Origin: a virus
IMG/VR virus record: IMGVR_UViG_3300014050_000118
Span: 1 to 26,277 of that record
Length of the DNA stretch: 26,277 nt
Reading direction: 5' to 3' (one strand)
Each line of letters begins with the position of its first letter. Within the stretch, counting starts at the first letter, position 1. The position numbers and the translations under genes are program-made. Under the pieces are notes generated by a model. It was not told where the DNA came from. It worked only from the letters and a program-made list of their open reading frames with translations, and made no database searches. This document shows, piece after piece, positions 1 through 26,277 of this stretch.

Positions 1-39
1 GTCTTACTATTTGAGAAAATACGATTTGGATTTGAAAAA

Positions 40-61
40 TGTCAGTGCGATAGGCTATAAT
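40..61 (+). promoter_or_regulatory. TGTCAG-type promoter P1
   Basis: TGTCAGTG at 40-47, eight bases, then TATAAT at 56-61. The same spacing recurs at about twelve sites in the window. A weak -35 (TTGAAA, 32-37) is also present. It drives the gene at 92. Confidence 0.75.
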
Positions 62-91
62 TGCGACTATCAACAAACGAAAGGTGACACC

Positions 92-316
92 ATGTCAGCA
101 AATGTCTATACTATCGAAAACCTACTTGTAGGAAAAAACTATCGTTCCCGTTCCGTAGAGGGCGAAATTATCTCAGCAGAAAAACACCCTGCTTGTATCC
201 ACTATGACGGCGCAGAGGCTTACCTTGTAGAGGTTCGCCCTACTTATTACACAACTAGCCGACAATCACGCTGGTATGGAAATACAGTTTATCGCACAGT
301 AGCCGTAGCCGATTAA
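92..316 (+). CDS. small phage protein, 74 aa, unknown
   Basis: The ATG at 92 is chosen because CGAAAGG (78-84) lies just upstream and promoter P1 ends at 61. A longer frame exists upstream but would start before the promoter. The protein (begins MSANVYTIENLLVG) has no Cys cluster, signal peptide or membrane segment. It is Tyr/Arg-rich near the C-terminus (residues about 50-68). The function is not recognised. It is the first gene of the plus-strand small-gene block. Confidence 0.7.
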   Translation: MSANVYTIENLLVGKNYRSRSVEGEIISAEKHPACIHYDGAEAYLVEVRPTYYTTSRQSRWYGNTVYRTVAVAD

Positions 317-318
317 AT

Positions 319-340
319 TGTCAGTGCTACCTGTTACAAT
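319..340 (+). promoter_or_regulatory. TGTCAG-type promoter P2
   Basis: TGTCAGTG (319-326), eight bases, TACAAT (335-340). It sits right after the stop codon at 316 and drives the small-gene cluster starting at 370. Confidence 0.7.
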
Positions 341-369
341 TCCACTAATTAACTAACGAAAGGTCAAAA

Positions 370-462
370 ATGACACTAGACGAATACAAAGAAATGGTTA
401 TTGCTCAGCGTGAAGCGAGCAAAGCCGAAGCCCTAGCAATTTTAACACGAAAGGAAAACTAA
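370..462 (+). CDS. 30-aa small protein
   Basis: A short frame from ATG 370 to TAA 460-462, encoding MTLDEYKEMVIAQREASKAE and ten more residues. It is probably one helix (Glu/Ala/Lys rich). Support comes from promoter P2, CGAAAGG at 358-364 and the next gene starting 2 nt after its stop with its own AAGGAAAA site. The function is unknown. The size makes it less certain. Confidence 0.55.
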   Translation: MTLDEYKEMVIAQREASKAEALAILTRKEN

Positions 463-464
463 CA

Positions 465-608
465 ATGGGAAATATTTTAGACCAATTAACTAACATTGTC
501 GCAATAGATTGTGATGAGTGTGGTGGTGCTGGATTTTTATTTTTCGGTGACGAAAATAATTATGATGTAGAGGCTTGCGATTGCGTAACAGATGAGGAGT
601 TAATTTAA
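465..608 (+). CDS. small zinc-finger-like protein, 47 aa
   Basis: ATG at 465 after CGAAAGGAAAA. The protein contains CDECGG (DnaJ-type Cys-x2-Cys-Gly-Gly) and a later CDC, so four Cys could bind one zinc ion. It begins MGNILDQLTNIVAID. Its stop overlaps the next ATG (TAATG), a sign of translational coupling. The function is unknown; zinc binding is inferred from the Cys pattern. Confidence 0.6.
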   Translation: MGNILDQLTNIVAIDCDECGGAGFLFFGDENNYDVEACDCVTDEELI

Positions 609-811
609 TGTATAAGATTACTGTTTCTTATGATAACAATGCCCCTCACTGGCAGAAAGATTATTCAGATGAATTGCTAGCGTGGAAAGATTTTTTCTCT
701 TTTACCGATTGGGGATTTGCTGATGAATTTTCAACTGTAAATATTTATACCCCTGAATTAAAATGCTATACAAAAAACTTTTATCGCACAGGATTGGTGG
801 TAACAAAATGA
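608..811 (+). CDS. hypothetical phage protein, 67 aa
   Basis: It begins MYKITVSYDNNAPHWQKDY and is rich in aromatic residues (about 12 Tyr/Phe/Trp), as in a small compact fold. It starts inside the TAATG overlap with the gene before, and its TGA overlaps the ATG of the next gene (ATGA). No known family is recognised. Confidence 0.65.
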   Translation: MYKITVSYDNNAPHWQKDYSDELLAWKDFFSFTDWGFADEFSTVNIYTPELKCYTKNFYRTGLVVTK

Positions 812-996
812 TGACACGCAAAGACTATGTAGCAACCGCAGAAATTCTAAAGTTTGCTAGCAATAAAACTCACCCTGCTATCTTTTCTAAGATTGTAAAT
901 GATTTCGCAGAAATGTTTGCGAAAGATAATCCTAGATTTGATGTAACTAGATTTCATGAAGCGAGTGGTTATCATGTTCCGCAATTCCGTTCTTGA
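808..996 (+). CDS. hypothetical phage protein, 62 aa
   Basis: The start at ATG 808 overlaps the previous stop by 4 nt and has GGATTGGTGG upstream. An earlier in-frame ATG at 763 would overlap the neighbour deeply and lacks a site. The protein (MMTRKDYVATAEILKFASNK...) is helical and soluble; residues 1-50 resemble a small helix-turn-helix-sized domain, but no motif is diagnostic. Unknown function. Confidence 0.65.
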   Translation: MMTRKDYVATAEILKFASNKTHPAIFSKIVNDFAEMFAKDNPRFDVTRFHEASGYHVPQFRS

Positions 997-1111
997 TAAG
1001 GTAAAGCGCATACAGGAATTGCGTCGCAGTAATGCGGCGCAACCTGTTCGCAATAAGAAAAAATACACAAGAAAAATAAAACATAAACGGCGTGTTGATT
1101 TGACAGATTGA
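974..1111 (+). CDS. basic 45-aa protein
   Basis: ATG 974 to TGA 1109-1111, overlapping the previous gene by 23 nt in another frame. The product is strongly basic: about 15 Arg/Lys of 45, with RNKKK and KHKRR runs near the C-terminus. This suggests nucleic-acid contact, but no family is recognised. The long overlap and lack of a clear ribosome site lower confidence. Confidence 0.45.
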   Translation: MFRNSVLDKVKRIQELRRSNAAQPVRNKKKYTRKIKHKRRVDLTD

Positions 1112-1114
1112 TCA

Positions 1115-1161
1115 GCTGCCCGCAAGTCTGTGGGGGCAGAACCCCTCTTACGTCAAGCAGC
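1115..1161 (+). terminator. hairpin after the first gene cluster
   Basis: CTGCCC (1116-1121) pairs with GGGCAG (1134-1139). An outer GCTGC/GCAGC pair (1115-1119 / 1157-1161) could enclose a second small GGGG/CCCC hairpin. It lies directly after the stop at 1111 and a TCTT tract follows. It may be a terminator or a small structured RNA. Confidence 0.35.
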
Positions 1162-1167
1162 GACACA

Positions 1168-1194
1168 CCCTGGAATTTGTGAGATTACTCACAA
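1168..1194. promoter_or_regulatory. operator-like palindrome with CCCTGGAATT box
   Basis: CCCTGGAATT (1168-1177) leads into a perfect palindrome TTGTGAG-ATTA-CTCACAA (1177-1194). A near-identical arrangement occurs at 2996-3022. Both lie close to 80 bp before the -10 of a TGTCAG-type promoter, so a regulator site is likely. Confidence 0.55.
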
Positions 1195-1230
1195 AAATAA
1201 ATTAAATAAAGCTCGGCGTGTTGCAAAAAA

Positions 1231-1252
1231 TGTCAGTGACCTATGCTAAAAT
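1231..1252 (+). promoter_or_regulatory. TGTCAG-type promoter P3
   Basis: TGTCAGTG (1231-1238), eight bases, TAAAAT (1247-1252). It precedes the gene at 1282 with its AACGAAAGG ribosome site. Confidence 0.7.
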
Positions 1253-1281
1253 ACTCTTATTCCAACAACGAAAGGTAACAA

Positions 1282-1506
1282 ATGTCTAATCTAATGAAAG
1301 TTCCACACACGGTTGTATTCGAGGCACTAATTGACTTGGATAAAATCCCTGCAAGTTTATTGCCTGCGCTAATTGGGCTTGACGAAACTGCAATTACTCA
1401 AATGTGCAAGCAAGCAACAGTTCATGCGCTATCACTATCAAATACTTTAGAGGTTGCAAATACAGGTAACTATTGGGCAGAATTAACAGTAAAGGAAGGT
1501 AAGTAA
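1282..1506 (+). CDS. hypothetical phage protein, 74 aa
   Basis: It begins MSNLMKVPHTVVFEALIDLD after CGAAAGG. The N-terminal half looks like a beta strand followed by helices. One Cys; no membrane segment. It is followed 2 nt later by another small gene, so the two are probably co-transcribed from P3. Function not recognised. Confidence 0.7.
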   Translation: MSNLMKVPHTVVFEALIDLDKIPASLLPALIGLDETAITQMCKQATVHALSLSNTLEVANTGNYWAELTVKEGK

Positions 1507-1508
1507 TA

Positions 1509-1784
1509 ATGGGAAGTAATTTCGCTATTGACCTTGCGTCAGATGAATTAGGTTTAGACTTAGAAACTGCTATTGGTTATCACTTACAGGGTAATCATTA
1601 CCCACCCGTCCCGCTTTCTATGGTTGAGCCTTGTATCGAAGCCATTGACGCATACTATGAAGGCGATTACAATAAGATGATCGAAATGCCTGAAGGCGTA
1701 TTCTATCGTGGACAAAAACACGCACCTGCGTCTGCCATTATCGAACAGCACCACCTAGACTCTTGGCTACCTGAGTGTGATTAG
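1509..1784 (+). CDS. hypothetical phage protein, 91 aa
   Basis: ATG 1509 follows a GGAAGGTAAGTAAT site. It is acidic (MGSNFAIDLASDELGLDLET...), with central Tyr residues and a C-terminal His-rich stretch (EQHHLD). It overlaps no neighbour. Its last codons run into the GTGTGA-N6-TCACAC palindrome at 1775. No family recognised. Confidence 0.7.
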   Translation: MGSNFAIDLASDELGLDLETAIGYHLQGNHYPPVPLSMVEPCIEAIDAYYEGDYNKMIEMPEGVFYRGQKHAPASAIIEQHHLDSWLPECD

Positions 1785-1815
1785 TATCACACAATAACTT
1801 TCTCAAATACTGAGA
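1775..1815. promoter_or_regulatory. paired palindromes upstream of P4
   Basis: GTGTGA-N6-TCACAC at 1775-1792 and TCTCA-N5-TGAGA at 1801-1815. The same two palindrome types reappear, in reverse order, at 6195-6228. They sit 30-70 bp before the -10 of P4. Operator function is inferred. Confidence 0.5.
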
Positions 1816-1818
1816 TAG

Positions 1819-1850
1819 GGGTGGAAAATGTCAGACCCACCCTGTATAAT
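1819..1850 (+). promoter_or_regulatory. TGTCAG-type promoter P4 inside a hairpin
   Basis: TGTCAGAC (1829-1836), eight bases, TATAAT (1845-1850). The promoter core lies in the loop and 3' arm of a GGGTGG/CCACCC hairpin (1819-1824 / 1837-1842), which could end upstream transcription. Confidence 0.65.
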
Positions 1851-1876
1851 AAAACACCTATCGAAAGGAAACAAAA

Positions 1877-2023
1877 ATGACAACACTCACAATCGGACAA
1901 CTATACACAACTGCTAACTCAGGCGTTCAGGGTATCGTTAAGGAAATTGTTGCTAACAACAATGGAACAAAGCGAGTCCTGCTAGATGTCAATGGAACAG
2001 ACCGCTGGACAACCGCTAAGTAA
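1877..2023 (+). CDS. 48-aa small phage protein
   Basis: ATG 1877 follows CGAAAGGAAAC; TAA at 2021-2023. It begins MTTLTIGQLYTTANSGVQGI and reads as a short all-beta domain (alternating hydrophobics, Gly/Asn turns, ends DRWTTAK). It has its own promoter (P4) and terminator hairpin, so it is a single-gene unit. Function unknown. Confidence 0.65.
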   Translation: MTTLTIGQLYTTANSGVQGIVKEIVANNNGTKRVLLDVNGTDRWTTAK

Positions 2024-2030
2024 TTAAAAG

Positions 2031-2068
2031 GCAGGGGTTACTAAAATGTCAGTAGCCCCTGCTATAAT
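2031..2068 (+). promoter_or_regulatory. terminator hairpin fused to promoter P5
   Basis: GCAGGGG (2031-2037) pairs with CCCCTGC (2056-2062), extended by TACT/AGTA. The loop and 3' arm contain TGTCAGTA (2047-2054), and TATAAT (2063-2068) begins at the base after the hairpin. One element could end the upstream transcript and start the next. Confidence 0.65.
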
Positions 2069-2114
2069 ACAACTAAATAAACCGAACAAACCAAACAGAA
2101 AAGGAAAATAACAA

Positions 2115-2537
2115 ATGGCTAGAGGAAAAGCAATCTCAGTTAAAATCGCAACACCAAAAATTATTAAGGCACTAGAGGCTCGCCTTGATAAGTTAAACAA
2201 AGACTATCAGGCACAAGAAGCAAACGAAGCAAAGTATCAAAAGGCTTACAAGGCTTGGCAAAAAGAAATCGGCAAGTGGGCTATTGCTAATTTCTCAAAG
2301 TCTGAAAATCTCCGCACAAGTTATCGCTCTTGGAACAAGACACTCAATGTTGATTTTGACATCATCACAGAGGAAAACTCTTTCCCAACAGAACCTGAAA
2401 AGGATTTTGAGGTTATCCATCAGCACACTTATCGTGAAATGAAGCAAGAACTAGAAAACGCAATTCGTATTCTTAAAATGACAGATGAGGAAACAGTTTC
2501 CACATCAACATACAACGCAGTAGCGCAATACCTATAA
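2115..2537 (+). CDS. coiled-coil phage protein, 140 aa
   Basis: ATG 2115 after AAGGAAAATAAC. Residues about 15-60 are charged and helical with frequent Lys/Gln/Glu and Ala (LEARLDKLNKDYQAQEAN), predicting a coiled coil; a second helix lies near 105-122. The N-terminus (MARGKAISVK) is basic. No catalytic motif. It is expressed from P5, and a pseudoknot-forming element follows the stop by 15 nt. Unknown role, possibly DNA- or protein-binding. Confidence 0.7.
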   Translation: MARGKAISVKIATPKIIKALEARLDKLNKDYQAQEANEAKYQKAYKAWQKEIGKWAIANFSKSENLRTSYRSWNKTLNVDFDIITEENSFPTEPEKDFEVIHQHTYREMKQELENAIRILKMTDEETVSTSTYNAVAQYL

Positions 2538-2552
2538 TTCCTAAACGGGAAA

Positions 2553-2582
2553 TGTCCTGAGCATGACAACTAAAACTGCTCA
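2553..2582 (+). other. H-type RNA pseudoknot, copy 1
   Basis: Stem 1 TGTC (2553-2556) with GACA (2565-2568); stem 2 TGAGCA (2558-2563) with TGCTCA (2577-2582). Linkers are C, T and an A-rich loop ending AAAC. Two other copies (4126-4154 plus, 24488-24515 minus) keep stem 2 and change both arms of stem 1. It lies in the 3' untranslated region. Confidence 0.6.
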
Positions 2583-2590
2583 ACCCTTCG

Positions 2591-2623
2591 GGGCTTTACA
2601 AGCCCAGTTAAAGATGTTATAAT
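2591..2623 (+). promoter_or_regulatory. hairpin containing a sigma-70 type promoter
   Basis: TTTACA (2595-2600), 17 bp, TATAAT (2618-2623). The -35 lies across the loop of the hairpin GGGCTT-tac-AAGCCC (2591-2605). That hairpin competes with CCC-TTCG-GGG (2584-2593), so this looks like another terminator/promoter hybrid. Confidence 0.6.
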
Positions 2624-2651
2624 TTCTATCCACTACTAACAAAGGAACAAA

Positions 2652-2903
2652 ATGAAAAATAGATTTAGAATCGAAATCTATGATGAAGTAAAAGCAAATG
2701 ATTTAACTCTTTACTCAGAGCAGGGTGTTGATAAAGAATACTTAACTGAAATTGTATTCTCTAATCTACGCAGGTTTAATGGAAACGTAAAGGCTTTTGT
2801 TTATGACAGTATAAAGAAAAAGAAAACAACTGCTTTATTTTTACCAATGGAGATACTTCCAAATAAAAGTAAACTAACTTCTGAGGAACTTGGTTTAATC
2901 TAA
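2652..2903 (+). CDS. hypothetical phage protein, 83 aa
   Basis: ATG 2652 after AAAGGAACAAA. It begins MKNRFRIEIYDEVKANDLTL, has a Lys-rich centre (SIKKKKTT) and alternating beta-like hydrophobics at the start. It is a single-gene unit bounded by its promoter (2595) and a strong terminator (2909). No family recognised. Confidence 0.65.
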   Translation: MKNRFRIEIYDEVKANDLTLYSEQGVDKEYLTEIVFSNLRRFNGNVKAFVYDSIKKKKTTALFLPMEILPNKSKLTSEELGLI

Positions 2904-2908
2904 AGCTT

Positions 2909-2932
2909 GGGGCGGGATCTTTATCCCGCCCC
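2909..2932 (+). terminator. strong GC-rich terminator hairpin
   Basis: GGGGCGGGAT (2909-2918) and ATCCCGCCCC (2923-2932) form a perfect 10-bp stem with a CTTT loop, five bases after the stop at 2903. The following tract is only moderately T-rich. Confidence 0.7.
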
Positions 2933-2940
2933 ACTTCCAA

Positions 2941-3005
2941 ATTTCGCCCACATATGTGTGTGGTTATCCACAGGGTTACGGGCGGGTGTGGATAACCCTG
3001 GAATT
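2941..3005. other. DnaA-box-like pair, second ori-like module
   Basis: TTATCCACA (2964-2972) and its inverted copy TGTGGATAA (2987-2995) match the bacterial DnaA box and face each other. AAATTTCGCCCACA upstream reads TGTGGGCGAAATTT on the other strand, a motif shared with the 9180-9340 region. CCCTGGAATT follows at 2996. It could be a DnaA-binding regulatory or origin site. Confidence 0.5.
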
Positions 3006-3006
3006 C

Positions 3007-3022
3007 TGTGAGATTAATCACA
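3007..3022. promoter_or_regulatory. operator-like palindrome TGTGA-N6-TCACA
   Basis: Almost the same sequence as the palindrome at 1177-1194, with one internal change, and placed at the same distance before a TGTCAG-type promoter (P7). Confidence 0.5.
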
Positions 3023-3059
3023 TCTAGAATTTGGACATATGACTCCCAAGTCTAGTAAA

Positions 3060-3081
3060 TGTCAGTCCACTATGTTATACT
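3060..3081 (+). promoter_or_regulatory. TGTCAG-type promoter P7
   Basis: TGTCAGTC (3060-3067), eight bases, TATACT (3076-3081). It drives the DUF932 gene at 3114. Confidence 0.7.
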
Positions 3082-3113
3082 CATCTAATCAACCAACCGA
3101 AAGGAAATAAATC

Positions 3114-4118
3114 ATGGCTCATAATCTAGAAATGGAAAATGGCGAAGTTGCGTTTGCGCTTCGTGGTGCTCCTGCTTGGCACAATCTCGCTAACCGAATC
3201 TTTACAAAAGATGAGGAAGTAACTACTCAAACAATGCTTGATGAAGCAAAGTTATCAAATTGGAATGTTCGACTATCTCCAATCACCGAACACATTCCAG
3301 AATCATGGAATGATGTTTCTACTGCCTCTCTTGTAATTCGTGACAATCCATTCAAGGAACAAATCGATGTTCTTGCTACTGTTGGAAAGCGTTATGTTCC
3401 AGTTCAAAATGAGGAACTGTTTGCGTTTGCCGACGCTATTCACGACGCCGACCCTGCTTGCCGTTGGGAATCTGCTGGCTCTCTAAAGAAGGGCAAAGTT
3501 GTATTCGGCACTGTAGATATTCCTCGCACAATGGTATTAGACCCACAAGGTGCTAATGACCAAACAAAATTATATCTAATCGTGTGGACATCTCACGACG
3601 GCTCAGTTGCTGTTCAGGCTGCTGTTACACCTGTTCGTGTTGTATGCCAAAACACTTTGAATCTTGCCATGCGTGAAGCAAAGCAATCTTTCAAAATTCG
3701 TCATACTCAAACTGTAGAAGGACGAATCGCTGTTGCTCGTGAAACTCTTGGGCTTGCTCTTGGTTACTTTGATGAATTTGAGAAGGAAGCACAAGCGCTT
3801 TATTCTCAGTCAATCACCGACGCAGAATTTTCTAAGTTGGTTCAAACAATCTACCCTAAGCCTGAAAAAGATTCTAAGGGTGCACTAAAGAAGTGGGAAA
3901 ATAAAATTGTTCTGCTTGATGAACTTTATTATAACTCACCTACTAACGCCACAATCAAGGGCACAAAATGGGGTGCGTTCAATGCACTAACTGAGCGCCT
4001 CGATTACTATCGCACATCTCGTGGCAATTCTGAATCGCTAATGGCTGGCGCAAGTGGCTTTGACCCAGTTCTTACCGCTGAGAAAAACAAAATCAAGAAA
4101 TTGGTTTCGACTTTCTAA
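3114..4118 (+). CDS. DUF932 phage/plasmid-like protein, 334 aa
   Basis: This matches the DUF932 (TIGR03299 'phage/plasmid-like') family. Visible signs are an N-terminal module ending APAWHNLANR, a central strand-rich region (VLATVGKRYVPVQNEELF, residues about 84-101) and the motif VTPVRVVCQNTLNLA (about 172-186), followed by a helical C-terminal part. Length fits the family. Its role is not established; relatives sit in phages and plasmids near replication or accessory genes. Start at ATG 3114 has CGAAAGGAAAT upstream. It is the largest gene of the plus block and is followed by a pseudoknot and tRNA-Asp. Confidence 0.85.
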   Translation: MAHNLEMENGEVAFALRGAPAWHNLANRIFTKDEEVTTQTMLDEAKLSNWNVRLSPITEHIPESWNDVSTASLVIRDNPFKEQIDVLATVGKRYVPVQNEELFAFADAIHDADPACRWESAGSLKKGKVVFGTVDIPRTMVLDPQGANDQTKLYLIVWTSHDGSVAVQAAVTPVRVVCQNTLNLAMREAKQSFKIRHTQTVEGRIAVARETLGLALGYFDEFEKEAQALYSQSITDAEFSKLVQTIYPKPEKDSKGALKKWENKIVLLDELYYNSPTNATIKGTKWGAFNALTERLDYYRTSRGNSESLMAGASGFDPVLTAEKNKIKKLVSTF

Positions 4119-4125
4119 ATAAAAA

Positions 4126-4154
4126 AAATCCTGAGCAAGATTTAAAACTGCTCA
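4126..4154 (+). other. H-type RNA pseudoknot, copy 2
   Basis: Stem 1 AAATC (4126-4130) with GATTT (4139-4143); stem 2 TGAGCA (4132-4137) with TGCTCA (4149-4154); AAAAC loop. It lies 8 nt after the DUF932 stop and 7 nt before tRNA-Asp, so it may shape the 3' end of the mRNA or tRNA processing. Confidence 0.6.
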
Positions 4155-4161
4155 CCATATT

Positions 4162-4235
4162 GGTCTGTTAGCTCAGTTGGTTAGAGCGCTACCCTGTCAC
4201 GGTAGAGGTCGACGGTTCAAGTCCGTTACAGATCG
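4162..4235 (+). tRNA. tRNA-Asp (anticodon GTC)
   Basis: Full cloverleaf: acceptor GGTCTGT with ACAGATC (one G-U), D arm GCTC/GAGC with AGTTGGTTA loop, anticodon arm CTACC-CTGTCAC-GGTAG with GTC at 4196-4198, T arm GACGG/CCGTT closing TTCAAGT. Discriminator G at 4235. Only CA, not CCA, follows, so the tail is probably added after transcription. Confidence 0.93.
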
Positions 4236-4243
4236 CAAAGTTC

Positions 4244-4294
4244 GCCCTCATACGAGAGTGGCAAAAAAACATGTTACGGATTACAAATAAATTC
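4244..4294 (+). repeat. direct repeat module, copy A
   Basis: Contains GCCCTCA hairpin start (4244), GTTACGGAT (4273-4281), AAATAAATT and CCCTGGATTT (4285-4294). The same ordered blocks recur at 6136-6195. Both lie upstream of a TGTCAG-type promoter. Confidence 0.55.
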
Positions 4295-4313
4295 CCCTGG
4301 ATTTCCTTGTAAA

Positions 4314-4335
4314 TGTCAGTGGGGTCCGCTATAAT
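4314..4335 (+). promoter_or_regulatory. TGTCAG-type promoter P8, leaderless
   Basis: TGTCAGTG (4314-4321), eight bases, TATAAT (4330-4335), then only six bases to ATG 4342. The transcript should start at or next to the A of ATG. TTGTAA at 4307 could serve as a -35 with 17-bp spacing. Confidence 0.72.
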
Positions 4336-4341
4336 ACTCGC

Positions 4342-5013
4342 ATGACCAATGAACTAGTATCAAGCGTATATACATTTGTCTGCGACCCAGATGAATGTGA
4401 TTGTTTAATTCAAGTAACATCATCAGATGGATTTGGATTCCCATCTGGTGTGGTAGAACTCACATGCCCATGTGGTCGTAAAACCACATTAGTGTCAGTG
4501 GAACATGCTAGAATACCATCAACAACCCAAACGAAAGGAAATACAATGGACGGAATGACAACAGAGAATCTGCCACTATCGGATTCAGAGAAGTATAACC
4601 CTGATTTGTTAGTTACATATAAGGTGCTGAATGGTTATTCAGATGCTACATATGCTACAGATAAGGTTCGTAATATTGAGTGGGACCTTCACAATTCCCG
4701 CACAAATTCTAAGGCAGTCTCATCTTTACAGAATAAGATTGGTTTAGTTAAAGATATTATTTCAGAAGCATATGCTGATTCAGAAGACCAAGAAACTTTG
4801 CAAGCAATTGCAGAAGCACTTGAGATTGAATTAGTTAAAGAAATTGAATGGTCTGCATCTATTGAGGTTAGCGGAGTTATTTCAGTTAACTTACTTGAAG
4901 ATACACACTTTGATTTACAGTATGAGATTGAGGATGCTATTTATGCCGATTCTCATAACGGCAATATTCAAGTTAATGACCAAGAAATCTGTAATGTTAG
5001 AGAGAACTGCTAA
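4342..5013 (+). CDS. Zn-ribbon fusion protein with internal promoter and start
   Basis: The full frame is 223 aa. Residues 1-60 hold Cys at 14, 19, 21, 42 and 44 (DECDC, CPCGRK), like a small zinc ribbon. Residues 69-223 are acidic, helical and strand-mixed with no Cys until near the end. The long form would come from the leaderless promoter P8. Met69 (4546) has its own TGTCAG-type promoter (4493-4514) and ACGAAAGGA site, so a 155-aa short form is likely too. It may be two fused genes or one gene with two products. Function unknown. The stop overlaps the next ATG (TAATG). Confidence 0.7.
   Translation: MTNELVSSVYTFVCDPDECDCLIQVTSSDGFGFPSGVVELTCPCGRKTTLVSVEHARIPSTTQTKGNTMDGMTTENLPLSDSEKYNPDLLVTYKVLNGYSDATYATDKVRNIEWDLHNSRTNSKAVSSLQNKIGLVKDIISEAYADSEDQETLQAIAEALEIELVKEIEWSASIEVSGVISVNLLEDTHFDLQYEIEDAIYADSHNGNIQVNDQEICNVRENC
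4493..4514 (+). promoter_or_regulatory. TGTCAG-type promoter P9 inside a gene
   Basis: TGTCAGTG (4493-4500), eight bases, TAGAAT (4509-4514), followed by ACGAAAGGAA (4531-4540) and ATG 4546, all inside the frame that begins at 4342. Confidence 0.65.
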
Positions 5014-5225
5014 TGTATTTTGAGTTGACTGCTCCCGATAGGCTGTCCATGGAGATGGCCTATTGGGATGCTCAGATGATTGGGCTCGACCCGCAAGCGA
5101 TGACACCATTGACATTCAATATTGGAACTGGTAGCATTGAGAAAGTAAGCAGGCTGCGAGATAAATATAATCTAATAGAGAGTTATATGTCAGACTACGA
5201 GCCAACAGGATACACAGGGAGATAA
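5013..5225 (+). CDS. hypothetical phage protein, 70 aa
   Basis: It begins MYFELTAPDRLSMEMAYWDA and contains KVSRLRDKYNLIE near residue 44. Mostly helical. The start is fixed by the TAATG overlap. I associate this type with actinobacterial phages from memory, without a known function. It heads a tight run of coupled genes (5013-6007). Confidence 0.7.
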   Translation: MYFELTAPDRLSMEMAYWDAQMIGLDPQAMTPLTFNIGTGSIEKVSRLRDKYNLIESYMSDYEPTGYTGR

Positions 5226-5226
5226 A

Positions 5227-5373
5227 GTGTCAGAGTATAAAGAAGGATTTCAAGACGGTTATAAGTTTGGCCGTGAGGAGATCATTGAAAAACTAAGAGA
5301 GATTGATATCAATGATATCGATACTTGGATCCTTGATCGCATATCAGATATGATAGAAGGCGGGAAACTATGA
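5227..5373 (+). CDS. 48-aa acidic protein, GTG start
   Basis: GTG at 5227, one base after the previous stop; TGA at 5371-5373 overlaps the next ATG (ATGA). The sequence runs (M)SEYKEGFQDGYKFGREEIIE and on to SDMIEGGKL. The GFQDGYKFGRE pattern resembles short Gly-anchored helices seen in many small phage proteins. The function is unknown. Confidence 0.6.
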   Translation: MSEYKEGFQDGYKFGREEIIEKLREIDINDIDTWILDRISDMIEGGKL

Positions 5374-5603
5374 CAGAAGAAGATCTAACTCGTTGGATAG
5401 CTTGCGATAAATGCGGAGATTCTGCACAAGCTAAATGGCAGATTAAAATGGTAGAAGGCGAATTATATTTTTGTGGACATCATAAGAATAAATTCGAAGG
5501 GGCCCTAGACAAGGTAGCCTATGAAATGGTAGAATTGAACAAAGAAGAGAAGGTGCCTGCAATGTCGACTGCAGGTGACGATATAGAAATGGTGGAAGAA
5601 TAA
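5370..5603 (+). CDS. DUF7455-type zinc-binding protein, 77 aa
   Basis: Residues 12-37 carry CDKCGD and FCGHH separated by about 18 residues, the Cys2/Cys-His pattern of the actinobacterial DUF7455 family. That family is small, presumably binds zinc and has no known function. The C-terminal 25 residues are acidic. It starts at the ATGA overlap and its stop overlaps the next ATG. This is one of the better host-lineage markers in the window. Confidence 0.72.
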   Translation: MTEEDLTRWIACDKCGDSAQAKWQIKMVEGELYFCGHHKNKFEGALDKVAYEMVELNKEEKVPAMSTAGDDIEMVEE

Positions 5604-6007
5604 TGGGAGACAGAGCAAATTTCGTGTTTGTGGATTCAGAGGGCCAGTCAATTGTGCTCTATGGACACTGGGCAGGTTACAAAATGCTACAGAATTTAGC
5701 AGAGGCGGCATTCAAGGCCCGTGGGCGCTGGGGCGATGACTCATACGCAACACGTATCGCTATTAGCGAAATGATTGGCGAAGGCTGGGGCATGGAAACT
5801 GGCTGGGGACTAAATGTAAATTCAATTGGTGATAACGAACATAAGATTCCAGTCATTAATTGGAGCGAACGGACCTTTAGTCTTCACGAGGAAGATTCAT
5901 TCCATAACAAGGATAACAAGGTTCGAGGGATGAAGAACGAAGCAATCTTCACCATGGACCTGTCTGCATTCATTGAAAAGTATGCGGACGTAGTTGTCCC
6001 AATTTAA
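5603..6007 (+). CDS. conserved phage protein, 134 aa (MGDRANFVF type)
   Basis: It begins MGDRANFVFVDSEGQSIVLYGHWAGY, followed by a Trp/Gly-rich centre (EGWGMETGWGLNV, residues about 71-83) and an acidic end. Proteins with this opening occur in actinobacterial phages (recalled, not searched), without assigned function. A terminator follows at 6106. Confidence 0.75.
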   Translation: MGDRANFVFVDSEGQSIVLYGHWAGYKMLQNLAEAAFKARGRWGDDSYATRIAISEMIGEGWGMETGWGLNVNSIGDNEHKIPVINWSERTFSLHEEDSFHNKDNKVRGMKNEAIFTMDLSAFIEKYADVVVPI

Positions 6008-6011
6008 ACTT

Positions 6012-6096
6012 AAGGGTGCGGCTATCTAGGCATTCGCCAAGTCGTTAAATAAAGCGTCGTTTACTTAATTCCTTTCGTTTCAGACGGCAGCCCTTA
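6012..6096 (+). other. possible structured RNA region
   Basis: AAGGGTGC near 6012 can pair with GCAGCCCTT near 6088-6096 with one bulge, enclosing about 70 nt with small internal GGC/GCC pairs. No frame is convincing here. It may be a long 3' untranslated region or a small RNA; the evidence is only base-pairing by eye. Confidence 0.25.
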
Positions 6097-6105
6097 TATA
6101 TAAAA

Positions 6106-6126
6106 CCCTGGATCTTTGGTCCAGGG
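6106..6126 (+). terminator. terminator hairpin CCCTGGA/TCCAGGG
   Basis: A seven-base-pair stem (6106-6112 / 6120-6126) with a TCTTTGG loop, followed by CTTTTG. It ends the 4342-6007 operon. Confidence 0.6.
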
Positions 6127-6135
6127 CTTTTGTAT

Positions 6136-6195
6136 GCCCTCACATGTGAGGATAGCATAATCTTGTTACGGATGTCAAATATATTTCCTGGAATT
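6136..6195 (+). repeat. direct repeat module, copy B
   Basis: GCCCTCA (6136), GTTACGGAT (6165-6173), AAATATATT and CCTGGAATT (6187-6195), in the same order as at 4244-4294. It ends about 70 bp before the -10 of P10. Confidence 0.55.
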
Positions 6196-6228
6196 CTCAA
6201 GCTTTGAGACATGTGGTGTGAATCACAC
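6195..6228. promoter_or_regulatory. paired palindromes upstream of P10
   Basis: TCTCAA-GCT-TTGAGA (6195-6209) and GTGTGA-A-TCACAC (6216-6228), both perfect. The same two half-site families occur at 1775-1815. Confidence 0.5.
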
Positions 6229-6246
6229 GAATATCCTATATACAAT

Positions 6247-6268
6247 TGTCAGTGGTCTAATATATAAT
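6247..6268 (+). promoter_or_regulatory. TGTCAG-type promoter P10
   Basis: TGTCAGTG (6247-6254), eight bases, TATAAT (6263-6268), upstream of the gene at 6294 with its GCGAAAGGAT site. Confidence 0.72.
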
Positions 6269-6293
6269 TGGGTTATTAGCGAAAGGATATAAA

Positions 6294-7067
6294 ATGCCAA
6301 ACTGGTGTTACAACACATTAACTATTCAAGGACCTAAGTCAGAAATTGATTATATCAAAGATAGACTAAATGCGCCTTTTACATTAGCCCAAGAGACATT
6401 CGGTATGGGTGATATTTCTACTATGGGGTTTCCTACTAAGATTGAACAGGTATCTTATTCTAATCCCGTTTTTTCTTTTAACAATATCCACTCATATAAA
6501 GATGACGGTATTACTGATGAAGAATATGCCTGCCAGCCAAAACGTGACAATATAGATATGAAGTCACCTGATTGGTTTGCTAAGTCTGTTGAGTTTGCTA
6601 AGACTCAAAAAGATTGGTATTCATGGAACAATTCTAACTGGGGAACTAAATGGGATGTAGCCGTCCGTGACGGTGATGAATATCCAAATACAGAATTACT
6701 TGAATATAAGTCAGAGGGTGATGACAACTGGGTTGTATATAAATATGAGACTGCTTGGTCTCCTGCTGTAACTATTTTAACTAAACTAAGTAATCTTGTT
6801 CCTAACTGCCTGCTCACATTAGAGTTTGAGGAAGAAACAGGTTGGGGTGGGGAATATGAGATTGTCCGTGGTGAAGTTAAAGAATTAATTAATTATGAAA
6901 CACGTTGCTATGCTTGTCAATCTTTTGATTGTGTCGAGTATTGCGAGAATGACTGCGGTGAATTCTGCTCAGAATGTAATGAGGGTTCATGGCAAGATGA
7001 AGAGGCTATGAAAGAATGTCAGACCCACATGGTATTATTGCCCTCTACAGAAAAGGCGGAAGCATAA
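6294..7067 (+). CDS. YubB/Api92-like (DUF1281) phage protein, 257 aa
   Basis: The opening MPNWCYNTLTIQGP is typical of DUF1281/YubB ferredoxin-like-domain proteins found in phages and plasmids. The conserved middle (YSWNNSNWGTKWDV, residues about 104-117; WSPAVTILTKLS, about 153-164) fits too. The C-terminal 50 residues add a Cys-rich segment (CYACQSFDC, CENDCGEFCSEC) likely to bind zinc. The role is unknown. The start has GCGAAAGGAT upstream. A TGTCAG-type promoter lies within its last 55 bases. Confidence 0.8.
   Translation: MPNWCYNTLTIQGPKSEIDYIKDRLNAPFTLAQETFGMGDISTMGFPTKIEQVSYSNPVFSFNNIHSYKDDGITDEEYACQPKRDNIDMKSPDWFAKSVEFAKTQKDWYSWNNSNWGTKWDVAVRDGDEYPNTELLEYKSEGDDNWVVYKYETAWSPAVTILTKLSNLVPNCLLTLEFEEETGWGGEYEIVRGEVKELINYETRCYACQSFDCVEYCENDCGEFCSECNEGSWQDEEAMKECQTHMVLLPSTEKAEA
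7017..7038 (+). promoter_or_regulatory. TGTCAG-type promoter P11 inside a gene end
   Basis: TGTCAGAC (7017-7024), eight bases, TATTAT (7033-7038), inside the 3' end of the previous gene and just before ATG 7067. Closely similar to P4 (TGTCAGACCCAC shared). Confidence 0.6.
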
Positions 7068-7282
7068 TGGAATCATTTACAGATACAGTAGGAGAACATA
7101 TTCTTGGAGCAATTCAAGTAGATATTGAGCAACATCTATTCGAGCAATGGAATGATAAAAATTTAGATGAAGGCTCAGAATATGCTGAATGGCGGTTCAT
7201 GGAATTTGCTCCTGATAACTTAAAACAATCATATAATGAATACTATGGATATAAAGAAGGAGATGAGTTCTACTTATGTTAG
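7067..7282 (+). CDS. acidic phage protein, 71 aa
   Basis: ATG 7067 follows AAAAGGCGGAAGC and overlaps the previous stop (TAATG). It begins MESFTDTVGEHILGAIQVDI and ends in an aromatic/acidic tail (YYGYKEGDEFYLC). No family recognised. A longer frame from 7016 would start upstream of promoter P11 and is not needed. Confidence 0.65.
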   Translation: MESFTDTVGEHILGAIQVDIEQHLFEQWNDKNLDEGSEYAEWRFMEFAPDNLKQSYNEYYGYKEGDEFYLC

Positions 7283-7434
7283 GATATTCTAAGGAAGATT
7301 TAGACAACATGATTCATGGCATTGAATGTGCTGATCTAATAATTGATTCAGATAAGAATCCTGCCATTCATAATTATTTAGTTACCGCAAATGAATTTCT
7401 ACAAGGCCTATGGGCAGAAGGGTATTTTGACTAA
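7276..7434 (+). CDS. 52-aa acidic helical protein
   Basis: ATG 7276 overlaps the previous stop by 7 nt; AAGGAGATGAG lies upstream. TAA 7432-7434 overlaps the next ATG. It begins MLGYSKEDLDNMIHGIECAD and ends WAEGYFD. Two short helices; function unknown. The tight overlaps on both sides argue it is real. Confidence 0.6.
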   Translation: MLGYSKEDLDNMIHGIECADLIIDSDKNPAIHNYLVTANEFLQGLWAEGYFD

Positions 7435-7619
7435 TGACTAATAGTTTTGTGGAATATATGAAGTTACATCTAATTAGCCTGAACCAGGACTTAGAGGATG
7501 CCCGTAACAATGAACCTTTAAATGAAGATGAATATTGGGAATCAGATTCATTTTATATGGGAGCAATAGACGCTGTGGAGCATTTATTGTCAGTGGCAGA
7601 TGATATGATGTCATCATGA
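7434..7619 (+). CDS. 61-aa acidic helical protein
   Basis: It begins MTNSFVEYMKLHLISLNQDLE, with the pattern of a two-helix hairpin (NQDLEDARNNEPLNEDEYWESD then YMGAIDAVEHLLS; each separate). Start coupled by TAATG. Its last 32 bases carry a complete TGTCAG-type promoter for the next gene. Function unknown. Confidence 0.65.
   Translation: MTNSFVEYMKLHLISLNQDLEDARNNEPLNEDEYWESDSFYMGAIDAVEHLLSVADDMMSS
7588..7609 (+). promoter_or_regulatory. TGTCAG-type promoter P12, leaderless, inside a gene
   Basis: TGTCAGTG (7588-7595), eight bases, TATGAT (7604-7609), then six bases to ATG 7616. This repeats the P8 arrangement within coding sequence. Confidence 0.62.
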
Positions 7620-7873
7620 TAAATTCATTAACTCTTGACCCCCACCTTCAAAAATTGGTGGACCTAGGAGAATCAGGCACAGACATCATGCATGGTGAAC
7701 TAAAAAACATCATGTATGAATTAGAACGGGAACTGGAGAATGTTTCCGAATTGCAAGATTATCCTCAACATCAATACATCACAGGTCGACTAGACATGTG
7801 TGCTGAAATTTATGCATTAACATATGCATTAACATTTGCAATATCAGATAGGATTAAAAATGAGACCCGATGA
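7616..7873 (+). CDS. hypothetical phage protein, 85 aa, leaderless
   Basis: ATG 7616 is six bases after a -10 hexamer and overlaps the previous stop (ATGA), so it could be read both from a leaderless transcript and by coupling. It begins MINSLTLDPHLQKLVDLGES and is helical, with a repeated ALTYALTFAI-like hydrophobic stretch near residues 67-77. Function unknown. Confidence 0.65.
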   Translation: MINSLTLDPHLQKLVDLGESGTDIMHGELKNIMYELERELENVSELQDYPQHQYITGRLDMCAEIYALTYALTFAISDRIKNETR

Positions 7874-8165
7874 CAAAGATAAACTAAATAAGTGTTTAGA
7901 GATCTTGGATTCCACCGACCTTGGCCTTTCATTAGTATGGCTATGGACATGGAGCACAATTGGTAATATCTTGGATGATGACACATGGCAAGCAGAAGTT
8001 ACCATGGATGAAATGTGGGACCACCTGTGTGAGGCTGTCTCTGCAGGGCAGGGATTCTCTCTGGAGTGGGGCGCTGAGCAACACCAGCAGGAAGTCCTTG
8101 AATGGATGTTGGACCGTGAATACATCGTGGATCCTGAAGATATTGAAGAAGAGGAGAAGGAATAA
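7860..8165 (+). CDS. acidic Trp-rich phage protein, 101 aa
   Basis: ATG 7860 has AGGATTAAAA upstream and overlaps the previous gene by 14 nt. It begins MRPDDKDKLNKCLEILDSTD; seven Trp include WLWTW, and the tail is strongly acidic (DIEEEEKE). It is a soluble helical protein, no motif recognised. A longer frame from 7836 is disfavoured. Confidence 0.65.
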   Translation: MRPDDKDKLNKCLEILDSTDLGLSLVWLWTWSTIGNILDDDTWQAEVTMDEMWDHLCEAVSAGQGFSLEWGAEQHQQEVLEWMLDREYIVDPEDIEEEEKE

Positions 8166-8166
8166 A

Positions 8167-8313
8167 ATGGAGATGACAAACCCGTATATTTATAGTAAAC
8201 TTGCTATGGCCCAAAAGCTTTTGTGGGGCGGTAGCGAAACCGAAAACATCGAAGCACACAACATCATTAGTAAATTAATCAGAGAACTAGACGAAGGAAC
8301 AATGTATGCCTAA
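8167..8313 (+). CDS. 48-aa small protein
   Basis: ATG 8167, one base after the previous stop with GAAGGAATAAA upstream; TAA 8311-8313. It runs MEMTNPYIYSKLAMAQKLLW and ends IRELDEGTMYA. It overlaps the next ATG by 8 nt. A single amphipathic helix pair; function unknown. Confidence 0.6.
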   Translation: MEMTNPYIYSKLAMAQKLLWGGSETENIEAHNIISKLIRELDEGTMYA

Positions 8314-8527
8314 ATACACAATCAATGGAGATAGAGTTCAGAAGTTTGCTACAGTTGTAGAGGCTACTGATGCATTTGAAGCAATCGAAATGTCGACAAA
8401 TATTCCTCAGAATGAATGGACTGAACTGGAGACAGATGAGGTCATTGAGGCATATGAGGCAATCGAACAGGTCCTCGTTGATAACGAATGGCCTGTCATG
8501 GAGTCAGAAATTATATCTAATCAATAA
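8306..8527 (+). CDS. acidic small protein, 73 aa
   Basis: ATG 8306 has GACGAAGGAACA upstream. It begins MPKYTINGDRVQKFATVVEA and is strongly acidic afterwards (ELETDEVIEAYEAIEQ). The beta-strand plus EA-rich helix layout resembles small DUF2188-like phage/plasmid proteins, but this is not firm. Confidence 0.65.
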   Translation: MPKYTINGDRVQKFATVVEATDAFEAIEMSTNIPQNEWTELETDEVIEAYEAIEQVLVDNEWPVMESEIISNQ

Positions 8528-8552
8528 TAGATTAAATATAGGCGGAAGGGTA

Positions 8553-8581
8553 TTTACAAATTCGTAAATATCTTATATAAT
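8553..8581 (+). promoter_or_regulatory. sigma-70 type promoter for Lsr2-like gene
   Basis: TTTACA (8553-8558), 17 bp, TATAAT (8576-8581). A small inverted repeat (TTTAC-AAATTC-GTAAA) overlaps the -35. This differs from the TGTCAG-type promoters nearby. Confidence 0.65.
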
Positions 8582-8606
8582 AAATATGATCTAGAAAGGA
8601 TCTAAA

Positions 8607-8756
8607 ATGACAACAAAGCGTGAATATCTAAAGCAGCAAGGAATTACAGTCGGTGCCCGTGGCCGTTTCTCAGGAGCAGCAAAGCAAGCTCTGCAAGAGG
8701 CTGTCCAAAAGGGTGTAACCTTTACTGCAGAGAAGCCTGTCAACAAGGCCAACTAA
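8607..8756 (+). CDS. Lsr2-like DNA-binding mini-protein, 49 aa
   Basis: ATG 8607 after AGAAAGGATCT. The sequence MTTKREYLKQQGITVGARGR followed by FSGAAKQAL matches the C-terminal DNA-binding domain of actinobacterial Lsr2: a helix, G-x-x-V, then the Arg-Gly-Arg loop that enters the AT minor groove, then Ser-capped helix. The dimerisation domain is missing. It has its own strong promoter and terminator, so it may be made in quantity. Possible roles: compacting phage DNA or competing with host Lsr2 silencing. Family assignment is by motif. Confidence 0.6.
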   Translation: MTTKREYLKQQGITVGARGRFSGAAKQALQEAVQKGVTFTAEKPVNKAN

Positions 8757-8762
8757 TAAGGT

Positions 8763-8812
8763 TGGGGTAGGTTGGGATACGTCTTGACCTACCCCACATT
8801 TTTTGATACAAT
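8763..8812 (+). promoter_or_regulatory. terminator with embedded -35, promoter for 8836 gene
   Basis: TGGGGTAGG (8763-8771) pairs with CCTACCCCA (8788-8796), followed by a run of six T: a rho-independent terminator. TTGACC (8784-8789) runs into the 3' arm of the stem and, with 17 bp spacing, TACAAT (8807-8812) gives a good promoter. The same design is seen on the minus strand at 15318-15358. Confidence 0.72.
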
Positions 8813-8835
8813 CGAGAGTTAGAAAGGCGGAGAAC

Positions 8836-9120
8836 ATGGCAACACCTGAACAGAAATTAGCAGACCAAATAGCAAACGCAGTAGAAGACCATTACTTTAA
8901 TCCAGCAGTCATTGGTCGTATGCTGGCAAACCAGCCAATCTATACAACTGACCGTATCATGGAACTAGTTTTATGGATTATTGAGAAGCAAGCAAGACGA
9001 CACGAAGTGGAGTCATTAAAAGGCGGGACATCAGAAAGCCTTTGGTTAGCCCACCAATTAGATACAATCATAGACAAGTATAAATCAACTTATGTCTTTG
9101 ACAACATAAAGATACCATAA
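8836..9120 (+). CDS. conserved phage protein, 94 aa
   Basis: ATG 8836 has AAAGGCGGAGAAC upstream; frames starting earlier lie inside the promoter. It begins MATPEQKLADQIANAVEDHY and is helical throughout, with the segment TDRIMELVLWIIEKQARRHE. Soluble. No functional motif recognised. It is the last plus-strand gene before the non-coding convergence zone. Confidence 0.7.
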   Translation: MATPEQKLADQIANAVEDHYFNPAVIGRMLANQPIYTTDRIMELVLWIIEKQARRHEVESLKGGTSESLWLAHQLDTIIDKYKSTYVFDNIKIP

Positions 9121-9256
9121 ATTAAATAAACATCTAGCCCAAATTATCCACAGGTTTTCCACAGCCTGTGGATTTTTTTGTGGAAAAAATGTGGGCCAAA
9201 AATTCCGTTTACGACAAGCTATCAAAATCCCTGGAATTTGTCAATATCTAGAGAAA

Positions 9257-9278
9257 TGTCGACAAATCTATATATTAT
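9257..9278 (+). promoter_or_regulatory. promoter-like TGTCGACA-N8-TATTAT
   Basis: TGTCGACA (9257-9264), eight bases, TATTAT (9273-9278): the same spacing as the TGTCAG-type promoters but with the last bases changed. No gene follows, so it could make a short RNA in the non-coding zone. Confidence 0.35.
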
Positions 9279-9565
9279 CTTTTAAAATGTGGGCAAAATG
9301 CAGAGCTTTATTCCATAAATCTGTCAAAATTGTGGGCGAATTTTGTCGTTTACGACGACATATAAAATGCCCCTGAAAGTTAAAATGTCGACAAAATGCT
9401 TGACAAATTCGCATGGATATGCTCATGTGGAGCAAAGTGGAGGATTATGGTTTAAATTGGGGAATCGCTCAATTACATGAATATCTCTATGTCGACAAAT
9501 AGATAGTAATCCAACATAAATTAATAGTAATGTTTTCTCTAAGATATGCTATCTATACAGTCAAA

Positions 9566-9593
9566 ATGGGCTTCTAAGGGGGTTTTAAGCCAT
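9566..9593 (-). terminator. hairpin at the convergence point
   Basis: ATGGGCTT/AAGCCAT pair (one bulge) around a CTAAGGGGGTTTT-type loop, 25 bases beyond the last minus-strand stop codon. Plausibly ends the minus-strand operon. Confidence 0.35.
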
Positions 9594-9618
9594 GTTTAAA
9601 AGCGGGGGGATATAGGAG

Positions 9619-9783
9619 TTAAGACCTATCTTGCTTAATTTGAGAGGAACTCTCACCAAGCTTATCTTGGTCTCTCTGTGGATCTTGAATCTGTAATTCT
9701 AAATCAGAATCTTCGTATTGCTCTATGTTGCTCTTATTGTCTATATGTTCTATATATGCTTCTAGGTTATCTAGTATTCCCAT
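9619..9783 (-). CDS. 54-aa acidic/polar protein
   Basis: ATG 9781-9783, TAA 9619-9621. It begins MGILDNLEAYIEHIDNKSNI and is followed by a Gln/Asp-rich low-complexity tail (LQIQDPQRDQDKLGESSSQ). GGCGGGGAACCAAG lies upstream. It is the last gene of the minus block. No family recognised. Confidence 0.5.
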   Translation of the reverse strand: MGILDNLEAYIEHIDNKSNIEQYEDSDLELQIQDPQRDQDKLGESSSQIKQDRS

Positions 9784-9800
9784 TACTTGGTTCCCCGCCC

Positions 9801-9938
9801 TTAAAAATCTTCTTCTTCATCATCTGAGAATGATAGATCTGATATATCCCAGTCGACTGATTTTAAAGTCATGAAAGCTAAATAGACAGATACTGTCGCA
9901 AGGGATAGTATCGCTAATACAGGTATTTTCTTACTCAT
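9801..9938 (-). CDS. single-pass membrane protein, 45 aa
   Basis: ATG 9936-9938 overlaps the previous stop by 8 nt, with AAGAAAGAAAA upstream. MSKKIPVLAILSLATVSVYL forms one membrane segment (residues 5-24), followed by a very acidic tail (SDDEEEDF). Probably inner-membrane with the acidic end outside or inside; unknown role. A longer in-frame start at 9989 is less likely as it overlaps the upstream gene deeply. Confidence 0.55.
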   Translation of the reverse strand: MSKKIPVLAILSLATVSVYLAFMTLKSVDWDISDLSFSDDEEEDF

Positions 9939-10083
9939 TTTCTTTCTTCTCCCAATATGGTATGCCATTGTCATCAAAGTCTGATCCAATTCTTCTTAAT
10001 ACTTCCTGTAGTTGAGGGTTAGATTCAATTCCTCTTATTACAGTTTCTAGATCAAATTCCCGATCAAATTTTTTAGAATTCAT
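9931..10083 (-). CDS. acidic 50-aa protein
   Basis: ATG 10081-10083 after GGAAGAGAGAAGC. It begins MNSKKFDREFDLETVIRGIE and ends YWEKKENE. A GTG 36 bases upstream (10117-10119) would add 12 basic residues and is an alternative. Helical, soluble, not recognised. Confidence 0.55.
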   Translation of the reverse strand: MNSKKFDREFDLETVIRGIESNPQLQEVLRRIGSDFDDNGIPYWEKKENE

Positions 10084-10128
10084 ATGCTTCTCTCTTCCCG
10101 CCGCACTTTTTCGCTTCACTAATTGCGA

Positions 10129-10341
10129 TCAATTTTCGTCTCTTCTCCAGTGTAAAAATGACTTGATGTAGACAACGGTGTATGCAACAGCGGCAAATAT
10201 AAATCCGTATTGACCAGTGGTCACTGCGTAGATAATCCACAAGCATTCGTTGAATATGAGCCATAACCATGCCCATTTCTTTTTACGACCTACAAAGTAA
10301 ATGCCTGCTACGCCTATGACGGCTAAAATCCATGACCACAT
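10129..10341 (-). CDS. small PnuC-like membrane protein, 70 aa
   Basis: Three membrane segments: residues 2-17 (SWILAVIGVAGIYFVG), 22-39 and 44-60, ending with a basic tail (HWRRDEN). The pattern, with Trp-rich turns and YGFI between segments 2 and 3, resembles one half of PnuC-type vitamin transporters; short proteins of this kind are frequent in phages. Transport activity is not shown. It lies in a cluster of small membrane proteins. Confidence 0.65.
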   Translation of the reverse strand: MWSWILAVIGVAGIYFVGRKKKWAWLWLIFNECLWIIYAVTTGQYGFIFAAVAYTVVYIKSFLHWRRDEN

Positions 10342-10344
10342 TGT

Positions 10345-10473
10345 TTATTCGCCCCTAGCAATCTTGGCTGCTAGTATCTGCATACCCAGCGCATTTGTTA
10401 CTGAGCTTTGGATTTCAATGGCTTCTATAGCCCTAGCAATTTCTTCTCTAAGCATCATTTCATCTAGACTCAT
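10345..10473 (-). CDS. 42-aa helical protein
   Basis: ATG 10471-10473, TAA 10345-10347, overlapping the upstream gene by 14 nt. It begins MSLDEMMLREEIARAIEAIE and continues as one long amphipathic helix with Ala/Ile spacing. AAGAGAGGCTAAAGACA lies upstream. Function unknown. Confidence 0.55.
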   Translation of the reverse strand: MSLDEMMLREEIARAIEAIEIQSSVTNALGMQILAAKIARGE

Positions 10474-10738
10474 TGTCTTTAGCCTCTCTTAACCACTGAT
10501 CTTCCCATAATCCCATGAGAGATTTGTTTCCAATATCATCAAAGTAATACCGATTCTTTTCTGGGTTATAGTTCCAGCCATACCATGTATCGCCTTCAGC
10601 CCAAGTAAGATTAGTTGGTCCTTCTTCTTTATATTCCTTTATGCGTTCAGCTAATTCATCATACATATGAACCTCATCAAACATTGCTTCTCTTAGTGGG
10701 GTCCACCAAAAGATACGATTAACCAACCATTCAATCAT
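10460..10738 (-). CDS. hypothetical phage protein, 92 aa
   Basis: It begins MIEWLVNRIFWWTPLREAMF; the N-terminus is hydrophobic/aromatic and may touch the membrane. The centre has TWAEGDTWYGWNYNPEKNRY, rich in Trp and Tyr. Start coupled to the upstream gene by ATGA. Not recognised. Confidence 0.65.
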   Translation of the reverse strand: MIEWLVNRIFWWTPLREAMFDEVHMYDELAERIKEYKEEGPTNLTWAEGDTWYGWNYNPEKNRYYFDDIGNKSLMGLWEDQWLREAKDNESR

Positions 10739-10872
10739 GCTCCCAGATACTCCATAACGGCATCACAATTAAAAATACAGGAAACAGAATCTCTTCTAGG
10801 GACATTCTTGTCAGTCTCAATAGTCAAAAGAGAGCGGCATTCTGTGCACTTATATATATATTTGTTTTTCAA
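10735..10872 (-). CDS. 45-aa zinc-ribbon-like protein, TTG start
   Basis: TTG 10870-10872 overlaps the previous TGA (TTGA) and has AGGAGG six bases upstream. The sequence KYIYKCTECRSLLTIETD is followed by SVSCIFNCDAVMEYLGA: two Cys pairs (CxxC, CxxxC) about 24 residues apart, a rubredoxin/zinc-ribbon layout. The stop overlaps the next ATG (ATGA). Function unknown. Confidence 0.6.
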   Translation of the reverse strand: MKNKYIYKCTECRSLLTIETDKNVPRRDSVSCIFNCDAVMEYLGA

Positions 10873-11048
10873 CTCTGCCTCCTAAATGGCACTGATATTA
10901 GATTAATTATTAATGATACAGCTAATGTATGACTAAATGATAATGGATAGAATATACCAACCAATAACATCAAGATCCATACGCCAATTAGCCATGACGA
11001 TACAGCCAATAATACGGCGCTAAATGCTATAGATTTCTTTGTTATCAT
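10869..11048 (-). CDS. 59-aa two-segment membrane protein
   Basis: ATG 11046-11048, TGA 10869-10871. Two hydrophobic stretches (residues 8-33 and 40-53) separated by FYPLSFSH, with a basic tail (FRRQS). It starts just after the GroES stop (1-bp gap). Unknown role. Confidence 0.55.
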   Translation of the reverse strand: MITKKSIAFSAVLLAVSSWLIGVWILMLLVGIFYPLSFSHTLAVSLIINLISVPFRRQS

Positions 11049-11049
11049 A

Positions 11050-11346
11050 TTAGGACTTCTTAGCTATTACATTCTTGCTATGCATAAGGATAAATTTGTT
11101 ACCATCTTCATCCTCAATATCTGTTCCGCCATGCTCTGGGAAATAAACAATATCTCCAACTGCTACGCCATGAATAGGGATTACTTCACCTTTATAGTTT
11201 GCTTCTCCATCGCCCATATCAACAATCTCACCTTGTCTTGGGCCAGCATCTACAAATGAAGATGATAGAACAATACCAGCTTTAGTAGTCTTTTCTCCGC
11301 TTTCAATCTTTTTAACGAGCAACATAGCACCAATAGGTTTAATCAT
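11050..11346 (-). CDS. groES: GroES-type co-chaperonin, 98 aa
   Basis: Full-length match to 10-kDa chaperonins: MIKPIGAMLLVKKIESGEKT, then the mobile-loop region (KAGIVLSSSFVDAG, residues 22-35), RQGEIVDMGDG, the GDIVYFPEHGGT segment and a C-terminal FILMHSKNVIAKK. The family caps the GroEL folding chamber as a heptamer. No GroEL is present here, so it would work with host GroEL, perhaps to suit capsid folding as in T4 Gp31. Coupled to the gene upstream by ATGA. Confidence 0.9.
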   Translation of the reverse strand: MIKPIGAMLLVKKIESGEKTTKAGIVLSSSFVDAGPRQGEIVDMGDGEANYKGEVIPIHGVAVGDIVYFPEHGGTDIEDEDGNKFILMHSKNVIAKKS

Positions 11347-11858
11347 ACAGCCACCAAATCTTCTTGAATCCAGCCACTAGCAGGTCTAGTAAGCCTCATT
11401 ACTTTTTCCCTAGATATCTTACTTTCTTTACTTGTATCTCCATTTAAATACATCTCAATGACCTTATATGAATCTACTGCCCAATATTCTACGTTAGGGA
11501 ACGTAGTTATATCTGCTAAAATATATCCTTTTACTTCTTCTAGTTTAACTAAGAATCCATCTTCATCAAACGTTCTTCCGCTTCCGATCATAAAACTAGG
11601 ACAAAAGTATGTTCCTTTAGAAGTGACTGATCTTACTTCCCACTTGTGTCCGTCTTTGTCTGTTAGATCAAAGCTAGAACCTTCTGACTCTGGCAATGTT
11701 CCGCCCAATACTTCGTTACAGATTCTACGCTCTAACAGGAAAGATACTCTACGTCCGTCCGTAAAATATTTAACTACATCTTCTTCGCTTAAATGCATAG
11801 ATGAAGATAAATCTGAAACATTCCATTTTAATACGCCTGTTGTTCCAACCGTTTCCAT
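11343..11858 (-). CDS. putative nuclease-like phage protein, 171 aa, leaderless
   Basis: The core has RRVSFLLERRICNEVLGGTL, SSFDLTDKDGHKWEVRSVTS (D and ExR pattern) and GTYFCPSFMIGSGR, then GYILADITTFP. The acidic/ExR spacing with a conserved Gly-Thr-Tyr-Phe is reminiscent of a PD-(D/E)xK restriction-type fold, but the lysine is replaced by Arg, so the call is weak. ATG 11856-11858 is six bases after a TATAAT, predicting a leaderless mRNA. It leads a four-gene operon with groES. Confidence 0.6.
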   Translation of the reverse strand: METVGTTGVLKWNVSDLSSSMHLSEEDVVKYFTDGRRVSFLLERRICNEVLGGTLPESEGSSFDLTDKDGHKWEVRSVTSKGTYFCPSFMIGSGRTFDEDGFLVKLEEVKGYILADITTFPNVEYWAVDSYKVIEMYLNGDTSKESKISREKVMRLTRPASGWIQEDLVAV

Positions 11859-11864
11859 ATATTG

Positions 11865-11894
11865 ATTATATCAATTTCATACAACATATGTCAA
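11865..11894 (-). promoter_or_regulatory. strong leaderless promoter of groES operon
   Basis: On the minus strand TTGACA (11889-11894), 18 bp, TATAAT (11865-11870), then six bases to ATG. It begins right after the terminator hairpin at 11899-11924. Confidence 0.75.
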
Positions 11895-11898
11895 TAGC

Positions 11899-11924
11899 AA
11901 ATCCCCGCATCGCTGCGGGGATTT
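11899..11924 (-). terminator. perfect 11-bp terminator hairpin
   Basis: AAATCCCCGCA (11899-11909) with TGCGGGGATTT (11914-11924), loop of four bases. It lies just beyond the stop at 11935 of the upstream operon and 5 bp before the next -35. Confidence 0.78.
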
Positions 11925-11934
11925 AACTATTTAA

Positions 11935-12153
11935 TTATACTTTCTTACGTCCAGTTTTCTTTGGACCACCAGTTGTAGTTTCTCTACGAATACCATGCTT
12001 GTTGGTATCAATTTTTGTAACTGCTCTTTGGTCTTGAATCCCTGAACGGAATTTACCCTGTTGAGGTTTCTTTCTTCCAACTTCTGTTGAATTTACTGCA
12101 CCCGCTGCTGAAGATTGTGGCGGAGGAGTCATTCCAGTTCCATCCATTGACAT
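11935..12153 (-). CDS. Pro/Gly/Gln-rich, basic-tailed protein, 72 aa
   Basis: It begins MSMDGTGMTPPPQSSAAGAV, low complexity and likely disordered, then turns basic (RKKPQQGKFRSG; GGPKKTGRKKV at the end). Together with the next two genes it forms a small operon of disordered, Ala/Gly/Thr-rich proteins. It may be a scaffold or structural accessory. Not recognised. Confidence 0.6.
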   Translation of the reverse strand: MSMDGTGMTPPPQSSAAGAVNSTEVGRKKPQQGKFRSGIQDQRAVTKIDTNKHGIRRETTTGGPKKTGRKKV

Positions 12154-12338
12154 TAATCCATCCCAACTTGCGGTGCGCTTGTAAGAGGAAATTCTCTAAC
12201 TACGCCAAGTGAATCTTCTGAATCTGTGTTAAACATATCTGGTGATGTTAATTGGCCTGGGCCAACATCGTATACATTCTGATTAGGCAGTTCAACGCCC
12301 ATGAATGCTTCTGATCCGCATCCACACATTGCACACAT
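12153..12338 (-). CDS. 61-aa protein with N-terminal CAMCGCG motif
   Basis: It begins MCAMCGCGSEAFMGVELPNQ; three Cys in the first seven residues could hold a metal ion. The rest is polar and probably disordered (SPDMFNTDSEDS). Overlaps the next start by 1 nt. Function unknown. Confidence 0.6.
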   Translation of the reverse strand: MCAMCGCGSEAFMGVELPNQNVYDVGPGQLTSPDMFNTDSEDSLGVVREFPLTSAPQVGMD

Positions 12339-12339
12339 A

Positions 12340-12537
12340 TTAGTTACCTGTGCCGAATGCTGATGTCTCTGCTGCTGTGTGAACCATCTTATTTGTTGTT
12401 CCTGCTGGACCTTGTTGTGTCATGTCCTGTGCTGGGAAAGCAGCTGCTGGTGCCTGTCCTGTTGGATTTAGATCCAAATTGTTTGAAGCCCCTGCTTGTA
12501 GTTCGTTAAATCCTGTTAAATTGATACCGTCTGTCAT
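12340..12537 (-). CDS. disordered Ala/Gln/Gly-rich protein, 65 aa
   Basis: ATG after TATAGGAGCAATAAA. It begins MTDGINLTGFNELQAGASNN and contains GQAPAAAFPAQDMTQQGPAG: likely unstructured. It heads the operon with the two genes beyond it. An AAGTGG/CCACTT hairpin lies in its leader (12565-12586), with TATAAT at 12595-12600. Not recognised. Confidence 0.6.
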   Translation of the reverse strand: MTDGINLTGFNELQAGASNNLDLNPTGQAPAAAFPAQDMTQQGPAGTTNKMVHTAAETSAFGTGN

Positions 12538-12594
12538 TTTATTGCTCCTATAGGTTATTTATTTAAGTGGGACTAGTATTCCACTTATAGATAC

Positions 12595-12600
12595 ATTATA
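12595..12600 (-). promoter_or_regulatory. -10 element of 12537 operon
   Basis: TATAAT on the minus strand, about 58 bases before ATG 12537, preceded by no clear -35. The leader contains the AAGTGG/CCACTT hairpin. Confidence 0.5.
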
Positions 12601-12612
12601 GCATTTAGTTGA

Positions 12613-12741
12613 TTAAGACTTGTATTTTTCGTGCCAGCAGTCTGTGCAAACATCTATGATTCCGCCACCATTTGATGTTACCCTACTGGCCTCATTATTA
12701 CAGCCAGGAATCTGGCATTTATCTAGATTACTTAGATCCAC
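12613..12741 (-). CDS. 42-aa zinc-finger protein, GTG start
   Basis: GTG 12739-12741 with AGAAGG upstream; TAA 12613-12615. VDLSNLDKCQIPGCNNEASR then IIDVCTDCWHEKYKS: a CxxxxC and CxxC pair about 20 residues apart, a treble-clef/zinc-ribbon layout as in many phage C-rich proteins. Overlaps its upstream neighbour by 14 nt. Unknown role, possibly nucleic-acid binding. Confidence 0.55.
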   Translation of the reverse strand: MDLSNLDKCQIPGCNNEASRVTSNGGGIIDVCTDCWHEKYKS

Positions 12742-12871
12742 GAGCCTTCTGTCCTCTATACCCAGTCTTCTTCTTATTCATAGACCCTGGCTTTTTAAAT
12801 CCCGCCCCATTTGGTGTTGCCGCAATTCTTTGCTCTAAAGCTTTCTTAATTTTGTCGTGGTGCTTCGCCAT
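12728..12871 (-). CDS. basic 47-aa protein
   Basis: ATG 12869-12871, TAA 12728-12730. MAKHHDKIKKALEQRIAATP then GFKKPGSMNKKKTGYRGQKA: very basic, likely RNA/DNA-binding or disordered. Overlaps the previous gene by 26 nt in another frame, with AAGGATGATTGAA upstream. Not recognised. Confidence 0.5.
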   Translation of the reverse strand: MAKHHDKIKKALEQRIAATPNGAGFKKPGSMNKKKTGYRGQKARGSK

Positions 12872-12989
12872 ATTCAATCATCCTTAATATATATCCAATT
12901 ACTTCGTTTGGCTTCCATTCGGAAGGAAGTTCTAAATATCTAATTTCATCTGCAATTAATCGTCTTAATCTTTCGTCAATATAATCCAT
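12846..12989 (-). CDS. 47-aa helical protein, leaderless
   Basis: ATG 12987-12989, TAA 12846-12848. It begins MDYIDERLRRLIADEIRYLE and then has a Trp-Lys-Pro segment and a second helix. TAGAAT (12996-13001 on the minus strand) ends six bases before ATG, so the mRNA is probably leaderless. Heads the three-gene cluster. Function unknown. Confidence 0.55.
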   Translation of the reverse strand: MDYIDERLRRLIADEIRYLELPSEWKPNEVIGYILRMIEYGEAPRQN

Positions 12990-13016
12990 TGTCTCATTCT
13001 ATCATTATAGAAATAA

Positions 13017-13045
13017 AGGGGCAAGACCACTAGGATCCTGCCCCT
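13017..13045 (-). terminator. terminator after surface-protein gene
   Basis: AGGGGCA (13039-13045 read on minus) pairs with TGCCCCT (13017-13023), loop about 15 nt, then TTATTTC. It lies 12 nt after the stop at 13058. Confidence 0.65.
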
Positions 13046-13057
13046 CTATTTATTAAA

Positions 13058-14281
13058 TTACTTAACTAAAGTAACCTTAGCCTTTGGATTCTTTGCATTC
13101 CACTTCTTAGCAAGATCGTTGAACGCCTTCTTAATTGCAGCAAGAGCAGCAGCATTGTCTGCCTTTAGCTTAACAATTTCTGTATCCTTAGTAAGAACTA
13201 CTGCATCAGCAGCAGCCTTAGCAGCGAGAGCAGCCTTATCAGCTGCGTCCTTAGCAACGAGAGCAGCCTTATCAGCGGCATCCTTAGCATCGGCAAGAGC
13301 CTTTACTGAAGCAGCCTTCTCTGCTGCTAGCGCAGCATCTGAAGCAGTCTTAGCAGCAACTGCATCAGCAGCAGCCTTTAGAACTGCAGCATCTGAAACA
13401 GCCTTAGCAGCAAGAGCGGCATCCTTAGCAGCCTTTTCTGCAGCAAGTTCTGTGACTAGATCACGAACTGCAATTTCTGCAAATGGTGCGAGTGTGCGAG
13501 CAGTTAAACCTACTACGTCTGCAGAAGCAGCATCAGAAGATGTTGTTGGTGCAAATGTGATAAGTGTTCGTGAGCCAGTTGCTGGAAGAGTTGCCTTAAA
13601 GGTCGCTGTTCCAAAATCTGAAAGAGTAGCACCAGTTGTTACTGTTGCAGTATCCATTACTGCTGTAGCAGCAAATACTGTTGCAGTGATAGACTTACCA
13701 GAAACTTTGTTTCCAAATGCGTCTGTCGCTGTAACTGTAATATCTTGCTTTGTTCCAGCAGCGCCTGTTGCAGGTGCAGATACTGTTAAATTATTGATTA
13801 GACCAGCAGTTCCCTGAACATAATATGTCAGTGTAACTGGGCCATTTGTGATTACAACTGTTCCAATTGCTGTTGTCTTTGTGTAGACGTAGAATGTCGC
13901 AGTTGTTCCTGTTCCAGTTGCAATTGTCAAAGATGATGATCCTGATGTTGCTCCTACTGGCGCAGCTGTTGAGTGTAGTGCAGACACGATTGTTGCATTA
14001 GTTGAAGTTGCTGTTACATTTGTTCCAGCAACAACAGTTGCAACTAACTGAACAACGTCAGTATTGTCAATAGCATTGTCTGCAGGCACTGGACGTGCAA
14101 TCGCAGTATTTAATGCAGTTCCAGCAGTTGCTGGAGTATCGAATCCTGCACCGCCAGTCTTTGCCGCATTCCATGTAGATGCCACAACTGACATGGTGTT
14201 AGCACTTGCAGGTGTTGCTACCATTGTGCCCAAAGTCATGGCTGCAACCACGGCTAGAGCGATTTTTTTAAATGAGTTCAT
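13058..14281 (-). CDS. secreted surface/S-layer-like protein, 407 aa
   Basis: Signal peptide at residues 1-27 (FKKIALAVVAAMTLGTMVAT then PASA). Residues about 30-160 are Thr/Ala/Val-rich strands, and about 160-265 form an Ig-like (Big/invasin-like) domain with TVTATDAFGNKVSG. Residues about 277-388 are a long Ala/Lys/Asp coiled coil with repeated AADKAAL-type units. It ends NPKAKVTLVK. The gene is visibly richer in G+C and in GCA/GCC codons than its neighbours. The architecture matches surface proteins expected of acI actinobacteria, so capture from the host is plausible. AAGGAGAATAAATT precedes ATG. Confidence 0.72.
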   Translation of the reverse strand: MNSFKKIALAVVAAMTLGTMVATPASANTMSVVASTWNAAKTGGAGFDTPATAGTALNTAIARPVPADNAIDNTDVVQLVATVVAGTNVTATSTNATIVSALHSTAAPVGATSGSSSLTIATGTGTTATFYVYTKTTAIGTVVITNGPVTLTYYVQGTAGLINNLTVSAPATGAAGTKQDITVTATDAFGNKVSGKSITATVFAATAVMDTATVTTGATLSDFGTATFKATLPATGSRTLITFAPTTSSDAASADVVGLTARTLAPFAEIAVRDLVTELAAEKAAKDAALAAKAVSDAAVLKAAADAVAAKTASDAALAAEKAASVKALADAKDAADKAALVAKDAADKAALAAKAAADAVVLTKDTEIVKLKADNAAALAAIKKAFNDLAKKWNAKNPKAKVTLVK

Positions 14282-14328
14282 TTAATTTATTCTCCTTATT
14301 TCCTCTGCCTCTTAATGAGCGCAGAAAT

Positions 14329-14550
14329 TTAGTTTGTATAACTATTTCTCCATTGTGAGGGAGTATGATTTTCCTCAATCTGTTCTTTCATTTCCTCATC
14401 TTCATACATTCGAACAATGTGTAAACATTGATCTTCTTCGTCATACTCTGAAGATGATAACGGTAGTCCGTCATGCGTGTAACATACAGGTGGGCCGCAC
14501 CAACCCTTTTCTATCCCGTAAGCCATCCATTCGTCGAATGTTAGATCCAT
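14329..14550 (-). CDS. acidic phage protein, 73 aa
   Basis: It begins MDLTFDEWMAYGIEKGWCGP, with CYTHDGLP and QCLHIVRMYED. The THDGLP and EWMAYG motifs occur in many small actinophage proteins without known role. Overlaps the thioredoxin gene stop by 10 nt. Not recognised. Confidence 0.65.
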   Translation of the reverse strand: MDLTFDEWMAYGIEKGWCGPPVCYTHDGLPLSSSEYDEEDQCLHIVRMYEDEEMKEQIEENHTPSQWRNSYTN

Positions 14551-14843
14551 TCAGACAATTCCTGTAATATCTTGTGCTTTGGCATTGCCCCGATTATTTT
14601 ATGGACTGGCTGACCATCCTTAAATAATACCATAGTTGGGATTGAAGATACCTTATATTCCATAGTTTTCTCTGGATTCTCGTCAACATTTAACTTACCG
14701 ACTGGTAAATTGAACTGATTTTCTATCTCATCAAGGATTGGGGACATCTTTTTACAAGGTCCACACCATTCAGCCCAAAAATCAATCAATATAAGGTTAT
14801 TGCTAGATAGGGTATCTTCAAACGTTTTATCGGTTACTATCAT
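14541..14843 (-). CDS. trxA: thioredoxin, 100 aa
   Basis: Thioredoxin active site WCGPC (Cys27, Cys30) after FWAE, a cis-proline in SIPT (Pro69), and the GAMPKHKI end. Length is that of a single thioredoxin domain with no signal peptide, so cytosolic. It would reduce disulfides, for example for ribonucleotide reductase or a DNA polymerase partner. The ATG 14841-14843 is chosen for GGAGG six bases upstream and ATGA overlap with the gene before; a longer frame to 14891 lacks support. Confidence 0.92.
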   Translation of the reverse strand: MIVTDKTFEDTLSSNNLILIDFWAEWCGPCKKMSPILDEIENQFNLPVGKLNVDENPEKTMEYKVSSIPTMVLFKDGQPVHKIIGAMPKHKILQELSEWI

Positions 14844-15310
14844 TGTGCCTCCGCATGTGTTGGCCAATAATAACTGCAAGCTTCGCAACAAGTATAGCCG
14901 AGTTCACGATAATCAGAATACTCATTATAAAAATAATAAGACTCTGGATCTTTTTCAAACAGCCTGCCTTTATGTGTGTAATGAAGTTTATCTTCACCCA
15001 ACCACCAAGGTTTTTCTGACTCTAGCATCAAGAAATGCTCTTGATAAATATCGTCAAACGTCTGCCTTGTGGTATTTTTATAGCCACGCATAATGATCTC
15101 TTTAATGATTGCTTCATTGTATGTGAATAGCCAATCTTCATGACCGTTCCACATTTTTACTGCTGGATGATTCTTCCATGCACCTGAACTATAAAGTCCA
15201 GCTAATGATTTGAGAACCTGTAAGTTCTCAACACTTTGTTTAATTAAACGCTTTCGATCTAAATGCTTTGCTGTTTCTGCAAAGTCCGCCTCTGGTAAAA
15301 ATGTTTGCAT
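14840..15310 (-). CDS. pyrimidine-dimer-glycosylase-like DNA repair protein, 156 aa
   Basis: It begins MQTFLPEADFAETAKHLDRK, then KQSVENLQVLKSL and WKNHPAVKMWNGHEDWL (residues about 45-61). This pattern (LDxxRLxKQ, NHPAVxMW) is that of the family often annotated as pyrimidine dimer DNA glycosylase in phages, which would cut UV-damaged DNA. It is not close to T4 DenV, so the name is tentative. The C-terminus adds CCEACSYYWP. Start: TAGAAT ends 7 bases before ATG 15310 (leaderless). A start at ATG 15319 (MGIMQTF) is the alternative. Confidence 0.6.
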   Translation of the reverse strand: MQTFLPEADFAETAKHLDRKRLIKQSVENLQVLKSLAGLYSSGAWKNHPAVKMWNGHEDWLFTYNEAIIKEIIMRGYKNTTRQTFDDIYQEHFLMLESEKPWWLGEDKLHYTHKGRLFEKDPESYYFYNEYSDYRELGYTCCEACSYYWPTHAEAQ

Positions 15311-15317
15311 GATACCC

Positions 15318-15358
15318 ATTCTACTAAATAAAATGGGGTAGGTCAATACCTACCCCAT
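15318..15358 (-). promoter_or_regulatory. terminator with embedded -35, leaderless promoter
   Basis: A perfect 11-bp stem (15333-15343 / 15348-15358) followed on the minus strand by TTTTATTT. TTGACC (15341-15346) lies in the loop and 3' arm, then 17 bp and TAGAAT (15318-15323). The same layout occurs on the plus strand at 8763-8812. Confidence 0.75.
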
Positions 15359-15362
15359 ATGT

Positions 15363-15572
15363 TTATTTATCTTTTAATTCATCTGCTGCTGCGTTAAATC
15401 TATTCATAAAGTTTTGAACTACAAAGAACGTAGTTTCTTGAGCATTTGATGCCATAGCACGAAAAGCAACTTCATTCTTTTCTTCTTCTGGCATGGCTGC
15501 TGTCCACTTAGTATATAGATCTGTTGCAACATCCTCTATGATGCCTTCAAGGACTGTCTGTTGGTCAGCCAT
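15363..15572 (-). CDS. helical phage protein, 69 aa
   Basis: It begins MADQQTVLEGIIEDVATDLY and is helical with Ala/Glu/Asn, no Cys or membrane part. It overlaps the protease gene end by 8 nt and is closed by the terminator at 15333. Unknown role. Confidence 0.6.
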   Translation of the reverse strand: MADQQTVLEGIIEDVATDLYTKWTAAMPEEEKNEVAFRAMASNAQETTFFVVQNFMNRFNAAADELKDK

Positions 15573-16485
15573 TTATAACACTACCAATCGACAGGATCTT
15601 TCCCTTTGTGCTACGACTAATAACAGGGGTTGATTTTGTATTAAGCAGAGAAAGAACTTGATCCTTAGTATAAGATGGATACTTTGACTTTAAGTAAAGG
15701 TATACAGATGCTGCTACCTGTGTAGAAACAGATGTTCCTGATGCGTTTACCTGTAGTCCTCCTGGGTTAAATGCTTTAATATCTCCAAGAGCAAAGAAAT
15801 CTGTAAGCTTTGCGTCATAGTTTGTATAAATTGCTGCTCCATCTCCATATGCTGATGCTGATATTGCAATAGATTCTGGGATACATGCTGGCCATGAGAT
15901 ACGCTTTGAGTCTCTTAAATTACCTGCTGGCAAAAATACTGGTATACCAGCAATAGATAAATTATTAATTGCTTTCTCTGTAAGAGGTGTAGATGGACAA
16001 TAATTAGTTCCAGACCCACCTAAATTATGATGAGACTGAGACATAGATACTGCTTGAATATTGAACCTATCCTTGTTAAACATAACCCAAGTTAAAGCAT
16101 TAACAAAAGTTGACTCATTAATAATTTGTCGTGAGCCATTTGCGGTTGCTCCAACTACACGAATAAAAACAATCTTTAGGTTTGGGTTTGTCATTAAAGC
16201 AGTTGATGCCATCTGTGTTCCATGTTCAAAGCCTTCTTGCAGCATAAACTTTGCTGGCATTACTACAGATCCTGGGCCCTCTTGGTATGGCTTTCCATTT
16301 GGACATGTTGGCCAATCTAAAAGACATACTTCAAAAACAATCTTATCTTTAAAGATAGGAAGGCTTGTATCTAATGATGTATCTATAATTGCTAATGTGG
16401 CAGGCTTTGTTTCTTCCGCCGCTGATGCTGTTACTGGCAAAACCAGTGTGAAGGCTACTAGAGCCGTGATCAATTTGTTTTTCAT
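15565..16485 (-). CDS. secreted subtilisin-like serine protease (S8), 306 aa
   Basis: Signal peptide (KLITALVAFTLVLPVTASA, residues 4-22), then a subtilase core with the complete catalytic set: Asp35 in AIIDTS, His88 in EHGT, oxyanion Asn189 in PAGN and Ser252 in GTSVS. It has no propeptide domain and no cell-wall anchor; with 306 residues it is a small subtilase. Secretion means it would act outside the membrane, perhaps on host surface proteins during lysis or infection. The promoter (TTGACG-17-TAGAAT, 16493-16521) ends seven bases before the ATG. Confidence 0.85.
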   Translation of the reverse strand: MKNKLITALVAFTLVLPVTASAAEETKPATLAIIDTSLDTSLPIFKDKIVFEVCLLDWPTCPNGKPYQEGPGSVVMPAKFMLQEGFEHGTQMASTALMTNPNLKIVFIRVVGATANGSRQIINESTFVNALTWVMFNKDRFNIQAVSMSQSHHNLGGSGTNYCPSTPLTEKAINNLSIAGIPVFLPAGNLRDSKRISWPACIPESIAISASAYGDGAAIYTNYDAKLTDFFALGDIKAFNPGGLQVNASGTSVSTQVAASVYLYLKSKYPSYTKDQVLSLLNTKSTPVISRSTKGKILSIGSVING

Positions 16486-16492
16486 GTTTTCT

Positions 16493-16521
16493 ATTCTACT
16501 AAAAAATAGCTACACCGTCAA
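16493..16521 (-). promoter_or_regulatory. leaderless promoter of subtilase gene
   Basis: Minus strand TTGACG (16516-16521), 17 bp, TAGAAT (16493-16498), then seven bases to ATG 16485. Confidence 0.65.
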
Positions 16522-16524
16522 TAG

Positions 16525-16656
16525 CTACTTGGTTTTTTTATCTTGATACCATTTGCCAGAGTCTAATGAATTCTTAAATGCTTTATTCTCTAACAACACT
16601 TTGAATAAAAAATCTATTCTTTTCTCTAAAATCTGAATTTTCTTTTTGTTTCTCAA
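16525..16656 (-). CDS. basic 43-aa protein, TTG start
   Basis: TTG 16654-16656 overlaps the previous TGA (TTGA), with AGAAGG upstream. Stop TAG 16525-16527. It begins (M)RNKKKIQILEKRIDFLFKVL and ends KWYQDKKTK: a basic helix. The unusual TTGA junction also occurs at 10870. Function unknown; small size keeps confidence modest. Confidence 0.45.
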   Translation of the reverse strand: MRNKKKIQILEKRIDFLFKVLLENKAFKNSLDSGKWYQDKKTK

Positions 16657-16964
16657 TTTTCCATACCTTCTCTATCAACTGGAGTTGGGGCTGTTGCTAT
16701 ATTCCCACACTCTACGCATTGCATATCTAAGAAATAAGTTGCAATCTCATAATTATCAAACATGGCCTTGACATACCAAACTTTTGATCCGCATACGCAA
16801 GAATGAGTTGGTGTTCCACGAAGATCTATGGCAGAAAAATCATCCTGATCACCAAGATCCTGTTTATCAAATACCAAAATCTGATACTTACCAAACAGAT
16901 TATACATAAAGCTAATGCCTATTAGACTTAATAGACTTCCAGATATACGAGTAATCCATTTCAT
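16653..16964 (-). CDS. membrane-anchored zinc-ribbon protein, 103 aa, leaderless
   Basis: One membrane segment (residues 8-23, SGSLLSLIGISFMYNL) followed by a soluble domain with SCVCGS and MQCVECGN, two Cys pairs about 30 residues apart, a zinc ribbon. The promoter TTTACA-17-TATAAT (16971-16999) ends six bases before ATG 16964, so translation is probably leaderless. Function unknown. Confidence 0.65.
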   Translation of the reverse strand: MKWITRISGSLLSLIGISFMYNLFGKYQILVFDKQDLGDQDDFSAIDLRGTPTHSCVCGSKVWYVKAMFDNYEIATYFLDMQCVECGNIATAPTPVDREGMEN

Positions 16965-16970
16965 AGTTCA

Positions 16971-16999
16971 ATTATACTCTAAACTTGAATGTATGTAAA
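16971..16999 (-). promoter_or_regulatory. strong leaderless promoter of 16964 gene
   Basis: Minus strand TTTACA (16994-16999), 17 bp, TATAAT (16971-16976), then six bases to ATG. Overlaps the 3' end of the proteasome-like gene. Confidence 0.72.
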
Positions 17000-17533
17000 G
17001 GGTGGAGATACGCTCATTGAAAATTCTGATGCTGCTTCTAAGGCAAGCTTTATACGCATCTTTGGATTCTTTTGATTCTTTGTAGCATGTAGGGCTCCTA
17101 GCGCAAACATACCGCCTGATCCTTCCGCCATATAATTAACTACATTTTCTCCAACATGGAAGTCTTCATCTATAGTAAAAATTCTACCGCATACTCCTAC
17201 TATAAAGATTCCGCCCTCATCTTCTTGTCCAGATACTTGGCTTCCAAATCCACCAGCCCTAAATGCATCTTTAACTGAATCAATAAACTTAGTTCTCATA
17301 AATTTATCTAATCCTGAATTAGTTTTTGTTGGTGTATATTTTGGCGGAATCCATGAGTATTGAAGTATTTGTCCCATACGAAATGAATCTGTAAATGCAA
17401 TTCCGTATTGACCAACCTTAAAACACTTAGGCTCTTTTCGTGCCATAATCCATCCAGATTTTTCATCTGAGGCAGCATGATCGGAACCAATATAAACAGT
17501 TCCATTTTGGGCAATAGCTACTATACATGTCAT
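16979..17533 (-). CDS. proteasome-beta/HslV-like Ntn hydrolase, 184 aa
   Basis: It begins MTCIVAIAQNGTVYIGSDHA. Removal of Met would expose Thr1, the nucleophile of proteasome beta/HslV enzymes; Asp17 and Lys near 32-33 also fall at the conserved spacing. Near the end AEGSGGMFALGALHA matches the GSG(S)xFAxGxL signature, then RIKLALEAASEF. Length is close to HslV (about 175). No HslU/ATPase lies near, so partners would be host-derived or absent. TATACT (17540-17545) ends six bases before ATG, so it is leaderless and no leader needs trimming. Confidence 0.75.
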   Translation of the reverse strand: MTCIVAIAQNGTVYIGSDHAASDEKSGWIMARKEPKCFKVGQYGIAFTDSFRMGQILQYSWIPPKYTPTKTNSGLDKFMRTKFIDSVKDAFRAGGFGSQVSGQEDEGGIFIVGVCGRIFTIDEDFHVGENVVNYMAEGSGGMFALGALHATKNQKNPKMRIKLALEAASEFSMSVSPPFTYIQV

Positions 17534-17539
17534 ACTATT

Positions 17540-17545
17540 AGTATA
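17540..17545 (-). promoter_or_regulatory. -10 element, leaderless start of Ntn hydrolase
   Basis: TATACT on the minus strand, six bases before ATG. No clear -35 was found at 17 bp. Confidence 0.55.
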
Positions 17546-17565
17546 CTATTTTTAAATTCGATGGG

Positions 17566-17874
17566 CTAGTCTTCGTGTGTGTGGAAATCAACATCAATTA
17601 ATGATATCTTAATTAAAGTTTCTTCAAGCTCAGCCTTGACTACAATTAATTCTTGGATGGCAGAATAATATTTGTCTTTCCATTCAGTCAAATCACGCTC
17701 AACCTGATATAGCTGAATTTTTAGATCTTTTAATTCTAACTTTAAATGGTCATGCTCACGCTCTGCCTGTCTGGTTTTTTCCCGCTTAGATTCTTTTATT
17801 CCAGAAATTATAGCAGTCCCCATACCGCTCAAAATAGCGGCAGAAATAGCAATAGAAACTGATAATAAATCCAT
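17566..17874 (-). CDS. membrane-anchored coiled-coil protein, 102 aa
   Basis: A hydrophobic N-terminus (residues 1-25, MDLLSVSIAISAAILSGMGT...) is followed by a basic patch and a long charged coiled coil (residues 27-90, REKTRQAEREHDHLKLELKD) ending DVDFHTHED. The layout resembles i-spanins/Rz-like or membrane tethers, but the position away from the lysis genes argues against that. A TATAAT lies nine bases before ATG. Unknown. Confidence 0.65.
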   Translation of the reverse strand: MDLLSVSIAISAAILSGMGTAIISGIKESKREKTRQAEREHDHLKLELKDLKIQLYQVERDLTEWKDKYYSAIQELIVVKAELEETLIKISLIDVDFHTHED

Positions 17875-17903
17875 TATAGATTAATTATACAGCAGTATTA
17901 AGC

Positions 17904-18140
17904 CTAAACTAAGAGTTCAGAAGCTGATATATCGTTACCAATATACCTCTTTTTTAAAACATGTTCTCTAACATGGTCTGGGCCATTTGATCTACCAGCC
18001 AAAATAATTACCCATCTAGGTTCTAATTTAGAAGATATACAAGTTTCGCACATCAACAAATTAATAGGCAGCAATGCTGACTTCTTAGCATTTAACTTAT
18101 GCTTACTTTTATTGCAGCAATAGCATAATATTTTTTCCAT
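17904..18140 (-). CDS. small zinc-binding protein, 78 aa
   Basis: It begins MEKILCYCCNKSKHKLNAKK with CYCC, and CETC follows about 25 residues later: a four-Cys zinc site as in Zn-ribbon or HNH-adjacent phage proteins, though no HNH residues are seen. The rest includes GRSNGPDHVREHV. Starts in a TAATG overlap with the gene before. Confidence 0.65.
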   Translation of the reverse strand: MEKILCYCCNKSKHKLNAKKSALLPINLLMCETCISSKLEPRWVIILAGRSNGPDHVREHVLKKRYIGNDISASELLV

Positions 18141-18337
18141 TAGTCTTCTTCCTCAATGTGATGAAACACGATCTCGTCTATAATAGCGAATTCGTCATTT
18201 TCTATTAACTCGTTATGCTCTACTTCGTCCTTAGTATATTTTACCACAGACATGAAGGCTCCCATTTGCTCAACAGTGCCATATACGCCTTCTTCGTGTA
18301 GATACACGATATTGATGACCTCATAAGATTCTTTCAC
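18140..18337 (-). CDS. acidic small protein, 65 aa, GTG start
   Basis: GTG 18335-18337 with GGAGG nine bases upstream, overlapping the gene before by 17 nt. It begins (M)KESYEVINIVYLHEEGVYG, then VVKYTKDEVEHNELIEND. Strand-rich N-terminus and acidic tail (HHIEEED). Small SH3-like or 'modulator' fold is possible; unknown. Confidence 0.6.
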   Translation of the reverse strand: MKESYEVINIVYLHEEGVYGTVEQMGAFMSVVKYTKDEVEHNELIENDEFAIIDEIVFHHIEEED

Positions 18338-18638
18338 TTGGTTTCCCCTCCAGCTCGCATCTTACTCCATATGATTCAATCATGCTTTTAATTTTCATAA
18401 CACGATCAATAGCTATTTCTTTTCTTGTTCCGTGAAACTGTAAAAAATTGTCTTCATATAGCCTAATTGCTAAGAACTCTGGATATTGTGCAATATCCAC
18501 TAGGAGGTCTGGTAAATCTTTAATTAATTCTTTAAACTTTATTGCCATCTCTTTTGTATAGAATACAGGCTTATTTGGCTCGCCTGTCCATTGATTAATT
18601 CCGTATTTAAAGTGATCCTTGTCTTTATTAATGAACAC
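18321..18638 (-). CDS. phage protein, 105 aa, GTG start
   Basis: GTG 18636-18638 with AAGGAG five bases upstream. It begins (M)FINKDKDHFKYGINQWTGEP and carries NKPVFYTKEMAIKFKELIKD. No motif recognised. Overlaps the WhiB stop by 11 nt, so probably co-expressed with it. Confidence 0.65.
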   Translation of the reverse strand: MFINKDKDHFKYGINQWTGEPNKPVFYTKEMAIKFKELIKDLPDLLVDIAQYPEFLAIRLYEDNFLQFHGTRKEIAIDRVMKIKSMIESYGVRCELEGKPSERIL

Positions 18639-18939
18639 CTTTACTCCTTAATCTTTTCCAAGTATCGGCAGTTTTATGCAAATTCTTGCTTTTATCAATA
18701 TCTCCAGAGCTTAAATATACACCGCCCCAAACACCATATTCGTCGTTTTCAACTCCAGATTCATGACACATCCTGACAACTGGACAACTTAAACATGCTT
18801 CATCAATATTTTTTGCTATGTTAGCGTCTGCCTCGTATTTATCGTAGAACAGATTTGTATCCATACCACGACAAACGGCTAAATGCCACCAATCAAAATC
18901 TTCTTTATCTATACCTAAATCATTTAAAATATTTGACAT
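18628..18939 (-). CDS. WhiB-family Fe-S transcription regulator, 103 aa
   Basis: Four Cys in the WhiB spacing: Cys23, Cys49, Cys52, Cys58 (CRGMD; CLSCPVVRMC), followed by the diagnostic GVWGG turn (residues 69-73) and a basic C-terminus (TWKRLRSKG). WhiB proteins bind a [4Fe-4S] cluster, attach to sigma-A and alter promoter choice; phage examples include TM4 WhiB, which blocks host WhiB2. The start is placed at MSNILNDLG (18939), where overlap with the gene before is least; an upstream MIKELGF start (18972) is possible. Confidence 0.9.
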   Translation of the reverse strand: MSNILNDLGIDKEDFDWWHLAVCRGMDTNLFYDKYEADANIAKNIDEACLSCPVVRMCHESGVENDEYGVWGGVYLSSGDIDKSKNLHKTADTWKRLRSKGVH

Positions 18940-19153
18940 ATTTTTTTGGAAGAACCCAAGTTCCTTTATCATTGACTGATATCTTATCAGCCACACCCCA
19001 AGCATTTTGCCTGAATACGCCTTTTGTATTTATAAATCCATTATAGTCTTTTGTCCAAAGTATCAGGTCATAACTTTCCCAATAAGCATCTTTAGTTATA
19101 GATTTAAATTTTTTTATAAAAAGCTCTACACCTAATTCATTTAAATGTAACAT
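18920..19153 (-). CDS. hypothetical phage protein, 77 aa
   Basis: ATG 19151-19153 with AAGGATAT upstream. It begins MLHLNELGVELFIKKFKSIT, then AYWESYDLILWTKDYNG. Mixed alpha/beta, two Trp-rich segments, no Cys. Overlaps the start of whiB. A TATAAT lies at 19191-19196. Function unknown. Confidence 0.65.
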   Translation of the reverse strand: MLHLNELGVELFIKKFKSITKDAYWESYDLILWTKDYNGFINTKGVFRQNAWGVADKISVNDKGTWVLPKKYVKYFK

Positions 19154-19223
19154 ATATCCTTAAATGACTAACCGCAGCATCCCATATATAATTATACATG
19201 AGTTGCTACGGCTATGTCAACAA

Positions 19224-20273
19224 TTATTTCCAGTTTTCTGGAATCATGTCAGTTGCGTCCAGTGCTTTTGCACGACGCTTAATGTGCTGTTTAACCTTTG
19301 GATCTGATCCTCCACGACCCCATGAACGTATAGCATTCATTAAATCTCTTTTATTTGCGATAGGATATGAACCATCTGGCATTGCTTCTCCAGAAGCTGC
19401 CATTTCTTTTCTTTGCTTTGTATTGAAGTCACGCTTAATTAAATCAAAAGGGTCTAGGTTTGAAAATAATGATTTCTTTACTTGATCTGCTTCTGATAAA
19501 TCTTCCATTTTTTCTACTGGAACACAGTTTGGCACCATTTTGCCACCTTTTTCTTTCATTCCACGCTGTGTATATCCTGTCCAGCACTTTTGCATTTCGT
19601 TGTCCCATGCATCTTCTTCTTCATTATCAGACTTATATACTTCTTTAAATTTGTCTTTTGCTTTTTCTTCTACATTTTCAGACTTTGCTACTGGCATATC
19701 TTCCATCTCTGGTGCAGATGTTTCTTCTGTGTCATCTTCTTCTGGAACTTCAATCATTCCCTCAATTGCTTCCATCAGATGTTCAATTATCATTCCAAGC
19801 TGCTCTTTTGTAACTTCTGCTCTTAGCGCTTTTTGAATGCTTTCATCATCTGGAATTTCAATAACAGTGTCTACTGGATTAACTACATCTTCTAGCATGC
19901 CCTTAATCTCTTCCATAATTTCTTCTTCATGCCCATGCCAGTCTTTTTTCATTGATTTCTCCCTATTAACTATTTTACGAGACCAAGAGAAACCTGCGTC
20001 TCCGCCCCATGCTAACCACATAATTTTGCCGTTTGATGGGCTCTCTGAATTATTCCAGTCTTTACCTTTTTTATCTACTTCATGACGAGAGAAATAAGAA
20101 TACATTCTTTTAACTGTAGAAAGACTTAGCGTTTCTCCTCTAGCAAGTTGTCCTGCTCTAGTCCAGCCTACCATTGTTCCAGCACCCTTTGCTTTGCCCT
20201 GCTCTTTTAATTTAATTGCACGACGGGCTGCAGATTGCATGCCAGATGTTGGTTTGTATCCCTCTTTTGCCAT
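19224..20273 (-). CDS. phage structural-type protein with DUF6582-like C-terminus, 349 aa
   Basis: Three parts are visible. The N-terminal 105 residues (SAARRAIKL, GTMVGWTRAGQLARGE, RMYSYFSRHEVD, LAWGGDAG) are a module common in actinophage portal/protease/minor head proteins. The middle is acidic and flexible (residues 110-215), then CWTGYTQRGMKEKGGKMVPN. The last 70 residues (RKEMAASGEAMPDGSYPIAN; AIRSWGRG) resemble DUF6582. I call it a head-associated or scaffold-like protein; the exact role is not proven. GAGGGAGAAG precedes ATG 20273. Confidence 0.62.
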   Translation of the reverse strand: MAKEGYKPTSGMQSAARRAIKLKEQGKAKGAGTMVGWTRAGQLARGETLSLSTVKRMYSYFSRHEVDKKGKDWNNSESPSNGKIMWLAWGGDAGFSWSRKIVNREKSMKKDWHGHEEEIMEEIKGMLEDVVNPVDTVIEIPDDESIQKALRAEVTKEQLGMIIEHLMEAIEGMIEVPEEDDTEETSAPEMEDMPVAKSENVEEKAKDKFKEVYKSDNEEEDAWDNEMQKCWTGYTQRGMKEKGGKMVPNCVPVEKMEDLSEADQVKKSLFSNLDPFDLIKRDFNTKQRKEMAASGEAMPDGSYPIANKRDLMNAIRSWGRGGSDPKVKQHIKRRAKALDATDMIPENWK

Positions 20274-20274
20274 T

Positions 20275-20418
20275 TTACTTCTCCCTCACACTAATTACTT
20301 TTACATTTTTAACTTCATCATCAACACCGAAAATGTCGTTGGCGTAGTCTACAGCGTCTTCTTCAGAAAATGCTTCTACTTCAGCATTTATTTCTATTTT
20401 AACTCTGTAGGTATTCAT
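20275..20418 (-). CDS. 47-aa alpha/beta small protein
   Basis: ATG 20416-20418, one base after the endolysin stop. MNTYRVKIEINAEVEAFSEE then DAVDYANDIFG: beta strand-helix, the small 'EEA-type' phage protein seen in many genomes. Unknown function. A longer start at 20463 would overlap the endolysin deeply. Confidence 0.6.
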   Translation of the reverse strand: MNTYRVKIEINAEVEAFSEEDAVDYANDIFGVDDEVKNVKVISVREK

Positions 20419-20419
20419 A

Positions 20420-20986
20420 TTACTTAATTTCTTGACCGCAAGAAGCGCATGTCTTTTTTTCAACTGCTGGTGCAGCTGCTGCTACACCTTTAAACTTAGG
20501 GCGACCAAAGCCAACAATTGAAATTTGTTCTCCTGCTTTATTCTTCTTATAAGCACGAAGCTTCTTTGAAACTTGTCCGCCATTTCTTTGGCTTCCCTTT
20601 TTATCTGGGCTAGTGTTTCCTTCGATACACCAAACAGTTCCATCGTTGTTGTCTTTGATAACAATTCCTACGTGAGAAATTCTATCGACACCATCTGCGG
20701 GGAAATCAAAATAGGCGATATCTCCTGGCTCTGGATCTGCAATGTCTCCATCAATCCATGCCTTTGCTTTTTTGAATGCCGCTGCTCCACCTGGAGTGTA
20801 AACAGTATTAGGAACCTTTACGCCAGCTTCGTTAGCGCACCAGTTGACGAAACTTCCACACCATGGTTGAAAGTTAGCCTTTGTGTATGCGCCATACTTT
20901 GTTTCATTATCTTTAGGGCCTTCAATAGTCCCTAGTTCTGCTGTTGCTACTTCAATAAGTTTTGCTGCTGTGCCCATGTCTGCCAT
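20420..20986 (-). CDS. CHAP-domain endolysin, 188 aa
   Basis: CHAP amidase/endopeptidase: catalytic Cys43 in PWCGSFVNW, His105 in ISHVGI and Glu122/Asn124 in IEGNT, with the typical GDIAYFDF strand between. It would cut peptidoglycan peptides at lysis. No signal peptide, so a holin or membrane route is required. The last 15 residues (CASCGQEIK) add a CxxC zinc ribbon half, perhaps wall binding or dimerising. Start in a TAATG overlap with the gene before, whose product is a likely holin. Confidence 0.88.
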   Translation of the reverse strand: MADMGTAAKLIEVATAELGTIEGPKDNETKYGAYTKANFQPWCGSFVNWCANEAGVKVPNTVYTPGGAAAFKKAKAWIDGDIADPEPGDIAYFDFPADGVDRISHVGIVIKDNNDGTVWCIEGNTSPDKKGSQRNGGQVSKKLRAYKKNKAGEQISIVGFGRPKFKGVAAAAPAVEKKTCASCGQEIK

Positions 20987-21411
20987 TAGTCTTTATTCCA
21001 ATCTTCATCAATTGGTTGTTCATCAGGAACTTGTCCTTCTGGCTTACCAGTAATAATTTCTTCTGTAGTAGGAGTTGGCTCTGTAGGAGTTGGTTCTACT
21101 GTTGTTGGTGTTGCTTCTGTTGGGAACTCTCCAGCAGCATTTGGAGCCTGTGCAATTTCATTTGCACCACTCTTTCCAATTAGAATACCTGCTAGTGTTC
21201 CTGTAATAAATGTTGCAATACTTCCAAGCACGTTGAAGAACATCTTGTCATTTTCTGACTGTGCTCCAATAGGCTGTGTTACAAAAAGAAGTCCGTATAG
21301 AATTCCAGTTGAAGTAAAAAATAAAATAAGTCCTAAAATTGTTCCAAGCATGAACTTGAGTCTTGCGTCAAGATCTGCTGGCGTTAAACGTTGTCTAGCC
21401 ATTTGTGCCAC
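20986..21411 (-). CDS. putative holin, 141 aa
   Basis: Two membrane segments (residues 24-45, LGTILGLILFFTSTGILYGL; 66-83, VLGSIATFITGTLAGILI), then a disordered Pro/Thr/Glu tail (residues 85-141). It sits directly upstream of the endolysin and is coupled to it, the usual holin position. The long acidic tail is unusual for a holin. GAAGGTGG precedes ATG 21411. Confidence 0.65.
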   Translation of the reverse strand: MAQMARQRLTPADLDARLKFMLGTILGLILFFTSTGILYGLLFVTQPIGAQSENDKMFFNVLGSIATFITGTLAGILIGKSGANEIAQAPNAAGEFPTEATPTTVEPTPTEPTPTTEEIITGKPEGQVPDEQPIDEDWNKD

Positions 21412-21622
21412 CTTCTACGGATGAACCGTCTATTGTTATTAGTTTTTTATGTATTAAGTCTTTAGTGCAAAGACCACTTGCCTCGCATGTTGGAGGATTA
21501 CATTCTGCTAATTCCCAATTTTTTGGGTCTTGGCATGGGTAACGGTAAAATCCGCTATACCCGCAACCAGTTAATGATAGCATTGTTCCTGCCAATAAAA
21601 CAGTGCCTATTAGTTTCTTCAT
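21395..21622 (-). CDS. lipoprotein, 75 aa, leaderless
   Basis: MKKLIGTVLLAGTMLSLTGC is a signal peptide with a lipobox ending at the lipidated Cys. The mature part is Cys-rich (six more Cys: YPCQDP, ECNPPTC, GLCTK). The start is placed at ATG 21620-21622: TATAAT (21629-21634) is followed by six bases and that ATG, and the ATG two codons earlier would begin upstream of transcription. Lysis-cassette location suggests an outer-face role, for example spanin-like or blocking superinfection. Confidence 0.7.
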   Translation of the reverse strand: MKKLIGTVLLAGTMLSLTGCGYSGFYRYPCQDPKNWELAECNPPTCEASGLCTKDLIHKKLITIDGSSVEGGTNG

Positions 21623-21634
21623 ATTCATATTATA

Positions 21635-21844
21635 TCATTCCTTGTCTTTTCTTAATGGGATTGTTATTAGCCATATTGCCATAGCCAAGACGGTAGCCAA
21701 GCCTACAATATCTCTGGCTGTGCCAGTCAAAGTAAGCCAAGCAATAAAGAATCCTAGTATGGTAAATACTTGATTTATGCTTTCTAGGATAGCGTCTTTA
21801 ATCCATCCCAAAAACCCCTTAATAGCTTTAATTATTAATTTCAT
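21635..21844 (-). CDS. membrane protein, possible second holin, 69 aa
   Basis: An amphipathic N-terminus (MKLIIKAIKGFLGWIKDAI) is followed by two membrane segments (residues 25-42 and 46-62) and RKDKE. AGGAGG is upstream of ATG 21844. Size and topology suit a class II holin or antiholin near the endolysin. No family match made. Confidence 0.6.
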   Translation of the reverse strand: MKLIIKAIKGFLGWIKDAILESINQVFTILGFFIAWLTLTGTARDIVGLATVLAMAIWLITIPLRKDKE

Positions 21845-23823
21845 TTTAACCTCCTCATGACGGCACCAGCAATTTGTGATGCAATAATTACTGGCACAAT
21901 TACTTCTTGAGCCTTTTCTCTCTGATCATCTGTCATGTCGCTACCTAATTCAGAGAAATTAGATAGTAATTCTGCTGGGTTTATTTCCCCAATTGCGCCT
22001 AATGGATCTGCTAAAAATTGCTCCATTTGAACTTCTGTTACTGCATCAGCCAGGGTATATGGCGTTGCTGAGCCAGCAGCTGACTCTGCAACTCTTTCAT
22101 TAAACTCAACAAATGCTTTCGCAAGTGCTGGGTTAGACTTCATCTGCTCAGCAATTTGTGCAATCTCTGATGGTTTAATTCCAAGGTCTTGTGCAACCTC
22201 AGCCTTTGCTTCTTGTGTAAGTGCTCTAAGTGTTTGGCTAACTGCTGTAATTTGTTCTGCAGAAAGTTTAACTAATTTATTATCCTTGCTTGTAAGGTTA
22301 GCAATAACATTAGACAAGTCTTCTTGTGTTCCAGTTCCTTTTTCAGGAACCAGTGCTGCAAGAACTGCATCTTTAATTTCTACATCTGGTGTAGTCCAAG
22401 GGTTCTCTTCTGGCTTTGGTTCTGGTCCAGGTTCTGGTGAGGGTTCTGGAGTAGGGTCAACAATTGGGTCTACGGTAGGTTCTGGGGTTGGTGGTTCCTC
22501 TGGGATAGGCTCAGGTGTAGGCTGGTCTGTAGGGTCTACTGTAGGCTCTGGAGAAGGCTCTGGGGTAGGCTGGTTGGCTGCAGCATTGGCTGCCGCTTGA
22601 GCAATAGCAGCATTAAGTTCTCTTTGTGATTGTTCATCATAATAACGCCATGCGTTATCAATTGCACTATTAAGATTATTAATTGATTGCTCATATGCAT
22701 CAATAGTATTATTTTTATTTTGTAATGCTGTTGCAACATTCAAAACTGAATTATTATATTCAGTTGCTTTATTAGTTAAGGTTTGATTATAAACGTTCAG
22801 CGTTGAAATTGCTTGGTTATAAACATTTAGTTTGTCATTATATACATCCTGTGCTGCGTTCTTTGCAGCAAGTGAGTTGTTGTAGTCATTGGTTTGTTCC
22901 TGTGTTACTCCAGATCCAGAAGAAAATGTATTTAAATTACAACTAAAGTTTTGTCCCCATACTCTTGGATTTCCAGCATAGTCGCAACCTGCACTAGTCC
23001 ATCCCCCTGGGATTGCCCACCCAAGGTTATAAGATCCAGGCCCTCCTCCGTTATACCACCATATCTCTACATTTAATGCTTTTTCTTCACTTACATCGTA
23101 TATTGGAGAATATGCACTCCAAGTTGTTCCCTGTTCCCGCCAATTATTTATAGCAAGGTTTCCGTTAACATACATTCTAAAACCATCATCTGTGTATCCT
23201 GCAAATTTTGTTGATGTAAACCATGAAGGAACTGTTATTTTACCAGTAAACTTAACAATAAAATTTTGATATCTATTACCACAAACTGGTAAATTCATAT
23301 AGTTTGAATTCCATGTGCCACTACATAAAATTTGATCTGTGGCTGCTTGACCATCCACTCTAATTAAACTATAAACGTCATATCTTAAACCAGGACCACC
23401 AGCACTATTTAATGCTTGCTGGGCTGTTTGTAAATTAATATTGGCTATGCCAAGTGCATCATAGGCATTGTTTTTATTAGTTAGAGCAGTGGCTACTGTT
23501 ACTGTTTGTCCATCTACTGCTGTTTGAGCTGATGCTTCTTGTTCCCCTGCCGTGGCTTTTAGGACAAGAGAGTTGTCGTATGTAGCAGAGGCTTGAGTCT
23601 GAGTTTCTTTTGCAGATACTGCAAGGGCATACTTATCTTCTGCCTCTTGAATTAAAGATATGAATTCATCTTGGTATCCAAGGTCGCTTACGCTGTCATT
23701 AAGGTTTTGTATTTCTTGAGCTGCTAAGCTTAGGGGATCATCACTATAGGCGGGGGACATAAAAAGCCAACCAAATGCAAGCATTATGGAAGCTGTTATT
23801 CTAAATAATCTGTCCTTAGTCAA
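21841..23823 (-). CDS. secreted PA14-domain adhesin-like protein, 660 aa
   Basis: TTG start with AGGGGATATAG upstream. Signal peptide at residues about 1-27. Then a helix (35-135), a PA14-like beta-barrel (145-275; FTGKITVPS, YTDDGFRMYVNG, NNWREQGTTW) of the kind that binds carbohydrates, further coiled-coil segments (310-415), and a Pro/Glu/Asp/Thr linker (418-476, PTPEPSPEPTVDP repeats). A helical C-terminal domain ends in a hydrophobic-basic tail (IIASQIAGAVMRRLK). It may be a virion or host-surface adhesin. The signal peptide in a phage is notable. Confidence 0.75.
   Translation of the reverse strand: MTKDRLFRITASIMLAFGWLFMSPAYSDDPLSLAAQEIQNLNDSVSDLGYQDEFISLIQEAEDKYALAVSAKETQTQASATYDNSLVLKATAGEQEASAQTAVDGQTVTVATALTNKNNAYDALGIANINLQTAQQALNSAGGPGLRYDVYSLIRVDGQAATDQILCSGTWNSNYMNLPVCGNRYQNFIVKFTGKITVPSWFTSTKFAGYTDDGFRMYVNGNLAINNWREQGTTWSAYSPIYDVSEEKALNVEIWWYNGGGPGSYNLGWAIPGGWTSAGCDYAGNPRVWGQNFSCNLNTFSSGSGVTQEQTNDYNNSLAAKNAAQDVYNDKLNVYNQAISTLNVYNQTLTNKATEYNNSVLNVATALQNKNNTIDAYEQSINNLNSAIDNAWRYYDEQSQRELNAAIAQAAANAAANQPTPEPSPEPTVDPTDQPTPEPIPEEPPTPEPTVDPIVDPTPEPSPEPGPEPKPEENPWTTPDVEIKDAVLAALVPEKGTGTQEDLSNVIANLTSKDNKLVKLSAEQITAVSQTLRALTQEAKAEVAQDLGIKPSEIAQIAEQMKSNPALAKAFVEFNERVAESAAGSATPYTLADAVTEVQMEQFLADPLGAIGEINPAELLSNFSELGSDMTDDQREKAQEVIVPVIIASQIAGAVMRRLK
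22394..22570 (-). repeat. Pro-Glu linker-coding repeats
   Basis: Tandem, imperfect 9-18 bp units (complement reads CCA-GAA-CCA type) encode residues about 418-476 of the PA14 protein. They are likely to vary in number between relatives. Confidence 0.65.
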
Positions 23824-23873
23824 CTATATCCCCTAAATAAACCCTTGTTTATCTAGTTAATTATAGCATCAAA

Positions 23874-24062
23874 TCATTTAGGATTATCTGTCTTGTAAAA
23901 ACCATTGCCCTTAAATTGTATTCCAAACGGAGTAAAATGTCTTGTCATAATAGACTCACATTCAACGCATGTATAACCTGGATCATCTTCTAGAATTGAT
24001 CTGTTAACTGACATTGTTGGATGAGCATTATCTTCTGTGCATTTGTATTCGTATACTGGCAT
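23874..24062 (-). CDS. FmdB-family zinc ribbon protein, 62 aa
   Basis: MPVYEYKC then TCVECESIMTRHF and GIQFKGNGFYKTD: the FmdB/Zn-ribbon regulatory-protein signature. The first Cys pair is degenerate (CTEDNAH in place of CxxC), so a Cys-His may serve. Short single domain; function in phages unknown, transcription-linked in the family. Start in a TAATG overlap with the thermonuclease. Confidence 0.85.
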   Translation of the reverse strand: MPVYEYKCTEDNAHPTMSVNRSILEDDPGYTCVECESIMTRHFTPFGIQFKGNGFYKTDNPK

Positions 24063-24469
24063 TACTTACCGCTCTTTTTTCTCTTCTCTGCAAGAACCGA
24101 AAAGTCTTTAACTTTTGTTTCTCCCATGTATCCCCAAGCATGTCCATCTGTAATCATCTTTTCATTTAACGATACGGATGCGCCATCTAGAAATACCCAG
24201 CCTAAAATTCTTCCATACTTTTCTGATGAGTCCATTTTTTCTGTTTTGATTACAACAGTTTTAGCAGAATCAATCTCATGCTTGAGATAAGCTTTTGCCT
24301 CAAGGCCTAGTGCTTTTTCCATCTTATCTGTTGTTCTGCTTTCTGGAGTATCTATTCCAGCTAAACGAACTCTTGAACTAAATGAGATATCAAATCCGAG
24401 ATCAATTTCTACATCTATCGTGTCACCGTCTACAACTTTAGTAACTTTTTTTACATAATACTCAAACAT
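24062..24469 (-). CDS. thermonuclease (SNase-like), 135 aa
   Basis: Staphylococcal-nuclease fold with every key residue at SNase numbering: Asp16 in VVDGDT, Arg35 and Asp40/Glu43 in RLAGIDTPE, Arg87 in EKYGRILGWV. No signal peptide, so it acts inside the cell, probably on host DNA or RNA. The start at MFEYYV (24469) has GGGGAG six bases upstream; a longer frame to 24517 would translate the structured leader. Preceded by a long structured 5' leader. Confidence 0.88.
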   Translation of the reverse strand: MFEYYVKKVTKVVDGDTIDVEIDLGFDISFSSRVRLAGIDTPESRTTDKMEKALGLEAKAYLKHEIDSAKTVVIKTEKMDSSEKYGRILGWVFLDGASVSLNEKMITDGHAWGYMGETKVKDFSVLAEKRKKSGK

Positions 24470-24479
24470 GATTCTCCCC

Positions 24480-24565
24480 AATATTAATGAGCAGTTTGAG
24501 GACTTGCTCAGGTCCATCCTTCGGGTAGCGACCCGAATGGCCTGCGACTCCCCGATGAAGGGGTG
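24480..24565 (-). ncRNA. structured leader RNA upstream of thermonuclease
   Basis: On the minus strand, after a -10-like TATAAT (24576-24581), the transcript would hold: hairpin CCCC-TTCATC-GGGG inside a CTGC/GCAG stem; a seven-base-pair stem TTCGGGT-CGCT-ACCCGAA; then a pseudoknot (24488-24515). The ribosome site follows within 10 nt. This could be a regulatory leader or small RNA; family unknown. Confidence 0.5.
24488..24515 (-). other. H-type RNA pseudoknot, copy 3
   Basis: Stem 1 GGAC (24515-24512) with GTCC (24503-24500); stem 2 TGAGCA (24510-24505) with TGCTCA (24493-24488); linkers C, A and TCAAAC. Same topology as copies at 2553 and 4126. Confidence 0.6.
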
Positions 24566-24575
24566 CAGATTTATA

Positions 24576-24581
24576 TTATAC
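24576..24581 (-). promoter_or_regulatory. -10-like element at start of thermonuclease leader
   Basis: GTATAAT on the minus strand, four bases after the Hsp20 stop codon. No clear -35 was found. It would put the start of transcription near 24569, so the entire structured leader would be transcribed from it. Confidence 0.45.
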
Positions 24582-24584
24582 TAT

Positions 24585-25004
24585 TTATTTGATCTTGATG
24601 ATCTTTGGCTTTTTATCTTCTGGAACTAACCTGACAATATTAATATTTAGCATGCCATCCTTTATAGAAGCACTAGATACTTCCATATATTCTCCAAGGG
24701 CGAATGATCTTGTAAATTTACGAGCAGCAATTCCTTTGTGTAGAATCTCTGCGTCTGTTATCTCAACAATTTCTCCAGATACAACAAGGGTTCCATTATC
24801 TACTGATAGAGTAATGTTTTCCTTTGTGAATCCTGCCACTGCAAGCGATACTAGATATGTATCCTCATCTAGCTTTAATACATCATATGGTGGATACGAT
24901 TGTCTTGATGCAGCACTGTGCACACTAGACATTCTTTCAATCTCACGATTAAAGCCAATAAAAAGGGGATCTTTAAAAAGATCCCATGTATATGTTGTTA
25001 CCAT
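24585..25004 (-). CDS. Hsp20/alpha-crystallin small heat-shock protein, 139 aa
   Basis: Alpha-crystallin domain (residues about 40-130) with PPYDVLKLDEDTYLVSLAVA, AGFTKENITLSVDNGTLVV and the family's AxxxxGxL-like SASIKDGMLNI. The N-terminal arm FKDPLFIGFNREIERM is of the IbpA type. It holds unfolding proteins. AAGGAGGAATAAA precedes ATG. The 5' leader (from TATAAT near 25064) has GAGTCGCC/GGGGCTC pairing and could act as a thermometer, unproven. Confidence 0.88.
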   Translation of the reverse strand: MVTTYTWDLFKDPLFIGFNREIERMSSVHSAASRQSYPPYDVLKLDEDTYLVSLAVAGFTKENITLSVDNGTLVVSGEIVEITDAEILHKGIAARKFTRSFALGEYMEVSSASIKDGMLNINIVRLVPEDKKPKIIKIK

Positions 25005-25063
25005 TTTATTCCTCCTTCAAGCGAATAAGTTTAATTTGTGAGCCCCTATTGGCGACTCATTAA

Positions 25064-25071
25064 TATTATAT
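25064..25071 (-). promoter_or_regulatory. -10 element of hsp20
   Basis: TATAAT within ATATAATA on the minus strand, about 60 bases before ATG, leaving a leader with a short hairpin. Confidence 0.5.
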
Positions 25072-25109
25072 CAAATTACTTTTTAGTTGTCTATTTACTG
25101 TTCCGCCTG

Positions 25110-25182
25110 TGCCCTCGGCAGGAGTCGAACCTGCGGCCAATCGGGTAGAAACCGAGTGCTCTATCCTCTGAGCTACGAAGGC
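25110..25182 (-). tRNA. tRNA-Arg (anticodon TCT)
   Basis: Minus strand cloverleaf: acceptor GCCTTCG/CGAGGGC, D arm GCTC/GAGC, anticodon arm CTCGG-TTTCTAC-CCGAT, T arm GCAGG/CCTGC with TTCGACT. Discriminator A at 25110; no CCA encoded. It reads AGA codons, which suits the AT-rich phage. Its first base directly follows the TAA of the gene before (25183). Confidence 0.93.
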
Positions 25183-25503
25183 TTAGTTGTCTGGCGTTTC
25201 TTTACTTTCATACTCTAGAAGGCCCATTTCTTTTGCCATCTTATATCCCTCTGGCTTTATTTTAATTATGGCTTCTAAATTATCATCATACTCTACTTCA
25301 ATTAAATCCATTTCATACAAAGCAATCAAAGATTCATCTATGTGCTCAATATGCGCTTCCCATAACTCTGGAGCCAACTCTTTTGCTTTTTCTGTTATAG
25401 AAAAGATTATCTCTCCATCTTCATCCATGCCCTCTAACTCAATTGCTCCTATTTCTAGGTAATGTGCTAGCTTCATGTCTTCGTCCATCTCATCTTCATT
25501 CAT
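25183..25503 (-). CDS. acidic phage protein, 106 aa, leaderless
   Basis: ATG 25501-25503 is six bases after TATAAT (25510-25515), so leaderless; the in-frame upstream start falls before the promoter. It begins MNEDEMDEDMKLAHYLEIGA and is about one quarter Glu/Asp. The repeated 'helix-GAI-helix' and C-terminal GYKMAKEMGLLE resemble winged-helix-size proteins, yet no motif is diagnostic. It could mimic DNA or bind a polymerase; unknown. Confidence 0.65.
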   Translation of the reverse strand: MNEDEMDEDMKLAHYLEIGAIELEGMDEDGEIIFSITEKAKELAPELWEAHIEHIDESLIALYEMDLIEVEYDDNLEAIIKIKPEGYKMAKEMGLLEYESKETPDN

Positions 25504-25509
25504 GGATAA

Positions 25510-25515
25510 ATTATA
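25510..25515 (-). promoter_or_regulatory. -10 element, leaderless start of 25503 gene
   Basis: TATAAT on the minus strand, six bases before ATG 25503 and 11 bases after the 3' end of tRNA-Met. Confidence 0.6.
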
Positions 25516-25525
25516 CCTTTCCTCG

Positions 25526-25600
25526 TGCAACAGGTAGGACTTGAACCTACGAATAACCGAATTATGAGTTCGGGGCCTTAACCAACTTGGCTACTGTTGC
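25526..25600 (-). tRNA. tRNA-Met-type (anticodon CAT)
   Basis: Minus strand cloverleaf: acceptor GCAACAG/CTGTTGC, D arm GCC/GGC with AAGTTGGTTAA, anticodon arm CCGAA-CTCATAA-TTCGG, T arm GTAGG/CCTAC. It is not an initiator (no C-A first pair, no GGG/CCC anticodon stem). CAT could read Met or, with lysidine, Ile AUA; sequence alone cannot decide. Confidence 0.9.
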
Positions 25601-25607
25601 CAAGTGT

Positions 25608-25859
25608 CTATTGTAACGTGCCGTCTTCGTTTTTGTCAATAGTTTCTTCAACTATTTGTTGTACATATTCAGAAAAATGTTTTCTAATATTGCCCGTTGG
25701 CCTAGACCCAGATGCTTTCCATATTCTTTTATATTCAATTACATTTGCAAATGTGGTAGGGCATAACATTGTTCCATTATACTCTTTAAGTACAGTTGGT
25801 AGCGGAACATGTTTACCGCAACATTTGCATTCTTTAGCTTTTTCTTGATATAGGCTCAT
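25608..25859 (-). CDS. small zinc-ribbon phage protein, 83 aa
   Basis: MSLYQEKAKECKCCGKHVPL then MLCPTTFANVIEYKR: CKCCGKH and C pattern of a zinc-binding fold as in HNH-adjacent terminase-accessory proteins, but no catalytic HNH is visible. The C-terminus is helical and acidic. Coupled to the terminase gene by ATGA. Adjacent to terminase, it may be a packaging accessory. Confidence 0.65.
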   Translation of the reverse strand: MSLYQEKAKECKCCGKHVPLPTVLKEYNGTMLCPTTFANVIEYKRIWKASGSRPTGNIRKHFSEYVQQIVEETIDKNEDGTLQ

Positions 25860-26277
25860 AGTATCATCATTCTTTCCATCGATTCTCTTAGGTCTTCTGG
25901 CATTCTAGGTGCACGAATCATATTTTGAACATACTCCTTCTCGCCATCTGCGTCAGTATTAAAGTCATTATCAAAACTCATAGACTCGTATGTATGAATT
26001 TTAATTTCTTCATTTGTATCAAACTTACTTCTACTTATTGAATTAAAAATTGATCCGCATACAGCATCCGCCAAGTCTTTTGAACCCTTTCTTGGGTGGT
26101 CAACTCTATCACGCATAATTTTTAACTGAAGTAATTCATCTATAAGTAATTTAATATGTGGTCCAGTTAATCTTTCTTCTGCAACTACCATTGCCATATC
26201 ATCGTAATGTTTTTTAGCAACAGACAGAATCTCTGTATTGATGCCATATTGTTTTAGTTGCTGCATCATATCATGAG
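25856..26277 (-). CDS. terL: terminase large subunit, C-terminal fragment
   Basis: The window ends inside this gene. The frame stays open through the right edge, so the visible Met is not the start. The C-terminal nuclease signature is present: RLTGPHIKLLIDELLQLKI then VDHPRKGSKDLADAVCGSIF, with the catalytic Asp/Asp-Ala pair of the RNase-H-like nuclease domain. The enzyme cuts concatemeric DNA and drives it into the prohead; the ATPase half would lie beyond 26277. It leads the minus-strand late block. Confidence 0.82.
   Translation of the reverse strand, partial: HDMMQQLKQYGINTEILSVAKKHYDDMAMVVAEERLTGPHIKLLIDELLQLKIMRDRVDHPRKGSKDLADAVCGSIFNSISRSKFDTNEEIKIHTYESMSFDNDFNTDADGEKEYVQNMIRAPRMPEDLRESMERMMIL

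Follow-up and report, generated by a model that had tools for sequence, protein, structure and literature searches.

To our knowledge, promoter classes with which a phage redirects the main polymerase of its host have been worked out thoroughly in only a handful of phages, most notably T4. In the middle promoters of T4, a box centered at about -30 is combined with a -10 element that is extended in about half of the cases (PMC6755090). Cluster K mycobacteriophages carry SAS (GGGATAGGAGCCC), whose position is set by the start codon, and ESAS, which is built of paired 17-bp inverted repeats (PMC3203893). The class that we describe here would, by analogy, work like the MotA/AsiA middle promoters of T4: a phage-specific box would take the place of the -35 element; it is shared by a set of genes and is combined with a good -10, which is extended in 199 of 380 box promoters here. 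Box sequence and geometry, however, appear to set the class apart, as TGTCRG is centered near -25.5 instead of -30, the phage family is a distant one, and a -35 is retained in 16% of the promoters (84% are without one within one mismatch).

In the window, by which we mean the whole stretch of 26,277 nt that was analyzed, the pattern TGTCAG-N10-TANNNT matches 12 times on the plus strand, always within 40-7609, and not once on the minus strand. Dinucleotide-preserving shuffles of the window averaged 0.35 matches and never exceeded 2, a rate far from similar to the real one. The first-pass annotation had listed eleven TGTCAG-N10 sites, confined to the plus strand and standing before small genes; all eleven coordinates are exact, and both statements are borne out. 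Exact matches followed by a leader with a CGAAAGG ribosome site are found on the plus strand at 40..61 (for ORF 92-316), 319..340 (for a short ORF beginning at 370), and 1231..1252 (for ORF 1282-1506); at 40..61, a TTGAAA spaced by 18 bp is also present. Further exact matches on this strand precede the gene for a 48-amino-acid SH3-like protein (site 1829..1850, gene 1877-2023), whose family occurs in 8/8 large relatives and in one more record (G011), ORF 2115-2537 (site 2047..2068), a DUF932 gene (site 3060..3081, gene 3114-4118, E 5e-55), and ORF 6294-7067 (site 6247..6268, with a GCGAAAGG leader). At 4314..4335 (+), six bases separate the -10 from ATG 4342, the A of which is the predicted start, giving a leaderless long form of ORF 4342-5013.

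Three plus-strand sites lie inside coding sequence: 4493..4514 in ORF 4342-5013, for an in-frame internal start at 4546; 7017..7038 in the 3' end of ORF 6294-7067, for a gene starting near 7067; and 7588..7609 in ORF 7434-7619, with a leaderless start at ATG 7616, six bases past the -10. Judged by ortholog alignments, these are conserved promoters, down to synonymous codons. Box and -10 of site 4493 fall at the same codon in 39/51 aligned orthologs, site 7017 is retained in 32/41, where the orthologs with Cys-Gln-Thr use exactly TGT CAG, and site 7588 is retained in 26/31. The extra match at 93..114 (+) overlaps the start codon of ORF 92-316, has no leader gene, and shows an atypical CAA after the box; it is probably a coding coincidence.

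The family counts given here are among the matches listed by two scans of viral contigs. On this sequence evidence, the class is widespread in a large family of uncultured relatives of actinobacterial phages. For the first set of loci from such relatives, the spacing histogram has at least 640 entries at N10 and about 3 to 22 at most spacings. The same histogram has at least 120 entries at N5 and 36 to 75 at some of N12 to N19. When promoters were chosen blind to the box, on -10, ribosome site, and start codon only, TGTCRG lay at exactly N10 in 158 of 172 (92%), with TGTCAG in 142 and 16 one-mismatch boxes, all TGTCGG. A second set of 292 promoters contains 125 TGTCGG and 112 TGTCAG boxes, and some records hold TGTCAG only, others TGTCGG only. 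The original definition of the box as TGTCAG thus holds for the window but widens to TGTCRG across the family, within an extended consensus WWWTGTCRG at about -31 to -23.

This numbering rests on the position of start codons. Among 579 family sites, ATGs peak at gaps of 6 and 7 after the -10 (28 and 23 cases); 45 of these ATGs have ORFs of at least 40 amino acids, while gaps of 3-5 and 8-11 give 0 to 3. We infer that the genes concerned are leaderless, which would place the start site at the ATG and therefore TGTCRG itself at -28 to -23. The box is asymmetric, its orientation relative to its -10 is constant, and its distance to the -10 is fixed. Like SAS/ESAS, it is a short asymmetric repeat found mostly in one orientation before many genes (PMC3203893). 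Unlike those elements, it is a spacer box tied to the -10 and variable in its distance to the start codon, and no general inverted repeat was found at the box.

Poor -35 elements accompany the box. Across the family, allowing one mismatch and a spacing of 16-18 bp, a -35 is present at 16% of sites, whereas a control register gives 0.7%. This agrees with the earlier remark that most sites lack a normal one. The TTGACA-like element of ordinary sigma-A promoters is present, by this measure, in only 61 of 380 box promoters compared with 26 of 58 boxless ones (P=3e-6). Since about 16% of box promoters retain a decent -35, the displacement of sigma region 4 known from T4 probably does not occur here. 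The -10 of the class is TATAAT, of the ordinary sigma-A type. Lineages with nearly all TGTCRGTGG boxes have mostly lost the extended -10 TG (2/14 in L107, 1/9 in L123). We believe, with a probability of roughly 0.58, that these are sigma-A promoters at which a box-reading, probably phage-encoded DNA-binding protein substitutes for the -35. Host sigma-A RNA polymerase would use them, and a sequence-specific protein bound to WWWTGTCRG in the spacer would touch the polymerase, stand in for the -35 element, and activate transcription. The results support this part of the initial proposal, a fixed-geometry promoter class with a box in the normal spacer and, most likely, a dedicated factor.

The distribution of the sites bears on what the box might do. 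In the large relatives, whose circular members measure about 115 kb, clustered sites all lie in one minority-strand block of small genes, almost all of which would start from class promoters. The block strand has 79 box and 43 ordinary promoters, the main strand 3 and 73, respectively, and main-strand genes, as well as Streptomyces and Rhodococcus relatives, have TTGACA-N17/18 promoters instead. The portal is 55-58% identical to Stanwilliamsviridae. Members of that family (Jada, Bmoc) and Trina are related genomes that also have many promoters before small genes, but these are TTGACA-N17/18 promoters, and TGTCRG-N10 matches number at most 4 per genome (Jada 0, Trina 4). On our reading, the box would let the whole block be switched on as a set, independently of the opposite-strand genes with TTGACA promoters. 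The claim that the class drives the plus-strand block needs qualification: the fixed-geometry class stands, but ordinary promoters occur on this strand too (-10 hexamers at 2618, 8576, and 8807). They are TTTACA-N17-TATAAT at 2595..2623 (for ORF 2652-2903) and at 8553..8581 (for the 49-amino-acid Lsr2-like gene 8607-8756; such TTTACA promoters are also present in relatives L071, L101, L041, and L022) and TTGACC-N17-TACAAT at 8784..8812 (for ORF 8836-9120).

Ordinary promoters that share the block with the class carry no box, which argues against the box being a repressor operator over otherwise autonomous extended -10 promoters that shuts the block off. Promoter spacers are often bound by repressors, and the extended -10 TG in 199/380 promoters would suit such an arrangement. 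An operator needs no -35 replacement, however, and the box is asymmetric, keeps a single orientation and spacing, and is accompanied by poor -35s; we regard this function as very improbable. Likewise, main-strand promoters of the same phage and promoters of related phages dispense with the box, which is difficult to reconcile with an intrinsic spacer element acting through DNA shape or core contact. The bases after the box, TGG or ACC (G/C either way), would suit shape or minor-groove reading, but six near-invariant bases seem too specific for a spacer effect. The box could also be a loading site for a lambda Q-type antiterminator, as the Q binding element likewise sits between -35 and -10. 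Lambda Q, however, serves just one promoter in each genome, and here there are about 10 to 25. That no dedicated activator is involved, by either route, strikes us as very improbable.

Our preferred reading, a dedicated activator at the box, leaves room for WhiB. The window encodes a WhiB-like candidate co-factor (18628..19005, minus strand; Pfam PF02467, E 1.2e-11), with WhiB3 and WhiB as nearest solved relatives (PDB 8cyf, 8dy7), and an adjoining conserved protein (18321..18638, minus strand) present in 10/10 family records compared and in Jada. The WhiB operon lies behind an ordinary TTGACA-N18-TATAAT promoter (19191..19220, minus strand). A TTGACA-N18 promoter stands there in G001, G002, G008, and G009 too, and 5/10 records have one for this operon. 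WhiB, encoded behind a strong promoter and expected to bind region 4 of sigma-A, could plausibly be a co-factor, in the role that AsiA has beside MotA. The phage protein at -28 to -23 would then sit next to the WhiB-held region 4, flanked by the DNA contacts of sigma regions 4 and 3, with its box drifting between TGTCAG and TGTCGG, an arrangement to which we give slightly less than an even chance. Alternatively, WhiB on region 4 might read TGTCRG itself, alone or with its neighbor, and make a separate reader superfluous. Its occurrence in 24/29 class-carrying records and 12/12 of the second set, the conserved neighbor, and the promoter of its operon are consistent with this, as is the binding of sigma-A region 4 by known Wbl proteins (PMC10245118). 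The DNA contacts of those proteins, however, are at the -35 or further upstream, and not at -28 to -23 (PMC10245118). Moreover, WhiB is also encoded by Jada and Trina, both TTGACA-N17/18 users without the class, and the neighbor by Jada. The presence of WhiB is therefore not enough to define the class. WhiB is still one candidate regulator, as first suggested, but we consider it unlikely to be the reader itself.

A host regulator borrowed by the phage would make the class active from the first moment of infection. The small-gene block includes DUF932, resembles in this the terminal-repeat block of Samistivirus relatives, and would plausibly be expressed early; if it were expressed first on infection, the reader would have to be host-encoded or virion-borne. 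The other-strand core GACA resembles the WhiA motif GACAC (PMC3781837); with WhiB encoded by these phages, this is reminiscent of WhiB/WhiA co-activation in actinobacteria. WhiA needs GTGTC in this orientation, though, and a G precedes TGTC in only 3% of 461 sites, so we rejected host WhiA as reader; in the phages, no WhiA helix-turn-helix scored above cut-off. Among 84,980 species, with one genome each, a scan for box, TGN, TAYAAT, and CGAAAGG found six hits, dispersed over groups that are not related to one another; this is near the chance level, which we estimate at 2-3. We think a host reader quite unlikely.

The special sigma factor proposed earlier finds no counterpart: sigma70 region 2 was detected in 0/17 records, by a search positive in 10/14 control genomes, and -10 and extended -10 are of the sigma-A type, unlike promoters of alternative sigma factors. 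PF09114 and PF09010 (MotA, AsiA) gave no match in 15 records, with controls that contained no positive either. Proteins that accompany the class and are missing from Jada, Trina, and Bmoc include no clear candidate reader; they comprise enzymes, small uncharacterized proteins, and proteins of secreted, membrane, or lysis type, several encoded inside the regulated block. A 48-amino-acid helix-turn-helix protein with weak similarity to sigma region 4 occurs in 8/8 relatives but also in Bmoc, Jada, and Trina and is therefore not specific to the class, and a MerR-like helix-turn-helix protein (phrog_9440) is shared with Streptomyces phages and Trina. The in-block protein 1877-2023 has a generic SH3/Tudor barrel fold and no informative match.

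If an activator at the box does replace the -35, this would be an undescribed reprogramming of the sigma-A polymerase, equivalent in actinobacteria to sigma appropriation but novel in its geometry; a literature search for TGTCAG phage promoters yielded no comparable class among the matches listed. The family provides hundreds of natural variants, including the TGTCAG to TGTCGG change, and its leaderless genes indicate the start site. Its motif is a concrete bait for the regulator and a way to probe the role of phage WhiB proteins. Sites 319, 1829, and 2047 had suggested that the box is surrounded by variable stem-loops, but no fixed pairing register is seen, and the slight excess of complementarity comes mostly from one orthologous promoter. 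A CAGGGG..CCCCTG inverted repeat flanks the box at 2047..2068, as a feature of this locus and not of the class.

All eleven positions at which the first-pass annotation had placed TGTCAG ten bases ahead of a -10-like hexamer (40, 319, 1231, 1829, 2047, 3060, 4314, 4493, 6247, 7017, and 7588) proved exact. Scanning the window with TGTCAG-N10-TANNNT gives 12 matches, each of them on the plus strand; shuffled sequence has a mean of 0.35 and a maximum of 2. The match at 93, which overlaps the start codon of the ORF at 92-316, is probably a coding coincidence. In an unprompted enumeration of all hexamers at all spacings before TANNNT, TGTCAG at N10 took first place in the window; in three related loci it came first or among the top four. 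When viral contigs were searched for AATGTCAG-N10-TATAAT, at least 120 stretches emerged, in which N10 accounted for 640 occurrences versus about 3 to 22 at most other spacings; a scan with TGTCGG gave a second set, counted among the matches listed, so that the breadth of the class is a lower bound. Lesser excesses of TANNNT after the box occur in the first-scan loci, 120 at N5 and 36 to 75 at certain spacings from N12 to N19, and excesses at these spacings appear in the histograms of related loci L009-L128 and L215-L321.

Over 461 deduplicated sites, the logo reads WWW-TGTCAG-(T/A)(C/G)(C/G), followed by an extended -10 and TATAAT. The last two of the three bases after the box are mostly GG or CC, as TGG or ACC, and TGTCGG never precedes ACC (0/136) while preceding TGG in 60 of 215 cases. 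When, as a guard against circularity, promoters were picked by -10, GAAAGG, and start codon alone, ignoring the box, 142 of 172 carried TGTCAG at N10, and the 16 one-mismatch cases were all TGTCGG. The second set (n = 292) had TGTCGG in 125, TGTCAG in 112, and TGTCTG in 8. In one lineage (L047), the box is TGTCAGACC at all ten sites and the -10 is degenerate at nine of them (TAGGNT and the like), a pairing that would suit a box making up for a weak -10.

Among 579 sites, a start codon lies six bases past the -10 in 28 and seven bases past it in 23, with 0 to 3 at neighboring gaps. Of these starts, 45 open frames of at least 40 codons, and a recognizable ribosome site is absent from 27 of the 28 gap-six cases. 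This combination is the signature of leaderless messages beginning at the ATG. With the ATG as +1, the -10 would span -12 to -7 and the box -28 to -23. We infer that the box sites are working promoters. Two plus-strand sites of the window, 4314 (ATG at 4342) and 7588 (ATG at 7616), are of this type. The sites inside genes are kept in 39 of 51 (4493), 32 of 41 (7017), and 26 of 31 (7588) aligned orthologs; at 7017, the 31 orthologs that have Cys-Gln-Thr correspond to 32 exact TGTCAG boxes, whereas in other parts of these phages Cys-Gln is spelled TGTCAG in just 15 of 43 cases. The single frame at 4342-5013 has its leaderless start at 4342 and an in-frame start at 4546 with its own internal promoter, 4493. 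A promoter pair about 180 bp apart likewise recurs in relatives, making two protein forms likely.

Two large relatives have exact terminal overlaps, implying circular maps of about 115 kb; most relatives may be incomplete. Nearly all genes of the large relatives share one strand, except for one block of about 15 kb on the opposite strand, where the clustered box sites sit. Across nine records, box promoters number 79 on this block strand and 3 on the main strand, and ordinary promoters (TTGACA-like -35 plus -10) 43 and 73, with 10 to 16 matches at control spacings for the ordinary-promoter count. Ordinary promoters in the window lie at 2618, 8576, and 8807 on the plus strand, and several on the minus strand include TTGACA-N18-TATAAT ahead of the WhiB operon. 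A good -35 accompanies 61 of 380 sites with the box versus 26 of 58 without (P = 3e-6, for sites akin by descent and with phylogeny ignored). In the isolate phages Jada, Trina, and Bmoc, relatives lacking the class, TTGACA-N17/18 promoters number in the dozens and TGTCRG matches do not exceed four per genome.

An asymmetric box with one orientation, one spacing, and poor -35s alongside is what a factor touching polymerase would require, and is not readily accounted for as an operator. Of the known systems, T4 sigma appropriation (PMC6755090) offers the closest model, but here the box sits about 5 bp nearer the start. A -35 persists just upstream in about one of every six box promoters, so that sigma region 4 is probably not displaced. 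A box-reading protein was not found among the phage proteins compared. Searches of 15 records for MotA and AsiA, run with no positive control, matched neither. The earlier proposal of a special sigma factor lost ground, as a search of 17 records found no sigma region 2. WhiB, the other candidate put forward, is nearly constant in class phages but shared with relatives that lack the class. Two further conserved proteins, one of 48 aa with a helix-turn-helix and one MerR-like, were set aside as equally unspecific. A scan of one genome for each of 84,980 species, which required a phage-style ribosome site and would have overlooked a host using the box with a different leader, found no cellular genome with a set of complete composite sites, and box preference differs among phage lineages; taken together, these results favor a reader that would be phage encoded. 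A second repeat, approximately CCTGGAATT with TGAGATTANTCACA or TTACGGATNNCAAATA, at 1165-1190, 2998-3030, 4270-4310, and 6165-6225, lies up to about 110 bp upstream of boxes 1231, 3060, 4314, and 6247 and is possibly another regulator's site.

Portal protein identity of 55 to 58% places the large relatives beside Stanwilliamsviridae of Streptomyces and, together with WhiB, points to actinobacterial hosts. Isolated Planktophila phages, at 39 kb and encoding a sigma-70 factor (PMC10202952), look like a different group. A very short SH3/Tudor-like protein family (1877-2023 in the window; orthologs in loci L018, L025, L045, and L068) is present in 8 of 8 large relatives, sometimes with two copies per block, and absent from the three isolates compared. 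The 49-aa protein at 8607-8756, behind an ordinary TTTACA-N17 promoter, matches Lsr2-like DNA-bridging proteins over a short segment only. Finally, the noncoding stretch at 9121-9600, where the two gene blocks converge, holds many repeated ATGTCGACAAAT-like and related sequences and is possibly an origin or a binding-site array.

Follow-up and report, generated by a model that had tools for sequence, protein, structure and literature searches.

A putative AAH-type threonine peptidase encoded by phages that carry whiB

Introduction

Why would a phage carry a gene for a hydrolase of the proteasome type? The question is raised by one open reading frame in a 26,277-nucleotide stretch of viral DNA (IMG/VR record IMGVR_UViG_3300014050_000118, hereafter the window), whose product a preliminary description had read as a proteasome-beta/HslV-like hydrolase. 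The protein family, its fold and its presence in other phages are already known. In the literature on phage HslV and proteasome proteins, only the work of Fuchs, Alva and Lupas (2021; PMC8665760) proved directly relevant, and we found no paper giving a function for any phage proteasome homologue. Those authors reported that the AAH homologues reach their highest abundance in Actinobacteria, but did not find any Actinobacteria-specific phage that encodes one. Here, we ask what the window protein is, which host its phage infects, and what the protein most probably does.

Results

Relatives of the window protease are encoded in at least 329 IMG/VR loci. Out of the 329 confirmed relatives, 80 orthologous loci with 81–98% identity were fetched for comparison. 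The median dN/dS across 30 equal-length orthologues is about 0.07, with near-saturated synonymous sites in many of the pairs. Given these orthologous loci and this low ratio, the protease is a real gene under purifying selection. At about 85% mean identity it is also among the most conserved genes of its neighborhood, a comparison that is biased because the loci were selected by the protease gene itself. At the DNA level, the region 16600–19200 has no relative in the annotated phage collection. The features of the locus are collected in Table 1.

Table 1. Features at and around the protease gene, in window coordinates.
Feature	Coordinates	Strand	Evidence or remark
Putative AAH-type proteasome homologue (Thr1 Ntn hydrolase), 184 aa	16979..17533	minus	ORF, PHROG match, tree, model
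Protease ATG start; the codon after it is ACA, encoding the would-be catalytic Thr1	17531..17533	minus	
Conserved promoter element TAGTATACT, with TATACT at −12 to −7 from the ATG	17540..17548	minus	Would imply a leaderless transcript
Small coiled-coil protein with apparent N-terminal membrane segment, upstream	17566..17874	minus	Syntenic in 64/80 loci
WhiB-family regulator	18628..19005	minus	PF02467, 1.2e-11
103-aa protein with no assigned function, downstream	16653..16964	minus	Syntenic in 77/80 loci
Subtilase with apparent signal peptide, next protease downstream	15565..16485	minus	PF00082, 4.3e-14; syntenic in 69/80 loci

The neighboring whiB gene bears on the host. It lies 1.1–2.6 kb upstream of the protease gene in all 80 relative loci, and PF02467 matches were found in each of the 16 relative contigs of 50–115 kb that made up our long set for the whiB and partner searches. 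Among 14 control genomes, only Corynebacterium matches. The whiB family is restricted to Actinobacteria and serves as an actinophage marker (PMC6802176; PMC10202952). Its presence in the window and in 16 of 16 long contigs therefore makes the host very likely an actinobacterium, in line with the preliminary description. The low-GC type of these whiB phages and the literature, rather than a sample record, lead us to infer a freshwater habitat.

Several other genes accompany the protease, and their order along the loci is stable. With the subtilase downstream of the AAH gene, the block encodes two proteases that are unrelated to each other. A protein resembling thioredoxin, with the motif WCGPC (14541–14891), recurs in 75 of 80 loci and an Hsp20 small heat-shock protein of the phage (24585–25004; PF00011, 7.6e-17) in 48, while an Ala/Lys-rich, secreted-looking protein of 407 residues without a family match (13058–14281) is found near the protease block in 35.

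The protease itself begins MTCIVAI, so that Thr directly follows Met and would occupy mature position 1 in a protein without a propeptide; all 81 orthologues examined begin MTCI. An Asp is located at mature position 17 (D18 counting Met), and the equivalent of Lys33 is mature Lys35 (K36), which falls on K33 of Rhodococcus PrcB in a profile alignment. The segment GSGGMFALGAL spans residues 138–148, its GSGG loop (138–141) corresponding to the Ser129 region. Residues M1, T2, D18, K36, G138 and G140 are invariant among 52 phage and cellular relatives. The proteasome-beta/HslV residue marks named in the preliminary description are thus present, and its proposal of an exposed, propeptide-free Thr1 is borne out by the adjacency of Thr to Met.

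Two further positions deserve mention. The position of Gly47 (counted on Thermoplasma beta) is Ala46 in the window protease and Ala in 80 of the 81 sequences of the actinophage clade, whereas cellular AAH proteins have Gly. The Asp166 position of this clade is apparently Phe. By profile alignment, BPH (the beta-proteobacterial proteasome homologue) also has Ala and Phe at these two positions, so Ala at Gly47 and Phe at Asp166 are by themselves no argument for an inactive enzyme. The pair may still count against the mechanism favored below.

Upstream of the start codon, about 54 of 56 distinct sequences have TATACT at −12 to −7, with a conserved AATTTATATTTAG stretch in front of it; in none of the 56 is there a Shine-Dalgarno match longer than 3 nt. 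With sigma-70-type promoter spacing, a −10 hexamer at −12 to −7 would have transcription begin at the A of the ATG. The promoter sequence in this way supports a leaderless protease mRNA, as had been suggested for this gene. Further window gene starts, at 4342, 11858 and 16964, have a TATAAT-like box at exactly −12 and lack a clear Shine-Dalgarno sequence; the last of these, with TATAAT, belongs to the downstream 103-aa gene. This suggests that more transcripts of the window phage may be leaderless, and since the layout of −10 box and ATG is the same, it would be a habit of the phage and not special to the protease gene.

To which family does the protein belong? Searched singly, it scored below the cut-off of Pfam PF00227 and yielded only chance matches in the PDB, to designed and cell-surface repeat proteins. 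A family profile search of the PDB, by comparison, picks up BPH, PrcB and HslV, and PHROG 1040 (‘peptidase HslV family’) matches the window protease over its whole length with an E-value of 3.7e-19.

Structure prediction with comparison to HslV and PrcB, the check set by the preliminary description, found the Ntn sandwich. The AlphaFold2 model, built with 52 related sequences (pLDDT 89.6, pTM 0.86), has the four-layer arrangement with an N-terminal nucleophile. Foldseek retrieved 1008 PDB chains at E ≤ 0.001; the top matches are all of proteasome type, led by BPH and HslV and followed by archaeal, mycobacterial and eukaryotic 20S subunits, 20S beta among the best. In VIA-align the model superimposes on BPH with a Z of 20.7 (168 residues, 2.4 Å); HslV reaches a Z of about 19 and M. 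tuberculosis PrcB one of about 18. Most of these alignments open with model residue 2 (Thr2) paired with the catalytic Thr at chain residue 1. Helices 141–150 and 157–171 are the counterparts of the pair that makes the ring-ring contact in 20S beta subunits, and the model shows no insertion between the two (rule from PMC8665760). A helix at 75–93 is present, and the model ends in a strand (179–183) after helix 157–171.

An IQ-TREE tree of 78 proteins, to be read with caution over long branches, groups the window protease with all cellular sequences and several phages (E3, MTATph1, OC, D'Alembert, T5-like, Vibrio and 121Q) in a 72-row clade with support of 100/99. The best cellular relatives, at 36–46% identity, are from Frankia and Streptomyces, followed by Rhizobiales and Azospirillum. 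AAH was named for just this distribution over Frankia, Streptomyces, rhizobia and Azospirillum (Fuchs 2021, PMC8665760). Clustering with alpha-proteobacterial and actinobacterial homologues, the Thr1/Asp17/Lys33 triad, the missing propeptide and a compact core free of insertions and of a C-terminal S12/H5 all agree with AAH. The window protease thus appears to belong to the AAH-type branch, a label drawn from taxonomic distribution and phylogeny.

Other identities fit poorly. As HslV, the protein scores 12.6 bits against a curated cut-off of 157.75, and the 16 long contigs hold no HslU (PF07724) match; as a 20S proteasome beta subunit (PrcB), it scores 16.5 bits against 191.9 and has no propeptide. 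PPH, the phage and host proteasome homologue, can be ruled out on length and helix content: it has about 140 residues and no helix H2, whereas the window protease has 184 residues and the 75–93 helix. Of the original proposal of a proteasome-beta/HslV-like hydrolase, the Ntn fold therefore stands, while the protein is neither HslV nor PrcB but an apparent member of the AAH branch with BPH as its closest fold.

Within the tree, the actinophage clade is monophyletic (100/100) and sits on its own long branch rather than among cellular actinobacterial AAH sequences; the long branch means that the function of the protease may have shifted. Capture of a host gene from a Frankia- or Streptomyces-type AAH finds no support in the tree. 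Few Actinomycetota carry AAH: of 396 genomes sampled, none but the seed Frankia genome gave a match at 1e-8.

The cellular AAH genes also showed features of their own. They appear concentrated in nitrogen-fixing lineages, nifH scoring above cut-off in 29 of 49 AAH genomes (a raw count), and on the Rhizobium tropici plasmid pRtrCIAT899b the AAH gene lies about 7 kb from nifHDK. Common descent or carriage on symbiosis plasmids could explain the association. Members of the Rhizobium tropici/lusitanum group have AAH as a pseudogene, interrupted by an in-frame stop after residue 38.

Discussion

The best-supported mechanism is that of an ATP-independent, self-compartmentalising, BPH-like threonine peptidase, whose assembly, activity and substrate we infer. 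Our reading of the locus as a whole, to which we assign a probability of roughly 0.6, is that phages of freshwater actinobacteria encode an AAH-branch threonine peptidase that forms a BPH/HslV-like ring, works without a dedicated ATPase and serves host takeover, not capsid maturation. The protease would be translated from a leaderless mRNA, whereupon deformylase and methionine aminopeptidase would expose Thr1, loss of the first amino acid sufficing for activation. Subunits would then assemble into a double ring resembling those of BPH and HslV, with a chamber that restricts access, and the ring could, inside the infected cell, cut peptides and unfolded polypeptide chains without an ATPase of its own; alternatively, it might enlist a chaperone or AAA+ protein of the host. 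Host takeover would be the likeliest use, either by clearing particular host or phage proteins or by recycling peptides.

No HslU/ClpX-type ATPase (PF07724) and no AAA match above cut-off (PF00004) was found in any of the 16 relative contigs of 50–115 kb, which extends to these long relatives the earlier observation that the window holds no ATPase partner. The long contigs may be incomplete, and an unfoldase might be encoded at a distance or supplied by the host. That the fold is kept while the long contigs offer no phage unfoldase is what speaks for a partnership with a host AAA+ unfoldase (Mpa/ARC or ClpX/ClpC) and directed degradation of chosen host proteins. We consider this unlikely, as Fuchs 2021 (PMC8665760) saw no AAA+ interactor that co-occurs with these families and we identified no docking motif in the window protease.

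Processing of virion proteins, another use that had been suggested, is disfavored for the capsid. All 10 relative contigs longer than 70 kb encode a separate S78 prohead protease, 47–61 kb from the protease gene, so capsid maturation is already served and a prohead role is argued against; a search for S77 prohead proteases gave no match, but neither did its control. Likewise, Microbacterium phage WaterT has a distant HslV-like protease alongside a separate annotated capsid maturation protease. Annotated phage homologues often lie instead within a few kb of genes for thymidylate synthase, DHFR, RNR, PhoH, MazG or a nucleotide kinase; these neighbors may hint at an early or middle role in host takeover. 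A virion maturation protease for prohead or tail proteins would fit a phage protease conserved across its lineage, whose half of the window also holds an endolysin and a weak tape-measure-like match, but on the evidence above we think it quite improbable.

The other suggested use, interference with host protein turnover, may apply. Interference with the host proteasome or another Ntn protease, by mixed assembly or by competition for activators, would call for no separate protease at all. The phage protein has the same fold, and a 20S beta subunit is encoded in 107 of 246 sampled Actinomycetota (about 43%). More than half of the sample thus lacks one, however, and the host is known only as a likely actinobacterium. 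Furthermore, purifying selection has kept all the catalytic residues, which a pure inhibitor would not need, and homologues are known from phages that infect E. coli, Salmonella and Vibrio, none of which has a 20S proteasome. We think this reading about as improbable as virion maturation. A specialised ligase or amidase is very improbable: the Ntn fold does support several chemistries, connectase being a proteasome-fold ligase (PMC8665760), but the model lacks connectase's signature element, the two-helix insertion between strands 3 and 4.

The preferred reading, a ring-forming peptidase of host takeover, can be taken further, though we hold the extension only as a doubtful conjecture: the lineage may bring in a protease generally absent from its hosts, which, by itself or bound to an AAA+ protein of the host, would act as a takeover degradation machine under its own leaderless promoter.

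The whiB phages described here carry AAH and fill the actinophage gap left by Fuchs 2021 (PMC8665760). With many such contigs at hand, the exchange of AAH with phages of Actinobacteria is now a testable question. Moreover, a short, propeptide-free and apparently leaderless gene would lend itself to simple studies of the role of phage proteasome homologues.

Compared with cellular AAH, the window protease has the same catalytic residues, missing propeptide and compact fold, and shares with it the one clade (100/99); it differs in being carried by whiB phages, in forming a clade of its own and in having Ala for Gly at the Gly47 position. Among phages, PHROG 1040 (Geobacillus phage E3, Moorella phage MTATph1, T5-like and Vibrio phages) is a close counterpart, and the E3 and Moorella phage proteins are about 42% identical to the window protease over full length. 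The listed PHROG 1040 phages infect Firmicutes, Bacteroidetes or Proteobacteria, in contrast to the actinobacterial host proposed here, and many of their genes lie near thymidylate synthase, DHFR, RNR or PhoH, whereas the window gene neighbors whiB, a subtilase and an endolysin.

The HslV-like genes of Microbacterium phages WaterT and Pumpernickel and of Actinomycetia phage DSL-LC01 share the actinophage host and the Thr1 Ntn signature. Their proteins, however, are only 24–27% identical to the window protease, fall outside the 72-row AAH clade and lack the FT[SD]SFRMG motif. In DSL-LC01, the distant HslV-like gene is followed immediately by whiB (locus 10001–10954); the window has its whiB about 1.1 kb upstream of the AAH gene. 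Finally, BPH (PDB 5OVS, 5OVT and 5OVU) offers the best solved fold and, like the window protease, has no propeptide and no known unfoldase, although it belongs to another sequence family, at about 20% identity.
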